Shown one piece after another: positions 1-64,000 of a DNA stretch of 64,000 nt (position 1 is its first letter; the number at the start of each line of letters is the position of its first letter). The position numbers and the translations under genes are program-made. This stretch comes from Mariniblastus sp. (GTDB lineage Bacteria; Planctomycetota; Planctomycetia; Pirellulales; Pirellulaceae): NCBI GenBank assembly GCA_022447555.1, contig JAKVBF010000002.1:62001-126000 (forward strand), written 5' to 3'. The notes under the pieces were generated by a model, which saw only the letters and a list, made by a program, of their open reading frames with translations, searched no databases and was not told where the DNA came from.

Positions 1-665
1 TCACACCAGAGTTGCAATTAATGGCCTCACAGGGTTATGTCGTCTTTTATATGAATCCTCGCGGCAGCACTAGTTATGGGGCCGATTTTGCCAACCTCAT
101 CCACCACAACTACCCAGGCAACGACTACGACGACTTGATGAGCGGCGTGAGTAGCGTCGAGCAACGTTTTAATATTGACCCTGAAAATTTATTTGTCACA
201 GGTGGCAGTGGAGGCGGTGTTTTGACCAGTTGGATCGTATGCAAGACCGATCGGTTTCGGGCGGCCGTCGTATGCAAACCGGTTATCAACTGGTATAGCT
301 TTGCATTGACCGCGGACATGTACAATTATTTTTACAAGTACTGGTTTCCGGGCCTCCCATGGGAACACCAGGAACAATACATGGAAAGATCTCCCATTTC
401 CCATGTGGGAAACGTAACCACCCCCACCATGCTTTTGACCGGAACCGAGGATTACCGAACCCCAATGTCGGAAACCGAGCAATTTTACCAAGCCCTGAAG
501 TTGCAGAAGGTGGATACGGCGTTGGTTCGCATACCGGGCGCATCCCACAGTATTGGGGCGCGTCCTAGTCAACTGATCGCCAAAGTGGTCCACGTATTGA
601 AATGGTTTGACAACCATCGCCACAAAAATGATAAGGCCCCTCAGCATCAGACCCCTGAGCCGTAG
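1..665 (+). CDS. S9-family serine peptidase (prolyl oligopeptidase type), C-terminal part
   Basis: The reading frame enters from the left edge (first full codon at 3), so only the C-terminal catalytic domain is present and the N-terminal beta-propeller lies outside the window. The alpha/beta-hydrolase elements are clear: the strand leading to the NPRGS oxyanion region, the nucleophile elbow GGSGGG with the serine codon at 207-209, the acid in LLTGTEDYRTP, and the histidine in PGASHSIG. This arrangement is typical of acylaminoacyl-peptidase-like S9 enzymes, which cleave short peptides. Whether it is exported cannot be told without the N-terminus. Nothing suggests a pseudogene; it ends normally with TAG. 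Confidence 0.9.
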   Translation, partial: TPELQLMASQGYVVFYMNPRGSTSYGADFANLIHHNYPGNDYDDLMSGVSSVEQRFNIDPENLFVTGGSGGGVLTSWIVCKTDRFRAAVVCKPVINWYSFALTADMYNYFYKYWFPGLPWEHQEQYMERSPISHVGNVTTPTMLLTGTEDYRTPMSETEQFYQALKLQKVDTALVRIPGASHSIGARPSQLIAKVVHVLKWFDNHRHKNDKAPQHQTPEP

Positions 666-1009
666 ATGCTGCTGGCAACCTTCACGCTCTGCTTCGAGCT
701 GCAAGAAACGGAAAAGAGAAGCTGATTCAGAGACATTCTGTCTGTCAGACGACTGAAATCTGCTCTGCACAGGCCCGCCAAAGCCCTCGTGCTGCAGTAG
801 GGTACTGGATTGGTATGAAGTCTTAATAACCAGTCGTGAAACGCTCGATTCGGCACTAGCCGGCAAAAGCATATTGGTTAAAATGCCGACTGTTCTTTGA
901 CGTACAACTACCACCTCGGCCAGCCGATCTTGCTGCGCGCCTCACTTGCAAAATCGCGGTGCCGCCTGGCTCGAACGCCCGATGTTTTAACCGATTCTAA
1001 GGGGATATT
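666..1009. other. intergenic, no gene seen
   Basis: This is the leader of the gcv genes. Frames crossing it on the minus strand are antisense to the peptidase and resemble no family. I looked for a glycine riboswitch ahead of gcvT and did not find its conserved core. A purine-rich AAGGGG at about 999-1004 serves as the ribosome binding site of gcvT. Confidence 0.6.
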
Positions 1010-2128
1010 GTGACCTCCGTTGAACAACTTCTCAAAACTCCTTTCCATCAGTGGCACTCTGAACACCACGGCCGGATGGTAGATTTTGCCGGCTGGTCCA
1101 TGCCGGTCCAGTACCAGAGCATCATGGATGAACATCACCAGACCCGCAATTCGGTCGGCGTTTTTGACGTCTCTCATATGGGTCGGCTGTTTTTCAAAGG
1201 TACCGCAATTGACCAATTTCTCGACACCCTGACGACCCGCCGCGTCGCAGGAGTCGATGTCGGGCGGATTCGATACTCGTTAATGACCAATGAATCCGGC
1301 GGTATTCTAGATGACGTCCTCGTCTACCATCTAGCAGATGCAAGTGGAGCCCCATTTCACATGATGGTGGTCAACGCGAGCAACCGTGAAAAAATTGTTA
1401 CTTGGATCAATTCTCAAATACCCTCTCAAAGCGATATTGCCGTGGACGACCGTACGCTTTCAACCGCCATGATTGCCATTCAAGGGCCCAAAGCCAATGC
1501 GATGGTGGCCAGCATGTGTTCGGTAAACCCCGCTGACCTCAAATATTACACCGGTACCGCCGCAACCCTGAGTGATGTTTCCATGATTCTCAGTCGCACT
1601 GGCTACACCGGTGAAGATGGATGCGAACTGATCGTCGACAGCGAGCAAGCTCAAGCTGTCTGGGACAAGGTGATCCAAGCGGCAGCTGTACTAGGTGGCG
1701 GGGCGACCGGCTTGGCGGCTCGCGACACGCTGCGGCTTGAAGCCGCTATGCCACTTTACGGGCACGAACTGGGAGAGGAGATTAACCCGGCCCAAACCGA
1801 TCTACAATTCGCGATCAATCTTAAAGATAGGAATTTTGTCGGACGAGACGCGATCTTAGCTGCCAAAAATGATGCTTCGCTTCCGGTCAGAGTCGGCCTT
1901 GAGTTGGAGGGGAAACGAGCAGCGCGAGAGGATTGCGAAATCTTCGTCGATGAAAACAAAATTGGAGTCGTCACCAGCGGCACCTTTGCTCCAACGGTAC
2001 AAAAGTCGATTTCCATGGGCTATATCGAACCCGCATTTACTGCTCCCGGAACATTAGTAGAAATAGACATTCGAGGAAAGCGAGCCGCCGCCAAGATCGT
2101 CTCACTTCCTTTTTACTCGCGTAGTTGA
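1010..2128 (+). CDS. gcvT: Aminomethyltransferase, glycine cleavage T-protein
   Basis: T-protein of the glycine cleavage system. It moves the one-carbon unit from the aminomethyl-lipoyl arm of GcvH to tetrahydrofolate and releases ammonia. The 372-residue product has the family length. It shows the N-terminal folate-binding domain (FDVSHMGR, residues 52-59), the SGGILDD segment with the catalytic Asp at about residue 101, VNASNREK, and the C-terminal GCV_T barrel (TSGTFAPT). It starts with GTG behind AAGGGG. gcvH follows after a 70-bp gap, then gcvP, in the order T-H-P. Confidence 0.97.
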   Translation: MTSVEQLLKTPFHQWHSEHHGRMVDFAGWSMPVQYQSIMDEHHQTRNSVGVFDVSHMGRLFFKGTAIDQFLDTLTTRRVAGVDVGRIRYSLMTNESGGILDDVLVYHLADASGAPFHMMVVNASNREKIVTWINSQIPSQSDIAVDDRTLSTAMIAIQGPKANAMVASMCSVNPADLKYYTGTAATLSDVSMILSRTGYTGEDGCELIVDSEQAQAVWDKVIQAAAVLGGGATGLAARDTLRLEAAMPLYGHELGEEINPAQTDLQFAINLKDRNFVGRDAILAAKNDASLPVRVGLELEGKRAAREDCEIFVDENKIGVVTSGTFAPTVQKSISMGYIEPAFTAPGTLVEIDIRGKRAAAKIVSLPFYSRS

Positions 2129-2198
2129 CCTACAACTGGGCCGAATTATCGAATCATTCAAACAACTGAAACCAACACCTCGAAATTGGAGATGCCAA

Positions 2199-2591
2199 GT
2201 GAGTCCAGAACAATTGTTGTATGCAGAGTCACACGAATGGGTGCACGTTGAAGAGAAAGACGCGGACAAAATTGCCACCATTGGAATATCTGCGCATGCC
2301 GTCGAAGCACTGACCGACCTCGTGTATATGGACTTACCCGCGGTGGGCGCGACCGTAACGTCGGGCGAGCCGTTCGGCGAAGTCGAATCCGTAAAAGCCA
2401 CCAGTGAGTTATACAGCCCGGTCGATGGCGAAGTCATCGAAGCCAACACGGAATTACCGGACAACTTAGAAATACTCGGCACGGACCCTTACATCGCAGG
2501 CTGGATCATTAAAGTAAAATTATCCAACGTTGATGCCATTGGCAAATTGATGGATCACACTGCCTACGAGAAAATGTGCTGTGATTCATAA
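2199..2591 (+). CDS. gcvH: Glycine cleavage system H-protein
   Basis: Lipoyl carrier protein of the glycine cleavage system, 130 residues. The lipoylation motif GEVESVKATSELYSPVDGEV is intact, with the modified lysine at residue 66. The N-terminal HEWV and the C-terminal region ending WIIKVKLSN are typical. The start is GTG, preceded by TTGGAGAT. It shuttles the aminomethyl group between GcvP and GcvT and must be charged with octanoyl/lipoyl, which fits the LipM-like gene just past gcvP. Confidence 0.97.
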   Translation: MSPEQLLYAESHEWVHVEEKDADKIATIGISAHAVEALTDLVYMDLPAVGATVTSGEPFGEVESVKATSELYSPVDGEVIEANTELPDNLEILGTDPYIAGWIIKVKLSNVDAIGKLMDHTAYEKMCCDS

Positions 2592-2670
2592 CCCACTGAA
2601 TGCCCATTCAATTTGAGTATCCATTCCCTACCACCCGACGGCCGGATCTTGTATCGGCAAAGGGTTTTTC

Positions 2671-5634
2671 GTGAGCTTGAAAATGACCACCAAAACCATC
2701 GAACATGAAGCGATTGACCAGTTGACCGGACAGGATGAATTCATCAACCGTCACATCGGACCTAGCCAATTGGAAATCCAAGAGATGCTGGAAACCGTAG
2801 GCGCCTCTTCGTTAGAAGACTTGATACAAACGACTATTCCAGCCAGTATTGCTCTGGAGCACTTGTTGGATCTTCCGCGTCCCTCTTCGGAATCGGAAAC
2901 GCTCAAGAAACTCGCTGAGTACGCTGAACAGAATCAAGTATTTCGTTCGTTCATCGGCATGGGCTATCACGGAACTCACGTACCGGCGGTCATCTTGCGA
3001 AATGTACTGGAGAATCCAGGGTGGTACACCGCTTACACACCTTATCAGGCAGAAATCGCTCAGGGCAGGTTGGAGTCTCTGCTCAACTTCCAACAGATGA
3101 TCATGGACATGACAGCGATGGACATGGCCAATGCCTCGTTATTAGATGAAGCGACTGCTGCTGCAGAAGCGATGACGCTATGCAAACGGGCAGGTAAACA
3201 ACCATCCAACCTCTTTTTTGTAGCCGATGATGTCCACCCTCAAACAATCGATGTTCTGCAAACTCGGGCTGAGTATTTCGGCTTCGAAATAGTCCTCGGA
3301 TCTCCCAACGAAATGAATGACCACGACCTGTTTGGGGCGTTATTGCAGTACCCCGGCACCTACGGCCAAGTCAATGATCTCACGGAACTCATTGAGTCTG
3401 CCCACGATCAAAAAGCACTGGTAGCCGTCTCGAGTGATCTATTGAGTTTGGCACTTTTAAAACCACCGGGCGAGATGGGAGCGGATATAGTTGTGGGAAG
3501 TGCCCAAAGATTTGGCGTTCCAATGGGCTACGGCGGCCCTCACGCCGCTTTTTTTGCAACCAGAGATGCTTACAAGCGATCCGCACCGGGTCGTATCATT
3601 GGCGTTTCGCGTGATATTCGTGGAAAAACGGCGCTGCGAATGGCGATGCAAACACGCGAACAGCACATTCGACGAGACAAAGCCACCTCTAATATCTGCA
3701 CAGCTCAAGCCTTGTTAGCAAACATGGCGGGGCTGTTTGCCGTGTACCATGGCCCGGAAGGGATTCGAGAGATTGCCACTCGAGTCAACCGGCTGACGAC
3801 CCTGTTGGCTGCGGGTTTGGAGCGTTTAGGATTTACGATTCAACAAACCGGATTTTTCGACACACTGTCGCTGGCCACCGAACAGGCCGACGCCATCATG
3901 CGACGAGCGGTCGAACATCAATGTAATTTACGTCACTCCGAGGACGGGATTCTTGGAATCAGTTTAGACGAAACGACGACGGCTGCTGACGTCGAATTAT
4001 TGTGGTCGATTTTCTCGGGTGAAGTAGCACCATTCACTGTGGAGGACCTCGACTCAAACTCGGAAGTCGCCCCCAGCCGAATACCGGAGGGGCTAGAAAG
4101 AACGTCAAGTTATCTCCAACATGAGGTGTTCAATAAATTTCATTCCGAAACAGAGATGCTCCGGTATTTAAAACGTCTTGAAAATCGAGATTTCTCTTTA
4201 ACCCATGGCATGATTCCTTTGGGCTCATGCACGATGAAATTGAATGCAAGCACTGAAATGGCTCCCGTTACTTGGCCAGCATTTGCCAACATCCATCCTT
4301 TTGCCCCTCGTGATCAAACAACCGGCTATGACGCGATGATCCGAGAATTGGAAAAATGGCTTGTGGAGATCACAGGCTATGATGCCATCTCAATGCAACC
4401 CAACTCTGGCGCACAGGGCGAGTACGCTGGCCTACTGGCTATTCGTCGGTATCAAGAGAGTCTGGGTGAGTCGCATCGCAACATCTGTCTGATACCGAGT
4501 TCAGCGCACGGGACCAACCCTGCCAGCGCGAGCATGATGGGTCTTAAGGTGGTGGTCACGAAAACCGATGAAAACGGCAACATTGACATGGACGATCTTT
4601 TGGCTCGAGCTGATGAGCATGCCGAAAATCTGTCGAGCCTCATGATCACGTATCCCAGTACCCATGGCGTTTTCGAAGAGACGATTCAACAAGCATGCCA
4701 GATCATTCACGAGCGAGGTGGTCAGGTATATCTTGACGGGGCCAACATGAACGCTCTGGTCGGCTTAACCACTCCCGGCCTGATTGGCTCCGACGTTTCT
4801 CACCTGAACCTCCATAAAACCTTTTGCATTCCTCACGGGGGGGGCGGCCCTGGTATGGGGCCGATTGGCGTCAAGCAACACTTGACACCCTTCCTTCCTA
4901 ATCACGTCATCCGCCACGACAATCGGCTCTCTCCAGGGGGCGCCGTATCAGCAGCCCATTTTGGCAGCGCGGCCATCTTGCCCATCTCCTGGGCCTACAT
5001 TCACATGATGGGTGAAGAAGGCTTAACCAAGGCAACACAAGTTGCCATTTTAAATGCCAACTACATTGCCTCGAGGCTAGAGGGAAGTTACGAGGTCCTT
5101 TACAAAGGGCGAAATGACCGGGTCGCTCATGAATGCATTGTCGATATACGCCCTATCCAGGCGGCCTGCGGAATTGATGAAAAAGACATCGCAAAACGTC
5201 TGATGGACTACGGATTCCATGCTCCCACGATGTCATGGCCCGTACCGGGAACCATTATGATCGAGCCCACCGAAAGCGAATCCAAACACGAATTGGATCG
5301 CTTCTGTGATGCAATGTTGGAAATTCGCAAGGAAATTAGCCAAGTTGAAAACGGGGAACTATCAGCGGATGAAAGTCTACCTCGCAATGCTCCCCACACC
5401 GTCTATGAAATTGCCGAGGAGAATTGGACCTACCATGATTCTTCAGGCACAACCGGTGAGAAAAACACAACCGTTCGAAGGTATTCCCGAAATGCCGCGG
5501 TTTTCCCCAGCCCTGCTACAAGGCTCTCGAAATTTTGGCCCTTCGTTAATCGAATTGACGATGTCTACGGCGACCGTAATTTCGTTTGTAGCTGCCCGCC
5601 TCTTACGGCCTATGAAGATGACCTTGACGAATAG
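2671..5634 (+). CDS. gcvP: Glycine dehydrogenase (decarboxylating), single-chain P-protein
   Basis: PLP-dependent glycine decarboxylase of the cleavage system. At 987 residues it is the one-piece form, with both halves fused rather than split as GcvPA/GcvPB. The PLP lysine lies in HLNLHKTF at residue 716 (codon at 4816), followed by a glycine-rich loop. The C-terminus ends in the usual region [15 protein letters not shown] and CSCPP. The GTG at 2671 follows AAAGGG with about 7 bp spacing; an ATG at 2683 is a less well placed alternative. Confidence 0.96.
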
Positions 5635-5664
5635 GACGTCCCGTTTCCCTTGACTTAGCAAACT

Positions 5665-6429
5665 ATGAAAAACACCTGTCGATTGATCATTGATCCTCCG
5701 GCCGCCGGCAGCTGGAATATGTCAGTGGATCAAGCGCTGATGGAAACAGCAGATACGTACGCACAGCCGACGCTGCGGATTTACAACTGGCACCCCGCAA
5801 CCCTGAGTCTTGGTTATTTCCAATCCTACGAAACGCGACTGGCTCACAAGGAAAGTCTCGGTTGCACATGCGTGCGTCGTTCAACTGGGGGTGGAGCGAT
5901 TTTGCACGATCAGGAAATCACCTATAGCCTTTGCGTACCGAGTGCGAACCGATGGTCCAAAAAAAACACAGAGCTCTACGATCTGATACACCAAGCCACA
6001 ATCGAAACGCTTCGGCAATGGAATATCGCCGCTCAGCTATTTCCCAAGATTCCAGAGAAAACTAGTGCACAAAAGACCAAGGAAAAAAATCAAGCATTCC
6101 TTTGTTTTGAGCGTCGGACGTCGGGTGATGTTATCTTGGATCAATTCAAGATCGGAGGCAGCGCTCAACGTCGCTCCCGGAACGCACTCTTGCAGCACGG
6201 CAGTATCCTTCTCGCAAAATCAACCTACGCACCCCAACTACCTGGCATCCAAGATCTGTCAGGAAAACTGATCGATCGAGATGAACTCACGGAAGCCTGG
6301 ATTCAATCCGTTAACCGTCAATTAAAGTTCGATTTTCTTCCAGCACAACTTTCAGAAAATGAATTTCAAACTACGGAAAAAATTGAGAACGAACGGTACG
6401 TTAGAAAACAGTGGAATGAAAAGCGGTAG
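5665..6429 (+). CDS. LipM-like octanoyltransferase (BPL/LplA family)
   Basis: Member of the biotin/lipoate ligase fold, 254 residues, beginning 30 bp after gcvP. Visible motifs are RRSTGGGAILHDQEITYS (71-88) and KIGGSAQ with the conserved lysine at 162, followed by LQHGSILL. A cysteine at 147 in LCFER sits where Bacillus LipM has its acyl-accepting Cys, just ahead of the lysine motif. This favours an ACP-dependent octanoyltransferase over an ATP-dependent ligase. From position I infer that it modifies the neighbouring GcvH. Lipoate-protein ligase remains the alternative. The last 25 residues are polar and look variable. Confidence 0.8.
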   Translation: MKNTCRLIIDPPAAGSWNMSVDQALMETADTYAQPTLRIYNWHPATLSLGYFQSYETRLAHKESLGCTCVRRSTGGGAILHDQEITYSLCVPSANRWSKKNTELYDLIHQATIETLRQWNIAAQLFPKIPEKTSAQKTKEKNQAFLCFERRTSGDVILDQFKIGGSAQRRSRNALLQHGSILLAKSTYAPQLPGIQDLSGKLIDRDELTEAWIQSVNRQLKFDFLPAQLSENEFQTTEKIENERYVRKQWNEKR

Positions 6430-6709
6430 CCACCATTTCCAGCCTTCACTTTGAGGTGACCTTACCGATTAGGCTAGATTTCGGCGCATTTTCTATTAGT
6501 CGTAGGAGAAACGTAAAGAATTTAACGCGAGTTTTAGGTATGTACCTTGGAGCGATTTGACATAAATTTTTTGTGAAGATAAAATTAAGTAAATCAGACG
6601 AAAACCTGTGGGTATTTTTCTAATCGCATTTTTGACCGGCGCGGACGAGATCGTCCGACACAAGCAACCCAGTCAAGATGGCAACTCAGGTTCAGAAAAA
6701 AGGCGTCGA

Positions 6710-7429
6710 ATGCAAGTAGTATTGAAAGTAGTTGGCGGGAAAAATGATGGCCGGGAGATCGTCATCAGTGTTCCTGAGTTCATTATTGGACGCGGTGAAA
6801 CCGCGCATCTTCGCCCATCAAGTGATCTTATTAGCCGTGAGCATTGCGCCATCCGTATCAAGGAGGGGCAAGTCACCCTGGATGATCTAAGTAGTCGCAA
6901 CGGCACCTTTGTTAACGGAGAGCAATTGGCCAATACCCACGTGGTCAAATCGGGTGATTCACTCCGGGTGGGCCGACTTCAATTCAACTTGCTAATTGAT
7001 CCGGTTAAAGCTGGTAGTAAGAAACCGAAAGTGAACAATGCCGTTGAAGCCGCCTCACGCACAATGGAAGAAAAGCCTCGAAATCCTGAATCCATCGAAG
7101 ATAGTATCACCGACTGGCTCGCCGCTCCCGACGACGCCGAGCCACGACGAGATTTTGGAAAGGCCGAGACCGTCCAATTCAACATCTCGGACACCACTAC
7201 CATCGACTCGGTGAACCCCGCCGATTCTACCGGGAGTTCAGATGCTTCCAGTGATACTGAAGAAGGCGAAGAGGATTCCGAAGAGGAACTTGGAGAAGAA
7301 GAGGCGTCGGAGACCACCAAGAAGAAAAAGAAGGCTTATGGTAAACTACCACCTCGACCCAAATTCAGTCACGATGACTCCACGACAGCTGCCGGCGACG
7401 TATTGAAAAAGTTTTTCAACCGTCGTTAA
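6710..7429 (+). CDS. FHA-domain protein with acidic tail
   Basis: Forkhead-associated domain at residues 1-97. It has the phosphothreonine-binding signature GRG (27-29), SREHC (42-46) and SSRNGTFVNG (61-70). FHA proteins bind phosphothreonine peptides, usually made by Hanks-type kinases. The rest is low complexity: a linker with ETVQF and a run of Thr/Ser, a Glu-rich stretch, a lysine run, and a basic end. The frame is open upstream to a GTG at 6608, but family members begin at the MQVVLK strand, and ATG 6710 has AAAAGG ahead. Soluble, no membrane segment. The partner is unknown. Confidence 0.85.
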   Translation: MQVVLKVVGGKNDGREIVISVPEFIIGRGETAHLRPSSDLISREHCAIRIKEGQVTLDDLSSRNGTFVNGEQLANTHVVKSGDSLRVGRLQFNLLIDPVKAGSKKPKVNNAVEAASRTMEEKPRNPESIEDSITDWLAAPDDAEPRRDFGKAETVQFNISDTTTIDSVNPADSTGSSDASSDTEEGEEDSEEELGEEEASETTKKKKKAYGKLPPRPKFSHDDSTTAAGDVLKKFFNRR

Positions 7430-7852
7430 TCGGTCCTCGTTAAAACATCACGAAACGCTGGCAAGTTGAAATTGCCGGCGTTTTTTTATGCCCGCTCAGT
7501 CTCCTTCTCCGCAGACCAGCTATCACAACAGTACCCGGATCATTGAGTCTCCCTCGAATGTTTTAACGAAGCTCGTTGATTGGCATCTCGTTACGGCGCG
7601 TCTGCCTTGTTGAAAAAATAGTTGAAGCAGGTCACCCTCTGCTTCAATCAAAAATGTCGTTTAAAATCCGCCGGTTTTACCTGTACTAATCGTTACAGAC
7701 GGATCACCCGAACGATCTTTAATCTTTACCTGTTCCGAAATTTCTTTTTTCCCCGGAAAGTTGACCTACATGCGCTATTTTTACTCGGGCAGTTACCCAA
7801 ATGAGAAAGCACTTACACGTTCAACTCAATCCAACTTGCATGGGAATTTCAG
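7430..7852. other. intergenic, terminator then nothing recognised
   Basis: Holds the FHA gene terminator at 7454-7487. The remaining 365 bp have no frame resembling a protein; a 60-codon frame at 7622-7804 has no ribosome binding site and odd composition. Presumably this is the promoter region of the small gene at 7853. Confidence 0.5.
7454..7487 (+). terminator. Rho-independent terminator after FHA gene
   Basis: An 11-bp stem, AACGCTGGCAA (7454-7464) with TTGCCGGCGTT (7472-7482), a 7-nt loop and a run of seven T at 7481-7487. One G-T pair interrupts the stem. It lies 25 bp after the FHA stop codon. Confidence 0.9.
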
Positions 7853-8239
7853 ATGGCGACAAAAAAAGAAACCAAGAACACGGGCATTGAATCACAGTCA
7901 TCCATTAGTCAATTGAACGAAACGGGTCGTCGCGATCAAGAAGATCGACGTCAGAAAAATACCGAAGTATCAGGGGAGCGTCGAAAGGTGAAACGCCGTC
8001 GCCAAATTGATCCAACAACATGCGAACGTGAGTACAATGCCTCGGAAATTGAATTCATGCAAGCAATGGATGACTACAAGCGTGCAAGCGGTCGAATGTT
8101 TCCCACTTGCAGCGAAATCTTGGAAGTCATCATTCATCTTGGCTATCGTCAAATTGCAGAACACGGCCAAAACTACCAAGCCGAGCTGGATTCCGACATG
8201 AGCCAAGCGAACGCAGCCGTCATTGAAGAAATTGCCTAG
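7853..8239 (+). CDS. Small basic protein, conserved planctomycetal type
   Basis: No characterised family recognised. The 128-residue product has a highly charged N-terminal half (many Arg/Lys/Glu, including [14 protein letters not shown]) and a helical second half with [13 protein letters not shown] and [14 protein letters not shown]. It resembles short proteins that recur in planctomycete genomes, though I cannot name a family. There is no signal peptide or membrane segment. ATG start. It is single, with a strong terminator downstream. The basic stretch could contact nucleic acid, but that is speculation. Confidence 0.75.
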
Positions 8240-8268
8240 TTTAATATCTGCTTGCAGTCCGACACCGA

Positions 8269-8294
8269 AAACCGTCTTTTAAGGCGGTTTTTTT
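8269..8294 (+). terminator. Rho-independent terminator after small basic protein gene
   Basis: An 8-bp stem, AAACCGTC (8269-8276) with GGCGGTTT (8283-8290), a 6-nt loop and a T run through 8294, 30 bp after the stop codon. Confidence 0.88.
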
Positions 8295-8378
8295 CGTTGA
8301 TATTGTTTGGCGGGTCAACATGGTCTAAAGTTCCGCGTCGATTACTTTCTCTCGAACGTATTACCCGTGAGTTTTCAG

Positions 8379-9098
8379 ATGTCTTGCCGTACCGACCAAC
8401 CCCCGACCCGCTCTCTTTCATTACGTTCTCACGCTCTCCTAAGGTTTACCGCGGGCACCCTATTAATGTGCTCCTTTGGCTGCATGATGAATGCGGACCG
8501 TTACAACCGCCTTGGAAAAGAAGCTTTTGATGCCGGCCAGATGACGCAAGCGATCAACCAATTCCAAACAGCACTTTCCGCCGATCCCAATAACTCCGAC
8601 GCGTATTACAATCTGGCATCAAGCTATTACACTCTGGGTAAGCAAACCAACAACCCGCAGGCGCTCACTCAGGCCGAACAACTTTACCGTCAGTCAATAT
8701 CTTTAAACGATATGAATGCAGATGCTCATCGTGGTTTGGCTTGCTTGTTAGTCGATACCAACCGCAACCAAGAAGCAATGAACTCTTTAGCCGCCTGGCA
8801 GGGCAAACATCCTACAAGTGTCGAACCCCTCATCGAACTTGCACGTTTGAATCAAGAGTTCGGCAAAAGTCGTCAAGCGGCCGACCTGTTAACAGACGCC
8901 CTTTTATTGGACAACCAAAATGTGCGTGCTCTAGCCGCAATGGGTTATGTCCGGGCAAGCCAAGGGCAATACGCTCAAGCGATTCAGAATTACAATCGCG
9001 TATTACAACTGGACAACAGCCAAACTCAAGTCGCTCAGCAAATAAACGAGCTGCAAATCCGGATGGCTCAGACTGCCCAGAATCAAAATACCCGCTAA
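8379..9098 (+). CDS. TPR-repeat protein, probably exported
   Basis: Tetratricopeptide-repeat protein. Consecutive 34-residue units run from about residue 38 to 230, with typical positions such as YYNLASSYYTLG, AHRGLACLLVD and ALAAMGYVRASQGQYAQAI. TPR arrays act as protein-protein scaffolds. The N-terminus has a basic stretch, a hydrophobic segment and SFGC (Cys 35), which may be an imperfect lipobox, so an envelope lipoprotein is possible. I chose ATG 8379; an upstream in-frame start at 8307 overlaps the previous terminator region. The C-terminus is Gln/Asn-rich. Confidence 0.8.
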   Translation: MSCRTDQPPTRSLSLRSHALLRFTAGTLLMCSFGCMMNADRYNRLGKEAFDAGQMTQAINQFQTALSADPNNSDAYYNLASSYYTLGKQTNNPQALTQAEQLYRQSISLNDMNADAHRGLACLLVDTNRNQEAMNSLAAWQGKHPTSVEPLIELARLNQEFGKSRQAADLLTDALLLDNQNVRALAAMGYVRASQGQYAQAIQNYNRVLQLDNSQTQVAQQINELQIRMAQTAQNQNTR

Positions 9099-9305
9099 TT
9101 AGCTTCCGTTTTCTCCCATCTATCGGTCTCAACGTCCCTGATTCCAAACGTTACGACAAACGGCCCAAGATTCATCTGCCAATCGCCGTTTGAACCTTCT
9201 ACGATTCCAAACCACCGCCACTTTCACGTGATTTGGTAAACTATTAGAATCTGATTGGGGCGGATTCTTAGTTCGCTATTTTTTATTGATTGATTGGGTT
9301 TAGTT

Positions 9306-10415
9306 ATGTCTGTATCTACCGCGACCGATCGGGTTTTGAACTTTTCAGCGGGCCCCGCTGTTTTACCCTTGGTGGTCTTAGAACAAATACGCGATGAGCT
9401 TTTGAATCTTCCAGGAGTCGGAAGCAGCGTGATGGAAATCAGTCACAGAAGTGCCGCCTTTGGTGAAATCCTCGACGACGCTCGAAAACGGATTGTTGCG
9501 TTGCACAACGTCCCCGAGACTCACGACGTTTTTTTCATGCAGGGGGGCGCGACACTCCAAAATACGATGATTCCAGCCAACCTCCTCATGGATGAAGAGC
9601 AAACAGCTGACTGCATCATCACAGGAACATGGAGTAAAAAGAACAGTCAAGACGTCCCCTTTTATGGGAAATTAAATGTGGCGTGGGATGGTAGTGATAC
9701 TCATTTCAATCAATTGCCCAACGACGATCAGTTGCGGTTAACATCGGGCGCCGCCTACTGCCATTACACGTCCAATGAAACCATTCACGGCCTCCAATTT
9801 CGGAATCCGCCGAACGTCGATGATTCACCGTTAGTCGTCGACCAATCATCTGACTTTCTATCCGAACCCCTGGATATCAGTCGGTTTGGCTTAATCTATG
9901 CGTGCGCTCAGAAAAATTGCGGTATTGCAGGCGTCACGGCGGTCATTATCCGAAAAGATCTTTTGGTGCGTTCCGGGAATCGTCTTCCTCGTTATTTGGA
10001 CTATGCCCAGCAGGTAAAGGGCGGATCAATGCTGAATACGCCCCCGACCTTTGCCATTTATGTCACCGGTCTGGTTTGTAAATGGCTACAAGAAACGATG
10101 GGTGGACTGGCTGAAATGAGTCGCGTGAATCAAGAAAAAGCCGATTTACTTTATGACCTTATCGATACCAGCGAAGGCTTTTATACGGGGCACGCTCAAC
10201 CTCATAATCGCTCACTGATGAACGTCGTTTTCCGGCTAAAATCCCCGGAAATGGACGCGAAGTTTGTAAATGAAGCGACTGAGCACGGCATGGCTGGTTT
10301 GAATGGCCATCGTAGCGTTGGCGGAATTCGAGCTTCTATCTACAATGCGATGCCCATTGAGAGTGTGCGCGTCTTGCATGATTTCATGCTCGATTTCGCA
10401 AAGAAAAATAGCTAA
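9306..10415 (+). CDS. serC: Phosphoserine aminotransferase
   Basis: PLP enzyme converting 3-phosphohydroxypyruvate and glutamate to phosphoserine, the second step of serine synthesis. It has the family length of 369 residues, with NFSAGPAVLP at the N-terminus, QGGATLQ, the PLP lysine in ACAQKNCG, and the C-terminal GHRSVGGIRASIYNA. The start is ATG 9306; an in-frame TTG 12 bp upstream is less likely. serA follows, so two serine-pathway steps are adjacent. Confidence 0.97.
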   Translation: MSVSTATDRVLNFSAGPAVLPLVVLEQIRDELLNLPGVGSSVMEISHRSAAFGEILDDARKRIVALHNVPETHDVFFMQGGATLQNTMIPANLLMDEEQTADCIITGTWSKKNSQDVPFYGKLNVAWDGSDTHFNQLPNDDQLRLTSGAAYCHYTSNETIHGLQFRNPPNVDDSPLVVDQSSDFLSEPLDISRFGLIYACAQKNCGIAGVTAVIIRKDLLVRSGNRLPRYLDYAQQVKGGSMLNTPPTFAIYVTGLVCKWLQETMGGLAEMSRVNQEKADLLYDLIDTSEGFYTGHAQPHNRSLMNVVFRLKSPEMDAKFVNEATEHGMAGLNGHRSVGGIRASIYNAMPIESVRVLHDFMLDFAKKNS

Positions 10416-10495
10416 TTCAGAGAATTTCCAGAACTCATTCCCTGTCGCGTTGCGACAGTTTGTCAATATCAACAACCCATCAGATGCGGGATGCA

Positions 10496-12172
10496 ATGTC
10501 AATCACTAGTACACCCAAACCCATGAATACGAACGCGTCTGAATCCGACGCCCTCCGAATCTTGGTCCTCGATAACATTGCCCAAGAGGGGCTTGCATTG
10601 CTGGAAGCGGCCGAGGGTATTGACTATGAAATTCAAACAGGCCTATCCGGCGAGGCGTTACGAACTGCTTTGTCTCAGTTTGACGGTGCCGTTTGCCGTA
10701 GTGGTGTGAAGATCACCGCGGAATCACTAGAAGGCAATACACGATTGAAGGCGATTGCGCGAGCGGGTGTTGGGACTGACAATATCGATAAGCCAGCGGC
10801 TACGCGGCTCGGGATCGTCGTAATGAATACGCCAACCGGAAACACCGTGAGCACCGCAGAACACACGTTGGCTTTAATGCTGGGGCTGTCTCGCAACTTA
10901 GCCCCAGCCCACGCAAGTCTTTTGGATAGCAAATGGGACAGAAAGAAATTTTCTGGCCGACAACTGGCAGGAAAGACACTAGGAATTGTTGGCCTAGGGA
11001 GAATTGGTCAAGAAGTGGCCTCGCGGGCACGCGCTTTTGGGATGACCGTTATCGGCTACGACCCGTTTCTTTCCAATTCTCAAATTGAGCAACTCGGGAT
11101 CGAGCCATATGAAACGGTAGAGAGCTTGTTGCCAGAAATTGATTACCTAACCGTCCACACGCCTCTCACACCCGAAACAAAGGATTTAATAAGCACTTCT
11201 CAGATTGCGTCTATGAAGCCCGGCGTTCGCCTGATTAATTGTGCGCGAGGTGGGATTTATAACGAGGCCGCGCTGGTAGAGGGTCTTAACTCGGGGCACC
11301 TGGGCGGTGTCGCTCTGGATGTTTACGAATCCGAACCCTGCACCGATAGCCCACTATTTGGGATGGAGGGTGTTCTCTGTACCCCCCACTTGGGCGCCAG
11401 CACTGAAGAGGCTCAGATTCAGGTTGCTGAAGAAGCGGTAACGCTTATGACGAACTATTTGAAAAATGGGGAAATCCGTCACGCCGTTAACACCGTTGCA
11501 GTGGACCCAAAAACCATGGAAAAAATCCGTGGTTATCTTGATGTTGCCTTCAGGCTTGGAATCATGATGTCCGGTTGGCATGGGCGGGCCGTCGAATCCG
11601 TCGCCCTCGAGTATCACGGTGAGTTAGTCGAGCAGGATACGCGTCTGTTGACATCAGCTTTTTGTGCCGGTTTGCTTGAAAACGTCGCTGACCATGTCAA
11701 TATCATCAATTCTTCGGCCTTATGTGAAGAAAGAGGAATTGAGGTGGCGACCCATGCCAAACGCGACCATGCAACGTTCAGCTCTCTTATTTCCGTGACC
11801 GTTCGAGGAGACGGAATCACCTGTCAAGCCAGTGGCACTCTTTTTGGAAAAGACATGCCTCGACTAGTCAAGGTTGATAACTACCCTACCGATGCCTATA
11901 TGGACGGCATTCTGTTGATCTTCACTCATCAGGATATCCCTGGAGTGATTGGCTACGTCGGAAACGTATTGGCGCAAGAAGGGGTCAACATTGCTCAAAT
12001 GGCGGTTGGCAGAGTGGCTGATGAAGTTGGAGGACGAGCCATTGGTGTTTTGAATCTCGATTCACCAACCTCCCAGGAATCCGTAGATTGTGTCGCTCAA
12101 TTTGACGGCATCGAAACCGCTCGCGTCATAAACTTACCCGCACACGGCGAATTACCTGACTGGCTATCCTGA
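10496..12172 (+). CDS. serA: D-3-phosphoglycerate dehydrogenase
   Basis: First enzyme of serine synthesis, oxidising 3-phosphoglycerate with NAD. Domains in order: substrate-binding half, Rossmann NAD-binding segment (GIVGLGRIGQEVASRA), catalytic region (CARGGIYNE, LGGVALDVYESEP, TPHLGASTEEAQ with the active His), an intervening domain, and a C-terminal ACT domain (DIPGVIGYVGNVLAQEGVNI). This is the long form with a serine-sensing ACT domain, so feedback inhibition is likely. The start is uncertain among TTG 10460, ATG 10484, ATG 10496 and ATG 10523. I chose 10496, which has GCGGG just ahead; about 558 residues. Confidence 0.95.
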   Translation: MSITSTPKPMNTNASESDALRILVLDNIAQEGLALLEAAEGIDYEIQTGLSGEALRTALSQFDGAVCRSGVKITAESLEGNTRLKAIARAGVGTDNIDKPAATRLGIVVMNTPTGNTVSTAEHTLALMLGLSRNLAPAHASLLDSKWDRKKFSGRQLAGKTLGIVGLGRIGQEVASRARAFGMTVIGYDPFLSNSQIEQLGIEPYETVESLLPEIDYLTVHTPLTPETKDLISTSQIASMKPGVRLINCARGGIYNEAALVEGLNSGHLGGVALDVYESEPCTDSPLFGMEGVLCTPHLGASTEEAQIQVAEEAVTLMTNYLKNGEIRHAVNTVAVDPKTMEKIRGYLDVAFRLGIMMSGWHGRAVESVALEYHGELVEQDTRLLTSAFCAGLLENVADHVNIINSSALCEERGIEVATHAKRDHATFSSLISVTVRGDGITCQASGTLFGKDMPRLVKVDNYPTDAYMDGILLIFTHQDIPGVIGYVGNVLAQEGVNIAQMAVGRVADEVGGRAIGVLNLDSPTSQESVDCVAQFDGIETARVINLPAHGELPDWLS

Positions 12173-12220
12173 ATTGCCTAAGCTCGATTCAGCGTTCCAC
12201 TTCAGCCTCACTAGAGCCGA

Positions 12221-15031
12221 TCAACCACCGATGATCTGGACGGTTATGTATTCCCGAGCACGTAAGAGTGCCTCCGGTAACTTTGCGGGCTGCTTTCCTC
12301 CCGCTTGAGCCAAGTCGGCTTTCCCCCCACCGCCGCCGCCGACAATCGGTGCTATTTCTTTAACCCAATTCCCAGCACTGATTCCTTGCTCCACAAGCTG
12401 CCTGCTGATTCCCGCAACGAGAATGATCTTGTCCCCGCCCATCGTGGTCGCCAAAAAAACCGCAGCTGGATGATCATACTTTCGAACTTGATCGATCAAT
12501 TGCCGCATCAAGTTGGGATTGGAGCCGGGCACCTCCTGAACAATGATACGTACCCCTTGTGTCACCTCTGCCTGCTCAATCAATGACACTGCGTCCCATT
12601 GCTCAGTCTCACCCATCCTGTCTAAAGTCGCCTCAAGTGTTGCGACTTCCTCAAGTAGCGATAGCGTTCGCTTTAAAACGTCTAGGCCCGGGACATTCAA
12701 CAGCCGCGCTGAACGACGCATCACATCGCGTTTTGAAAAATAGTCCGTCAGCTCTTCCCCATGAACCTTCGCCGAATTGCTGCTCACCGCGGTGGTCCGC
12801 TTGCCAGCAGAAACCTGTTTTTTAAGACTTTTGATTTTTTGATTCAATGCCTCGATCGCTTCCGGAATCGCAGAACTGGTAACACCTAACAAACCAGCCA
12901 ACTTGTCAATGTGAGCAGCAATCTGCTCCTGATTTGCTATCGCTTTGTCGCCCGTCAACGCTTCGATCCTGCGTGTCCCAGACGAAACACTCTCTTCTAA
13001 AATGATTTCAAACGCTTTGACTTCGGAGCTGTTCTCCAAATGAGTTCCTCCACAAAGCTCTTTACTGAAATCGCCAATCGACACCATGCGGACTGGATCA
13101 GGATACTTCTCACCGAATAACATCATCGCACCCTGCTGCTTCGCCGCTTCCAGAGGCAACGTTTGGGCCTTTACCGGCACCCCATCCGCCACGTTTTGAT
13201 TGGTCATTTCTTCAATCGCGGTCAACTCTTCGTTTGTCACCGCGCTCATGTTGGAGAAATCAAACCGCAGCCAATCATCTGAGACTTTTGAACCTCGCTG
13301 CTGCGCGTGCGCACCTAATGCCTTTTGTAGTGCGTGATGCAACAAGTGGGTTGCCGAGTGAGCTCGCCGGATCGCATCACGCCTTGACGTATCGACCATC
13401 GCTTCCACTTGCTCGCCCGATCTAATTTCACCCGATTCAATTAGACCGAAGTGTATGATCAGCTCTCCATTCTTGCGCGTGTCAGAAACTCTGAACTCAC
13501 CCCTGGGTCCCTTGATCAAACCCGTATCTCCGACCTGCCCACCTGATTCGGCGTAGAATGGAGTCTGATCTAAGATCACCATTTGTTGCGGCAAAGACGA
13601 ATTGCAAACGAGGGCGTCCCGCTGCGTATCACCCTCCACCAAGCCGCAAACGGTCGACTTGGAAAAGGTCGTCTCGTAGCCAAGGAAATCTGTTGTTTTG
13701 AAGGTTCGTTTGATTTCATCGATCGGACCGAAATCTCCCATCACGGTATCAGCGATCTTACCGCTGACACGCCCGTGCTCCTCCATCGCTTCTCCATAAC
13801 TTCCCCAGTCAAATGAGAAACTACGATCCGCAGCAATGGATTCAAATAACTCTGCCGGGATTCCAAACGTCTGATACAATTCGGCCGCACTGCGCCCATC
13901 AACCACCGTCGTCTTGCTCGATTTCATCGAATCGAAAATCCGATCAATCCGTTCCAAGCCATCATCAAGAGTCGCTAGAAAACTCGCTTCTTCTTTTTTT
14001 ACGATTTGACTCACTCGCTCCATCGTATTGGCCAGATCGGGATACGGATGTTTCATTTGGTTAACCACCTCGGGAACCAACTTGTAGAGAAAGGGGTCCC
14101 TCAGGCCGATTTCGTGTCCTTGCAGAACCGCTCGACGCAAGAGACGACGAATAACATACTCTTCTTTATTGCTCCCTGGGTATACATTCTCATGGATCGC
14201 CATCGTGCAGGCACGAATATGATCGGTTATCCGACGCAAACGTCGACCATTATCCGATTCCGCCACGTAGCGAACGCCAGTCACTTCGGCTGCTGCCTCA
14301 ACAATCGGTAGTAGTGTGTCGATGTGATAGTTGGTCGAGACGCCTTGTAGCGTGGCAGCCATGCGTTCCAACCCCATCCCGGTATCAATATTTTTACGTG
14401 GTAACGGAATAAGATTTTCGGGCGGATCTCCTTCACGATTAAACTGAGTGAAAACGAGATTCCAGATCTCGCATTCTGGCCCATTTTCAGGATGGTAAAA
14501 TATTTCACTGCAAGGACCGCATACTCCATCTGGGCCATCTGTTGGCGCACCGGCCGGCCAGAAATTATCGTGCTCCCCAAGTCTTTCAATTCGACTGATT
14601 GGCAGTCCGACTTCTTGATGCCAGATATCACTAGCTTCGTCGTCATCCAGATAGACCGTGACCGACAATTGTTCTTCAGAAATTCCCAACCACCGTTTAT
14701 CCGTAAGGAATTCCCAAGCCCATAGAATTGCCTCCCGCTTAAAATAATCACCAAAACTAAAATTCCCCAGCATCTCAAAAAATGTATGGTGATAGGCGGT
14801 TCGTCCTACATTCTCAATGTCCCCAGTTCGGAGACACTTCTGACATGAGGTTGCGCGGGTGTAGTCCAACTCCACTTTTCCCAAAAAGTGATCCTTGAAC
14901 TGGTTCATTCCAGCCGGCGTGAACAAAACAGATTTATCCCACTTCGGCACGAGCACATCACTGCCGCAAAGACGATGGTCTTTGGATTGATAGAACTCAA
15001 GATATTTATCTCTTATTTCGTCAGTTTTCAT
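12221..15031 (-). CDS. alaS: Alanyl-tRNA synthetase
   Basis: Class II aminoacyl-tRNA synthetase charging tRNA-Ala, 936 residues, somewhat longer than the E. coli enzyme. The N-terminal catalytic core begins DEIRDKYLEFYQSKDH and includes TFFEMLGNFSFGDYFK and the GMGLERM motif. The editing domain has its zinc ligands in HSATH and CGGTH. A C-terminal DHHA1 domain ends in GGGGGGK. ATG 15031 is preceded by AAGGA with good spacing; a GTG 24 bp upstream is the alternative. It is followed by convergent serA with a 48-bp gap. Confidence 0.97.
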   Translation of the reverse strand: MKTDEIRDKYLEFYQSKDHRLCGSDVLVPKWDKSVLFTPAGMNQFKDHFLGKVELDYTRATSCQKCLRTGDIENVGRTAYHHTFFEMLGNFSFGDYFKREAILWAWEFLTDKRWLGISEEQLSVTVYLDDDEASDIWHQEVGLPISRIERLGEHDNFWPAGAPTDGPDGVCGPCSEIFYHPENGPECEIWNLVFTQFNREGDPPENLIPLPRKNIDTGMGLERMAATLQGVSTNYHIDTLLPIVEAAAEVTGVRYVAESDNGRRLRRITDHIRACTMAIHENVYPGSNKEEYVIRRLLRRAVLQGHEIGLRDPFLYKLVPEVVNQMKHPYPDLANTMERVSQIVKKEEASFLATLDDGLERIDRIFDSMKSSKTTVVDGRSAAELYQTFGIPAELFESIAADRSFSFDWGSYGEAMEEHGRVSGKIADTVMGDFGPIDEIKRTFKTTDFLGYETTFSKSTVCGLVEGDTQRDALVCNSSLPQQMVILDQTPFYAESGGQVGDTGLIKGPRGEFRVSDTRKNGELIIHFGLIESGEIRSGEQVEAMVDTSRRDAIRRAHSATHLLHHALQKALGAHAQQRGSKVSDDWLRFDFSNMSAVTNEELTAIEEMTNQNVADGVPVKAQTLPLEAAKQQGAMMLFGEKYPDPVRMVSIGDFSKELCGGTHLENSSEVKAFEIILEESVSSGTRRIEALTGDKAIANQEQIAAHIDKLAGLLGVTSSAIPEAIEALNQKIKSLKKQVSAGKRTTAVSSNSAKVHGEELTDYFSKRDVMRRSARLLNVPGLDVLKRTLSLLEEVATLEATLDRMGETEQWDAVSLIEQAEVTQGVRIIVQEVPGSNPNLMRQLIDQVRKYDHPAAVFLATTMGGDKIILVAGISRQLVEQGISAGNWVKEIAPIVGGGGGGKADLAQAGGKQPAKLPEALLRAREYITVQIIGG

Positions 15032-15421
15032 CGGGTTCCTTGCCAATGGCGACACGAGCGTTGGTGCCCCCGCATCCTAAATTTTCAACCTTCAAGCGCA
15101 TCTATCGATATTTAGAAGAATCAACAGACACAATGATACTTTGGCCTTTGATTTCAGACCAGAACGGACTCCTTAGAGGAAACTCAAGAAGGCGACTGAC
15201 TGAGTTCGCCAATAACCTCAACTAAAGGGCCTAGCCTAACCTGTAAGCCACCTTCAATAGTCTATGCAACAATAAAAAACACCATCAAACGCTTAGTTTG
15301 ATGGTGTTAGAAAGGATTTCTGAGAGGACCAGAGGATTCGAGAGGCCAGCTTAATGTACGTGGGTTGAAGCTTCTTCAAATAACCCGTAGATGGTCTCAA
15401 TCCAATTCAGGCGTGGAGGAT
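15032..15421. other. intergenic between recA and alaS
   Basis: Both neighbours read leftward. It holds the recA terminator hairpin (15271-15308) and presumably the alaS promoter. Nothing else recognised. Confidence 0.55.
15271..15308 (-). terminator. Rho-independent terminator of recA
   Basis: A perfect 13-bp stem, AACACCATCAAAC (15278-15290) with its complement at 15296-15308, and a 5-nt loop. The A-rich tract at 15271-15277 becomes the T run on the minus strand. It is correctly placed about 110 bp beyond the recA stop. Confidence 0.9.
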
Positions 15422-16585
15422 TTAGGAATTCTCTTCAACCTCTTCCAATTTTTCCGCCAAGTCTTCCATATAGCCACCGATCGCCATCACCTTGTGATGA
15501 ATTTCTTTACATACATCTGGGTTTTCCACCAAGTAATTCCTAGCTTTCTCTTTACCTTGGCCAATGTGAGTCGATCCGTATTTGAACCAAGCCCCACTTC
15601 GATTGACAATTTTATGGGCCACACCTAAATCCAGCAGGTCTCCCTCATAACTAATTCCGTTAGAGTGCATCATATCGAACTCGGCAATTCGGAACGGTGG
15701 AGCGACCTTGTTTTTAACAATCTTTGCCTTGACACGTTGTCCCACCTGCTCGTCACCGTCTTTCAACGCGGCAATGCGTCGAACATCCACTCGCACGGAA
15801 CTGTAAAATTTAAGGGCGCGACCACCGGGAGTCGTCTCGGGGCTACCAAACATCACGCCGATTTTTTCTCTGATTTGGTTGATGAAAATAGTGCACGTTT
15901 TACTACGTGAGATAGATCCCGTGAGTTTGCGCATCGACTGGCTCATCAATCTTGCTTGCAGCCCAACGTGCGAGTCGCCAATCTCTCCCTCTAGTTCCTT
16001 CTTGGGCACCAAGGCCGCCACCGAATCAACAACGATAATATCGACGGAGTTGGATTTAACCAACATTTCAACAATCTGCATGGCCTCTTCACCACTGCTG
16101 GGCTGGCTGACCAATAAGGTGTCTAACTCCACACCTAATTTCTTGGCCCAAGTAGGATCAAAAGCATGCTCCGCATCAATGAACGCAGCAATACCTCCCT
16201 CTTTTTGAGAACTGGCAATCGCGTGAAGGGCGAGCGTCGTCTTACCGCTTGATTCGGGCCCGTATATCTCAACGATCCGACCACAGGGTAAACCCTGTCC
16301 ACCAAGAGCAATATCTAGCGAGAGGCTACCCGTGGGAATACCTCGGATACGAGAAACATTATCGTTTCCCAGAGCCATGATTGAGCCATCACCAAATTGT
16401 TTTTCAATTTGCTGAACCGCCGTTTTCAGATTCTCATTATCATTCAATAACTTATCAACCGGCTTGACTTCGGCAGCCTTGGATTTCTTACTCGTCGTTT
16501 TCGGGGTTTTTGCTTTTTTGGCCATCGTCAGTCCCTTTGCTACGGTTGTCGCATTTGAAGGTTTAACATCGGTCTTGGTCACCAT
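15422..16585 (-). CDS. recA: Recombinase RecA
   Basis: Strand-exchange ATPase for homologous recombination and repair. Walker A is GPESSGKTT (109-117 from this start). Walker B ([12 protein letters not shown]), the DNA-binding loop [12 protein letters not shown] and [14 protein letters not shown] are intact. The core length is normal. The N-terminus carries an extra Lys-rich tail. Two starts both have ribosome binding sites: ATG 16585 (AGGAG, chosen) and ATG 16525 (AAAGGGA), giving 387 or 367 residues; the shorter N-terminus MAKKAK is equally plausible. I saw no clear SOS box upstream. Confidence 0.97.
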
Positions 16586-17061
16586 TTTCCACTCCTGCTC
16601 AGTATGACTTAGTTTGCAACTCGAGGACATCCGCAGGAACCCTGTTTAGAATAGGATTCCCAAATCGCCTTCACAAGTCGATCATTCACCTCGCTTGTTA
16701 CCATCTTCGCAATCGCCGCGACACATTCGGTCACAGGTCAAAAAAAAATAACCAAACTCTTCGAACAATGTCTGACTGGTGTTTTCTGGCTCGATTAACT
16801 TCAAAATCAATCATTGCCAGCATTCTGTCACAACACGACGGCGAACCAAAACGTCCGATGGTCCATCCGGATCGAAAAAACCGCAGAAAAACCGCCGTTT
16901 TTCATGCCGGCCAGTCATTAGTAGACGAACGTACACTATTTTGCTCTGGGTGCAAACTCAGATATCCCCCAGACTGGGAAAAATTTTGATTTTCCCCCCG
17001 CGTGAAACTTGAGGGAGCTCACCCAGCAGAGCGAAGGCACTCTTTCCATCCATTGAAAAAG
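16586..17061. other. intergenic upstream of recA
   Basis: Leader and promoter region of recA, also receiving transcription from the thpR-like gene. Short plus-strand frames here (16768-17012) lack family resemblance. No terminator or LexA-type palindrome could be identified with confidence. Confidence 0.5.
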
Positions 17062-17631
17062 TTACCTTAAGTTGATTCGAGACATTGGTGTGTAGGTGGG
17101 ACCCACCCGATCCATAAAGCTGGAGTAAACCACAACTTGATTGATAACACAGCCACCCGCAAGATGATTTTCATGCTGCCGGCGACTCTCCACAAGCGCC
17201 TGACTCCAATGCCCACCTCGCTGTATTCGCCCTAAAATCACATGGGGATGATAGTCCTGTCGGTCTCGCGGGAATCCCATTTCTGCCAACTCCGTTGCAA
17301 TCCGATCATTCAAATCGACAAGAAATTCAGCACCTTCGGTCACTCCTAACCAAATGGTGCGGGGTTTTTCATCACTTGGGAAACAACCGAGTTGGCCCAC
17401 TTCAATTGGAAAGGCTGCCACCCCGTTACACGCCTTACTGACCAGCCGACACACCTGAGGCGTTTCGTTCTCCAGAACATCCCCAAGGAAATTCAATCCT
17501 ATGTGTAGATTTTCGGGATTGTTCCATCGATAGCCCGTGGCATCTGATTGCATTTTTTCAATCAAACGAGCTGCGCTATTCTGAATCCGCGGTGGAACAT
17601 CCACCGCGACGAAAGTCCTAATTTTTGCCAT
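17062..17631 (-). CDS. ThpR-like 2H phosphoesterase with altered HxT motifs
   Basis: 189-residue protein of the 2'-5' RNA ligase / RNA 2',3'-cyclic phosphodiesterase family, by length, the N-terminal RTFVAVDVP, and the two His positions in NLHIGLNFLG and YHPHVILGRI. Active members have two H-x-T/S motifs. Here they read HIG (43-45) and HVI (130-132), so both hydroxyl residues are missing while both histidines remain. The protein may be catalytically weak, use another residue, or have become a binding protein. The gene is intact and lies back to back with the PfkB-family kinase gene. Confidence 0.8.
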   Translation of the reverse strand: MAKIRTFVAVDVPPRIQNSAARLIEKMQSDATGYRWNNPENLHIGLNFLGDVLENETPQVCRLVSKACNGVAAFPIEVGQLGCFPSDEKPRTIWLGVTEGAEFLVDLNDRIATELAEMGFPRDRQDYHPHVILGRIQRGGHWSQALVESRRQHENHLAGGCVINQVVVYSSFMDRVGPTYTPMSRINLR

Positions 17632-17798
17632 GATTTCATTCTATCGTTTTGCCAGCTGAAGGGCAGGGCGGGTTGCGATTTTTGAGAAGTCAAAGGAAAC
17701 TGAGAACTCGCCTTAGATTCCGTCGAGTCGCAAAGTAAGTTAAAAGTCTCGACTGCTCTACTAGTCAAGGTAACGAACGCCCTTCCAAGGAAATCCTG

Positions 17799-18797
17799 AT
17801 GACTCAAAAATATGATGTGTTCGGCGTTGGAAACGCCATTGTTGATATCTTGGCCCAGATTCCCGAAGACGCACTCACCGAGCTGGCCGTAAATAAGGGT
17901 GCCATGACGCTGATGGAACCGCCTCAACAAGCTGGCGTACTAAACTACCTCGAAGGAAAATCGCTCTCTCGAGCTTCTGGGGGATCGGCCGCGAACACGA
18001 TGGTTGCCATTGCTCAAAGCGGCGGATCGGGAATTTATGCTGGCAAAGTGGCTAATGATCCCAATGGAAAATTTTACCACCAGGATTTGAAAGCCGCAGG
18101 TATTGAGTGCTACGTTCCTCCAGCATCCGAGACCGATCTCCCCACTGGAACCAGTGTCATTCTTACCACGCCCGACGCCGAACGCACCATGTGCACACAC
18201 CTAGGCATCTCTGCGACCCTGACTGAAAATGACATTGATGTGCAACTCCTTGCTCAGTGTCAATACTGTTATGTTGAGGGCTATCTCTGGACGGGAGAAC
18301 CAACCCGTAAAGCGTCACTCAAGGCCTTGGAAGCAGCAAAAGAAAACAATGTAAAAACAGCATTCACCTTTTCGGATTCTTTTCTAGTCGACTTGTTTCA
18401 AGACGATTTCAGATCCCTGGTTACCCAAAACTGCGACACGGTCTTCTGCAATGCTGACGAAGCTCGGAAATTCTTCGGTCACGAAGACCCCGCTGAATGT
18501 GCCAAGCAAATGAGTGATCTGTGTGAGCTAGGATTTATCACGGACGGCCCGAATGGTTGCCATGTCTCTGAAAATGGAATGGTCACCAATGTTGCCGGTT
18601 TCAAGGTCAACGCGGTGGATACGGTCGGAGCCGGTGACGCGTTTGCGGGAGGGGTTCTTTACGGATTGACGAATGGGATGAGTGCGGTGGACGCAGCGAA
18701 GTGGGGTAACTATTTCGCGTCTCAGGTCGTCGGACGCTTTGGACCTCGAATGGACACACCCATGCAAGACCAGTTGGATTTGATCATGAATTCCTAA
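17799..18797 (+). CDS. PfkB-family kinase, adenosine-kinase-like
   Basis: Ribokinase-fold sugar/nucleoside kinase of 332 residues. The N-terminal YDVFGVGNAIVDIL, the substrate loop ASGGSAANTM and the C-terminal DTVGAGDAFAGG, with the catalytic Asp, are intact. The N-terminal pattern is closest to the adenosine kinase subgroup, so phosphorylation of adenosine is the best guess; another nucleoside or sugar is possible. It converges on glnS with a 29-bp gap and no visible terminator. Confidence 0.85.
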   Translation: MTQKYDVFGVGNAIVDILAQIPEDALTELAVNKGAMTLMEPPQQAGVLNYLEGKSLSRASGGSAANTMVAIAQSGGSGIYAGKVANDPNGKFYHQDLKAAGIECYVPPASETDLPTGTSVILTTPDAERTMCTHLGISATLTENDIDVQLLAQCQYCYVEGYLWTGEPTRKASLKALEAAKENNVKTAFTFSDSFLVDLFQDDFRSLVTQNCDTVFCNADEARKFFGHEDPAECAKQMSDLCELGFITDGPNGCHVSENGMVTNVAGFKVNAVDTVGAGDAFAGGVLYGLTNGMSAVDAAKWGNYFASQVVGRFGPRMDTPMQDQLDLIMNS

Positions 18798-18826
18798 ACG
18801 GATTAAATACCGATGCTCCCCGAGGA

Positions 18827-20515
18827 TCAGCCATTTTTCTTCTTCGCTTTAGACCATCCGTCTTTCAAGGATACGGTCCGGTTAAACACTAATTTGTCGG
18901 CTGTGGAGTCCTGCGCGTCGACGCAAAAGTAGCCGTTTCGCTCGAATTGAAATCGGTCTCCCGATTGGGCTTCTGCCAAACTCGGCTCCAATTTGCAATG
19001 CGTGAGAACCTTAAGTGAATCGGGGTTGAGCAGCTCCTTCCAATCCACCCCCTCGGGGACATCGGATGGGTTTTCTTGAGTGAAAAGATGTTCGTAAAGA
19101 CGGACCTCAGCGTCCACAGCGTGTTCCGCCGAGACCCAATGAATCGTGCCTTTGACTTTTCGGCCATCCGGAGCTTTGCCACCAGCCGTCTCTGGATCAT
19201 AGGTGCATCGCAACTCAACGATTTCACCCGCGTCATTCTTCACCACCGACTCACACTTCAAAAAATACGCGTACCGCAATCGAACTTCACGCCCCACAGT
19301 TAACCGAAAGAACTTCCGAGGTGCGTCCTCCAAAAAATCACTTCGCTCAATATAAAGCTCGCGACCAAAAGGGATGGTACGAATTCCAGCAGCGTCATCC
19401 TCGGGATTATTGATCGCGTTCCTCATTTCTGACTCACCCTCCGGGTAGTTCTCAATGACCACCTTAAGTGGGTCCAGAACCCCCATGACTCGAGGTGCGA
19501 TCTTATTCAAATGCTCTCGAATACTCTGCTCCAGCAACGACAGGTCCGTGAGGCTGTTAAACTTGGTGACACCAATCTTATTGCAAAATTGACGAATCGA
19601 CTCGGGTGTAAATCCACGACGTCGAAAACCACTCAATGTCGGCATTCTGGGATCGTCCCAACCGTCTACGTAATCTCCCTGCACCAACTCGAGCAGTTTT
19701 CGTTTACTGGTTACCGTATATGAGAGAACCAGCTTGGCGAATTCGATTTGCTGGGGATGATGGGCCCCGAGATGATCAAGGTACCAATCATACAAGGGAC
19801 GATGATTCTCAAACTCAAGGGTGCATATGGAGTGAGTGATTCCTTCCATCGAATCGCTTTGACCGTGTGCCCAATCATAGGTCGGATAAATGCACCAAGC
19901 GTCACCCGTTCGATGATGGTGAACATGTCGGATTCGATACATGGCCGGATCACGTAAATTCATATTGGCAGAAGTCATGTCGATTTTTGCCCGCAATGTT
20001 TTCTCACCATCGGCAAACTCGCCTTGTTTCATCCGCTCAAACAAATCGAGATTTTCTTCAACACTGCGCTCGCGATAAGGGCTGTTCCTGCCTTCCTTGT
20101 TCCAACCGCCACGATACTCACGTACCTCTTCGGCCGTCTGGTCACAAACATAAGCATGCCCTCCTCGAATCAGTTGTATCGCCCACTGATAGAGTTGGTC
20201 AAAATAGTCCGATGCAAAAAATAGGCGATCCTGCCAATCGAATCCTAGCCAACGAATATCTTCCTTAATGGCCTCGACATATTCGGTATCCTCTTTTTCG
20301 GGATTCGTATCATCAAATCTCAAATTACATTTTCCACCGTACTGCTCGGCGATTCCGAAGTTTAGGCAAATCGACTTTGCGTGCCCAATATGCAAGTAAC
20401 CGTTAGGTTCCGGAGGGAACCGAGTATGCACCCGCCCTGCGTGTTTCCCGTTTGACTGGTCGTCAGCTACGATTTGACGGACGAAATCCAGCGATTCATT
20501 TTCCGGTGCATTCAT
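18827..20515 (-). CDS. glnS: Glutaminyl-tRNA synthetase
   Basis: Class I synthetase charging tRNA-Gln directly, 562 residues. It shows [16 protein letters not shown] (the HIGH motif), the KMSKS-equivalent VTSKRK, the GlnRS-specific DDPRMPTL, and the C-terminal anticodon-binding beta-barrels ([13 protein letters not shown]). GlnRS is the direct route. The window also holds gltX and gatCAB, so the indirect route is not required for glutamine. The C-terminus ends Lys-rich. Confidence 0.97.
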
Positions 20516-20695
20516 GGATGTCTCTTAAATCCAAATTCTATATGGGCCAAACGAAATTCCCCCGGTTCGCGTCCATCGGTTTCAAACGGAATGGTATCTG
20601 AATTCTTTCAATTTTTCGAGGCCCGAGAATGAAATCTCTGCCCAGACCCGTTTCTTCGGCTTGTAATTCCCAAGAATCCAGCGACAACTAGAAAG

Positions 20696-21400
20696 ATGTC
20701 CCAATTACTTTTAATCAGTAGCTCCCGGGTGCATCCGACCGGCTTTCTGGAACATTGCCGTGAAGCGATTGCCAGTCACTTCCTGGGTTGCGATGAAGTC
20801 ACCTTTATCCCTTACGCTCTGGCAAATCACAATCATTATGAATCGATTGTGAAAACGGCCTTTGCACCCATCGGAATTCCTATCCGGTCCATTCACCATG
20901 CATCCAATCCGCAGGAGCAGATTCGGTCGGCAAAAGGGATATTCACAGGGGGTGGCAACACCTTCCGCCTGCTCAAAACGCTTTACGAATTGGATTTAAT
21001 ATCTCATCTGCAAGAGCGAATATCGAGTGGAGAGGCTCGTTACATGGGTAGCAGCGCCGGCACTAACTTGGCCGGTCCCACGATTCGCACGACCAATGAC
21101 ATGCCCATCGTTGAGCCCCCCACGTTTGAAGCACTCAACCTCGTCCCATTTCAACTAAACCCGCATTACCTAGACGCGGATCCAAACTCGACTCACAAGG
21201 GCGAAACTCGGGCACAAAGACTGACCGAATATTTAGAGGAAAACGAAATCCCTGTTGTTGGCCTTCGCGAAGGTAGTTGGCTCACAGTGGACCGCAAAAC
21301 CTGCCTACTAAGCGGCACCACTGGAATGATGTTGTTTCGACAAGGCTGCGAACCTCAAGAGATCGGCCCCACCGCAGACCTTAGCTTTTTGATGAATTAG
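20696..21400 (+). CDS. pepE: Peptidase E, alpha-aspartyl dipeptidase
   Basis: Cytoplasmic serine peptidase of family S51 that hydrolyses Asp-X dipeptides, 234 residues (usual length). The signatures FTGGGNTFRL and the nucleophile elbow MGSSAGTNLA are present, followed by LNPHYLDA with the active-site His region. ATG start. It converges with gltX, with a 45-bp gap. Confidence 0.93.
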   Translation: MSQLLLISSSRVHPTGFLEHCREAIASHFLGCDEVTFIPYALANHNHYESIVKTAFAPIGIPIRSIHHASNPQEQIRSAKGIFTGGGNTFRLLKTLYELDLISHLQERISSGEARYMGSSAGTNLAGPTIRTTNDMPIVEPPTFEALNLVPFQLNPHYLDADPNSTHKGETRAQRLTEYLEENEIPVVGLREGSWLTVDRKTCLLSGTTGMMLFRQGCEPQEIGPTADLSFLMN

Positions 21401-21445
21401 CCCTAACGGTTTGCAGCCGCCTCAGAATCTGCCCGAAGACAGCGA

Positions 21446-23023
21446 TCACTCCGCGGCCCCATGCAAATGCTCAAGAGCGCGTTCAATACGATGAATGCAC
21501 CGCTCGCGCCCCAGAATTTCTAAGGTTTCAAACATCCCAAACCCGGCCGCTTTACCCGTTACGGCCACTCTTAAACCGTGTATGATTTGCCCTATTTTGA
21601 TACCCTGAGACTCGCAAAAATGGTGCAACAATGCATTTAAGGGATCAGCCTTGAAATCATCCTGCTGGGCTAGCTCGCCTTTGAAAAGATCCAATAAATA
21701 CCCCGCATTCTCCGGCTTCACCAGACGCTTTTGAAACGCTTTTGAATCGTACTGGAGTTTTTCATCGGGAATAAAAAAATCATCAAATTGCAAAATGTCG
21801 CCAGCCACTGTGATCCGGTCGTCTGCCGCGTCGATGATGCTCGAAAGGTAAGGACCCATCTCACATTCAATCGAGGGGCCCACCAAACCGGCTCGTTGTA
21901 AAAATGGCAGACAACGAACAACTTTCTGTTTAAGCGGTAGCTCATTCATGTATCGCTGTTGAAAAACCAGCAATTTCTCAGGATCAAAACTGGCCTCCGA
22001 CTTCACCACACGGTCCAGCGAAAATAAATCCGTCATTTGCTGCCTGCTAAAGTCTTCCGTCTTGTCGTCAAGCGACCAGCCCACCAGCAGAAGATAATTC
22101 ACGATCGCATCCGGTAAAAAACCGATATCCCGATAAAAGTCCACCAATACCGGATTGAAAGAACTGGGAACCACCTCCAAATCAATTCGATTTGCAATGG
22201 CGACCCCGTGATCGAAAAGTTTTTTGAAATCATGATTCTTCATGTATTGTTCGATTTTACGCTTACTTAATTTATTTTTGCTGCCGGGCTCCGCGACAAA
22301 TGGGATGTGCGCATAGCTGGGCAATTGGTAACCGAGCGATTCGGCAATGAAGATTTGACGAGGCGTGTTTGACAAATGCTCCACAGCGCGTATCACATGC
22401 GTGATTTCAAAATCATGATCATCGACCACATTGGCCAAGTGATAGAGGCAGGTTCCATCGGCCCTTTGTATCACGTGATCCTGCTCACGGTCCCAATCGA
22501 AAGATACCTCTCCTCGAACAAGGTCTTCAATGTTGCACGTTCCTTCACGAGGCATCTTCAAACGGACAACAAACGATCGCCCCTCCGCCTCAAATTTCTG
22601 ACAAGTCTCTTCCGTTTCGGCCATCCATCGACGACTATAAACAAAATCTCGCTTCTCCCGTTCCGCGGCTTCACGTTCTTGAGCCACCTCCTGAGGAGTT
22701 GCATAGTCACGATACGCTTTGCCCGATTCCAGCAGACGTTGGGTGGCGGCTTGGTAACACGATAACCGCTGAGACTGGAAATAGGGTTGGTGGATTCCTC
22801 CGACTTCAGGACCCTCATCCCAGTCAATACCCAACCATTTAAAACCATCGAGAATGGGCTGTAACGCCGAATCGATATTTCTCTCCGTGTCTGTATCATC
22901 GATGCGCAAAATAAACTGCCCACCGCTCTGACGAGCCAACAGCCAATTAAACAGTGCCGTTCTAACGCCGCCAATATGAAGGTAGCCGGTAGGACTGGGA
23001 GCAAAGCGGGTTCGTACGGTCAT
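21446..23023 (-). CDS. gltX: Glutamyl-tRNA synthetase
   Basis: Class I synthetase charging tRNA-Glu, 525 residues. It has RFAPSPTGYLHIGG (HIGH region), NKLSKRK (KMSKS motif), and a C-terminal anticodon-binding helical cage. It is close to glnS and on the same strand, separated by pepE on the other strand. Whether it also misacylates tRNA-Gln cannot be judged, but the presence of glnS makes that unnecessary. Confidence 0.96.
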   Translation of the reverse strand: MTVRTRFAPSPTGYLHIGGVRTALFNWLLARQSGGQFILRIDDTDTERNIDSALQPILDGFKWLGIDWDEGPEVGGIHQPYFQSQRLSCYQAATQRLLESGKAYRDYATPQEVAQEREAAEREKRDFVYSRRWMAETEETCQKFEAEGRSFVVRLKMPREGTCNIEDLVRGEVSFDWDREQDHVIQRADGTCLYHLANVVDDHDFEITHVIRAVEHLSNTPRQIFIAESLGYQLPSYAHIPFVAEPGSKNKLSKRKIEQYMKNHDFKKLFDHGVAIANRIDLEVVPSSFNPVLVDFYRDIGFLPDAIVNYLLLVGWSLDDKTEDFSRQQMTDLFSLDRVVKSEASFDPEKLLVFQQRYMNELPLKQKVVRCLPFLQRAGLVGPSIECEMGPYLSSIIDAADDRITVAGDILQFDDFFIPDEKLQYDSKAFQKRLVKPENAGYLLDLFKGELAQQDDFKADPLNALLHHFCESQGIKIGQIIHGLRVAVTGKAAGFGMFETLEILGRERCIHRIERALEHLHGAAE

Positions 23024-23157
23024 CGTGGGAGTGCCATCATCAGGGCCGGGTGATTGAAAGCGACGATTTTATTCCATCAACACCGAGCTGAAAACGTGCG
23101 GATCGCAAATCGGAGTCAAGAAATGAGAGACCCCGTAAAAACGGCTTGGTAACCCCT

Positions 23158-24435
23158 TTAACCGGCTCGTTTTTGCCGTTTCTGCAATTTACGCAAACGC
23201 CTGCGTTCCGATTTGGACAGATGAGATTTTTCGCTCAGGTTAAAAATTTCCATTTCGTCATCATCGAGTTCGAACGAGAAGTCAGGGGTCGCCGCAGGCT
23301 TGCTTTTTATGCGCGATCCCAGTGGCGATGTGGCTTTGGAGGACTTCGGCAGTGGTTTAGCCGTTTGCTTTGGAGTCGGGTTCGGGATTTTCTTGGGGGC
23401 CGGCTCGGGAGTGAGTGTTTCTGAAACAACCACTTTCTTCTCTTCACGACTTGCCTTACTCAGAGATTCCTTGGCCGAAATGTTTCCTGATTTTGAAGAG
23501 GGACTCGACGGTCCATTTGCTGCATCAAGACTTTTGGACTTCACCTTCGAATCCGTATTGGAGACTTGATTTTTTATTCGTATTTCAAGCAATCCATTTG
23601 CGTGCAGGAAAACAAATCGAGCATACTGCACCAACCCGATAACGAGGGCAGATGCACCCACCAACAGACCGTTACCATAGTACGGTTGGTAGTCCCCAGC
23701 CAAATTTTCTTGAACGCTTGGGATTTGCAGAACGACCGCTGATGTATAGGCGAACCAAACAAATAACACACAGGCAAACGCGCTGACCGAATCTCGAACT
23801 TCGAACAACCCACGCACAACCAAGATTGACAAAACCAGTAGTTTCGCAGTAACCAGCCAGACCCCGCCACTACCAGGTGACGCGCCCAGAAGACCATTCG
23901 CGAGACTGTGAAACAACCCGCTTAGGTCAACCACGCATTGAATGCTCCCCAACATGAATAATGCAGCGAACCAACCCCACAACCGATAAGTACCGCGATA
24001 GTCATCGCACCGATGTTGACGCAACGCGTAGATTTGCAGTGAAGCCAACCCCGAAAGGATAAGTAGGAATGAGCAAAACCAACCGGCAAGACTCCCGTGA
24101 CCACTCAATGAAAAAGCCTGCATTTGGTTTTGAGTAAACAGCTCCTGCCAATTATCAGAATAGATCGAGAGTGCGTTAAGGCCGCAAAGACACAGGATCA
24201 GCAAGGCTAGAAACAATGCAACCGAACGATAACGCTTGGGAATCAGATCAGTTGTTTTCTTTTGATGACGTCGATGCGCACTATTGGAATAGACTTTGGG
24301 ATTTGCGTCCGATGAGACGTGTGCTGACTCGGAACGAGCCAACGAGTGGGTTAAACCGGATTCTTGACGAACCCCTTGCGTCACCTCTTCAAGAACGACC
24401 CGACGTCGCCGCTGATCCATGCGTCGAATTGCCAT
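23158..24435 (-). CDS. Multi-spanning membrane protein with charged tail
   Basis: No named family recognised. The 425-residue product has a basic cytoplasmic N-terminus of about 65 residues (DQRRRRVV), then roughly six to seven hydrophobic segments between about residues 68 and 285. A long polar Ser/Lys/Pro-rich tail follows, ending in repeated Lys/Arg (KSERRRLRKLQKRQKR). The acidic patch DFELDDDEMEIFNLSE-like region just before the end is notable. Likely an inner-membrane protein with a disordered cytoplasmic tail. ATG 24435 and ATG 24420 are both possible starts. Confidence 0.75.
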   Translation of the reverse strand: MAIRRMDQRRRRVVLEEVTQGVRQESGLTHSLARSESAHVSSDANPKVYSNSAHRRHQKKTTDLIPKRYRSVALFLALLILCLCGLNALSIYSDNWQELFTQNQMQAFSLSGHGSLAGWFCSFLLILSGLASLQIYALRQHRCDDYRGTYRLWGWFAALFMLGSIQCVVDLSGLFHSLANGLLGASPGSGGVWLVTAKLLVLSILVVRGLFEVRDSVSAFACVLFVWFAYTSAVVLQIPSVQENLAGDYQPYYGNGLLVGASALVIGLVQYARFVFLHANGLLEIRIKNQVSNTDSKVKSKSLDAANGPSSPSSKSGNISAKESLSKASREEKKVVVSETLTPEPAPKKIPNPTPKQTAKPLPKSSKATSPLGSRIKSKPAATPDFSFELDDDEMEIFNLSEKSHLSKSERRRLRKLQKRQKRAG

Positions 24436-24626
24436 ATATCCGCTTTAGAGTAGAAAATCCTTTGTCCACTAAAAGGGAATCGGCAGCGAAAGGAAAAAGA
24501 CTTGAAAGCCGTATCTTGAGCCCGCAAAACTAGTACACCACGCTTACCAATAATTAAAGCCGTCTGACGACATAAACGATTTTAACCTTTGCACCGACAG
24601 CAAGGTCTTTAGGAACCGGCAAAAGG

Positions 24627-25487
24627 TCACACGACCCGATTGTGCAAGAATCCAATGTTTTCGACATAAACCTTCAACTCATCCCCCGGTTTGAGGAAGA
24701 CCTCAGGAGTCCGCCCCGCCCCAACACCAGCCGGAGTACCTGTGAAAATCAAATCTCCTGGGTTCAGTTGAAAAAAATCAGACAGGTGAGAAATGAGATA
24801 ATCGACCCGGAAAATCAGTTGGTCTGTCCGAGCGTTTTGCATCGTTTTACCGTTTAATTCACACCTTATTTCTAAATCGTGAGGATCGCCCAACTCGTCA
24901 GCCGTGACAATCCAAGGTCCTATAGGGGCAAACGTGTCGAACGTTTTTCCCAGTAACCACTGGCCACCGGGCCGGCCTTTTTGCCAATCGCGCGCGGAAA
25001 TGTCGTTGCCGGCCGTGTAACCAAACACGTGATTCAGAGCTTGGGCTCGGGGTATATTACGACCCGAGCGTCCCATCACAACGACCAACTCCGCCTCGTA
25101 ATCCACTTGCTGACTCAGAGCCGGTAAAACCACCGCGTCTCCCGGCCCAATGATGGCTGAGGAAAATTTCCCAAAGACAATTGGGATATCCGGAGGTTGG
25201 GAGTCCATCTCCCGGGCGTGATCCTCATAGTTTTTGCCGATACAGATGACTTTCTCTGGAGCGTCCAACGGGGCCTTGAATTGCAGGCGAGCGAGCTCGA
25301 CCGGCTCCAGCTCTATTCGATCTAACCAGGACTCGATTGCCCCCACAGACGACAGATCACTCAACTCACAGATCAATTGAAATACACTGAATTCCGCTCT
25401 GCGAGGATCAGAAACCAAATACCAATTGCTCTCTCTCTGCAGGGCCGCTCGGCGCTGCCCTTCAACAATGACCGCTGCAATTTTCAT
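24627..25487 (-). CDS. Fumarylacetoacetate hydrolase family protein
   Basis: FAH-fold enzyme of 286 residues, probably cleaving or tautomerising a beta-diketo acid. The metal ligands are recognisable in DYEAELVVVMG, and the signature GYTAGNDISARDWQ and the C-terminal FTGTPAGVG are intact. The N-terminal about 75 residues form the small domain common to the family. Substrate cannot be predicted; neighbours give no pathway. ATG start. Confidence 0.9.
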   Translation of the reverse strand: MKIAAVIVEGQRRAALQRESNWYLVSDPRRAEFSVFQLICELSDLSSVGAIESWLDRIELEPVELARLQFKAPLDAPEKVICIGKNYEDHAREMDSQPPDIPIVFGKFSSAIIGPGDAVVLPALSQQVDYEAELVVVMGRSGRNIPRAQALNHVFGYTAGNDISARDWQKGRPGGQWLLGKTFDTFAPIGPWIVTADELGDPHDLEIRCELNGKTMQNARTDQLIFRVDYLISHLSDFFQLNPGDLIFTGTPAGVGAGRTPEVFLKPGDELKVYVENIGFLHNRVV

Positions 25488-25733
25488 GGGATTTTATATC
25501 GAGATAAGGAATGTGAATGGATCCATCGCCGTTTGTGTCGAGTCTACTTCCATCTCTAATACAATCGTTACAACCGGAAAAAACCACGACATCTTTTTCA
25601 AAGTGCTTGAAAGCGCCCCTCCGAGCCAGTCCTAAGCGCAAGCCCTGCATAAGGCAACCTAGACTCTGTTATCGCAGGTCGGTTCCCCACCACCTAAATT
25701 TAACGCCTTCACGCCCCTGCCGCGAGCGGACTA

Positions 25734-27209
25734 ATGAGCTCAACGACTCCCGACAAGCCGTATGATCGTATCGACTCAGCTTTGAATGCTGCCCCCACTG
25801 AAGTCGGCGCTACACCCACCCACGCTTCCGGGATCCTTGGCGATGCGCTATCCTTCTTTCAAACCACACTCTTAAAAGAGTCTCGCGAGGGGGTTATTTT
25901 CCTCGACCCCAACTGCGTTGTCGTGGACTGGAACCTAAGTGCCGAAAAGCTTACGGGACTGAGTCACAGCATGATGTTGGGCAAAGTCTTGAAGCCCACA
26001 ACACTCACGCTCTCCACCCCCAATGGGCAACTGATCGCCAATGCTCGCTGCCCCTTCCTTCACGCCATCAAGGCGGGGAAAAAAGTGATTGAGACCTACA
26101 GCTTGCTTGGCCGTAGCGGACGCAAGCTGATTGTTGAGCTCAGCATCACTCCCATCATTACCCGAGTCGGTGATCTGATCCAAAACCAAGGCGCTGTCGT
26201 CCGTGTTCATGATGCCTCCGAACAGGTCCATTTGCGTGAACGGTTAAGCCAGTTAACCAAAGATTCGTCAATCGATCCGCTCACTCAGGTCGCCAATCGA
26301 GCCACTTTTGAAAAAACAATCGATCAATATGTATCTCTTCATCGCCAAGCGGGATCTCAATGCAGTCTCATTTTGTGTGATATTGATTTTTTCAAACAGA
26401 TCAATGACACCTTTGGGCATCACATCGGCGATCAGGCTTTGGTGGCCTTTGCGAGGTTGCTCAAAGACTTTGTCAGGAGCCGCGACCTCGTAGCTCGCTA
26501 CGGCGGCGAGGAATTCGTCATCCTTTGCGCCAATTGCGACATGGAGTCCGCTCGCAAGCGAGCCGAGACCATCCGAGATTCGTTACAAAACTGGCCGCAG
26601 CAGATGTTGAACGGCCAGACGATCACCGCAAGCTTTGGAATCTCACAACTGGTTCAGAACGACAGTGCAACTGATTTTTTCATCCGCGCTGATGAAGCCT
26701 TGTATCGGGCAAAAAAGCAGGGACGTAATCGAGTCATGATCTCCGAGAGGAAGACCTCGAGGCCTGCCCCAAATCAACTCGGCATCACCGACTCTACAAG
26801 CCCCAATTTCGATGGCAAGCACGTTCTATTCGCCGGCGAATTCGTTAGCAACACTCCGACGTATTTGGTGGGTCAAAAAATCACCGGATTCATGAATGCG
26901 ACCGGTGCGAAATTACTTGACTGTTGCCAAGACTTTGTTTCCGCACTCGTGCAAGCCCAAGATCCAAGTAATTCCAAACGACGGCAAACATTCCAAGTCG
27001 AAATCAAATTAAGCGATGCCGGTTGCGATTCATCCGGCAATCCAAGAACCCGGATACGCCTTCTGATTCAACCTCCCAAGAAGAAGATGTTCAAGCGGCT
27101 AAACAGCGACCTCTATATGCGGATTGTCCTCGATTTCCGCCGTTATCTCATGATCTCAGAAGATGGCCCGAACACTCATATATTCGTCGGCGACAAACAA
27201 ATCAATTGA
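25734..27209 (+). CDS. PAS-GGDEF diguanylate cyclase
   Basis: Signalling enzyme predicted to make cyclic di-GMP, 491 residues. PAS domain at about 40-165 (GVIFLDPNCVVVDWN). GGDEF domain at 178-338 with DPLTQVANR, the metal-binding DIDFFK (216-221), and an intact active site GGEEF (257-261). An inhibitory-site RxxD (RSRD, 248-251) sits exactly five residues ahead, so product inhibition is expected. There is no membrane segment, so the PAS domain senses an intracellular cue. The last about 150 residues form a separate region I do not recognise. Confidence 0.93.
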   Translation: MSSTTPDKPYDRIDSALNAAPTEVGATPTHASGILGDALSFFQTTLLKESREGVIFLDPNCVVVDWNLSAEKLTGLSHSMMLGKVLKPTTLTLSTPNGQLIANARCPFLHAIKAGKKVIETYSLLGRSGRKLIVELSITPIITRVGDLIQNQGAVVRVHDASEQVHLRERLSQLTKDSSIDPLTQVANRATFEKTIDQYVSLHRQAGSQCSLILCDIDFFKQINDTFGHHIGDQALVAFARLLKDFVRSRDLVARYGGEEFVILCANCDMESARKRAETIRDSLQNWPQQMLNGQTITASFGISQLVQNDSATDFFIRADEALYRAKKQGRNRVMISERKTSRPAPNQLGITDSTSPNFDGKHVLFAGEFVSNTPTYLVGQKITGFMNATGAKLLDCCQDFVSALVQAQDPSNSKRRQTFQVEIKLSDAGCDSSGNPRTRIRLLIQPPKKKMFKRLNSDLYMRIVLDFRRYLMISEDGPNTHIFVGDKQIN

Positions 27210-27345
27210 AAGAAAACGGCTCGCACGCCCATCGCTCATTGCCTTCTCTTGCCGTATCTATTATCCTCGCCATTTACGGAGTGGGCCCTTACCACTCACC
27301 CCGTCAAATGGCCCAGAAAACATTCCCGAGTTTTAAGGATAAATC

Positions 27346-27951
27346 ATGGCGTACACTTTGCCCGAACTACCGTATGGATTCGACGCGTTGGAACCCAACA
27401 TCGATGCGCGAACCATGGAAATCCACTATACCAAGCACCACAACGGCTACGTGACCAAGCTGAATGCGGCTTTAGAGGGGACGGGCATTGACATGCCTAT
27501 TGAATCCCTTGTTGCTGACTTGAGCGCGGTTCCAGAAGACAAGCGAATGGCCGTCCGTAACAACGGTGGTGGCCACGCTAATCACTCACTTTTTTGGACT
27601 ATCATGTGTCCCAAAGGTGGGGGTGAACCTACGGGCGCTTTGGCGGCAGCAATCGACGAAACCTTTGGTAGTTTCGCTGCCTTCCAAGAGGCGTTTTCCA
27701 ATGCGGCTGCGACAAGGTTTGGTAGCGGATGGGCATGGCTTAGTGTCGACAATGGAAAACTCATTGTTGAAAGCACCGCGAACCAAGACAACCCGCTAAT
27801 GGAAGGCCGGACGCCGGTTCTCGGATTGGATGTGTGGGAGCACGCATACTATCTGAACTATCAGAATCGTCGGCCGGACTATATTTCGGCCTTCTTTAAT
27901 GTCGTCAACTGGGACGCCGTTGCCGAACGATTGACGGCCGCAAATTCCTAA
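27346..27951 (+). CDS. sodA: Superoxide dismutase, Mn/Fe family
   Basis: Converts superoxide to oxygen and peroxide; 201 residues. The four metal ligands are present: H27, H80 (in [10 protein letters not shown]), D162 and H166 (LDVWEHAYY). The sequence around residues 73-90, including GGG.NHS.FW and MCPKGGG, resembles Mn-type or cambialistic members, but the metal is not certain. AAGGA stands 6-7 bp before the ATG. The enzyme looks cytoplasmic. A long inverted repeat follows the stop. Confidence 0.95.
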
Positions 27952-27960
27952 GTCAGCAGT

Positions 27961-28020
27961 ATCCGCTAACGTCATGCAGCCTCAGTCGTTTCTACTGAGG
28001 CTGCTTGTACGCTAGCGGAT
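27961..28020. repeat. 60-bp two-tier inverted repeat, likely sod terminator
   Basis: Outer arms ATCCGCTA (27961-27968) and TAGCGGAT (28013-28020). Inner arms GCAGCCTCAGT (27976-27986) and ACTGAGGCTGC (27994-28004) around a 7-nt loop. There is no long T run, so it may act as a processing or stabilising structure, or as a weak terminator for the superoxide dismutase gene. Confidence 0.7.
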
Positions 28021-28165
28021 CATGGTGGCATTTCCATTCAGCTATTGACCGGATTATCGAGCATTTCTAACATCCTCCTCGCGCACGTTTTCTTCAAAAA
28101 AATTTTGAAGCATACTGATCGATTACTCCGTGAGCGTTCGACACATTTGGCGACGGGATGGAAAA

Positions 28166-29365
28166 ATGAAGCCGACCTATTTCAGCAAATTAAGACTGCT
28201 TACCATTCTCCTTTTCGCTATCCTTCTTTCTGCTCCCGGATGCCAAACCCGAAATTTCCTTAAGCCAAATTTCTCCAAGATGGGGTTTTGGAATCGGGAT
28301 AAAATGAATTTGGCGACCAAAAAGCTACCTCCTCCTTCGTCACAATTTGCTCCGGAACCAACCGGAACGGCCAATGAGACCGTTGATTCTAGCGAGCAGG
28401 AGTTCCAGCAAAAAGTCAATGACTTAGCAGGGGGCGTTCAGAACGAAAAAGAGGCGACTTTGAATAATGGACTGATTCGCAAGCCCTATAGCTTGGACTC
28501 AATGAATCCACAATTGGCAAGTGAACAAAGCAATGGATTCGAAGGTACACCAGCCCCATTCATGAATGCAGATAATTCGGATCCCTTAAATGTTGGGACG
28601 AATTCTTTTGAGAATCTAAAGAACACAATGCAGCAGACACCGCAGGATATTTCCTTTAAGGGATCTCCCTCTAAAACTAACAACAATCACAACTCCATTG
28701 ACGGATGGAATCGCGATTTCACGCCAACGCCCCAGAAGTCAATAGGTTCGGCCCAGAGAGCTACCGAAAGTTTCCAGCCGATACCGCCAAGCCCAGCTGG
28801 CCAATTGAATGCGCCGGCGGATCCCCACCAACCGATGGCGGGCAGCGATCAAAACGGCTTTGGCTTACCACCAACATCGGCAGCCACAACGGGAATCCCC
28901 GCTCAAACAAATAACAACTTGCTGCAGCCAGCTCTCCCAACCATCCCTCGGGCCTCCCTTGATCCAATTCAAGCACCTGTAACCAATGACGAAAACCAAT
29001 TTGGAGGCAGTGCCGATTTAACGCCAACCAAGATGTTACAAAATAATATGCCCGAGTCGCGTTCCGGAGCGTTTTCCCCGATCCCGGCAAGCCCTACGAT
29101 GCCGTCTGAAACACCGACCGCAACTTATCCCGAGACTGCTTATCCAACGATCAAGCCGTTAATACCTAATCCCTTTAATGAGGCCCCAAATACCTCGGGG
29201 AAGGACTCTAAAAATCTAGCATTGGCGCCCGCGATCTCGCCAAATACGTCGTCGTCCGAAGTCCCCGATGCATTGCGGAGGGGCACCGGTGGTTTTGCAC
29301 CCGGAAGCACCAAGCAAATGAAACCGTTTGAAAAAAATTGGCAGCCTCCCAGCAATTCCAACTAG
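28166..29365 (+). CDS. Pro/Asn-rich probable lipoprotein with internal repeat
   Basis: No family recognised. ATG 28166 has GGGATGG ahead and gives a signal sequence (KLRLLTILLFAILLSAPGC) with a possible lipobox cysteine at 26. The mature 370 residues are low in charge and rich in Pro, Asn, Ser and Thr, as in surface or wall-associated linkers. Two diverged copies of a block (DFTPT ... FQPIPPSP and DLTPT ... FSPIPASP) lie exactly 100 residues apart, suggesting internal duplication. It ends convergent to an SDR gene with 34 bp between. Confidence 0.7.
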   Translation: MKPTYFSKLRLLTILLFAILLSAPGCQTRNFLKPNFSKMGFWNRDKMNLATKKLPPPSSQFAPEPTGTANETVDSSEQEFQQKVNDLAGGVQNEKEATLNNGLIRKPYSLDSMNPQLASEQSNGFEGTPAPFMNADNSDPLNVGTNSFENLKNTMQQTPQDISFKGSPSKTNNNHNSIDGWNRDFTPTPQKSIGSAQRATESFQPIPPSPAGQLNAPADPHQPMAGSDQNGFGLPPTSAATTGIPAQTNNNLLQPALPTIPRASLDPIQAPVTNDENQFGGSADLTPTKMLQNNMPESRSGAFSPIPASPTMPSETPTATYPETAYPTIKPLIPNPFNEAPNTSGKDSKNLALAPAISPNTSSSEVPDALRRGTGGFAPGSTKQMKPFEKNWQPPSNSN

Positions 29366-29399
29366 GTGCGTGCCCGAAACGACTGATCAAGAAAAGGTC

Positions 29400-30155
29400 C
29401 TACCAAGGCGTGTTACCACCATTGATGCACAAGGTCTGCCCGGTCACAAAGCCTGCTTGCTGACTTGCCAGATAGAGGACCGCTTGAGCCACGTCTTCAG
29501 GAACTCCCCATCGACCTGCTGGAACCGCCGCCAGATAGGCATCTTTTGCATCTTGAGGATCATTCACATGCCGCTCATTGGGAATCCATCCGGGAGCAAC
29601 GGAGTTCACCGTTATTCCATAAGGAGCCAGCTCTTTGGCCATGGTACGAGTCCAACCAATCTGACCTCCCTTTGCGGTAACGTAAGCGCTAAAGGGGGCA
29701 ACGGAATCATGAAATACCTCACTCGTAATATTAACGATTCGACCCCATTTTTGCTGCTTCCAATGTGGCAACAATGCCTTCGTTATCAAGAATGGACTTT
29801 TGATAAAAAAACGTATCATTTCTTCGTATAATTCCCAACTGGTTTCTTCAAGGGTCAATTGCGGTTGAGGACCAGTTGCGTTGGGGACCAGAATATCAAC
29901 CGGCCCTGTCTTGGCCGAAATTTCCTCCAGCATCGCGTCAACTTCAGTGGAATTCGTGACATCAGCTTGCACCAGAAAACTCTCAATCCCTTCAGCTTGG
30001 TACTCAGCAAGGGCCTGCTCGGCGCGGTCTCGATTGTTGGCAAAATTAATCGGCACTCGTGCACCGGCTTTTCCCAAAGCCATGCCAATTGACTTCCCCA
30101 AACCGGCACTATTACCTGTGACCAGGGCCGTTCGACCCGTTAGCGAATATGTCAT
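29400..30155 (-). CDS. Short-chain dehydrogenase/reductase, FabG-like
   Basis: NAD(P)-dependent oxidoreductase of about 251 residues. The cofactor motif TGNSAGLGKSIG, the active-site Ser in NITSE, the YVTAK catalytic pair and the NSVAPGWI loop are all intact, with INGG near the end as in 3-oxoacyl-ACP reductases. Substrate unknown. The region after Rossmann strand 4 reads NATGPQP rather than the usual NNAG. The start is ATG 30155 preceded by GGGAA; a GTG at 30170 is possible. Confidence 0.88.
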   Translation of the reverse strand: MTYSLTGRTALVTGNSAGLGKSIGMALGKAGARVPINFANNRDRAEQALAEYQAEGIESFLVQADVTNSTEVDAMLEEISAKTGPVDILVPNATGPQPQLTLEETSWELYEEMIRFFIKSPFLITKALLPHWKQQKWGRIVNITSEVFHDSVAPFSAYVTAKGGQIGWTRTMAKELAPYGITVNSVAPGWIPNERHVNDPQDAKDAYLAAVPAGRWGVPEDVAQAVLYLASQQAGFVTGQTLCINGGNTPW

Positions 30156-30259
30156 TTGTTTCCCGTTCACTATATGGTTACTTACATTTCCAAGGTACGT
30201 TAGTTAATGGTAATTGATCCTCTTTGACAACCAGCCGTAGAGCTAAATACGATCATCAC

Positions 30260-31066
30260 ATGTCGGAAACAAACCAGTTCGATTTGCAAAAACTGAATGA
30301 TCATGGATCATTAAAATCCGTGACTTTCCTAGAGACCACACCTTCCACCAATGATTGGGCCAAACAGAAGATTCAACAATCTGGCCTTGCCGACAAACTG
30401 GTTAAGGAGTGCCCCAAACTATTGCTCACCGAACGCCAAACGGCAGGCCGCGGTCAAATGAACCGAAACTGGTGGTCGGGGCAGGGGAGTCTTACTTTCT
30501 CAATCATCGAAACATTCCCTGATTCCACGCCCAACCTGACAACGAGTTTGGCCACCGCATTGGCTCTGACCGAGCTGATCTGCGGCATCGATTGCAATAT
30601 CGAACCGCGCATTAAATGGCCTAATGACCTTTTTGTGAACGGCCGCAAGCTAGGTGGCATTTTGATTGAAACAGTTCGGCATCAAGGCACTGGTTTCAAA
30701 ATTGTTGGGATTGGGATCAACGTCAATAATTCCCTAAGTCATTTACCAGAGGCTGTTCGAAAATCAGCCATTAGCTTGCAAGAAATCACGGGCAAACATC
30801 AAGACATGACCCCCTTTTTAACAAACTTGCTAGACCGCTATTTTGCGGTTCAAAACCGTTGTCAAACGGAACCGAAAAAAGTCGTTCAAGACTGTCTCAA
30901 TCGGTCTCAACACACTTTGGGCGAACCCCTCTGTTTCCGCCTTCCCGATGGTCGATCGATTAACGGGGAATTCGCTGGCTATAGCGTACGCGGAGGTGTT
31001 TTGATCAAACAGAATGAGTCACCAGCGGAATTCCTCTCGGGGACGATTGAGCTACCCCATTATTAA
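30260..31066 (+). CDS. birA: Biotin--[acetyl-CoA-carboxylase] ligase
   Basis: Attaches biotin to the carboxyl carrier protein. The catalytic motifs ETTPSTNDWAK, GRGQMNRNWWS (adenylate-binding loop) and KWPNDLFV are present, and a C-terminal SH3-like domain follows (SINGEFAGYS). There is no N-terminal helix-turn-helix, so this is the ligase-only form without repressor function. ATG 30260 is chosen; an in-frame TTG 36 bp upstream is less likely. 268 residues. Confidence 0.93.
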   Translation: MSETNQFDLQKLNDHGSLKSVTFLETTPSTNDWAKQKIQQSGLADKLVKECPKLLLTERQTAGRGQMNRNWWSGQGSLTFSIIETFPDSTPNLTTSLATALALTELICGIDCNIEPRIKWPNDLFVNGRKLGGILIETVRHQGTGFKIVGIGINVNNSLSHLPEAVRKSAISLQEITGKHQDMTPFLTNLLDRYFAVQNRCQTEPKKVVQDCLNRSQHTLGEPLCFRLPDGRSINGEFAGYSVRGGVLIKQNESPAEFLSGTIELPHY

Positions 31067-31362
31067 ACCACTCCAAGATCAAACGGACACTCGAAAACCA
31101 TCCTCTTAAGCGATTTTGAAAAAAGGAAACCACCAATTGATTCTACAGAAACCAAATCGTTTTGGCGGCTTCTGGGAGACCGAACTGGTCGAAAAATAAA
31201 GGCTGCGGAAATTTCCAATCCGCATCATTCGAATTCGTGTGATCGAGGCTGGTAAATGAACCATTAAACTGGCAAAATCAACGAAACTCTGATACCCGAC
31301 CAAAAAAGTCTTCATTGCCTCAATCCGAGCTGGAAATTTAATCTCGCTAAAAGGAATCACAG
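31067..31362. other. intergenic, no gene seen
   Basis: About 296 bp between two plus-strand genes. No terminator hairpin or recognisable frame. AAGGA at the right end serves the next gene. Confidence 0.45.
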
Positions 31363-31686
31363 ATGCCATTATTCGAAGTTGAAACGGATTCACATATCAT
31401 TATTACTTGGGCTGATGATGAAGACGCGGCAACCACTGTTGCAAATTCTTCGTATCCAAGTGAGAGCATTGTTCGGCTCACAAAACGCCCTCGCGACAGT
31501 TGGGTTATCTCTAAAGGTGTCCTTGGTATCGCATCAAAATCAGATCCCTGCAGCATCGCCCGGGATTGCCTTTCCAAAGCGGCTGGAGATAAGGTTCATG
31601 CGATTCGTCTGTACATGCATGAAACGGGAAACGATCTAGAACAGGCTAGAAAAGTCATTGAGTCGAACATGGTCATCGGCTGGTAG
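31363..31686 (+). CDS. Small conserved-looking hypothetical protein
   Basis: 107 residues, no family recognised. Mixed alpha/beta composition with EVETDSHIIITWADDEDAA, KRPRDSWVISKG and a C-terminal helix ending SNMVIGW. No signal peptide or membrane segment. AAGGA stands 7 bp before the ATG, and a terminator follows 55 bp after the stop, so it is a well-delimited single gene. Confidence 0.75.
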   Translation: MPLFEVETDSHIIITWADDEDAATTVANSSYPSESIVRLTKRPRDSWVISKGVLGIASKSDPCSIARDCLSKAAGDKVHAIRLYMHETGNDLEQARKVIESNMVIGW

Positions 31687-31740
31687 TCCATTAACGCGAG
31701 TCCCTCCCAAAGCGCACCTTCGACAGACCCCAATGTCACA

Positions 31741-31772
31741 AAAAAGGGTCGTCTTTATGACAACCCTTTTTT
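31741..31772. terminator. Bidirectional terminator between convergent genes
   Basis: AAAAAGGGTCGTC (31741-31753) pairs with GACAACCCTTTTT (31759-31771), with one mismatch and a 5-nt loop. The A and T runs on the flanks give a T tail on both strands. It lies between the plus gene ending 31686 and the minus gene ending 31802. Confidence 0.88.
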
Positions 31773-31801
31773 AATTCTTTGTAAGACAGTAACGAAGGCC
31801 G

Positions 31802-32332
31802 CTATTTGAAAACGGAAGCAGCGCCACCGCCACCTTCACCCGCACCAACATTTGCATCGACTGCGTTAGGTTGCTGGCCTGGATTGGTAGCTGCAGTCGA
31901 GCCACCTGTCGTGCCCCCTTGTCGGTAGACCAGTTGCAAGCATTTATTCTCTGCTGTGGAGTCAAAGCCACTTGGAAAGCTACCACCTTTGCTAAAGGTT
32001 ATGGTCAATTCACCGTTATTGAATTTATAGATGGCGTTCACCTTGTTACCGGAATCGGCACCGTTATCAATCGTAAAAACCAACTGAGCAGGACTGGCAA
32101 GACTGTTCGCACCCAACGTTCCACTGGAAGTAAGGCTCCCTGAAACCGCTGAAAAATTAGCACTGTTAATCGTCAATTTCATTGACGTCAGCGCATTGGC
32201 GGGGACCGTCTGCCCATCCATGGTTCCCGAAGCAACCGTCCACTCACCATTTAATGACTGACCCATTGCAGGAATCGTCAACAATGTCGCGACGGCGATC
32301 ACAGCAAGAAATGGAATCCGGTGAAACATCAT
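31802..32332 (-). CDS. Secreted TIGR03067-domain protein
   Basis: 176 residues with a clear signal peptide (LAVIAVATLLTIPAMGQS). The mature part matches the planctomycete domain TIGR03067: LNGEWTVASGTMDGQTVPA at the start, a central KLTINSANFSA strand pair, a DSGNKVNAIYKF strand and NGELTITFSKGG. The function of this domain is not known. A Gly/Ala/Thr-rich tail of about 40 residues follows. AAGGAG stands upstream; of two adjacent ATG codons (32332, 32329) the second has the better spacing. It is divergent from the ABC genes. Confidence 0.85.
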   Translation of the reverse strand: MMFHRIPFLAVIAVATLLTIPAMGQSLNGEWTVASGTMDGQTVPANALTSMKLTINSANFSAVSGSLTSSGTLGANSLASPAQLVFTIDNGADSGNKVNAIYKFNNGELTITFSKGGSFPSGFDSTAENKCLQLVYRQGGTTGGSTAATNPGQQPNAVDANVGAGEGGGGAASVFK

Positions 32333-32643
32333 TTTCTCCTTGAGCTAGTTTTACGTCAAAATCAATCAGGCAACAGGTTTTCGAAACAATTTTCACAACA
32401 ATAAAACTGACGTTTATCCGAAAGCCTTAATCGACTGCCGTTTTACTATAGAATAAGAGCCGTGATTATCGGGGTCCAGTGAATAAATGGAGACCAACCG
32501 TATTTATCGGGCATCTACACGGTTGTTTTTCAATAATTACGCGGACCTCTTTACCAGATTGCATGCTCACGCAAAACTGGAGTGGATGTAAACATTTTGT
32601 CGCCTCATCTCTCAAGTGCCGATCTTTTCAACTTAAATTTGCC
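32333..32643. other. divergent intergenic region before ABC quartet
   Basis: Contains the promoters of the secreted TIGR03067 protein and the ABC genes. The plus frame is open from a GTG at 32479, but its 55 codons do not resemble an ABC ATPase N-terminus, so I treat them as non-coding. Confidence 0.5.
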
Positions 32644-33579
32644 ATGTCCCCTTTAATTTCCCTTCAAAACATCTGCAAGAACTACCGCAGCATGCCGGCC
32701 CTGAGCGATGTGAGTCTTGAAATCCAACCTGGAATCACCGGGTTACTGGGACCAAATGGAGCCGGGAAATCAACGCTGATTAAAGTCATCATGGGCCTGG
32801 TTCGAGTAACAAGCGGAAGCGGCACCGTGCTTGGAAATCAGCTGGGCAAACAAGGCCGCGAGATTCGATCGAAAATCGGCTTCATGCCAGAAGACGACTG
32901 CTACATTCCCGGACTAAAAGGAGTCGAAGCGGTCCAGTTCTCCGCCTGTCTGGCAGGGCTTCCCTCGACCGAGGCGCTGCGACGTTCTCATGAAATCCTT
33001 GACTTCTGCGGCATGAAACAGGAACGCTATCGAGAAATTGAAACCTACTCGACTGGAATGCGGCAGAAAATCAAATTTGCTGCATCGATTGTTCACGACC
33101 CGGAATTTTTAATCTTCGACGAGCCCACGTCGGGGCTTGATCCGGAAGAGAGGGAAAACCTCTTAAATCGAATTCGAATCTTGGCAACCGTGGCCGGTAA
33201 ATCCGTTTTGATTTCGACCCACATTCTCCCTGACGTTCAGGCGATCTGCGATCATGCGTTAATTTTAGCGGCAGGCCAGGTCCGGCTGAGTGAACGTCTA
33301 GAAGTATTAAATCGCCCTACATCGCCGACCATCACACTGCGTGTGGCCAAAGCGTCAACTGAATTTGCCGAAGATTTACGACGGTTGGGTTTGACAGTAG
33401 ACACAACAGAGAATCCCATGCAGCTCCGCATCTCGGGTGACTCGGATAGACTGGCCGATCAAATTTGGAAAATGGCCCAACGCCATGGAATCGCACTGCA
33501 TTCCATGCGACCTTCAAAGAATTCTCTTGAGGAAATTTTCATTTCCGCCGTAGAGGAGGCCAGCATTGCCCCTCCATAA
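32644..33579 (+). CDS. ABC transporter ATP-binding protein (first)
   Basis: ATPase subunit of an ABC-2-type exporter, 311 residues. Walker A GLLGPNGAGKST, signature YSTGMRQKIKFA, Walker B FLIFDEPTSGLDP and the switch His (ISTHIL) are all present. The C-terminal about 80 residues form the regulatory extension seen in CcmA/NatA-like ATPases. The following permease gene overlaps its end by 14 bp, so the pair should form one transporter. The substrate is unknown. Confidence 0.92.
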   Translation: MSPLISLQNICKNYRSMPALSDVSLEIQPGITGLLGPNGAGKSTLIKVIMGLVRVTSGSGTVLGNQLGKQGREIRSKIGFMPEDDCYIPGLKGVEAVQFSACLAGLPSTEALRRSHEILDFCGMKQERYREIETYSTGMRQKIKFAASIVHDPEFLIFDEPTSGLDPEERENLLNRIRILATVAGKSVLISTHILPDVQAICDHALILAAGQVRLSERLEVLNRPTSPTITLRVAKASTEFAEDLRRLGLTVDTTENPMQLRISGDSDRLADQIWKMAQRHGIALHSMRPSKNSLEEIFISAVEEASIAPP

Positions 33580-34654
33580 AGTTGGTTATCGAGGCTGGGG
33601 TTCCAAAAAAATTCCTGCCTCACGTCGCTGGTGGATCATTTCTCAGACCGGAATCCGACTTGCAATCCGGTCGCGGTGGGTGCGCCGACTGATGCTGGTC
33701 TGCTTTTTTCCTGTTTTGTACTGGGGCCTAGGGGTTTTCCTGCTGGAACAATACATAGCCCAACCAGATTTGCAATCAGACATTATTGAGATCATGGAGC
33801 AACGTGAACGTTTTCAGCCGACTCAAAATCGCCGAGGTCGTCGCAACCGTGACCGGGACCGCAACCTCCCTCCTTCCATCCGCAGGATGCGTGGATACGA
33901 GGAAACCCTCAGCATGCTTCCCAAGAGTGATGAGCTCTTCGACTCTCTCAAATCACCTGATGATGGAACCCGTCATGTGGTTTGGTCATGGTTGTTGATG
34001 ACCTTCTTTCGCTATCCTCAAGCCATGTTGCTACTTTTTCTGGTTGGATTTATCGCCCCGGGTTTGATTTCCAGAGACGTTCGTTCTCGCGCCTTCCTGC
34101 TCTATTTCTCAAGGCCGATTGGTCGATTTGAATACATCGCTGGAAAGCTACTGGTTCCCGCTGCCTTCATTGCCTTCATCACCTGTCTGCCGGCGTTAGT
34201 GCTGTATATTTTCGGGATCATGTTGTCGACGGATTGGTCCGTGATCAGTGAGACATGGGATATCCCCCTCCGGATTGTGGCGGCGACGATTCTTGTGATC
34301 TTACCAACCGCCTCACTCGCCTTGATGCTGTCATCATTGACTCAGGAATCTCGATTCGCCACATTTGCCTGGTTCGCCTTTTGGATCATGGGGCATGGTG
34401 CCTGGCTGGCCATCGTTCTGACACAGGCCATCTCGCTCAGCAGCCCTCCTTTCTCTAACACGGTGATGGATTCCGCACTGGTAGAAAACTGGTCTTTGAT
34501 CTCCCTCTATAACAATCTTGGAGAAGTGCAAAGTTGGATTTTCGGTTTTGACACCTTTTTAAACATCTGGCCCAGTTTCATGATACTCAGCTTGCTGACA
34601 CTTGTGGCATTGGCTGTCCTGTTCCGTCGTGTTTCAGCACCGATTCGTATTTAG
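33566..34654 (+). CDS. ABC-2-type permease (first)
   Basis: Membrane subunit paired with the ATPase before it, 362 residues, six predicted membrane segments: one near residue 45-65, the others between about 155 and 355. A long polar loop rich in Arg/Asp (RRGRRNRDRDR) sits between segments 1 and 2, on the outer side. The motif SRDVRSRAFLLYFSRPI resembles the coupling region of ABC-2 permeases. TTG 33566 is the start; AGGAGG precedes it at ideal spacing inside the upstream gene, supporting translational coupling. Confidence 0.85.
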   Translation: MPLHKVGYRGWGSKKIPASRRWWIISQTGIRLAIRSRWVRRLMLVCFFPVLYWGLGVFLLEQYIAQPDLQSDIIEIMEQRERFQPTQNRRGRRNRDRDRNLPPSIRRMRGYEETLSMLPKSDELFDSLKSPDDGTRHVVWSWLLMTFFRYPQAMLLLFLVGFIAPGLISRDVRSRAFLLYFSRPIGRFEYIAGKLLVPAAFIAFITCLPALVLYIFGIMLSTDWSVISETWDIPLRIVAATILVILPTASLALMLSSLTQESRFATFAWFAFWIMGHGAWLAIVLTQAISLSSPPFSNTVMDSALVENWSLISLYNNLGEVQSWIFGFDTFLNIWPSFMILSLLTLVALAVLFRRVSAPIRI

Positions 34655-34666
34655 GAAACTGTGTTG

Positions 34667-35632
34667 ATGATTGAACTGGATCAAGTCACCAAACTTTACG
34701 GAACCGTCATCGGTGTCAACGACATCAGCATGACTCTGGAACCAGGTACCTATGGACTATTGGGACCCAACGGATCCGGTAAAACAACCTTGATCAATTT
34801 GATTTTGGGCCAACTTAAACCGACACTGGGGCACGTCCGTTTATTCGGAAGAAATCCTTGGAGCCGAGATTCCCTGTTAAGAGATATTGGCTTATGCCCA
34901 GCCAGTGAAGTCGCCTTCCCACGTGTGACCGGGTATCAGTGGGTTAAATACATGATTCAGATGCACGGCTTCTCATCTCAAACTGCGAGTCAAATGGCAA
35001 CAAAGTCACTGACTCAAGTTCGGCTTGATCATGCCATGCATCGCCCGATGCAAAACTACTCACTGGGAATGCGGCAACGGGCTAAACTGGCTCAAGCAAT
35101 CGCTCACGAACCCCATCTATTGATTTTAGACGAACCCTTTAATGGATTGGATCCGGTCGGCCGAATGGAAATGATCCAATTCCTTAGGAATTGGGGATCC
35201 GAGGGTCGAAGCCTGATTCTCGCCAGTCATATTCTGCATGAGGTCGAAGCGGTCCATCCATCCTTTTTACTGATCTCTGGTGGCCGACTACTAGCTTCGG
35301 GATCCCCTGAGCAGGTGAGTAGCATCTTAGCCAATACACCTAACAGGGTTCGGATACGATGTTCCCAAGCTCGCCTATTAGCCAGCCACCTTATGGGACA
35401 TCCTTCGGTTGAGGAAATCTCCATTCATCCACCCGATCGTGGTGAAAATGGAGAGGTTCTGCATATTGAGACGTGCTCTGCGGCCCAAGTCTACGACGCC
35501 TTACCCTCTCTGCTGGTCGAAAACGGCATTGAAATATATGAGATGCGATCGGCCGACGAATCGCTCGGTCACCTATTTGCCACACTCATGAAAATTCACC
35601 GTGGAGAATCACAGGGGGGGACTTTGATATGA
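34667..35632 (+). CDS. ABC transporter ATP-binding protein (second)
   Basis: A second ABC-2-type ATPase, about 321 residues. Walker A GLLGPNGSGKTT, signature YSLGMRQRAKLAQ, Walker B LLILDEPFNGLDP, switch His in ASHIL. GTG 34661, TTG 34664 and ATG 34667 follow one another behind TAGGA; the exact start is unsettled. It lies about 12 bp after the first permease and overlaps the second permease by 4 bp, so all four genes are one transcription unit. Confidence 0.92.
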   Translation: MIELDQVTKLYGTVIGVNDISMTLEPGTYGLLGPNGSGKTTLINLILGQLKPTLGHVRLFGRNPWSRDSLLRDIGLCPASEVAFPRVTGYQWVKYMIQMHGFSSQTASQMATKSLTQVRLDHAMHRPMQNYSLGMRQRAKLAQAIAHEPHLLILDEPFNGLDPVGRMEMIQFLRNWGSEGRSLILASHILHEVEAVHPSFLLISGGRLLASGSPEQVSSILANTPNRVRIRCSQARLLASHLMGHPSVEEISIHPPDRGENGEVLHIETCSAAQVYDALPSLLVENGIEIYEMRSADESLGHLFATLMKIHRGESQGGTLI

Positions 35633-36429
35633 GGTGGCTGAACAGTATTCTCGCAACCTGCCAGTTTGAATTCATCAATTTCCTTTCACTACAACGACTG
35701 GCCGTATCCATCATCCTTGCCGGTTTCCCGCCTGTGATGCTGTCGCTCATTTTCTTAGGCTTCCAATTTTCAGGTGATAGTCCTGAAAATCCGCTATTCA
35801 TCACTCTGTTGTTCGTTTCCATTTCTTGCCTGCTGGGCATGCTTCTTTGGGCAACGCCCAATATCTACTCCGAATTGGAAGGTAAAAGCTGGATCTATGT
35901 CGCGAGTCGACCCCGTGGGCGGGTCTCGGTCATTCTGGGCAAATACCTTGCAGCCGTCCTATTTGGTTTCGTTGTTTGCTTTGTTGCCATCACCGGTTGT
36001 ATTGCCGCCACACAAATCCTGTCGGGCTCGTTGCGTTCGCCCGTGTGGGTCTGGTTCAGCATGAATTGCCTGTACCTGATTGCCTGCGCATCATATGGGG
36101 CGGTTTATTCGCTGATTGGTACCATGTTTTACCGAAGGGCGATGGTGATAGCGGCGGCTTACACGCTTCTTTCTGGAATGTTTCTGGCTAATATTCCGGC
36201 GGTCGTCAGTCGCTTGACCCTCCGTTACCACTTGCAGTTCATTGGCTTAAATTGGTTCGGGAACGAAATGGCACTTCGGGAAGACGTGATCGTTACTCAC
36301 TACTTGTTGAACGAAGCACCGTCGACTATTTTCCACCTCGCATGTCTTGGCCTAGTGATTCTTGTGGCACTCGGGTTCGCTATTTGGGTTGTCAAAACCC
36401 GAGAATATGCCACGTCGGATGAAACTTAA
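35629..36429 (+). CDS. ABC-2-type permease (second)
   Basis: 266-residue membrane protein with about six hydrophobic segments and the ABC-2 pattern SELEGKSWIYVASRPRGRVS between segments 2 and 3. Its ATG overlaps the stop of the second ATPase (ATGA). Compared with the first permease it lacks the large polar outer loop, so the two permeases may form a heterodimer or two separate transporters. It ends 12 bp from convergent comEC. Confidence 0.85.
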   Translation: MRWLNSILATCQFEFINFLSLQRLAVSIILAGFPPVMLSLIFLGFQFSGDSPENPLFITLLFVSISCLLGMLLWATPNIYSELEGKSWIYVASRPRGRVSVILGKYLAAVLFGFVVCFVAITGCIAATQILSGSLRSPVWVWFSMNCLYLIACASYGAVYSLIGTMFYRRAMVIAAAYTLLSGMFLANIPAVVSRLTLRYHLQFIGLNWFGNEMALREDVIVTHYLLNEAPSTIFHLACLGLVILVALGFAIWVVKTREYATSDET

Positions 36430-36441
36430 AACGAGCCAGAC

Positions 36442-39000
36442 TCAAGGGTGCCGATCCATGACTATGGCTTTCTTCCGTTTCCACTCTCCCCCACTGTAAC
36501 ACTCTACTGATAGGCGTCCTGATGCCGACACCCGATACCGGAACGCGCCCGGGGAGCCTGTCTGACTGACCTGCCGCCCACCCTCAGACAACGCATTGAT
36601 GATTTCTTTAGAAACTCTATTTTGGCTGGCACTCACCAGCACGTATTCCGGGTGAGACCATTCCAGAAACTCTCGAGGTCGACTGTTAAGGCTACCATGA
36701 TGAGGAGCCATCACAACATCACAATCAACACCGGGTCCTCCAATCAGAAGATCCATACCCGAACTTTCCAAATCACCGGGCAACAAAAACCTTCTTCCAT
36801 ACGCTTCAATCAACAAGACGATACTATCCGAATTATCCGTTGCACCCGTCCCTTCCACGGGCGGTGAAAGTACAGATATCAGAAGATGCGATCCAGTTAC
36901 AAGGCAGTCACCCGCATTCAACTCGCCTATTTTGACTCGGCGATCCATGAGACGATCAAACAAAAACTGCACCGATTCGGAAGGGTGCGATTCCATTACC
37001 GAAGAAATGTAAACTGCACCAATCGAAAACCGTTGGCAAAGTTCTGGAATGGCATTGAAATGATCCACATCAGCATGTGAGATAACGAGAGCGTCCAAAT
37101 GTTCAATGCCTTCAGACCAGAGCAAGCCTGAAACATTCGACAAGCCGATACGCGGCGCGCCAAACGTGCCGGCGTCGTACAGCAAGGACCGACCTTCAGG
37201 GGTTTGAACGAGCACGCTGGTCCCATGCCCTACGTCAACAAAGGTGCAAATAAGATCTCCGTCTGTGTCCCCGCGTTCCTTGTAGGAAGCCAATGCTACT
37301 GGAACCATCCATGCCCACACCAGCCACAGCAATGCTCCAAGCGGCAGCCATCGTTTAAGCCTGGATTTCGGCAGACAGATGAACATTAAGAGAAACCCCA
37401 AATAAAAAAATAAAATCGCGTTGGCTGTGGGGCCCGCTGTCCAATAATGACTGAATGGTAAGCCTTGAAAAAAATGCATGGTCGATTCCAATGCCCGTAA
37501 ACAGACTGTACAAATAGCGCCAAAGAGATCTGCGACCGGCTGCAACCATCCGCCAAACAGCAACACGCCCATCCCACCATACAAAGCAAGAGTCATGGGG
37601 AGTAATAGCAGCGGGTTAAGCAATGGCGCTACTGGCGCGACAATATGAAAATGAAACGCAACGAGTGGCAAGGCCAACAGCCAGATCAAACCGCTGACCA
37701 GCAACACTTGTCTGACGCGATATCCTAAATACCTTGCCCAACGGACCGGCATTGAACGCGTGTTTCGAATCAATTCGTCCAAGGGTTCCGTACTACCCCG
37801 GTAAAATATCCAATCCCGGAAAAAAATAATTCCCGATACGGCCAAAAAAGACAACTGTGGACCCACTCGAAATAGATCTGCCGGGTTGATCATGAGCACC
37901 ACCAGCCCTGCCGCCGCTAGGAGATTAAAACGAAACCCCTGTTTTCCTATCAGCCGACCTACACAAATCAGTACCAGCAAAATCATGGCACGCGTCACGG
38001 GTGGACGAAATTCGACCAACCAAGCATAAAAAATGACGAATGCAATGGTCCCAAGCAAAGCGGTTTTTCTACTGGAAAAACCGATGCGAAACAGCAAGAA
38101 AAACGCTCCGGCCAAGATCCCCACGTGCAAACCTGAGATTGCTAATAAATGAACCGTTCCTGTTTCCATAAACTCCTCGCGAAGCGCGACCGTCAGTTGC
38201 TCGCGATTACCTAATAAAATAGCCGAAGCCAAACCGGCCCGCTCTGCGTCAATGTATCTCCAGATCCAGTCATTGAAGCTGCGTCGAATGGTTGCCAAAA
38301 TCCAGACATTACTTAAATCTGAACGGGAGGGTTCCCGTTTAATGGCCAACTCGGTGTAGACGTGTACGACCACCAATTTCGCATCCGCCCGATGATGTAG
38401 ATAAAAATCAAATTGGCCTGGGTTAGTGGGAGGAAGGATTTTCACCAATCGACCAAATACAAGCACGCGGTCGCCCGAGCCAATCTCTCGGCATTTTGCA
38501 TGCACCACCAAATCACATTGGCCCGCTACCGGTTGCCAAGTTCGGCCGTTACGAATTTGTTCAAGTTCTACTCTAAATCGGGTCCGTGAATCTGAGGGAA
38601 TCGGATTCAATACTTCTTCCCCTACCGCAGCTGTTAGCTGAGGTTCAGACCTAACGGTCGCGAGAAGACACACCGGACAAGCAGACGAACTCGCAAATAG
38701 ACTAATATCATCAGCAGGAAACCAATTCCAACGGCCATGATGCCAGCCTGCCCCGAGACCCATTATAGAAACCAGCAAGGCGAGCGACGCAATCGCCTCG
38801 GTCCGCCGATTTCCAGACTTGCACAGGAAAAAAAGCGACCACCAAACGAGGATACCGCCGATCGCAAAGGCCAACTCGACGGCAAACCGGCAGTCAACAA
38901 AACGATCCGAAAAGATTCCTATGCATAACGCAACAAATACCAAAAGAACCGGGTTGTAACTGTTCCGGCCTCGAATCGATTTCCCAATTGAGGTAGTCAT
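36442..39000 (-). CDS. comEC: ComEC/Rec2-type DNA uptake channel
   Basis: Inner-membrane channel for single-stranded DNA in natural transformation, 852 residues. Order: N-terminal membrane segments and OB-like soluble part, the central Competence domain with many helices (TVHLLAISGLHVGILAG is typical), and a C-terminal metallo-beta-lactamase-like domain (FVDVGHGTSVLV, VISHADVDHFN, VMAPHHGS). Metal-binding residues are intact, so a nuclease function is possible. Other competence genes are not in view, so competence itself is not shown. Confidence 0.93.
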   Translation of the reverse strand: MTTSIGKSIRGRNSYNPVLLVFVALCIGIFSDRFVDCRFAVELAFAIGGILVWWSLFFLCKSGNRRTEAIASLALLVSIMGLGAGWHHGRWNWFPADDISLFASSSACPVCLLATVRSEPQLTAAVGEEVLNPIPSDSRTRFRVELEQIRNGRTWQPVAGQCDLVVHAKCREIGSGDRVLVFGRLVKILPPTNPGQFDFYLHHRADAKLVVVHVYTELAIKREPSRSDLSNVWILATIRRSFNDWIWRYIDAERAGLASAILLGNREQLTVALREEFMETGTVHLLAISGLHVGILAGAFFLLFRIGFSSRKTALLGTIAFVIFYAWLVEFRPPVTRAMILLVLICVGRLIGKQGFRFNLLAAAGLVVLMINPADLFRVGPQLSFLAVSGIIFFRDWIFYRGSTEPLDELIRNTRSMPVRWARYLGYRVRQVLLVSGLIWLLALPLVAFHFHIVAPVAPLLNPLLLLPMTLALYGGMGVLLFGGWLQPVADLFGAICTVCLRALESTMHFFQGLPFSHYWTAGPTANAILFFYLGFLLMFICLPKSRLKRWLPLGALLWLVWAWMVPVALASYKERGDTDGDLICTFVDVGHGTSVLVQTPEGRSLLYDAGTFGAPRIGLSNVSGLLWSEGIEHLDALVISHADVDHFNAIPELCQRFSIGAVYISSVMESHPSESVQFLFDRLMDRRVKIGELNAGDCLVTGSHLLISVLSPPVEGTGATDNSDSIVLLIEAYGRRFLLPGDLESSGMDLLIGGPGVDCDVVMAPHHGSLNSRPREFLEWSHPEYVLVSASQNRVSKEIINALSEGGRQVSQTGSPGAFRYRVSASGRLSVECYSGGEWKRKKAIVMDRHP

Positions 39001-39678
39001 GAAGCAGTCCGCAGTAAATGCTTGGGCGATAATTAGAATTATCCCGAAGACAGACCGCTTCGCAAATTCTTACATAAAAGAATCGACGGAATTGGGGAAT
39101 TCGATTGTTCCCCAAAAAGGGTTACCCAAATCAAGACAGAAACGACCATGGTAGGTCCGTAAAAAGATTCCTGAAATAAGCAGGCGCAATCAGTGATGAA
39201 AATCTCTGAAAGTTCGTCCGGGTGAACGTAACCCAACTAACTCAAAACTCAGATCCGGTTTTGAATGGCGTCACTCTAATCGCGGGTATCTTTGAGCGCG
39301 CAAAAAAAAGTCACAGCATGTCGCTCCATCGTCATGCTATGACTTTTATCCTGACACGGGACAATCCATGTCCCGCCCTCCCGGCTTGGGCATTACTCTT
39401 ATCGTCCTGTCAAATCGAAATTATCAAGTCAATTAAGACAATTCCCAATTTCTTACAACAATCCGTTAAAGTCGGTACATTTTGACGGAACAAGCTATCG
39501 TATTGCGGTCGACCACTAGCAAACTTTACCGGGAATAACGAAAATATGGGCGACCCATGACTTGGCAGCCGCCCAATCGTTAGACAAAATCTTCACCACT
39601 TTGCGGAAAACACAAGTGGCCTTCGCTGCCAAACAAGGGAGCCATGGGTGGGACGAAGGAAATAAGTGGGAAGGAATC
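39001..39678. other. large divergent intergenic region
   Basis: 677 bp between comEC and the UvrC-like gene. It contains one strong hairpin (39306-39347). Short frames here have no resemblance to proteins. The upstream extension of the UvrC-like frame (from 39562) was judged non-coding. Possible home of an unannotated small RNA. Confidence 0.5.
39306..39347. terminator. Terminator-like hairpin without an obvious gene
   Basis: AAAAGTCACAGCATG (39306-39320) pairs with CATGCTATGACTTTT (39333-39347), 14 of 15 pairs, with a 12-nt loop. A and T runs on the flanks allow termination on either strand. No gene ends next to it. Confidence 0.65.
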
Positions 39679-40908
39679 ATGAGTACATTGCTGACGTCGC
39701 CAAAGAAATTTCCCGGATTTGGCCCGTCGGTACTCGTGCGGCAGACTCGGGGGCAGTTGCGACACAGTAGCATTCCGAAAGAGCGATTTGCAGCGCGGAA
39801 GATGTTGCGCGAGAACTGTCCAAATGTTCCTGGTGTTTACGGCTGGCTGGATCCCAACCATCGACTAGTCTACGTTGGAAAATCTAAATCACTTCGGTCC
39901 CGGTTGCTGTCATACTTTGCCAAGACACCCGCAGACAAAAAAATGATACGGATTCGCCAACACAGCGAATCTCTCGTTTGGGAGCCCATCTCTAATGAGT
40001 TACTTGCCTTAATTCGCGAACAAGAGCTCATCCATCGTTGGCGACCTGATTTCAACCGACAGGGGCAACCGGTTCGGATGAAACCCGCCTTTTTATGCAT
40101 CAGCCATTCTCCTGCGCCGAACGCCTACTTAAGTCGGCGAATATTGCCAAAGGCAGGCCGCGCGTTTGGTCCGATTGCCGGTACCAACCGGCTCAGACTC
40201 GCCGTCGAGAGCTTGAATCATGAATTTCAACTCCGAGATTGTCCCGACAAAACCAAATTCGCATTCAATGATCAGTTGCAACTATTCGAAAACGCATCGA
40301 CGGCAAAGTGTATTCGGTATGAGCTGGGGACCTGCCCGGCGCCGTGCGCTGCCTATTGCAGTTCGGCAGAATATCAACAGCGCGTTAAACAGATGCTCGA
40401 TTTCTTAACAGGTCGAGACTCAACCATTTTAAATCGATTGAAGAAAAAAATGATCGCGGCATCTGGGAGACGCGCCTTCGAACGAGCGGCCAGCCTTCGA
40501 GACAGTTTGAACCAGTTAGCTTGGCTCGACCGACGTTTGAGCGGCCTGCGGTTGGCTGAGACGACTCTCAATGGCGTGCTTCAAGTTGAGGCGCGTAAGG
40601 GCAGGGTCGCCTGGCTTATCTTGCGACATGGGAAGCTGATCCAAAGTGTTGCGGGACATGCCGAGCAGCATGACCGAGCTGCGAAAACATTAGACTTATT
40701 GACTGGTATCTCGAAGCGTCAAGCAGATCCACCCACCCAGCTATTAGACATTAGTCTTCAGCTACTGATCATATCATGGTTTAAAAAACACCCTCACTAC
40801 AAGCAACAGATCATCAGTTTTGAGGACGCCATGAATTCCTGTCGACAATGTCTTCGCCACGATCCCAAAAGCGATGCTAAAGGAGGGTTTATCGGCGGTT
40901 TTGGTTGA
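39679..40908 (+). CDS. Shortened UvrC-like GIY-YIG nuclease
   Basis: 409 residues resembling the N-terminal two thirds of UvrC. The GIY-YIG domain reads GVYGW (52-56) and YVGKS (65-69), with the catalytic Glu at 114 in REQELI. Next come the cysteine-rich GTCPAPCAAYC region and a UVR motif (about 251-283, FERAASLRDSL) for UvrB contact. The C-terminal RNase H-like nuclease and helix-hairpin-helix domains of full UvrC are absent; the frame ends normally. It could cut only one strand side of a lesion, like Cho, or act in another repair path. ATG 39679 follows GGAAGG. Confidence 0.82.
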   Translation: MSTLLTSPKKFPGFGPSVLVRQTRGQLRHSSIPKERFAARKMLRENCPNVPGVYGWLDPNHRLVYVGKSKSLRSRLLSYFAKTPADKKMIRIRQHSESLVWEPISNELLALIREQELIHRWRPDFNRQGQPVRMKPAFLCISHSPAPNAYLSRRILPKAGRAFGPIAGTNRLRLAVESLNHEFQLRDCPDKTKFAFNDQLQLFENASTAKCIRYELGTCPAPCAAYCSSAEYQQRVKQMLDFLTGRDSTILNRLKKKMIAASGRRAFERAASLRDSLNQLAWLDRRLSGLRLAETTLNGVLQVEARKGRVAWLILRHGKLIQSVAGHAEQHDRAAKTLDLLTGISKRQADPPTQLLDISLQLLIISWFKKHPHYKQQIISFEDAMNSCRQCLRHDPKSDAKGGFIGGFG

Positions 40909-41126
40909 GCTCGAGGAAAAACTAGCCGTTGTAAAACGCCTTCTTCTTGGTATACTTCGCACGTCGTTTTGACTCGATACGTCCGCATTTGGCGTCAAAA
41001 CGACAAGAGTTTGCACCCAGTGCATTCAAAGTGGTACGGTTCGAACAGCCGTCAAACAAAAAGCCTTTCAAACTGGCCGGCTAGTCGTCCGACCAGTCTC
41101 CGCCCGTTGCACGATACGGTGACTCG

Positions 41127-41432
41127 ATGGGTCGCTCCAAAAAAAAAATTTCCGCAGAACACACCTCACGGCTCGCCCGAATCGAGTTGCCACCATCGCA
41201 AATCCCAGTGGTTCAAAGTGAGCTGGAAAGCTTATTGGATTTCGTGGGTCGAATCGAACAATTGGACCTAGATTCCGTCGAACCTTTTTTTGGCATTGCA
41301 ATCGACGCCAACCCTATGAGAACCGATCGCCAAGAAACAAGTTGCGACCGTACGGACACATTACGAAATGCTCCTCAGACCGATGGAGAGTCTTTCCTAG
41401 TCCCACCCGTTTTTGGCAAACAGGAATCTTAG
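41127..41432 (+). CDS. gatC: Asp/Glu-tRNA amidotransferase subunit C
   Basis: Small bridging subunit of GatCAB, 101 residues. It has the GatC pattern LARIEL near residue 16, a helical hairpin (LESLLDFVGRIEQLD), VEPFF, and the C-terminal LRNAPQTDGESFLVPPVF. It wraps around GatA and stabilises the complex. gatA follows 9 bp later. Confidence 0.93.
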   Translation: MGRSKKKISAEHTSRLARIELPPSQIPVVQSELESLLDFVGRIEQLDLDSVEPFFGIAIDANPMRTDRQETSCDRTDTLRNAPQTDGESFLVPPVFGKQES

Positions 41433-41441
41433 GAGAGCTAA

Positions 41442-42896
41442 ATGGACCTCTCTTCTTTCAACGCATGTCAGTTACTCGATGCGTTGGAATCGCAACAGCT
41501 CAGCGCCGAGGATTGCGTCCGCTTTTTCCTGAAACAGATTGCCAATCAAAACGCGACATTGAATGCGTTCTACACGGTCGTAGAAGAATCCGCCATGGCA
41601 TCAGCCAAGTCTGTCGACCAACGCCGCAAAAAAGGGCTCCCGGTCGGCCCTCTAGCCGGTCTGCCAATCGCAGTCAAAGACGGGATTTGCACCCACAACG
41701 TAAGAACAACCGCCGGCTCGCCCATGCTCGAAAATTACGTGCCTTTTTATAACGCAACGGTAGTTGAACGACTATGGGAAGCTGATGCAATTCTGATTGG
41801 CAAAACGTCGATGGACGAGTTTGGCATGGGTAGTTCGACAGAGAATCCACATTTCGGCGGCACGCTCAATCCCTGGGACCACCAACGCGTTCCTGGCGGA
41901 TCGAGTGGCGGTTCCGCAGCTGCGATCGCGGCCGGTATGGCCCCTATCGCTTTAGGCTCGGACACCGGCGGATCCATTCGGCAACCAGCGGCCTTTTGCG
42001 GGATTACCGGATTGAAACCGACCTACGGTCGGGTGAGCCGATACGGGTTAATCGCCTATGCCAGCAGCCTAGAACAGATCGGCCCCATGGCCAAGACAGT
42101 CGAAGATACGGCGTTACTCCTGTCTTCATGTGCGGGCCACGACCCCCGCGACTCGACATCGGCAACAGAACCTAGCGAAGATTATCGCGCCGGAATCAAC
42201 CGGCCCATCGAGGGTTTTAGAATTGGGGTTTGCCGCGATCATTTAGAGAATGGGCTGAGCGTGGAAATTACCTCTGCCCTGAAGCAAGCGATCGACATTT
42301 TTGAAAGCGCAGGGGCCCAGATAGTCGATATCGAGCTCCCCAACTCATCGAACGCTGTCGCCGCCTATTACGTTATCGCACCGTGTGAGGCCAGTGCGAA
42401 TCTGTCACGTTATGACGGAGTCCGATACACTGAACGCGCCCCAACCGACAATCTCGATCAGATGTACAGTAAAACAAGGGCTGATTTTTTTGGAGACGAG
42501 GTTCAACGCAGAATCCTACTAGGTACCTTCGCTCTGAGCTCAGGGTATTACGACCAATATTACCTACAGGCCTCCAAGGTAAGACGGTTGATTCAGCAAG
42601 ATTTCGAGACCGCATTCAACGGCGTCGATTTAATTCTCGGACCAACGACTCCCACCACCGCATTCAAGATCAACCAATGCCGCCAAGACCCATTGTCGAT
42701 GTACCTCGCCGATGTTTACACCGTATCGGCTAACCTCGCCGGTCTGCCGGCTTTGTCGCTCAACTGTGGTTTTGATCCTTCTGGATTACCAATAGGAATG
42801 CAACTTCAAGGTCCACGTTTCAAAGAATCGTCTTTACTTCGGGCAGGTCACCTCTTCCAATCCCAAACCGATTTCCACAATCGGAGGCCCGCCTGA
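41442..42896 (+). CDS. gatA: Asp/Glu-tRNA amidotransferase subunit A
   Basis: Glutaminase subunit of GatCAB, 484 residues. It releases ammonia from glutamine for transamidation. The amidase-signature catalytic triad is intact: the Lys in PIAVKDGI, and the two Ser in the region GGSSGGSAAAIAAG and GSDTGGSIRQPAAFCG. AGGAG is placed well before the ATG. Its stop overlaps the gatB start by 1 bp, so C, A and B are co-translated. Confidence 0.97.
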   Translation: MDLSSFNACQLLDALESQQLSAEDCVRFFLKQIANQNATLNAFYTVVEESAMASAKSVDQRRKKGLPVGPLAGLPIAVKDGICTHNVRTTAGSPMLENYVPFYNATVVERLWEADAILIGKTSMDEFGMGSSTENPHFGGTLNPWDHQRVPGGSSGGSAAAIAAGMAPIALGSDTGGSIRQPAAFCGITGLKPTYGRVSRYGLIAYASSLEQIGPMAKTVEDTALLLSSCAGHDPRDSTSATEPSEDYRAGINRPIEGFRIGVCRDHLENGLSVEITSALKQAIDIFESAGAQIVDIELPNSSNAVAAYYVIAPCEASANLSRYDGVRYTERAPTDNLDQMYSKTRADFFGDEVQRRILLGTFALSSGYYDQYYLQASKVRRLIQQDFETAFNGVDLILGPTTPTTAFKINQCRQDPLSMYLADVYTVSANLAGLPALSLNCGFDPSGLPIGMQLQGPRFKESSLLRAGHLFQSQTDFHNRRPA

Positions 42897-44365
42897 TGTC
42901 GGTCAAAGCAACGATCATTGTTGGTCTCGAGGTCCACGTTCAGTTAGCCACTGAAACTAAATTATTCTGCGGTTGTGCCACGGCCTTTGGAGCATCTCCC
43001 AATACGCAAACCTGTCCCGTTTGCATCGGAGCACCTGGGGCGCTGCCGGTCCTCAACCGAAAGGCTCTCAAACTGGCCATCAAAACGGGTTTGGCTCTGA
43101 ATTGCGAAATTGAACCAAACACTCACTGGGATCGCAAGAATTACTTCTACCCTGATTTACCCAAGGGATATCAAATCAGCCAATTCGATCGCCCGATCTG
43201 CAGAAAGGGTTACTTGGACTTGATCGATCCCCAGTCGGTATCGAGTGGGCGACGAGTGAATATCGAACGCGCCCATCTGGAAGAGGATGCCGGAAAAAGC
43301 AGTCACGATGAAACCATGCAGGGAGGCCCAACAAAGATTGATTTCAATCGGGCAGGGACTCCATTATTGGAAATTGTAACTCAACCTGACCTTCGGTCGG
43401 GTCACGAAGCTAAGACGTTTTTGAATGAACTCAAATTGATCTTATCCAGTCTCAAGGTATCCGACTGCAATATGCAAGAGGGTAGTTTGCGGGTCGATGC
43501 GAATGTGAACCTCAGTCTTGCGACACAAGAAGGTAATCAAGCCACGCCGATTGTGGAAATCAAAAACCTGAACAGCTTCCGAAGTGTGGAAAGGGCAATT
43601 GAATTTGAAGCCGAACGCCAGCTCCAACAATGGAACAAAGATGGGATGACCATCGACCAAGCCCCCAAGCAGACTCGCGGCTGGGACGATTCTAAGGGGC
43701 ATACTGTCTTGCAACGCATTAAAGAAGACTCAGCAGACTATCGCTATTTTCCCGATCCTGATTTAGTCGTGATTCGCACGACGCAGGCAGACATCGAATC
43801 GATCCAAGCCGAAATCAAATCACTACCCGCGGAACGCCGACAGATCTTAATGTCACGCTACTTATTGCCCGCCTATGACGCTGATGTGCTGGTCAATCAA
43901 GGTGACACTTTCGTTGACTTTTTTGAAACGGTAGCCGATCAGGTCAAGGATGGCAAATTGGTGAGCAATTGGTTGCAACAAGAACTCTTGCGTCACCTCA
44001 ACGCCACACAAACCGACATTCAAGCTTGTCCGGTCAATGCAAATCAGTTTGTCGACTTTTTAACTCACATTCAAACCAATCAATTAGACTCCTCGCGGGC
44101 CAAAGACGTTTTCGAACAAATGATGAGCGATTCAGTCTCTGTCGAACAAGCAATGAAGAGTTTGGGCATCGAAAATCTTGACTCAGAAGAACTAACGGCC
44201 ATTTGCCAACGAGTCCTAGATGAAAACCCAGAAATCATTGCCCAGATCCTCAAAGGCAATACAAAAGCCATTGGGAATCTTATTGGGAAAACCAAGTCAC
44301 TTAACAAGAATGTGTCTCCGAGTCAGGCACGCGAACAAATCTTAAAAATGTTACCAAAACATTAG
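42896..44365 (+). CDS. gatB: Asp/Glu-tRNA amidotransferase subunit B
   Basis: tRNA-binding and kinase subunit of GatCAB, 489 residues. It opens with IIVGLEVHVQLATETKLFC and has the conserved region DRKNYFYPDLPKGYQISQ and RAGTPLLEIVT. A C-terminal helical and YqeY-like tail ends NPEIIAQILKGNTKAIGNLIGK. It activates Asp-tRNA-Asn or Glu-tRNA-Gln. Since glnS is present in this genome, Asn-tRNA formation is the likelier job. Confidence 0.97.
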   Translation: MSVKATIIVGLEVHVQLATETKLFCGCATAFGASPNTQTCPVCIGAPGALPVLNRKALKLAIKTGLALNCEIEPNTHWDRKNYFYPDLPKGYQISQFDRPICRKGYLDLIDPQSVSSGRRVNIERAHLEEDAGKSSHDETMQGGPTKIDFNRAGTPLLEIVTQPDLRSGHEAKTFLNELKLILSSLKVSDCNMQEGSLRVDANVNLSLATQEGNQATPIVEIKNLNSFRSVERAIEFEAERQLQQWNKDGMTIDQAPKQTRGWDDSKGHTVLQRIKEDSADYRYFPDPDLVVIRTTQADIESIQAEIKSLPAERRQILMSRYLLPAYDADVLVNQGDTFVDFFETVADQVKDGKLVSNWLQQELLRHLNATQTDIQACPVNANQFVDFLTHIQTNQLDSSRAKDVFEQMMSDSVSVEQAMKSLGIENLDSEELTAICQRVLDENPEIIAQILKGNTKAIGNLIGKTKSLNKNVSPSQAREQILKMLPKH

Positions 44366-44563
44366 TACCAATCGCCAATGACTTTAAAATGGCTATCGGC
44401 TTCTACGAGCTGGCGCAGGGGGGAACGCGGGTCAACAATCAAGGTTGCATGGCACAGTAAGATCGATGAAGATAAGGACGGCCGTGAAGCTCACAAAAAA
44501 CTCAACGGATCGAATCCCACAACCTCGACCGTTTTCAAAAGCAAGTGAACGGAGATCAGTGAA

Positions 44564-44854
44564 TTGCCAAAATGCGTGACTGGCAAGGTTGCCGAAATTG
44601 GTCCAAACGGCAGTTTGATAACCTGCATTCAGCAGACGCAGGTAGCCGATGCCCCCCGTGACGAACGGATCTCCATCGCATTTGGTGGGCATCAAACGGT
44701 TGGTTTATTTGACGACCCGCACGAGCAACCCGAATCGACGATGGTGGCAAAGTTGAACAGCGAAGGTTTTGTCGAAATCGAAATTGTGGGGCTTAGTTTA
44801 TCTGAAATGTTGGGAATTAAAGTTGACGAGAAAGTCACCATTTCGTGGCCATAG
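44564..44854 (+). CDS. Stand-alone domain like the C-terminus of SAM hydroxide adenosyltransferase
   Basis: 96 residues with the pattern of the C-terminal beta-barrel of the DUF62 / SAM hydroxide adenosyltransferase family: VTGKVAEIGPNGSLITCI near the start and KLNSEGFVEIEIVG ... EMLGIKVDEKVTI at the end. The N-terminal SAM-binding domain is absent, so it may be a binding or partner protein. Resemblance is my reading and moderate. It starts with TTG 44564 behind GGAG; a GTG at 44576 is possible. Converges on the AP2-like gene, 12 bp apart. Confidence 0.6.
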   Translation: MPKCVTGKVAEIGPNGSLITCIQQTQVADAPRDERISIAFGGHQTVGLFDDPHEQPESTMVAKLNSEGFVEIEIVGLSLSEMLGIKVDEKVTISWP

Positions 44855-44866
44855 ACTTGGTGTTAA

Positions 44867-45328
44867 TCAACCACGATTGGCTTGATTGACACCCGTGCGA
44901 CGTGCTTCTTTTGCCAATCGGAAAGCCTCGTCTTCCCCAAATACTGAGACGGAAAACGAGCGAGTACGGCGGCGACCGTGGCCGTCGGTCCATTGGGCGA
45001 CCCAATACCAATAATGAAATTCGTAATCGCCTCGCGAGTCAATTTGCTTGTGACGCCGAACACCCACAACGCCAGATCGATTTCGAATTGAAGGTTTGCG
45101 AGCCAACTCTTTGACGGTGTATTTCTGCCACGCTCGCTCTAGGCTGTCTCGGAACTCTTTAGCAGCCAGCAGAGATTTACGTTGTCCGCCGAAAAGGTTG
45201 TCCCCAAAATACTTCGCCGTTTTCCGACCGCGCCTCTGAATACGGACTTCCCATCCGCCAAAGGACCGACCGGCGTCATTCTTTGTCTCGATACGGCTGA
45301 TATTCCGTCTTGGATTTTTTCTGGCCAC
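44867..45328 (-). CDS. AP2-like DNA-binding protein
   Basis: 153 basic residues in two similar halves, about 8-60 and 84-140. Each runs from a GGWEVRI or YWVAQW core to an aromatic/Gly turn (KYFGDNLFGG, SFSVSVFGEDEAFRLAKEAR). The second half matches AP2-type domains in phage homing nucleases and bacterial regulators (SGVVGVRRH ... YWVAQWTDGHGRRRTRSFSV). Likely DNA-binding with no enzymatic domain attached. The GTG start is preceded directly by an in-frame stop, so it is the earliest possible start. Confidence 0.65.
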   Translation of the reverse strand: MARKNPRRNISRIETKNDAGRSFGGWEVRIQRRGRKTAKYFGDNLFGGQRKSLLAAKEFRDSLERAWQKYTVKELARKPSIRNRSGVVGVRRHKQIDSRGDYEFHYWYWVAQWTDGHGRRRTRSFSVSVFGEDEAFRLAKEARRTGVNQANRG

Positions 45329-45422
45329 TTAAAAATACAACACGATGAATGAAGACTTCGATGACCGACCAACAGCGGGCAGGAACATGGCGGGACCGGC
45401 TCAACCCAAGGTAAACCTGAGA

Positions 45423-46439
45423 TCATTGTGCGGAGGCGCGGAATCCATTGGGACCACCCGAGATCAACTTGCCGAATTGTAACGGCCATGTAGCGATTTG
45501 AAATCCCTTTTCGCGCAAACGTTTTTTGAGCGATGGTAAATCGTCGTAAGAATCTGGGTAAACCCAAATGGAAATAGTGGTTCGCTCGGGTTGCAATCGA
45601 TCCAATCGAGCTAAAAATTCCGAGCCGCTTGCGACAGCTTCTTTTGCCGACTCACCGGTCTGACTAGAAAGCGGCCTTAATACGAAATGATCAAACTCTG
45701 TCACTCGACGCTCGACGGGACCCATCTCGGTATCCATCGTTAACTGCCGGGAAGCCAATTTATATTGAAGACGAAAGTCTCCAATGGGGCCAACGGTCTC
45801 GTAGGTGTTGTCGGACCGCTGCAACTTTTCTGCTTTCACTTTCCATTCGGATTTCATTCGTTCAATTAATGCATCCATCGGTACAAAGGTTATCCGGCCA
45901 GCCATCAATTGAAAATGAACTTCGTCCGAAAACACCGTCTTGGCAATCGGCGTTGGAAAATGTTCAATTTCCTTTATTTCAGTGGCGTTTCGGGAAGGGA
46001 TCGCCGCGATATTCTTCTGAGTCGATGCAAGCTGGTATTGCAGCGCATCCAACTTAGCCGTCGTTTCAAGTCGCTCCTGCTCTGCCGCATTTCGTTCTAA
46101 ATTTCTTTTTTTCAACTCATCCTTCACGAGCAACATTTCGACCATCATGGAATGTCGCTGTTCTTGGAGGCGGTCTACAATCGACGCTTGACCTGCAATT
46201 TTCTTTTCGATTTCATCGTTTTCCATCTGACGACTTTTTGCATCCTTCGCCGTTTGCACCAATTCCTGCCGAAGTGATTTAAGAGCTTCTTCGTGAATCG
46301 TGTTTTGCTGCTTGTCTTGAGTCCAAGACGATTGAGCCTGAGCGCCCACCAGCACGACGAGAATAATAAGAATCCCTACTAGGTTGGCGACAATATCTAG
46401 AAACGAATCTTGGCCGGCATTGAGATCTTTGGGCTTCAT
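45423..46439 (-). CDS. ExbD/TolR-like membrane protein with the membrane Asp
   Basis: 338 residues. The N-terminus GQDSFLDIVANLVGILIILVV is one membrane segment with an Asp at residue 15, at the position of the proton-carrying Asp of ExbD/TolR/MotB. It is followed by a long coiled-coil (about 45-150, Glu/Lys/Gln rich) and a periplasmic domain (FHFVLRP ... ISIWVYPDSYDD ... GFQIATWPL). Third gene of the ExbB-like operon; its ATG overlaps the previous stop (ATGA). Planctomycetes often carry such pairs; their function is not established. Confidence 0.8.
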   Translation of the reverse strand: MKPKDLNAGQDSFLDIVANLVGILIILVVLVGAQAQSSWTQDKQQNTIHEEALKSLRQELVQTAKDAKSRQMENDEIEKKIAGQASIVDRLQEQRHSMMVEMLLVKDELKKRNLERNAAEQERLETTAKLDALQYQLASTQKNIAAIPSRNATEIKEIEHFPTPIAKTVFSDEVHFQLMAGRITFVPMDALIERMKSEWKVKAEKLQRSDNTYETVGPIGDFRLQYKLASRQLTMDTEMGPVERRVTEFDHFVLRPLSSQTGESAKEAVASGSEFLARLDRLQPERTTISIWVYPDSYDDLPSLKKRLREKGFQIATWPLQFGKLISGGPNGFRASAQ

Positions 46440-47980
46440 TTCTCAACTCCTTCCACGGCCAGGCCGCTTCCTTCTAATAATGATAGGAGCTGTTCCATTC
46501 TCTCCTCGGCACCTTCGGCCACCGTGAATCGAAGTTCTGGAACCCAGTAACCGTTGGCCCCTGTGACACCCCACGATTCAATCATTTTCCAAATTGCATC
46601 AATCATTGAGTCCACGGAAAAAACTCGGTCTTCGTCCCAAGCAATGCTTACTCGATCAGCCGAAGGACCGGCCCCCATAATCGAAATCTCGTCGTTCGAG
46701 CAAAACACTCGAATGGGTCGACGATAGCCTACCGCGCCAGGCGTTCTGGAGGGTAATGCCCAGTTTTCCCCTCTCTGTCTGGCTAAACTGGTTGGCGAAG
46801 CGGTCCCATTTTGCTGTCGTTCCGTACCGTCTTGGCCAACCCCTTGATTCGGGCCGTTGTTTTGAGATTGCCGAGTATCACGAAAAGATCTCGATCCTTC
46901 CGCCAACGCTTCCCCTCGACCCCGTGCTCCCCGATCACTCGATCGCTCCGACCCAGCCAAGCCGTCGCTCGTTTCACTGACAAAACCTCCCAGTTGCCGT
47001 GATGCTCTCATTCCCCCGGTCGGCGCCATCGTCCGCTGATGATGGCTGGCGGTCTGAACCGCAATTCGATGAGCCATCAGCCGCTGCTGCTGCTGCATTG
47101 AAATGGCAACGGCTTTTCGAATCGCTTCGGACAACTGGGGATCTGCGTCACCATATGCCAATGTTTTATCTGCCGAGATCAGCTCGTAACCAAATTCGTC
47201 ATCCCAGTCGCGGATTGCATGCCTAGCTAGGACATAAGACTCAGCGCCATCGGGACGAACGACCAATAACGGATACGGTTTTCCCCTAACCGCCTCGAGG
47301 TCGTATCTCAAAAAATATTCGCGCACCGTGAGCAACGCAGCATCCAATGGATTTTGTTCATGCACAGGAGCCGCAAAATCTTTGAGCTCCATTTCAATCC
47401 GATAAGGCTGTAATATCAATTTATCCTGACGGCACTCAATATAGACGGGCATCCGAGATTCACCCCCTGCGCCGCCGTGAGGCACAATCGAATACATCAC
47501 CGGCTGATTGTCTACGGCTTGAGCCGCTTTCACTTCCAACTCGGCGAGTGACTCAGCTAATCTTGACTCGACCTCCTCAATCTCTTTACGAATGCTTTCG
47601 AGGTCGGTTTCCACCTGAGTGTGATCCTGACGCACGAGCTGCCGAGCGACCAAGGTCGCTTCCTCATTCAACTTGGCAATTTCATTTTCCAAGTGAGTGC
47701 GCGTGTCTCGGACCAATTGCAACCGCTCTACAAGTTCCGGCCGCACCTGCGCCAGACCTTCCGATCGCGTTCGCTCGAAGTCAAGCTGGTCACTCCATTG
47801 CCTGGCCTGCTCTTGAAAATTCTGCTCGTCCATTTGCTTGGTCTTTTGAGCACTCTCATCCGCGGCCTTCACGGCCAGAACAAGAAGGATGACCAGCACG
47901 CCAAACGTGCAGATCAGCACCGCAAGAAAGGGAAAGAGAGATACCGCAAGGGTTTCACGACGGCGTCGAGAACGTCTCAT
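46436..47980 (-). CDS. ExbD-like membrane protein lacking the membrane Asp
   Basis: 514 residues. A basic N-terminus (RRSRRRRE) is followed by a membrane segment SLFPFLAVLICTFGVLVILLV aligned to ExbD, where the key Asp is replaced by Ala 20. Then come a coiled-coil region (about 45-150), a periplasmic domain (PVYIECRQDKLILQPY, PLLVVRPDGAESY), a Gln/Gly/Ser/Arg-rich linker of about 120 residues and a small C-terminal domain (DRVSIAWDEDRVF). The ATG at 47980 overlaps the ExbB-like stop by 4 bp. A longer upstream frame is unlikely. Confidence 0.8.
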   Translation of the reverse strand: MRRSRRRRETLAVSLFPFLAVLICTFGVLVILLVLAVKAADESAQKTKQMDEQNFQEQARQWSDQLDFERTRSEGLAQVRPELVERLQLVRDTRTHLENEIAKLNEEATLVARQLVRQDHTQVETDLESIRKEIEEVESRLAESLAELEVKAAQAVDNQPVMYSIVPHGGAGGESRMPVYIECRQDKLILQPYRIEMELKDFAAPVHEQNPLDAALLTVREYFLRYDLEAVRGKPYPLLVVRPDGAESYVLARHAIRDWDDEFGYELISADKTLAYGDADPQLSEAIRKAVAISMQQQQRLMAHRIAVQTASHHQRTMAPTGGMRASRQLGGFVSETSDGLAGSERSSDRGARGRGEALAEGSRSFRDTRQSQNNGPNQGVGQDGTERQQNGTASPTSLARQRGENWALPSRTPGAVGYRRPIRVFCSNDEISIMGAGPSADRVSIAWDEDRVFSVDSMIDAIWKMIESWGVTGANGYWVPELRFTVAEGAEERMEQLLSLLEGSGLAVEGVEK

Positions 47981-49434
47981 ACCGCTTTTTTCTGCGTCTG
48001 AGAGACAAATGAATCCACCGAAATTGGTCGCGCGCCCGACTTCCAACCTACTGGATGATTGGAACCGCCCTGAAAAACGTAGGAGCGATCGGAAACACCG
48101 GATTCAGGTTCGACGCCCGAGAGGGTTTTGGTTCGCTCTATTCGAGAAAGCGAAGCAGCTATCTGCTGAACTGTTTCCTGCAGAAGCTTGGAGCTTGCCT
48201 GTGAATCCTGCCTCGATGGACCACTTGCATAGGAGGCTTTGGATTCGTTGATTTCCTTTAGCAATTCACTGAGTGCCTCCGACTGTCTCATAAGCTCAAC
48301 TTGGTGACTCGCCATCGAGCGAGCGTTATCTGAAAGCGTTACTTGCCATTGCCCCCATCGATTACTCATGGATTCGTCTGCGTCTCTGATATTCTTTCCA
48401 ATCGCTTTTTGAAGATCGTCTACCACGGTGGCAAATGACTCTCTTAAGCTGGAACTTACCAGTTCCTGTGATTCGGATATTCTCTTGTGCCACGCGGACT
48501 CAGCGGTTTGAATGGTGGATTGCCAAACCTCTGCCTGCCTCTGGACCAGTTCTTGGGAGCTCGCCATAACAACCCGTCCCATTCGTTCGATCGCCAAAGC
48601 GCTGGGATCCATATCTGCAGCTTTGGGAAAAGATTCGGCAAATTCATAGACAGCTGTTTCATCCACTAACGATAATAATTGGTTCTCGAATCGGTCCACT
48701 AGAAACTGAAGGAACATTAGTACAATTGAAAGCGTCAGTGCCAACGCCGTCGTATCAAACGCCACATAGAGACTGCTTCTAAGTCCGCCCATCATCTGTT
48801 GAAAGTCGTTCTCGGGACCGACCTGAATCCCACCCAATGCCTGAGAGATGCCCAAGACGGTGCCCAAAAACCCTAGCATTGGAGTCGCCCAAACTAAAAT
48901 CTGTACCAACGAATAACGTTGCTGCTGTCTCTCAATATCCAGCTCTGCTTGGTACTTCAGGTCGTCCTCGATACCCCGGGTCGAGTTGCTGCGTTGTATA
49001 AACAGCAGCCCTTTTTCAAGCCGTTGCCAAAGATAGTGGCCCTGAAACCGGGAGGGATAATCTTGCAAGTAGCGATTGAGTTGTGCCGCTTTCTGCCCGG
49101 CCGAAGGAACCGGTCTATCCAATACGTCGCCTAAACCGGTCGCAGTTCTCGGCGGAACTTTGGGCAGACCGGGAAAACGAATATGATTGCATGCTCGAAA
49201 CTGAGCAGCGACATTCCCCGCAATAAGGGTTAGCGCAGCCAAACCAATGCAGAACATCGCTAGAGTGATTTTGGAAATCGGATGACCGGTCAAATAACGG
49301 CGTAGCGTTTCATTGGTTACAAACTCCTGCTCGATCAGAAAGGAAATACCCAAAAAGAGCGTCAAACCGAGGCAGACCGGAATCACCAAAGCTGGCAGTG
49401 TCTGGATCCAGTTGAATCTACTATCCTGGGTCAT
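47977..49434 (-). CDS. MotA/TolQ/ExbB-like proton-channel protein
   Basis: 485 residues. Four predicted membrane segments at about 14-34, 54-75, 175-200 and 223-246. The third and fourth carry the family signature ATPMLGFLGTVLGISQALGGI and SSLYVAFDTTALALTLSIV, with conserved Thr for proton passage. A cytoplasmic helical tail of about 230 residues follows. It should form a stator ring with the two downstream ExbD-like proteins. The frame is open to 49665; ATG 49434 is chosen because a membrane-helix N-terminus fits there, but the ribosome binding site is weak. Confidence 0.82.
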   Translation of the reverse strand: MTQDSRFNWIQTLPALVIPVCLGLTLFLGISFLIEQEFVTNETLRRYLTGHPISKITLAMFCIGLAALTLIAGNVAAQFRACNHIRFPGLPKVPPRTATGLGDVLDRPVPSAGQKAAQLNRYLQDYPSRFQGHYLWQRLEKGLLFIQRSNSTRGIEDDLKYQAELDIERQQQRYSLVQILVWATPMLGFLGTVLGISQALGGIQVGPENDFQQMMGGLRSSLYVAFDTTALALTLSIVLMFLQFLVDRFENQLLSLVDETAVYEFAESFPKAADMDPSALAIERMGRVVMASSQELVQRQAEVWQSTIQTAESAWHKRISESQELVSSSLRESFATVVDDLQKAIGKNIRDADESMSNRWGQWQVTLSDNARSMASHQVELMRQSEALSELLKEINESKASYASGPSRQDSQASSKLLQETVQQIAASLSRIERTKTLSGVEPESGVSDRSYVFQGGSNHPVGWKSGARPISVDSFVSQTQKKAV

Positions 49435-49811
49435 TCCGTCAAATCCAATCTGTGGATCAATCTTGCCGTGAAAGCGCAGTTTGGCGGTCGTGGAAAGACA
49501 GCCCCTCATCTTCTTAATCGGACACTTAGCCCAGCCAATTAAGTTAATTTCATCCAAAAAGTTGAAATAACCCTCAAGGATTACCCGATCCCGACTTTGC
49601 CTATTCTCGGTAATTTTTAGCAAAGTCACCTCCCGCCAACGGCCGATAAAAACCTTCAGATTCAATACAGGGATCGCAGTAATGCGATTTCCCAGGGGGG
49701 TAACCCGGCCGGATTGGCAACGATCGGTCGGGTTTTTTTATTTGAAATGCTGGTGGTTTCAAAAAGGGTCAGTATGCTGATGTACTTAAATCTGCCTAAC
49801 CCAGAAGTCAC
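49435..49811. other. divergent intergenic region with an orphan terminator
   Basis: The minus frame of the ExbB-like gene stays open to 49665 but looks non-coding. On the plus strand a strong terminator (49702-49739) precedes the UbiA gene, with no plus-strand gene before it. Confidence 0.5.
49702..49739 (+). terminator. Orphan plus-strand terminator or attenuator
   Basis: AACCCGGCCGGAT (49702-49714) pairs with ATCGGTCGGGTT (49723-49734), with one bulge and one mismatch, followed by T through 49739. It sits 72 bp before the UbiA-family gene and after a minus-strand operon, so it ends a leader or small RNA rather than a known gene. Confidence 0.75.
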
Positions 49812-50765
49812 ATGCCTTTAAACGAACCACCCACGAAGGCCTCGTCGCCCAATCGGTTGATACCGTGGCTTCAACTGTTAAGAATTTCGGCAGCCCCTTC
49901 TGCTATCTCTAACATCCTAGTTGGGTTTCTAATCGTTCAAGGTGGTTGGACACCGGTGGCGCCGGTCCTGTTACTCGTTTTAAGTAGTGTTTGCCTTTAC
50001 TCCGCGGGGATGGTCTCCAACGACCTATTCGATCTTAAATTAGATCAACAACACTCTCGAAAACGACCGCTTGTAACTGGGACGATTGGATTCCATGAGG
50101 CCCGAACGCTATGCGTCTCGTTATTCATTGCAGGCCTTGGTTTGGCCGCCTGCGTCAGTTTTCGGTCATGGATCATTACTTTGTTTTTAACCACAACGAT
50201 CCTTCTTTATAACGGTCCACTTAAAAAGACGCTTGCAGGCCCGATCATGATGGGTGTCTGCCGCAGTTTGAACCTGCTGCTGGGCGCCAGCTATCTGGCA
50301 CAATCTCAGCTCGTTCAGAATGACTTGCTGGGGTGGCCAATTTACGTATGGTGGATCTCGATCAGCCTGGGTGTTTTAATCACAGGCCTGACCCTTTTCG
50401 CAAAAAACGAGTCTCAAACGAATGCGAGAACACCGCTTGTCGTTGGGACGATCATTATCTTGACCGGCATGGCTGGATTCGCGATGACCCAATGCTCAAT
50501 GGAAACAAAAGCCGTTGATTTACAGATTTTCCCAATTCTCATCCTTCTGATTGCGTGCCCCGTTATCCTTCGGCTAGTTCTGTCCATTCAAAGCTGCCAG
50601 CCTCAGCGCATTCAATTTGCAGTGATTTCTTTGCTCAAAAGCCTGATCGTATTCGATGCCTCATTTTGCCTGCTATTCGGCCAACCCAACCTTATCTACC
50701 CCTTAACAGTCCTTTGCCTGTTGATTCCCTCAATTCTTCTTGGCAAGTGGATATCGCCGACCTGA
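49812..50765 (+). CDS. UbiA-family prenyltransferase, EboC-like
   Basis: 317 residues with about eight to nine membrane segments. The first Asp-rich motif is intact (SNDLFDLKLD, residues 69-78), as is LYNGPLKK. GPIMMGVCRSLNLLLGAS resembles EboC-type members. The second Asp-rich motif seems replaced by KNESQT, so the reaction may differ from classic prenyl transfer. First of three plus genes with a TIM-barrel isomerase and an alkaline-phosphatase-fold protein. EboC assignment is inference from neighbours. Confidence 0.75.
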   Translation: MPLNEPPTKASSPNRLIPWLQLLRISAAPSAISNILVGFLIVQGGWTPVAPVLLLVLSSVCLYSAGMVSNDLFDLKLDQQHSRKRPLVTGTIGFHEARTLCVSLFIAGLGLAACVSFRSWIITLFLTTTILLYNGPLKKTLAGPIMMGVCRSLNLLLGASYLAQSQLVQNDLLGWPIYVWWISISLGVLITGLTLFAKNESQTNARTPLVVGTIIILTGMAGFAMTQCSMETKAVDLQIFPILILLIACPVILRLVLSIQSCQPQRIQFAVISLLKSLIVFDASFCLLFGQPNLIYPLTVLCLLIPSILLGKWISPT

Positions 50766-50889
50766 TTTTCCATCTAGCTTTGTTTATCCAAGCACCAGTC
50801 TAATTGATTTATATTCGTGATGGCTCATGATGAAAGAGAAGTTGCGCTCGTCACATTGCCTCAATTAAATTCGAATCTGTCGCTCACTC

Positions 50890-51744
50890 ATGAAACTGGG
50901 ATATAACACAAACGGACTCGCGCACCACGAACCGATTCAAGCATTGAACCTGCTTTGCGAAATTGGTTATCAAAGCGTGGCGATCACCATCGATCACGCT
51001 TGGCTGGCTCCCACTAGCCGACATCGTGATGAACAACTGGAACAAATCCGGGATTGTCTCACGACGCACCAATTGCGCAGTGTCATCGAATCGGGCGCCC
51101 GTTTTCTTCTTGATCCTCATCGAAAGCATCATCCCACACTAGTCGACCCTGATAATTCGTTATCTCGTAAAAGGATCGACTATCTTAAATACTGCATCGA
51201 CACCGCGGTCGAACTTGGTAGCGATTGCGTGTCTCTTTGGTCGGGTCAACAACTTGCGGGGGTGGATGACCAAGAAACGTTGGACACACTTGGCAAAAAT
51301 TTGAAAGAGATTCTACAGTACGCCGAAGCCAAACAAATCGATATCGGCTTCGAACCGGAACCCGAAATGTTCATTGACACAATGCAAAGCTTTGATCGTT
51401 TACTTGAGTGGGTAGACTCGCCTCGCTTAAAGCTCACACTCGATATTGGGCACTTATTTTGTATGGGAGAACTGCCAATTGTTGACTTCATACAGCGTTG
51501 GAAAGACCGCATTGTTAACATTCATATCGAGGACATGCTTGCCGGGATTCATGAACACCTAATGTTTGGCGAGGGGCAAATCCACTTCCCCCCAATCCTT
51601 TTATCACTTCGTGAAATTGATTACCAAGGCGGCCTCCACGTAGAACTAAGCCGACATAGCCACAACGCAGTCCTGATTGCCAGACAGTCGTATGATTTCC
51701 TTAATAAGGTGATTAAAGAGTTACCCCCACTAACAGAAAATTAA
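50890..51744 (+). CDS. Sugar phosphate isomerase/epimerase-like TIM barrel
   Basis: 284 residues of the AP-endonuclease-2/xylose-isomerase-like TIM barrel. Metal ligands are visible as Glu in IGFEPEPEM, Asp and His in LTLDIGHLF, His in VNIHIEDM and Glu in GGLHVELSRHSH, so the site is probably active with a divalent metal. Substrate unknown. It lies 124 bp after the UbiA gene and 4 bp before the phosphodiesterase-fold gene. Shorter than EboE as I remember it, so an analogue rather than a proven orthologue. Confidence 0.85.
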   Translation: MKLGYNTNGLAHHEPIQALNLLCEIGYQSVAITIDHAWLAPTSRHRDEQLEQIRDCLTTHQLRSVIESGARFLLDPHRKHHPTLVDPDNSLSRKRIDYLKYCIDTAVELGSDCVSLWSGQQLAGVDDQETLDTLGKNLKEILQYAEAKQIDIGFEPEPEMFIDTMQSFDRLLEWVDSPRLKLTLDIGHLFCMGELPIVDFIQRWKDRIVNIHIEDMLAGIHEHLMFGEGQIHFPPILLSLREIDYQGGLHVELSRHSHNAVLIARQSYDFLNKVIKELPPLTEN

Positions 51745-51748
51745 CACC

Positions 51749-53071
51749 ATGGCGAAGAAGGTCATTTTATTAACCATCCCGGCGCTGCGTCAGTCGGACC
51801 TCAGCAACATGCCCGAACTCATGACTTTGGTGAAGGGTGGGAGTCAGGCGCGTCTTCAGCACTCTTTCCCCTCAGTAACGTGGCCCGCTCAGGCCAATTT
51901 GTTAACGGGGCAAACGCCAGAACAACACGGAGTCGTTGCCAATGGTTTTTTCTGGAGGGACTCTGGGCAAGTTGAGATGTGGACCGCCTGGAATAAAGTG
52001 ATCGAGGCACCTCAAATCTGGGATGTACTACCCACCATTGACCCAAACTTGAAATCGGCAGCATGGTTTCCGATGCTGAGCAAGGGCTGCAACGCCGACG
52101 TGGTGTGCATGCCAGCGCCCATCCACCAACCCGATGGTAGTGAAGACCTCTGGTGCTACACCAAGCCTCAGGAGTTTTATGGCCAACTACTGGAAACCCT
52201 AGGTCATTTCCCTCTACAGCATTTCTGGGGTCCATTGGCAAACATAAAATCCAGCCGCTGGATCGCCGACTCAGCGGCGCTGGCATTCAAACAATTCGCG
52301 CCCGACTTTTTCTATATCTACCTGCCTCACCTCGACTATGCAGCTCAAAAATCTGGGCCCAACTCCTCCGGAGCTTTGGAGGCGGTTGAGGAACTGGATG
52401 CCGTAATCGGACAACTGGGCCACGATTTGCAAAAAGCCGATGAGGAGATCACTTGGCTGATTGTCAGTGAATATGTCATCACCGAGGTCGATCACGTTTG
52501 CTATCCCAATCGACGGCTACGAGAAGCGGGATTACTTTCCGTCCATGAACAGGATGACGGGGAATATCTTGATTTCGCCAACAGCCAGGCATGGGCAATG
52601 GTGGATCATCAGTTCTCACACATTTTTGTGAATCATGCCGACCCCCAAGTCATCCAACAAGTCACTGAGATATTTAAAGACAAAGAGGGGATCGATCAGG
52701 TTCTCGCTCTCGAAGACCGACACCAATTAAAGATGAACCACCCCCGCAGCGGTGAGGTAATCTTGGTATCAGCCCCCAACAGCTGGCAAGCCTATTATTG
52801 GTGGCTCGAGGATCAGAGGGCGCCAGGATTCACTCGCACTGTCGATATCCACCGGAAACCCGGGTACGACCCGGTCGAATTACACTTTGACCCTCGAACG
52901 AATACCATCCCCTTAGATGCCAGCTTGATCCGCGGTTCCCACGGGGCACGGGCTGTAAAGGAGGAGCAGCAAGGCGTCATTTTGAGCTCTTCACCTGAGA
53001 TGCTAACACATGAAACATTGGCCGAAACGGACGTCTTCGACCTCGTCCTTAACTCATTTCGACCAAGCTGA
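51749..53071 (+). CDS. Alkaline-phosphatase-fold protein with degenerate metal site, EboF-like
   Basis: 440 residues of the nucleotide pyrophosphatase/phosphodiesterase branch. The nucleophile Thr 44 (SFPSVTWPAQANLLTG) and His 398 (RGSHGAR) are kept. Other expected metal ligands are not: the first-strand Asp-Gly is Pro11-Ala12 (LLTIPALR), D-x-x-x-H reads DYAAQ (Asp196 kept, His to Gln200), and the Asp-His pair reads Glu241-Tyr242 (IVSEYV). It may be inactive or use an altered site. No signal peptide seen. Last gene of the trio, 12 bp from the convergent LRR gene. Confidence 0.8.
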   Translation: MAKKVILLTIPALRQSDLSNMPELMTLVKGGSQARLQHSFPSVTWPAQANLLTGQTPEQHGVVANGFFWRDSGQVEMWTAWNKVIEAPQIWDVLPTIDPNLKSAAWFPMLSKGCNADVVCMPAPIHQPDGSEDLWCYTKPQEFYGQLLETLGHFPLQHFWGPLANIKSSRWIADSAALAFKQFAPDFFYIYLPHLDYAAQKSGPNSSGALEAVEELDAVIGQLGHDLQKADEEITWLIVSEYVITEVDHVCYPNRRLREAGLLSVHEQDDGEYLDFANSQAWAMVDHQFSHIFVNHADPQVIQQVTEIFKDKEGIDQVLALEDRHQLKMNHPRSGEVILVSAPNSWQAYYWWLEDQRAPGFTRTVDIHRKPGYDPVELHFDPRTNTIPLDASLIRGSHGARAVKEEQQGVILSSSPEMLTHETLAETDVFDLVLNSFRPS

Positions 53072-53083
53072 AAGACCAAAATA

Positions 53084-54571
53084 TTAAGGCCCAATTAATT
53101 CACAGTCGGTTTCAGAGAAGGCATCGTATAGGTCATAGAATTTATCCTCAGTAATGCCCGTGAACGAAATGTTCAGGTATTTCAAGTTCTCGAGTTTCAG
53201 CAATTCAGCCACACTCTTATCCGTGATTCCGGTTGATCCAAGATGCACCCAATCCAAGGCAGGGAAACCGTCTAACAACTCGACCGAGGCGTCGGTGATC
53301 TTTGTCTTGTCGAGGTTCAACCAGTGTAATTTCTGAAGATTAGCTAACTGCGACACGGTCGGATCACCCACTTTGGTGTCCCATAAATTCAGCTGTTTCA
53401 ACTCGGTCATTTTTGAGAACGAGGCCCCCGACGCGTCAGTCACACCCGGCGAATTCGTCTCGCTAAGATCTAGTTTCGACAGTTTCTTTAACGCCGTCAG
53501 TGACTCCACACCAGCATCTGATATCTGTGTGTCACGCAGCGTCATCGTTATCATCTCTGGCATCCCAGCGAACACCTTCATGGCTGGATCACCTACCTTT
53601 GTCCGAAACAGATAGATTTCTCGTAGATTCAATCCGGATAACTTTGCGATACCGCTATCGGTCACTCCGGTATCGTTCAAACCAAGAACTTTCAAGCCCT
53701 TCATTTTACCCACCGAGTCCATTCCCGCATCCGTGATCTGAGGCCCCCAAACTTTTAGAAACGCAAGCCGTGGAACTGATTCGAGGTACCTAAGCCCCAG
53801 ATCGCTTACGCGATTACAATCCATCAAGTCCAAAGCGCGAATTGTCTGAGATCCCTCAAGATACTTAAGAGCCGCATCGCTGATTCGCGTTTGGCCGCAA
53901 CGCACCTGTTCTAAGTTCGGGATTTTGGCAATGAACTCAAAAGCTTCGTCACTGACATCCGACCGAAACAGTTGTAAAAATTTTAGATTTTGCAGCGAGG
54001 TTAACTGAGCCATCGCCTCAGCAGTAGCCGGCGATTTTTCCAAACTCAAGGACTCTAGAGGACTCATTGCCCCAACCAGTTTAAATGTGGTGAAATCGGT
54101 ATGAGTTCCGTTCAGAAGAAGACTTTCCAAACCAGGGATCCGCTGCAGTTTTTCAACCAGACCGTTGTCGTAGGTCGCTGTACTCAAATCAACTTGCCAC
54201 ACTTCACCCTTTTCGTTAGTAGAAACATAACCATCCATCGCTTCAATCTCGTCTATCAAAGACGAGCGGTCTTCCGCCGACAGCGGAGCCACTTTCGGCT
54301 CAGACGCAATCCTCGGTGTGGCCAACGCTCCCGACTTGCCGAGAGACTTGAGTTGCTTCTCCAACTCCGTAATGCGAGCCTCGAGCTTCTCTTTGTCGGA
54401 ATCACCAAGTCGATCAAGCTTCTCCTCCAGCTCCTGCAATTTCTTCTTCATGATCAATGGCTCATAGTCGGTCGTTTCACAACCTATCAAACCAAAGAGG
54501 CAGAAAGCAGCCAACGGAGTCATGAAGACAGAAAACGGACTGGGTAAGTAGAATGAGTCACTAATTCGCAT
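53084..54571 (-). CDS. Leucine-rich-repeat lipoprotein
   Basis: 495 residues. A signal sequence ends with the lipobox LIGC (Cys 31). Then a coiled-coil of about 45 residues (KKLQELEEKLDRLGD), and from about 125 a run of roughly 14 repeats of 23-24 residues with the pattern L..L.L..T.ITD.....L, a cysteine-containing type related to bacterial GALA/planctomycete LRRs. LRRs give a binding surface, so a surface adhesion or sensing role is likely. ATG 54571 is chosen; an ATG at residue 17 is possible. Confidence 0.88.
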   Translation of the reverse strand: MRISDSFYLPSPFSVFMTPLAAFCLFGLIGCETTDYEPLIMKKKLQELEEKLDRLGDSDKEKLEARITELEKQLKSLGKSGALATPRIASEPKVAPLSAEDRSSLIDEIEAMDGYVSTNEKGEVWQVDLSTATYDNGLVEKLQRIPGLESLLLNGTHTDFTTFKLVGAMSPLESLSLEKSPATAEAMAQLTSLQNLKFLQLFRSDVSDEAFEFIAKIPNLEQVRCGQTRISDAALKYLEGSQTIRALDLMDCNRVSDLGLRYLESVPRLAFLKVWGPQITDAGMDSVGKMKGLKVLGLNDTGVTDSGIAKLSGLNLREIYLFRTKVGDPAMKVFAGMPEMITMTLRDTQISDAGVESLTALKKLSKLDLSETNSPGVTDASGASFSKMTELKQLNLWDTKVGDPTVSQLANLQKLHWLNLDKTKITDASVELLDGFPALDWVHLGSTGITDKSVAELLKLENLKYLNISFTGITEDKFYDLYDAFSETDCELIGP

Positions 54572-54864
54572 AACGGAAATCCGGAAAACTTCATTTTAGG
54601 AAAGGGTTCGGCAAAGCATTCGCTTCGCCCTCATTTTCAAATACTAAACTATTAAAACATGAGTTATTTTCAATTCTAACTTCTCGATTTCCACCAGTTT
54701 GAATCGTTTTGTCGAGAAACCAAGGCAAAATATGATCGCCAACACTCAACAATTAGCGGCACTTGATTTCCGACAGACCGGATGCCTCGGCAAACGTCGA
54801 AATTTCCAGCTGATTTCACGGAGTGCAGCGATTTCCAATTCGCGTACCGTGTACCCGCCAGAGC
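54572..54864. other. intergenic, no gene seen
   Basis: About 293 bp between the LRR gene and hisN, both on the minus strand. AT-rich, with no terminator stem I trust and no frame of interest. Confidence 0.45.
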
Positions 54865-55674
54865 TCAGGCAAAGTAACCGGCCTTGGAACGCGTGAACTG
54901 CAACACCTGCTCATGGATCGCGCCGTTTGAACCAATCGCTTCCCCAGCATCAATCGAGGGAGTGCCGGCCCAATCGGTAAATCGCCCTCCGGCTTCTTCG
55001 ATGATCGGCTGAACGGCAGCCGCATCCCAAATTTTCAACTTCGGGTCAATCATCACGTCAACACGCCCCGTAGCCACCAACATGTAACCAAATACGTCCC
55101 CCCAAGTACGGGCGAAATAACTTGCATCGGTCAATGCACCCCAGACATCAACTGCATCTCGATCGGCAAATGTCTCTGCCTCAGAGGTGACAATCACCGC
55201 TTCGGCCATATTAGAATTCGTAGACACCTTTGCCTGAACAGGTGTTTCGTCTCGGCAAAAATGCCAAGCCCCTTGGCCGGAACTAGCATACACGCCTTCG
55301 TCCAAAGCAGGAAAGTAAACACTTCCAATGGTTGGCTTACCCGCTATTTCCACGCCAATCATCGTGCCAAAAAGTGGCACGCCCGATATAAAACTCTTGG
55401 TTCCATCAATGGGATCTAGTATCCAGCGAACTTCTGTTTCACCCTGTTTGTCATCAAACTCTTCGCCAACAATACTGTCCTCGGGAAACAGGCCTTCGAT
55501 CCCGCTGCGCAAAAATTGCTCCGTCTCTTGGTCGGCAATCGTGAGTGGCGAACCGTCACCTTTTTTTTGCAACTCAAACAGATCGGTCTGGAAATACTTG
55601 AGAATGATACTACCGGCTTCCCGAACAAGCTGGTTGGCCAGTTTCAGGCGGCTTTCGACCTCAGGAGAACACAT
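54865..55674 (-). CDS. hisN: Inositol monophosphatase family, histidinol-phosphatase type
   Basis: 269 residues. The metal-binding motifs are intact: GEEF, WILDPIDGTKSFISGVPLFGT and WDAAAVQPIIEEAGG. The phrase GTKSFISG is typical of HisN-type histidinol phosphatases rather than inositol phosphatases, so histidine biosynthesis is the best guess. ATG 55674 has AAAGGA 7 bp before it; an upstream in-frame start at 55740 overlaps poorly. It follows lspA by 89 bp. Confidence 0.86.
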   Translation of the reverse strand: MCSPEVESRLKLANQLVREAGSIILKYFQTDLFELQKKGDGSPLTIADQETEQFLRSGIEGLFPEDSIVGEEFDDKQGETEVRWILDPIDGTKSFISGVPLFGTMIGVEIAGKPTIGSVYFPALDEGVYASSGQGAWHFCRDETPVQAKVSTNSNMAEAVIVTSEAETFADRDAVDVWGALTDASYFARTWGDVFGYMLVATGRVDVMIDPKLKIWDAAAVQPIIEEAGGRFTDWAGTPSIDAGEAIGSNGAIHEQVLQFTRSKAGYFA

Positions 55675-55763
55675 AGGTAAATCCTTTTGATACAAAATAA
55701 ATTCCTCGAGCGGCACTCCGCAGGGGACGTTGGCCGCCATCCCGCGAAAACGAAGTTCTCTTT

Positions 55764-56423
55764 TTAAGAATTTTCTGGATCCACTTCAGACCGCTCTTCT
55801 GTTGCGGGAACGACAAAAAAAGCGTGTAAAAACAACAATACGGCTCCTGATACCAGCAGGCTGTCAGCGATATTAAAATTGGGCCAAGGGTCAAAAAATG
55901 GCACCCCCTCCAAACGGAATAAGATCCAATCTCGGACATTGTCTCGAACCGCTTCGGGGTACCCCTGAACGTAGCCCCATCCCAATCGATCGTAGAGATT
56001 ACCGATAATGCCACCCATGACTAAGCCTAACGCGGTCGTCAGCCAACGGTCGCGAGCAGCGCGAAATACAAAGAGCCAGCCAATCATTCCGATCATGGCC
56101 GCAATTGAAATAGCAGCGAAGACCCAACTGTAACCGGCGCCAAGCCCAAATAGAGCTCCAGGATTATGAGACGTTTGAATACCAAACACCCCGTCCCACC
56201 ACCAATAAGGGACTTGGCCATTTCCTTGTTCAGCAGAATTGACGTTGTAAAAACGGGTAAAAACAAACGTCTTGGAAACCAGATCAAGACCTCCACCCGT
56301 GATTGCCAGTCCAAAAAAAAGGACGTAGCGATTCCATGGAAGGGCTACATCCTTTGATTCATTTTCAGTGGAATCGCTGGAACTAGCGGTTCTCAGACTC
56401 GAGTTCACTGGCACACTTGACAC
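55764..56423 (-). CDS. lspA: Lipoprotein signal peptidase (SPase II)
   Basis: Inner-membrane aspartic protease that removes lipoprotein signal peptides. The 219-residue product has four membrane segments. The catalytic Asp residues lie in [11 protein letters not shown] and [17 protein letters not shown] is also typical. It is longer than usual because of an N-terminal polar extension. Only GTG codons (56423, 56414, 56408) serve as starts, all inside the end of the upstream zinc-finger gene, so translation should be coupled. The presence of several lipoprotein genes in this window fits. Confidence 0.9.
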
Positions 56424-56766
56424 AATAGGGAGTATACGGGATCGTTTTCAGTCGCATCTTCGGGATTTTTTGCGAACATTCAATGCAAATACCGTAAACG
56501 CCCTCTTCGATACGTTCAAGTGCCGCTTCAATCTGCGAAAGCGTTTCCCCTTCGTTATTCATCAATAAGATGGTGTTATCCTGTTCGAAGGTATCACTTC
56601 CGATGTCGGCTATATGGCTAGGGACCGAGGAACTTCCAGAACCACCTCCGGAAGACTTGGACAAAGCCGCATCGGCCAACGTCGAAACATCCCCTCGTAA
56701 TCTTGCCCGCAACACGAGCAACATCTCTTTAAAGGGTTTTACTTCGGATTTCTTCATTTTTGCCAT
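56383..56766 (-). CDS. TraR/DksA-type zinc-finger protein
   Basis: 127 residues. A helical N-terminal half, a Gly/Ser-rich linker (SGGGSGSSS), and a C-terminal zinc finger CIECSQKIP ... CVKC, preceded by [15 protein letters not shown] typical of the DksA/TraR family. Such proteins bind RNA polymerase or act as transcription factors; orthology to DksA is not proven. GGAG precedes ATG. It overlaps the start of lspA by up to 41 bp, so both should be co-transcribed. Confidence 0.88.
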
Positions 56767-57450
56767 CTCTGTTCTCCGTTAGCTGATCGGGCCAGCTTCA
56801 AAAGCTAGTGGATTGCCGAGCCAGTACAGCGAGCGGCACATTTTAGGTACCGCGATACTGATAGTCAAATATTCATCGTAAAAATCCGCCAATTTGTTGG
56901 TAAACCGTTACACAACAGCCACTTCGAGCGGCATAATCGTTTTTTTTTAACAGGCAAAGGGCCTCGAAAAATGGAAGGTCGGCCTCGTTGAAGTTGAGCT
57001 TTCCTCCGAATAAACTACGCCGTTAGACAACTACGTGTTCGCGCTCTTATTAAATCCTGGCAACCAACTGAGTCAGCTTTGAGCCTCAACCCGGATCTGT
57101 GTGAACCGTATATTCGGCCCCAATGCAACTCCATGTTGGATTTGTTAAAAACGCTGGTCGCCTGTCCTGACTTTGGTATTTTACTGGTCATTTCCTACAC
57201 CTCGGACAATCTTTCGGTTCCATGCAAATTAGAGTTTTTCGAGCCATTCTGGGTCCAGCTAGGAATTTCCAGGCATTTCAGTGGCTTATGAAAATTCCAC
57301 GAATGACCACCCTTCACCGGTGTTTGGCTGTCGGTGAGGACCAAACCGTTTCGGAACAAGCTGCCTTTTCCAATCCCCCATTTTTAGAACCCAACGATCG
57401 TTAAAACATCATTGCCGCGATTCAAAAGTTATAGGAACAGGAAACATTTC
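56767..57450. other. large intergenic region, no gene seen
   Basis: 684 bp between the zinc-finger gene (minus) and dapB (plus). Two short plus frames (57079-57291, 57222-57404) have no ribosome binding site and no family resemblance. A run of T at about 56940-56948 is not attached to a convincing stem. AGGA at about 57440 serves dapB. Confidence 0.5.
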
Positions 57451-58245
57451 ATGCCCAACGTATCAATCCATGGCGCCGCCGGTCGGATGGGGAAACGGCT
57501 CATTGATCTGGCAACTGCGGATGACCAAATCAACCTGATCGGTGCTATCGAAGCCATTCAGCATCCGGCTGTCGGTCAAGACGCTGGGAGCATGGCTGGC
57601 GTACCGGCCATCGGAGTCCACGTGACAACCGACCTGCCCGCCGGCGAGCAGGTCGTCATCGACTTCTCTCGCTCGGAAGCGGTACCCGGTATTTTAAAAC
57701 GATGCGTTGAGGCAGGCTTACCTTTGGTCGTTGCGACCACTGGTTTCGGAGACTCGACGATTGCTGAGATTGAATCGGCCAGTCATGAGATCCCGATTGT
57801 TTGGGCGCCAAATATGAGCTTGGCGGTAAACTTAACCATGAAATTGTCTGAAATTACCGCCGCCGCCTTGCACGAATCGGGCAATCGGGTCGACGTCGAA
57901 ATCCTCGAAACACACCATCGTTTTAAGACCGATGCCCCCAGTGGTACCGCACTCAAATTTGGGGAACTGATCTCTCAGAAGATGGATAGACTTCGAGCGC
58001 AACACGGCCGACAGGGGGATACCGGGGAACGCGCGTCTAATGAGATTGGCTACCACGCTGTTCGCGCAGGTGATGATGCCGGCCAGCACACCATCCTATT
58101 TGGAATGATGGGTGAAAAAATTGAATTACGTGTCGCTGCATCCAACCGAGATTGTTATGCATTGGGCGCCATCGCGGCAGCCAAATACTTGGCTGACAAA
58201 CCAGTGGGAATGTATAGTATGTATGATGTTCTCGGCTTAAATTAA
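57451..58245 (+). CDS. dapB: 4-hydroxy-tetrahydrodipicolinate reductase
   Basis: NAD(P)H-dependent step of lysine and diaminopimelate synthesis. The 264-residue product shows the cofactor loop SIHGAAGRMGKR at the N-terminus, ATTGF, the region IVWAPNMSLAVNL, the substrate motif EILETHHRFKTDAPSGTALKFGE and the C-terminal GMYSMYDVLGL. ATG 57451 matches the family N-terminus; an in-frame start at 57412 is less likely. Confidence 0.96.
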   Translation: MPNVSIHGAAGRMGKRLIDLATADDQINLIGAIEAIQHPAVGQDAGSMAGVPAIGVHVTTDLPAGEQVVIDFSRSEAVPGILKRCVEAGLPLVVATTGFGDSTIAEIESASHEIPIVWAPNMSLAVNLTMKLSEITAAALHESGNRVDVEILETHHRFKTDAPSGTALKFGELISQKMDRLRAQHGRQGDTGERASNEIGYHAVRAGDDAGQHTILFGMMGEKIELRVAASNRDCYALGAIAAAKYLADKPVGMYSMYDVLGLN

Positions 58246-58286
58246 ATCACCCAATTGACCCCTAAAGAAGAAATCAAGAAGAAATC

Positions 58287-58652
58287 ATGGCCAAATGTGA
58301 CGAAGGCTATCTGTGCAGTATTTGTGGGGATGACGTTGAAAACGTCCTGTCCAGCGATCTCTACTTGCGATTCGTGATTGGTCAAATCGACCCAGAGCTA
58401 TTGCACACCACGCCCGAAAAACACCTCCGCTGCAATCCTGCACTCGCCCAGTTCATTGTCTCCGAGGACTTCGAACCGGTGGTCGTCGAGGGCCCCTTTT
58501 CCAAATCCGAATTAGACCCAGACTTTGTTGCCGAGCAGGAAACACTCGTAACACGAGGCTGGAATCGACTCAAGGAGATTCACAAATTCAGAGATGTTTC
58601 AATCCTTGAATTCCCATTGCCCGAAGTCGTCGAGCAGCTGAAAAGGCGATGA
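58287..58652 (+). CDS. Small conserved-looking hypothetical protein with CxxC
   Basis: 121 residues, no family recognised. The N-terminus carries one CSIC (CxxC) pair and a later Cys at about residue 49 (HLRCNPAL). The rest is acidic and mixed alpha/beta, ending in a basic KRR. It lies 41 bp after dapB, on the same strand, so may share its transcript. No signal peptide. Confidence 0.75.
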   Translation: MAKCDEGYLCSICGDDVENVLSSDLYLRFVIGQIDPELLHTTPEKHLRCNPALAQFIVSEDFEPVVVEGPFSKSELDPDFVAEQETLVTRGWNRLKEIHKFRDVSILEFPLPEVVEQLKRR

Positions 58653-58703
58653 CACGAACCTTCCAAAACGGTTAAGAGAACCACTCCAATCTTTCCTAAT
58701 CGT

Positions 58704-59063
58704 CTACTCGGAAACACCCCCAACATGTGCAGGAAATTCGTGTTGACCTGAAACGCCCCAATTCAGCGGATCTTCGGAAACCACCGCTGACAATGAGAGG
58801 GCTTCATAAAGATGTGGGAATAGTGCTCCCCCACGGGATGGCTCCCAACGCAACGCATCACCCAACCGGCTCGATTCAATTCCAATCAGCAACAAATCTG
58901 TTCGCTCTGAAAAGTGCTTCGCCGCCGTTTCACGGACCTGCTGAGCCGTAGAGAAATGAATGTAACCATCGGCGACATCTATCTCAGCCCCTTCAAACGT
59001 TCCCACTTTCTGGGCGTCCTCCCAGAGTTCGCGACTAACTATTTTATAAATGATGGATGACAT
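58704..59063 (-). CDS. DUF952 domain protein
   Basis: 119 residues. It has the DUF952 pattern: an opening IIYKIV, WEDAQKVGTFEGAEIDVADGYIHFST, QQVRETAAKHF, LLLIGI and RWEPSRGGALFPHLYEALSL. The biochemical role is not established. ATG 59063 has AGGA at good spacing; a TTG 18 bp upstream is possible. It is divergent from the next gene, with 85 bp between. Confidence 0.85.
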   Translation of the reverse strand: MSSIIYKIVSRELWEDAQKVGTFEGAEIDVADGYIHFSTAQQVRETAAKHFSERTDLLLIGIESSRLGDALRWEPSRGGALFPHLYEALSLSAVVSEDPLNWGVSGQHEFPAHVGGVSE

Positions 59064-59148
59064 ATCTCGTTCCTGATACAATTTGTCACGTCAAACTACT
59101 TTGAGCGATGACTCAACAATCTTCAATCCCAACTTCTGAGAAAGCAAC

Positions 59149-60207
59149 TTGAATCCAATAGCTCGTTTTTCTCTGACTGTCAGTTACCTGCTTCTGTGCA
59201 TCGCGAATCCCTTGCCTGCTCAAGCATTGCAACAAGGCGCCGCCAATCGCTGGGAAAGCCAAATTCAGAAATTCGAAATTCAAGATCAACAGCAGATGCC
59301 CCAAAAGAAAGGGATCCTGTTTGTCGGATCTTCCTCGATACGCCTCTGGGATACGGAGGATTGGTTCCCCAACGAGACGATCATCAATCGCGGTTTCGGG
59401 GGCTCCGTGACGTCCGATGTGAACCATTATTTCAACCGAATCGTGGCCAATTACGAGCCTAAAGTCATTGTCATCTACGAAGGTGACAATGACATCGCGC
59501 GAGGAAAATCGGTTCAATCGGTGCTAAAAGATTTTAGATATTTTTACAGTCAAGTTGCCGCGAAACTACCCAATACGACCGTGGTTTTCATCCCGATCAA
59601 GCCGAGTCCCAAGCGTTGGGCCCTTTGGCCCAAAATGAAGCAATTCAACGACCAAGTACTGCAAATGGCCAAACGGGATCACAACCTTCGATATGCCAAT
59701 ATTGTTTCGCCGATGATGAAAACGAAATCCGACAAAAAAGACAGGCAACCAACAAGGATCTACCGCCGTGAATTGTTCACTGCAGATGACCTGCACATGA
59801 ATTCTAAGGGTTATCAAATCTGGACACGTGTCCTCAAACAGGAACTCAAAGACATCCGCAATAAAATGACCGCTCACGTTCCAGAACTGCTCAGAGAGGG
59901 CGACGAAGAACAAGCCGAAATCGTGGTCGAGGTAACAGATGTCACGTCGAATGGACCATGGACGGTCGGTTTTCGCATCAACGATCGGCCCTGGCAAACA
60001 ATGAGTGCCGTGGTCCAGGGGAGTGACACGAGATGGAACGGTGCGGAACGCATTGACAGGAAATTTCAAAGTCCGCTTCGCCGCTACCAAACGATCGGTT
60101 TCCCGACAGACCTAGGATACGGGAAACACCAGCTCACATTGCGACTCTTCCCCACCCAAGGAAAGCCGATCACCATCACAAGGTCTTTTAAATTGATCGA
60201 GGAATGA
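59149..60207 (+). CDS. Secreted SGNH/GDSL hydrolase
   Basis: 352 residues with a signal peptide (FSLTVSYLLLCIANPLPAQA). SGNH blocks: the nucleophile Ser 62 in LFVGSSSIR, Gly in NRGFGGS, Asn in EGDNDI, and the Asp-His pair in DDLHMNSKGY. Such enzymes remove acyl groups, often from polysaccharides. A C-terminal beta-rich domain of about 110 residues follows. TTG is the only reasonable start. It converges on the sulfatase gene with a 151-bp gap. Confidence 0.88.
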   Translation: MNPIARFSLTVSYLLLCIANPLPAQALQQGAANRWESQIQKFEIQDQQQMPQKKGILFVGSSSIRLWDTEDWFPNETIINRGFGGSVTSDVNHYFNRIVANYEPKVIVIYEGDNDIARGKSVQSVLKDFRYFYSQVAAKLPNTTVVFIPIKPSPKRWALWPKMKQFNDQVLQMAKRDHNLRYANIVSPMMKTKSDKKDRQPTRIYRRELFTADDLHMNSKGYQIWTRVLKQELKDIRNKMTAHVPELLREGDEEQAEIVVEVTDVTSNGPWTVGFRINDRPWQTMSAVVQGSDTRWNGAERIDRKFQSPLRRYQTIGFPTDLGYGKHQLTLRLFPTQGKPITITRSFKLIEE

Positions 60208-60358
60208 GCTGGGTCCCATGAATCTCAGCCCACAAAAACAATGATCGTAGCGGCTGTTTTTCATTTCTGATTTAAATACAAGACTCTTGCCATTGATTTC
60301 AGGCGCGGTCATCGGAATCAAATCGTCCTCGCCAACCGTAATGAAACCTGTTTGTTGA

Positions 60359-62110
60359 TCACTTCTTATTTTTAACCGGCTTTTCTTTTGCCTTTGGCTT
60401 TGGCTTTGCCTTTGGGCATGGATAAACCTGACACCGGTTTGCATATTCCTGCCACTTCTCGGCCATTTTCTTGACGCGATCGGGCTGCGCTTTCGCCAAA
60501 TCATTTTGCTCGATACGGTCGACCGACAGATCGTACAGCTCCCACTTCACTGGCTGAGATCGATCGGCCATCTTTCCTTTGGCAACCAACTTCCAATTCC
60601 CGTCGCGCACGGCGCGATTCCCCTCATGCTCCCAATACAGCCAGCGATCTATCGGTTGATCCTCAAACGCAGCGACCAATGACTTCCCTTCAAGTGGGGT
60701 GATCTCCGTGCTCCCGATCTGCTTCGGGTAATCGGCTGACGCGACATCCACACACGTTGCCATCACATCAATCAGGTGGGCCGGCTGATGACGCAATTCG
60801 TTTTGATCCTTGATCCCGGCAGGCCAATGCGCGATCAGCGGAGTTGATATCCCACCCTCGTGGACCCAGTGTTTGTATTCCCGAAAAGGCGTATTGGACA
60901 CATTCGCCCAATTTCTTCCGTATCCGATATAGGTATCGGCAGGACCCGGCATCACGCGTCCCCGCAAAATAGGCCAACCGTCGCGGGTCTGCGCTGGAAC
61001 AGATCCGAAGTAATGTACTAAATCGGCCGGTAATGGATCCAGCGTCGGCGCGGCAGCCCGTTGAGGCCTCTCTCCACCCCGACCGCAACCCTCAGCACAA
61101 CCACCATTGTCTTGCAGGAATAAAATCAAGGTATTGTCGTATTGCCCCGTTTCCTTGAGTGCACCAACAATTCGACCAATCCCTTGATCCATTTGGTCCA
61201 CCATGGCAGCATACACCTCCATGCAAGCCGACTCCCAACGTTTGTCATTGATTTGTTCCCACTGACCAACAGGAGCGGTCAGTAACGTTGTATCCGAAAC
61301 CAGCCCAATGCCTTTCATTTTATCTAGCCGTTTCTGACGAATCACTTGATATCCGACATCATACATGCCGGCATATTTTTCAATGTCACGGGGTCGTGCG
61401 TGCATGGGCCAATGCGCTGCCGTGTAGGAGACGTACATGAAGAAAGGTGCTTTGGGATCGTGCTCTTTGACAAATTTGACCGCATTGTCACTCACCGCAT
61501 CGGTAAAGTGATACGGATCCGTTGGTTGGTAATCAGCATCGTTAACGCAGGTGATCAGCTCATTTCCTCGGACTAGTGAATTGGGATCCCACAGACTCGA
61601 CGCACCGTTTATGATCCCGTAATAACGATCAAATCCTCGCTGCTGTGGCCAATTGAACTTTTGCGCATCGTCTTTGGGGTTCACGTGTTTGGTGACATGC
61701 CACTTGCCAGTCATGTAAGTCGAGTAACCGGCTGGCTTCAACACCTCGGCCATGGTCTGACTCGAGCGGTTTAATTCCCCTCGGTAACCGTCCAACCCCT
61801 GATCGTTCATCATCCATCCCACACCCGCCTGATGGGGATACAAACCGGTTAACAACGATGCCCTTGTCGGACAGCAGCGAGCCGTATTGTAAAATTGAGT
61901 GAACCGAAGACCGTTTGCGGCTAGCTCATCCAGATTGGGCGTGTTGATTTCACTCCCGTAACAACCGATATCCGAATACCCCATATCATCGGACATAATC
62001 ACGATGATATTGGGCTGTTTTTTATTCCCGGTTTCCAATGCAACCACCGAGTTGCTGACGGCCAACATCAGACAAAAAACGGCCGTTAAAATGAATCGGT
62101 ACACGAACAA
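60359..62110 (-). CDS. Secreted arylsulfatase
   Basis: 583 residues of the formylglycine-dependent sulfatase family. A signal peptide (FILTAVFCLMLAVSNSVVA) is followed by the metal-binding DD at 41-42 and the active-site motif CPTRASLLTG; Cys 80 would be converted to formylglycine. Other expected parts (KWHVT, FLQDNGG, HWPAGI) are intact. It removes sulfate from aryl or sugar substrates. A Lys/Pro-rich tail of about 20 residues ends the protein. Divergent from a pectate-lyase-fold gene. Confidence 0.94.
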   Translation of the reverse strand: MFVYRFILTAVFCLMLAVSNSVVALETGNKKQPNIIVIMSDDMGYSDIGCYGSEINTPNLDELAANGLRFTQFYNTARCCPTRASLLTGLYPHQAGVGWMMNDQGLDGYRGELNRSSQTMAEVLKPAGYSTYMTGKWHVTKHVNPKDDAQKFNWPQQRGFDRYYGIINGASSLWDPNSLVRGNELITCVNDADYQPTDPYHFTDAVSDNAVKFVKEHDPKAPFFMYVSYTAAHWPMHARPRDIEKYAGMYDVGYQVIRQKRLDKMKGIGLVSDTTLLTAPVGQWEQINDKRWESACMEVYAAMVDQMDQGIGRIVGALKETGQYDNTLILFLQDNGGCAEGCGRGGERPQRAAAPTLDPLPADLVHYFGSVPAQTRDGWPILRGRVMPGPADTYIGYGRNWANVSNTPFREYKHWVHEGGISTPLIAHWPAGIKDQNELRHQPAHLIDVMATCVDVASADYPKQIGSTEITPLEGKSLVAAFEDQPIDRWLYWEHEGNRAVRDGNWKLVAKGKMADRSQPVKWELYDLSVDRIEQNDLAKAQPDRVKKMAEKWQEYANRCQVYPCPKAKPKPKAKEKPVKNKK

Positions 62111-62172
62111 ATCTCCCTGGACAGAGTTAGATCAAATTTCAACCAATCTCGTATTTGCGAGGGTCCCACCCC

Positions 62173-62193
62173 ATAGCACTCTTAGAATGCTAT
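62173..62193. promoter_or_regulatory. Operator-like 21-bp palindrome
   Basis: ATAGCACTCT-T-AGAATGCTAT, two 10-bp arms around one base with one mismatched pair. It lies in the 198-bp divergent region between the sulfatase and the pectate-lyase-fold gene, where a shared regulator could act. No protein is known to bind it. Confidence 0.5.
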
Positions 62194-62308
62194 GAATGAT
62201 AGTTTATTTCAACCACCAATTGTTACCGCCCATAGAAACAAACCGTTACAATAATAGTCGGGGAGCCCACGCTTTCAGTTGGGTCCCAAAATAACAGGAA
62301 AATTGAAC

Positions 62309-63829
62309 GTGCACCGAATAAAGTTACGATTCATCATCTCCCTCGGCCTCCTCTTGCCCATCAGCCTTGTTTTTGGGCAGACTCACTCGGACTTGTGGGG
62401 CGAAGGTGGTGAAAAGTGGTCTCCCCAAAGCCGGTTACCCGACTTTTCTTTCGCCGGTTACCGCTCGGGAGAGTCCCCTCTACCGACCGCTCTCGCGACT
62501 CAGAGCGTCAGTCAGTTCGGAGCTGTGGGAGATGGAAAAACCGATTGCACCAAGGCGTTTATGCGAGCCATCAAAGCGACTCACCAAGGAGTCCTTGAGA
62601 TTCCAGCGGGCCGATTCATGATTAACGACATCATTCCAATCGATCGACCTAACTTGGTGCTGCGAGGTGCTGGCCCAGGGAAAACGGTCATTATCTGCCC
62701 AAGGGCATTGGAAGATGTGAAACCCAACATGAGTGAAAACACCGCGGGTCGACCTACCTCAAACTACTCTTGGTCCGGAGGCTTCTTATGGGTGAAAGGG
62801 ACTATCAAACGTGACTTAGTCGCTCCTATTATTGCGGAGGCTAAGCGAGGTTCCAAAATATTAAAACTCAAAACACCGACAGGGCTGCTTCGCCAGGGTC
62901 AACGCGTTACGATCGAATTGCACGATGATGCTGAGAAATCACTGGTCAAACACATTTACTCCGGGGACGCGGGGGATACTGCCAAACTTACACCGAACAA
63001 CACCGTTCGGCTTATTAATACCGTTGCTTCTCACACTGATACGAGCGTGACACTCCAACGCCCCTTGAGATTAGACCTCCGTAAATCTTGGTCACCCGTT
63101 CTCAAGACCTATGAGCCTACGGTCAGCGAGGTGGGGATCGAAAATCTCACCATTGAGTTTCCTAGAAAACCTTACGAGGGTCACTTCACCGAGCGGGGCA
63201 TGAACGGGATTGCAATGAATCAGGTCGCCGATTGCTGGATCCGAAATGTCCAAATATCTAACAGCGATAGTGGCATCTATCTGAAAGGCGATTTCTGCAC
63301 GGTCGACGGAGTGCTGCTCGACTCCCAAAGATTGCCCTGGGACGGTACAACGGGGCATCATGGTATTCTTTTGGGGCAAGATTGCCTTGTGCAAAACTTT
63401 CAGTTTAAAACGCATTTTATCCACGACATCACTCTACATCATTTCACGAGTGGCAACGTTGTCAAAAACGGTTCGGGTATCAATCTCTCTCTGGACCACC
63501 ATCGTAAGGGCCCTTTTGAGAATCTGTTTTGCAACATCGATGTTGGTCGGGGTGACGAGATTTGGCGAAGCGGGGGAGGCGGAGGACTAGGTAAGCATTC
63601 CGGTGGAAGAGGGACTTTCTGGCGCATTCAGTCAGAGGTTCCTATCGACTGGCCACCCTCATTATTTGGTCCCGATTCACTCAACATCATTGGGGTAAAG
63701 TCTCGTATGGAATCGATCAAAAAACCTTTCGGTAAATGGTACGAGGCGATCCCACCCGAACAGCTTCAACCTGCCGACCTCCACGCGGCGCAACTGTTCA
63801 AAAGATTAGAAAATCAAACCGATAGATAA
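62309..63829 (+). CDS. Secreted pectate-lyase-fold protein
   Basis: 506 residues with a signal peptide (KLRFIISLGLLLPISLVFGQ) and a right-handed beta-helix of the pectate_lyase_3 type: FGAVGDGKTDCTKAFMRAI, IPAGRFMI, LRGAGPGKT, then parallel-helix strands through about residue 430. Family members degrade or bind polysaccharides; catalytic residues cannot be assigned. GTG 62309 is chosen because AGGA stands 9 bp upstream; TTG 62279 and TTG 62303 are alternatives. It is divergent from the sulfatase. Confidence 0.82.
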   Translation: MHRIKLRFIISLGLLLPISLVFGQTHSDLWGEGGEKWSPQSRLPDFSFAGYRSGESPLPTALATQSVSQFGAVGDGKTDCTKAFMRAIKATHQGVLEIPAGRFMINDIIPIDRPNLVLRGAGPGKTVIICPRALEDVKPNMSENTAGRPTSNYSWSGGFLWVKGTIKRDLVAPIIAEAKRGSKILKLKTPTGLLRQGQRVTIELHDDAEKSLVKHIYSGDAGDTAKLTPNNTVRLINTVASHTDTSVTLQRPLRLDLRKSWSPVLKTYEPTVSEVGIENLTIEFPRKPYEGHFTERGMNGIAMNQVADCWIRNVQISNSDSGIYLKGDFCTVDGVLLDSQRLPWDGTTGHHGILLGQDCLVQNFQFKTHFIHDITLHHFTSGNVVKNGSGINLSLDHHRKGPFENLFCNIDVGRGDEIWRSGGGGGLGKHSGGRGTFWRIQSEVPIDWPPSLFGPDSLNIIGVKSRMESIKKPFGKWYEAIPPEQLQPADLHAAQLFKRLENQTDR

Positions 63830-63926
63830 ATTTGAATCATCAACCATAATGACAACACCGGGATCACCGGTAATTTCACGGGGCTCTCTTGATTGGGTGC
63901 CTTTCCAACGTTAACAGGCCTCCAGC

Positions 63927-64000
63927 ATGTCAACACCCATCCGCATCACGGTCATTACCATCCTACTTTCGATTTTAGTAATGGCGTCCAGTGGGACGGC
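63927..64000 (+). CDS. Start of an exported protein, cut by the window edge
   Basis: ATG 63927 opens a frame to the right edge with a hydrophobic N-terminus (TVITILLSILVMASSG) typical of a signal peptide. Only 24 codons are visible, so no family can be assigned. It follows the pectate-lyase-fold gene by 97 bp on the same strand. Confidence 0.6.
   Translation, partial: MSTPIRITVITILLSILVMASSGT

What the first reader, a model, noticed from the sequence alone, without database searches (positions are those of the whole stretch)
45423..49434. ExbB-like channel with two unequal ExbD-like partners, only one carrying the membrane Asp
Three overlapping genes (4-bp ATGA overlaps at 47977-47980 and 46436-46439) encode a MotA/TolQ/ExbB-like protein and two single-pass proteins. 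One has Asp 15 in GQDSFLDIVANLVG at the ExbD/TolR/MotB proton site. The other has SLFPFLAVLIC with Ala 20 there. An asymmetric stator with one proton-carrying and one silent partner, each with a long coiled-coil and periplasmic domain, differs from ExbBD, TolQR and MotAB. I recall similar pairs from other planctomycetes; no function is known to me.
Basis: partly seen in the sequence, partly recalled or inferred. Interest (0 to 1): 0.72.

Follow-up and report, generated by a model that had tools for sequence, protein, structure and literature searches.

The report
Membrane motor with unequal axle pair
In these aquatic bacteria (planctomycetes) a membrane motor of the ExbB/ExbD type seems to turn on an axle made of two different proteins, of which usually only one carries the acid that catches protons while the surrounding ring carries an extra acid instead; this offers a natural test of how such motors work.

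Summary
Three minus-strand genes (49434-45423, two ATGA overlaps) encode an ExbB/MotA-like ring protein (P3), an Ala-form single-pass partner (P2) and an Asp-form partner (P1). The trio is a core module of the window's order and part of its class: 14 of 14 genomes with strong P1 hits in a phylum-wide sample have P2 beside it. The P1 site is Asp in 111 of 111 distinct relatives; the P2 site is Ala/Thr/Ser in 116 of 119.

The acid is not simply lost. Where P2 is non-acidic, the ring usually has Asp at position 227, next to its pore threonines (121 of 127 trios). In 18 trios P2 is acidic (17 Asp, 1 Glu) and the ring has Asn227. None of 145 trios has both. The P2 acid state changed several times (acid-side P2s are not one clade, p-AU 9e-31), always with one distinct ring lineage. 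P1 and P2 coil lengths covary (rho 0.83). I conclude that P1 and P2 form one heterodimeric axle in the ring's pore, and that the second acid sits on axle or ring. Complex, rotation and cellular role are inferred, not shown. This is a new variant of the 5:2 motor kind.

The parts
47977..49434 (-). P3: MotA/TolQ/ExbB-like ring protein, 485 aa, with ring Asp227 (AFDTT), pore threonines 192/228/229 and a long C-terminal part
   Evidence: Pfam MotA_ExbB E 5.8e-12; profile matches ZorA 8qyk E 1.6e-4 and more weakly TolQ and MotA, among generic helical hits; T192, T228 and T229 in 114 of 114 relatives, D227 in 109 of 114
46436..47980 (-). P2: Ala-form single-pass axle partner, 514 aa; membrane helix with Ala20, helix to about residue 157, two beta-alpha domains (about 177-317 and 417-513)
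   Evidence: no Pfam family over cut-off
45423..46439 (-). P1: Asp-form single-pass axle partner, 338 aa; membrane helix with Asp15, helix to about residue 146, one periplasmic beta-alpha domain
   Evidence: no Pfam family over cut-off
47977..47980 (-). ATGA overlap of P3 stop and P2 start
   Evidence: sequence; exact 4-base overlap in 108 of 126 trios outside the type II set
46436..46439 (-). ATGA overlap of P2 stop and P1 start
   Evidence: sequence

Best explanation
The trio is a proton-motive-force motor of the ExbBD/TolQR/MotAB/Zorya kind. P3 forms the pentameric ring. One P1 and one P2 form a heterodimeric axle: their membrane helices sit together in the ring's pore and their coils of matched length (about 100-120 residues beyond the membrane in the models, 15-18 nm if fully helical) form a shaft into the periplasm, ending in large domains that hold or push an unknown envelope partner. 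The motor needs an acid on P1 plus, in most lineages, a second acidic function that may sit in one of two places: on the axle (P2 Asp/Glu, ring Asn227; type II) or on the ring (P2 Ala/Ser/Thr, ring Asp227; type I). The window's motor is type I: one axle Asp meeting five ring Asp, which would predict five proton steps of 72 degrees per turn instead of ten of 36. Shown: gene order, residues, pairing, mutual exclusion of the two acids, repeated change of state, coil-length covariation. Inferred: stoichiometry, placement in the pore, proton transfer, rotation, cellular role.
For: Ring match and pore Thr. P1/P2 homology with the sites aligned. Mutual exclusion of acids in 145 distinct trios: A/D 116, T/D 5, A/A 3, A/G 1, S/N 2, D/N 17, E/N 1, both acid 0 (Fisher p 3e-18, uncorrected for kinship). 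Type II rings are one clade (SH-aLRT 100), while type II P2s nest with type I P2s of families f7, f14 and part of f2: 7 changes of acid state on the P2 tree, 6 on a smaller one, one clade rejected, p-AU 8.8e-31; P1 agrees, p-AU 5e-5. The Glu in G274 argues for an acid rather than a particular letter. The separate second trio follows the same rule: ring Asp 11 of 11 distinct, P2 Ser in 13 rows, redundancy included (a 14th row in that score band, L073 with Ala, is a contig-end piece of a first-kind P2 and was set aside). Canonical exbB loci of this genome have I/L at 227 and Asp in all 9 ExbDs. P1 and P2 coil lengths: rho 0.83 over 132 loci, 0.79 over 20 family medians, control linker -0.18.
Against: Six of 145 trios have no second acid at either place, so it is not always needed. 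The 'none has both' count takes the Asn ring as P2's partner in genus g244, where an older ring gene sits beside it: in G428 that decayed older ring still has an Asp in the column of 227 (ALDMIAAT, both threonines gone), and it would be a both-acid case if it were the partner. The 145 trios are not a random sample: 47 come from a scan whose pattern holds LFPFLAVL, 33 from type II queries and their hits; in the 65 found without either the pairs are A/D 64 and T/D 1. Sign test on well-supported branches: 4 pairs, 3.8 the same way, none against, p 0.125, too few. The AU groups were named after a tree had been seen, and the tests cannot tell gain from loss. Sister-like pairs give a weaker coil contrast (rho 0.40; same sign in 21 of 33 pairs in which both differ). 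By helix geometry 227 need not face the pore (not modelled). Matched helices would also fit two homodimers. P1 and P2 models match nothing in the PDB at E <= 0.001.
Confidence: 0.62

Rival explanations
1. P1 homodimers fill the pore as ExbD/TolR do, and P2 binds outside the ring like TonB or TolA and transmits the force.
For: P2 is longer, with a second periplasmic domain and a low-confidence linker; the Ton and Tol motors have such a partner (PMC12215075, passages read).
Against: P2 is a homologue of P1 with its site aligned to the proton Asp, keeps ExbD's Pro at -3 (117 of 119) and Gly at +7 (119 of 119), and has a His in the membrane segment in only 1 of 119, whereas TonB and TolA use a conserved His (PMC12204202, section 8). 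Its site covaries with the ring residue beside the pore threonines and takes up Asp or Glu; an external helix has no evident need of that.
Confidence: 0.17
2. Two separate motors share one ring protein: P3 with P1 homodimers (active) and P3 with P2 homodimers (inactive, or sodium- or signal-gated).
For: Sequence alone cannot exclude homodimers; the review leaves this open for AglQ/AglS too (PMC9389320, passage).
Against: 1:1 pairing of the genes; coil lengths of P1 and P2 change together, which separate homodimers would not need; an acid-free P2 homodimer would have no axle proton site.
Confidence: 0.13
3. The ring Asp227/Asn227 is a packing or hydrogen-bonding residue that co-evolved with the neighbouring P2 side chain; it never carries protons. 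(A rival on the role of 227 only; it fits the heterodimeric axle.)
For: Asp to Asn is isosteric; six trios do without a second acid; 227 is two residues before the Thr that aligns with the canonical pore Thr, so it may face sideways.
Against: The switch is between acid and non-acid on both sides, Glu occurs as well as Asp, and canonical rings of this genome with two axle Asp have a plain hydrophobic there.
Confidence: 0.35
4. A Zorya-like anti-phage defence system.
For: The ring profile's best solved match is ZorA (E 1.6e-4) and P3 touches ZorA in PADLOC (E 1.7e-4).
Against: No ZorB match for P1 or P2; P2 in 60 of 60 genomes of the order including the window's own, with P1 and P2 largely inherited family by family, unlike mobile defence. 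Neighbours were not scanned for ZorC/ZorD.
Confidence: 0.04

Closest known systems
ExbBD / TolQR (Ton and Tol motors)
   Same: MotA/ExbB-type ring with pore threonines; single-pass partner with membrane Asp; P2 keeps the Pro at -3; canonical loci with two ExbDs in the same genome
   Different: Two unlike partners outside Pfam ExbD, long coils, P2 without Asp, ring with Asp227 where canonical rings of this genome have I/L
AglRQS (Myxococcus gliding motor)
   Same: One MotA-like and two MotB-like proteins
   Different: Both partners are described as predicted to have the membrane Asp (PMC9389320, passage read); no ring acid swap in the passages seen
Heterologous TolR-like pairs and TPH-vWA pairs (PMC12204202, section 8)
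   Same: Heterologous partner pairs beside a TolQ-like gene, including PVC bacteria
   Different: TPH-vWA partners carry a pair of Asp, one per monomer, and vWA domains; no vWA structure was among the 50 listed matches to P1 or P2 here. Whether the PVC TolR-like pairs of that paper include this trio was not tested
Zorya ZorAB
   Same: Best solved sequence match of the ring profile, aligned into ZorA's C-terminal tail
   Different: P1 and P2 do not match ZorB; conserved across an order
GldLM (type IX secretion and gliding)
   Same: Acid on the ring protein (GldL E49, PMC8986121, passages read) and an 18 nm shaft (PMC9389320, passage)
   Different: GldL's key Glu is in TMH2; here the axle keeps one Asp; homology not tested

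Membership tests
5:2 MotA/TolQ/ExbB-type motors | Ring protein of the MotA_ExbB family | tested here: met
   PF01618 45.9 bits against cut-off 22.9
5:2 MotA/TolQ/ExbB-type motors | Pore threonines of the ring | tested here: met
   T192, T228 and T229 in 114 of 114; aligned by eye with ALITT/ALLTT of this genome's canonical ExbBs. Among the 19 type II rings four read AFNATT and one AFNTS
5:2 MotA/TolQ/ExbB-type motors | Membrane Asp on the axle partner | tested here: met
   P1: 111 of 111
5:2 MotA/TolQ/ExbB-type motors | Membrane Asp on both axle chains | tested here: not met
   Window P2 has Ala20; acid in 18 of 145 trios only
5:2 MotA/TolQ/ExbB-type motors | Five ring chains around two axle chains | not testable with these tools
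   No complex prediction was available
ExbD/TolR (PF02472) | Match to the ExbD family model | tested here: not met
   No PF02472 match for P1 or P2 at E <= 1; the whole-genome search lists 9 other loci and not these
Zorya (ZorAB) | ZorB-type axle protein | tested here: not met
   No ZorB in PADLOC at E <= 1 for P1 or P2
TonB/TolA transducers | His of the SHLS motif in the membrane helix | tested here: not met
   His in the P2 segment in 1 of 119
TPH-vWA axle proteins | vWA fold in the periplasm | tested here: inconclusive
   No vWA among the 50 listed fold matches and no match at E <= 0.001; no direct comparison with a vWA protein
AglRQS | Sequence kinship with AglQ/AglS | not tested
   Only compared through papers

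The most novel reading that the evidence does not exclude
A natural class of rotary proton motors in which the axle is an obligate heterodimer with a single proton-binding Asp, and the second acidic site can be moved between axle and ring: evolution has switched it several times. Such a motor would make one proton step per ring subunit (five per turn), against the view that ten-fold symmetry is almost certainly a universal feature of 5:2 motors (PMC9389320, section 9 part 1).
Probability: 0.45. Interest if true: 0.87.

Novelty: new variant of a known kind. Interest (0 to 1): 0.74.

Why it matters
How many protonatable sites a 5:2 motor needs, and whether both axle chains must carry one, is open; [quoted passage not shown] Here nature supplies single-acid axles, double-acid axles and ring-acid versions of one homologous motor, with repeated switches, so the question can be tested with point mutants and step-size or proton-flux measurements. 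It also gives a core, uncharacterised envelope machine of planctomycetes a mechanism to test.

Tried and rejected
Function from neighbours: clustering of flanking ORFs in 118 distinct loci gave only genes that look unrelated (Pfam on ten representatives: PTPS, QueC, class-III aminotransferase, SAM hydroxide adenosyltransferase, HTH_17, AP2, four without a match); the two largest clusters are opposite-strand shadows of the trio itself. Rejected as a clue to function.

Fold of the periplasmic domains: AlphaFold models with pLDDT 79 (P2) and 85 (P1) gave only weak uS11-like hits for P2 and nothing coherent for P1; no hit at E <= 0.001. Not used. The coil, keratin and SMC hits are generic helix matches.

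First idea, Ala everywhere: corrected by three Asp-form P2s. I first thought that these differed only in linkage of the ring gene; reading the ring showed Asn227, and a directed search then found 19 such rings in 296 genomes. HGT of the ring is not proved: ancient duplication with differential loss is possible, since at least four genomes of genus g244 keep an older-type ring too. In G293 P2 has Asp but no ring was found (77% complete genome); it is not among the 145.

Counts set aside: loci with identical P2 stretches counted once (212 to 145 trios; this also drops L268, the G428 locus whose decayed older ring has Asp in column 227); P1 was not in the fetched stretch for 12 of 145; for the 19 type II trios the script entered Asp for P1 by hand after one search had shown it in all 19. 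The P1 tree lacks G294 and G370, whose fetched P1 pieces were under the score limit. Trees use subsets: 73 of 145 trios, 31 rows. One search was scanned with a pattern holding LFPFLAVL and kept 80 of 451 relatives; counts without it are given apart. Some of the 60 P2 hits are partial, at contig ends (for example G004, G005, G032).

Essentiality: the Planctopirus limnophila TraDIS paper (PMC10632474) has no ExbB, ExbD, TolQ or MotA in its main text (find); its supplements could not be read. Other passages seen but not used: PMC9120999, PMC12505986.

Novelty in print: searches, in an open-access library without preprints and with capped lists, showed no title or abstract start reporting a ring/axle acid swap; of the papers listed I saw the listing, and only the passages or sections named.
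Full report
WHAT IS THERE. On the minus strand three genes overlap by four bases each: P3 (49434-47977, 485 aa), P2 (47980-46436, 514 aa), P1 (46439-45423, 338 aa). P3 matches the MotA/TolQ/ExbB family (E 5.8e-12), P1 and P2 no Pfam family over its cut-off. AlphaFold gives P2 helices 16-120 and 127-157 followed by two beta-alpha domains, P1 helices 10-39 and 45-146 followed by one domain.

THE SITE. Profile comparison of the P1 and P2 families aligns Asp15 with Ala20 and Gly22 with Gly27 (97.3%, E 2e-11). P2 keeps the proline three residues before the site (117 of 119), as in TPMID of ExbDs of the same genome. Over distinct relatives the P1 site is Asp in 111 of 111; the P2 site is Ala 109, Thr 5, Asp 3, Ser 2. 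Among those found without the motif, P2 is Ala 66, Asp 3, Thr 1 of 70, and P1 Asp in 68 of 68. No other acid lies in the P2 membrane segment.

DISTRIBUTION. 60 of 60 genomes of the order (own included, some hits partial) have P2. In 196 genomes sampled over the phylum, strong hits of P1 and of P2 fall in the same 14 genomes and lie side by side in all 14: own order 4, family f21 of the same class 10 of 11 sampled. Weaker hits elsewhere belong in part to a second, paralogous trio, also present in the window's genome (C11, L038): there the P2 site is Ser in 13 rows (redundancy included) and the P1 site Asp in the 9 paralogue rows. In 296 genomes of the order 285 have a P2 match, second-trio matches included. 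By contrast, 4 of the 5 canonical exbB loci of this genome have two ExbDs, and all 9 ExbDs carry the Asp.

THE RING. Position 227 of P3 lies directly before two threonines (AFDTT), each present in 114 of 114 of the first set. It is Asp in 109 of 114 relatives and 11 of 11 paralogues; canonical ExbBs of the genome read ALITT or ALLTT, hydrophobic there. In the three genomes with Asp-form P2 the ring reads AFNTT/AFNTS. A search with one such ring in 296 genomes of the order was sharply two-peaked: 19 genomes at 368.9 bits or more, the next at 186.3. All 19 have Asn227; their P2 has Asp in 17, Glu in 1 (G274), Ser in 1 (G266); P1 has Asp in 19. Four of the 19 read AFNATT and one AFNTS, so the threonines are not both fixed in this type.

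MUTUAL EXCLUSION. Over 145 distinct trios (P2 site / ring 227): Ala/Asp 116, Thr/Asp 5, Ala/Ala 3, Ala/Gly 1, Ser/Asn 2, Asp/Asn 17, Glu/Asn 1. None has both acids; six have neither. Fisher p 3e-18 ignores kinship. The set is not random: 65 trios from motif-free searches (A/D 64, T/D 1), 47 from the pattern scan, 33 from type II queries and their hits. One case would count against: in G428 an older, decayed ring beside the Asn ring keeps an Asp in that column; I take the Asn ring as the working partner.

HOW OFTEN. The 19 Asn rings form one clade (SH-aLRT 100). With the site masked, their P2s do not: they nest with Ala-form P2s of families f7, f14 and part of f2, and the acid state changes 7 times on the tree of 81 rows and 6 times on one of 31 rows, where a single clade is rejected (lnL 157 lower, p-AU 8.8e-31). 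P1 gives the same answer (lnL 105 lower, p-AU 5e-5). These groups were named after seeing a tree, which the test does not allow for, and the counts do not tell gain from loss. Independent contrasts on well-supported branches are only 4 (3.8 concordant, 0 discordant, p 0.125). So P1 and P2 are largely inherited together by family, the ring type crosses families (transfer, or ancient duplication and loss), and the P2 site follows the ring. In genus g244 at least four of six genomes (G370, G428, G378, G386) keep an older-type ring beside the Asn ring; its AFDTT region has decayed (MQFIAQ, LDMIAA, LAAIGQ, LAIVGQ).

THE SHAFT. From the membrane site to the first conserved periplasmic residue the distance is 149 residues in P1 and 162 in P2 of the window. 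Over 132 loci the two distances correlate (rho 0.83), also over 20 family medians (0.79), while P1's distance and the P2 linker do not rise together (-0.18); sister-like pairs give 0.40 (p 8e-4), with the same sign in 21 of 33 pairs in which both differ. That is expected of one coiled coil made of P1 and P2, and less so of two homodimers.

MECHANISM. In solved motors the two axle Asp stand in unlike surroundings, one touching a ring Thr, one facing the cytoplasmic cavity (PMC12215075, passage). The turnstile model has two axle sites a half cycle apart, 36-degree steps, and calls ten-fold symmetry almost certain to be universal (PMC9389320, section 9 part 1). In the window's motor only P1 can take a proton on the axle at this site. 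The most likely reading is that ring Asp227 supplies the missing second site, so each of five ring acids meets the P1 Asp once per turn; GldL, where a ring Glu (E49) is essential, is a precedent for a ring acid (PMC8986121, passages). That 227 lies on the proton path is inferred from its neighbours and from the swap; it may instead be a packing partner. The load in the periplasm is unknown, and neighbours give no clue.

WHAT IT IS. By ring family, pore threonines and P1 Asp it is a 5:2-type motor; by 'Asp on both axle chains' it fails as tested; its partners are not Pfam ExbD, ZorB or TonB-like proteins. Unlike partner pairs are in print (AglQ/AglS; heterologous TolR-like and vWA pairs, PMC12204202 section 8), so the pair alone is not new. 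The single-acid axle as the rule, the extra ring acid and their repeated swap were not found in the paper searches (capped listings). I file it as a new variant of a known kind.

Mended on rereading: direction of change left open, the G428 older ring, G293 without a ring, sampling of the 145 trios, threonine exceptions in type II, coil length. None of these moves the odds given.

Noticed in passing
L038:6619-9896 (contig C11 of the window's genome): A second, paralogous trio: ExbB-like protein with an N-terminal zinc-ribbon-like stretch (by eye), a Ser-form partner (LFPFLSILACVIG) and an Asp-form partner (DSLLDTMTNVVG), next to a gene that looks like a YchF-type GTPase (by eye).
   Followed up: partly
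L086-L089 (other contigs of the window's genome): Four of five canonical exbB loci carry two exbD genes, all with the membrane Asp.
   Followed up: partly
L267, L268, L270/L301, L273/L302 (genus g244): Genomes with the Asn-type ring keep an older-type ring gene beside it whose pore motif has decayed, possibly a structural or heteromeric ring subunit; in G428 it keeps an Asp in the column of 227.
   Followed up: partly
L159, L178, L190, L253: Four trios with no second acid (P2 Ala, ring Ala/Gly227) share a Gln four residues after position 227 of the ring.
   Followed up: no
window 46439-46380: P1 has a second Asp one turn before the proton Asp (D11) and an Asn one turn after it (N19), each in 111 of 111 relatives; later G280 was seen with Asn in place of D11.
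   Followed up: no
window 44867-45328: A small AP2-domain protein (PF00847, E 5.2e-11) follows the trio on the same strand; its cluster occurs in 30 of 118 loci.
   Followed up: no
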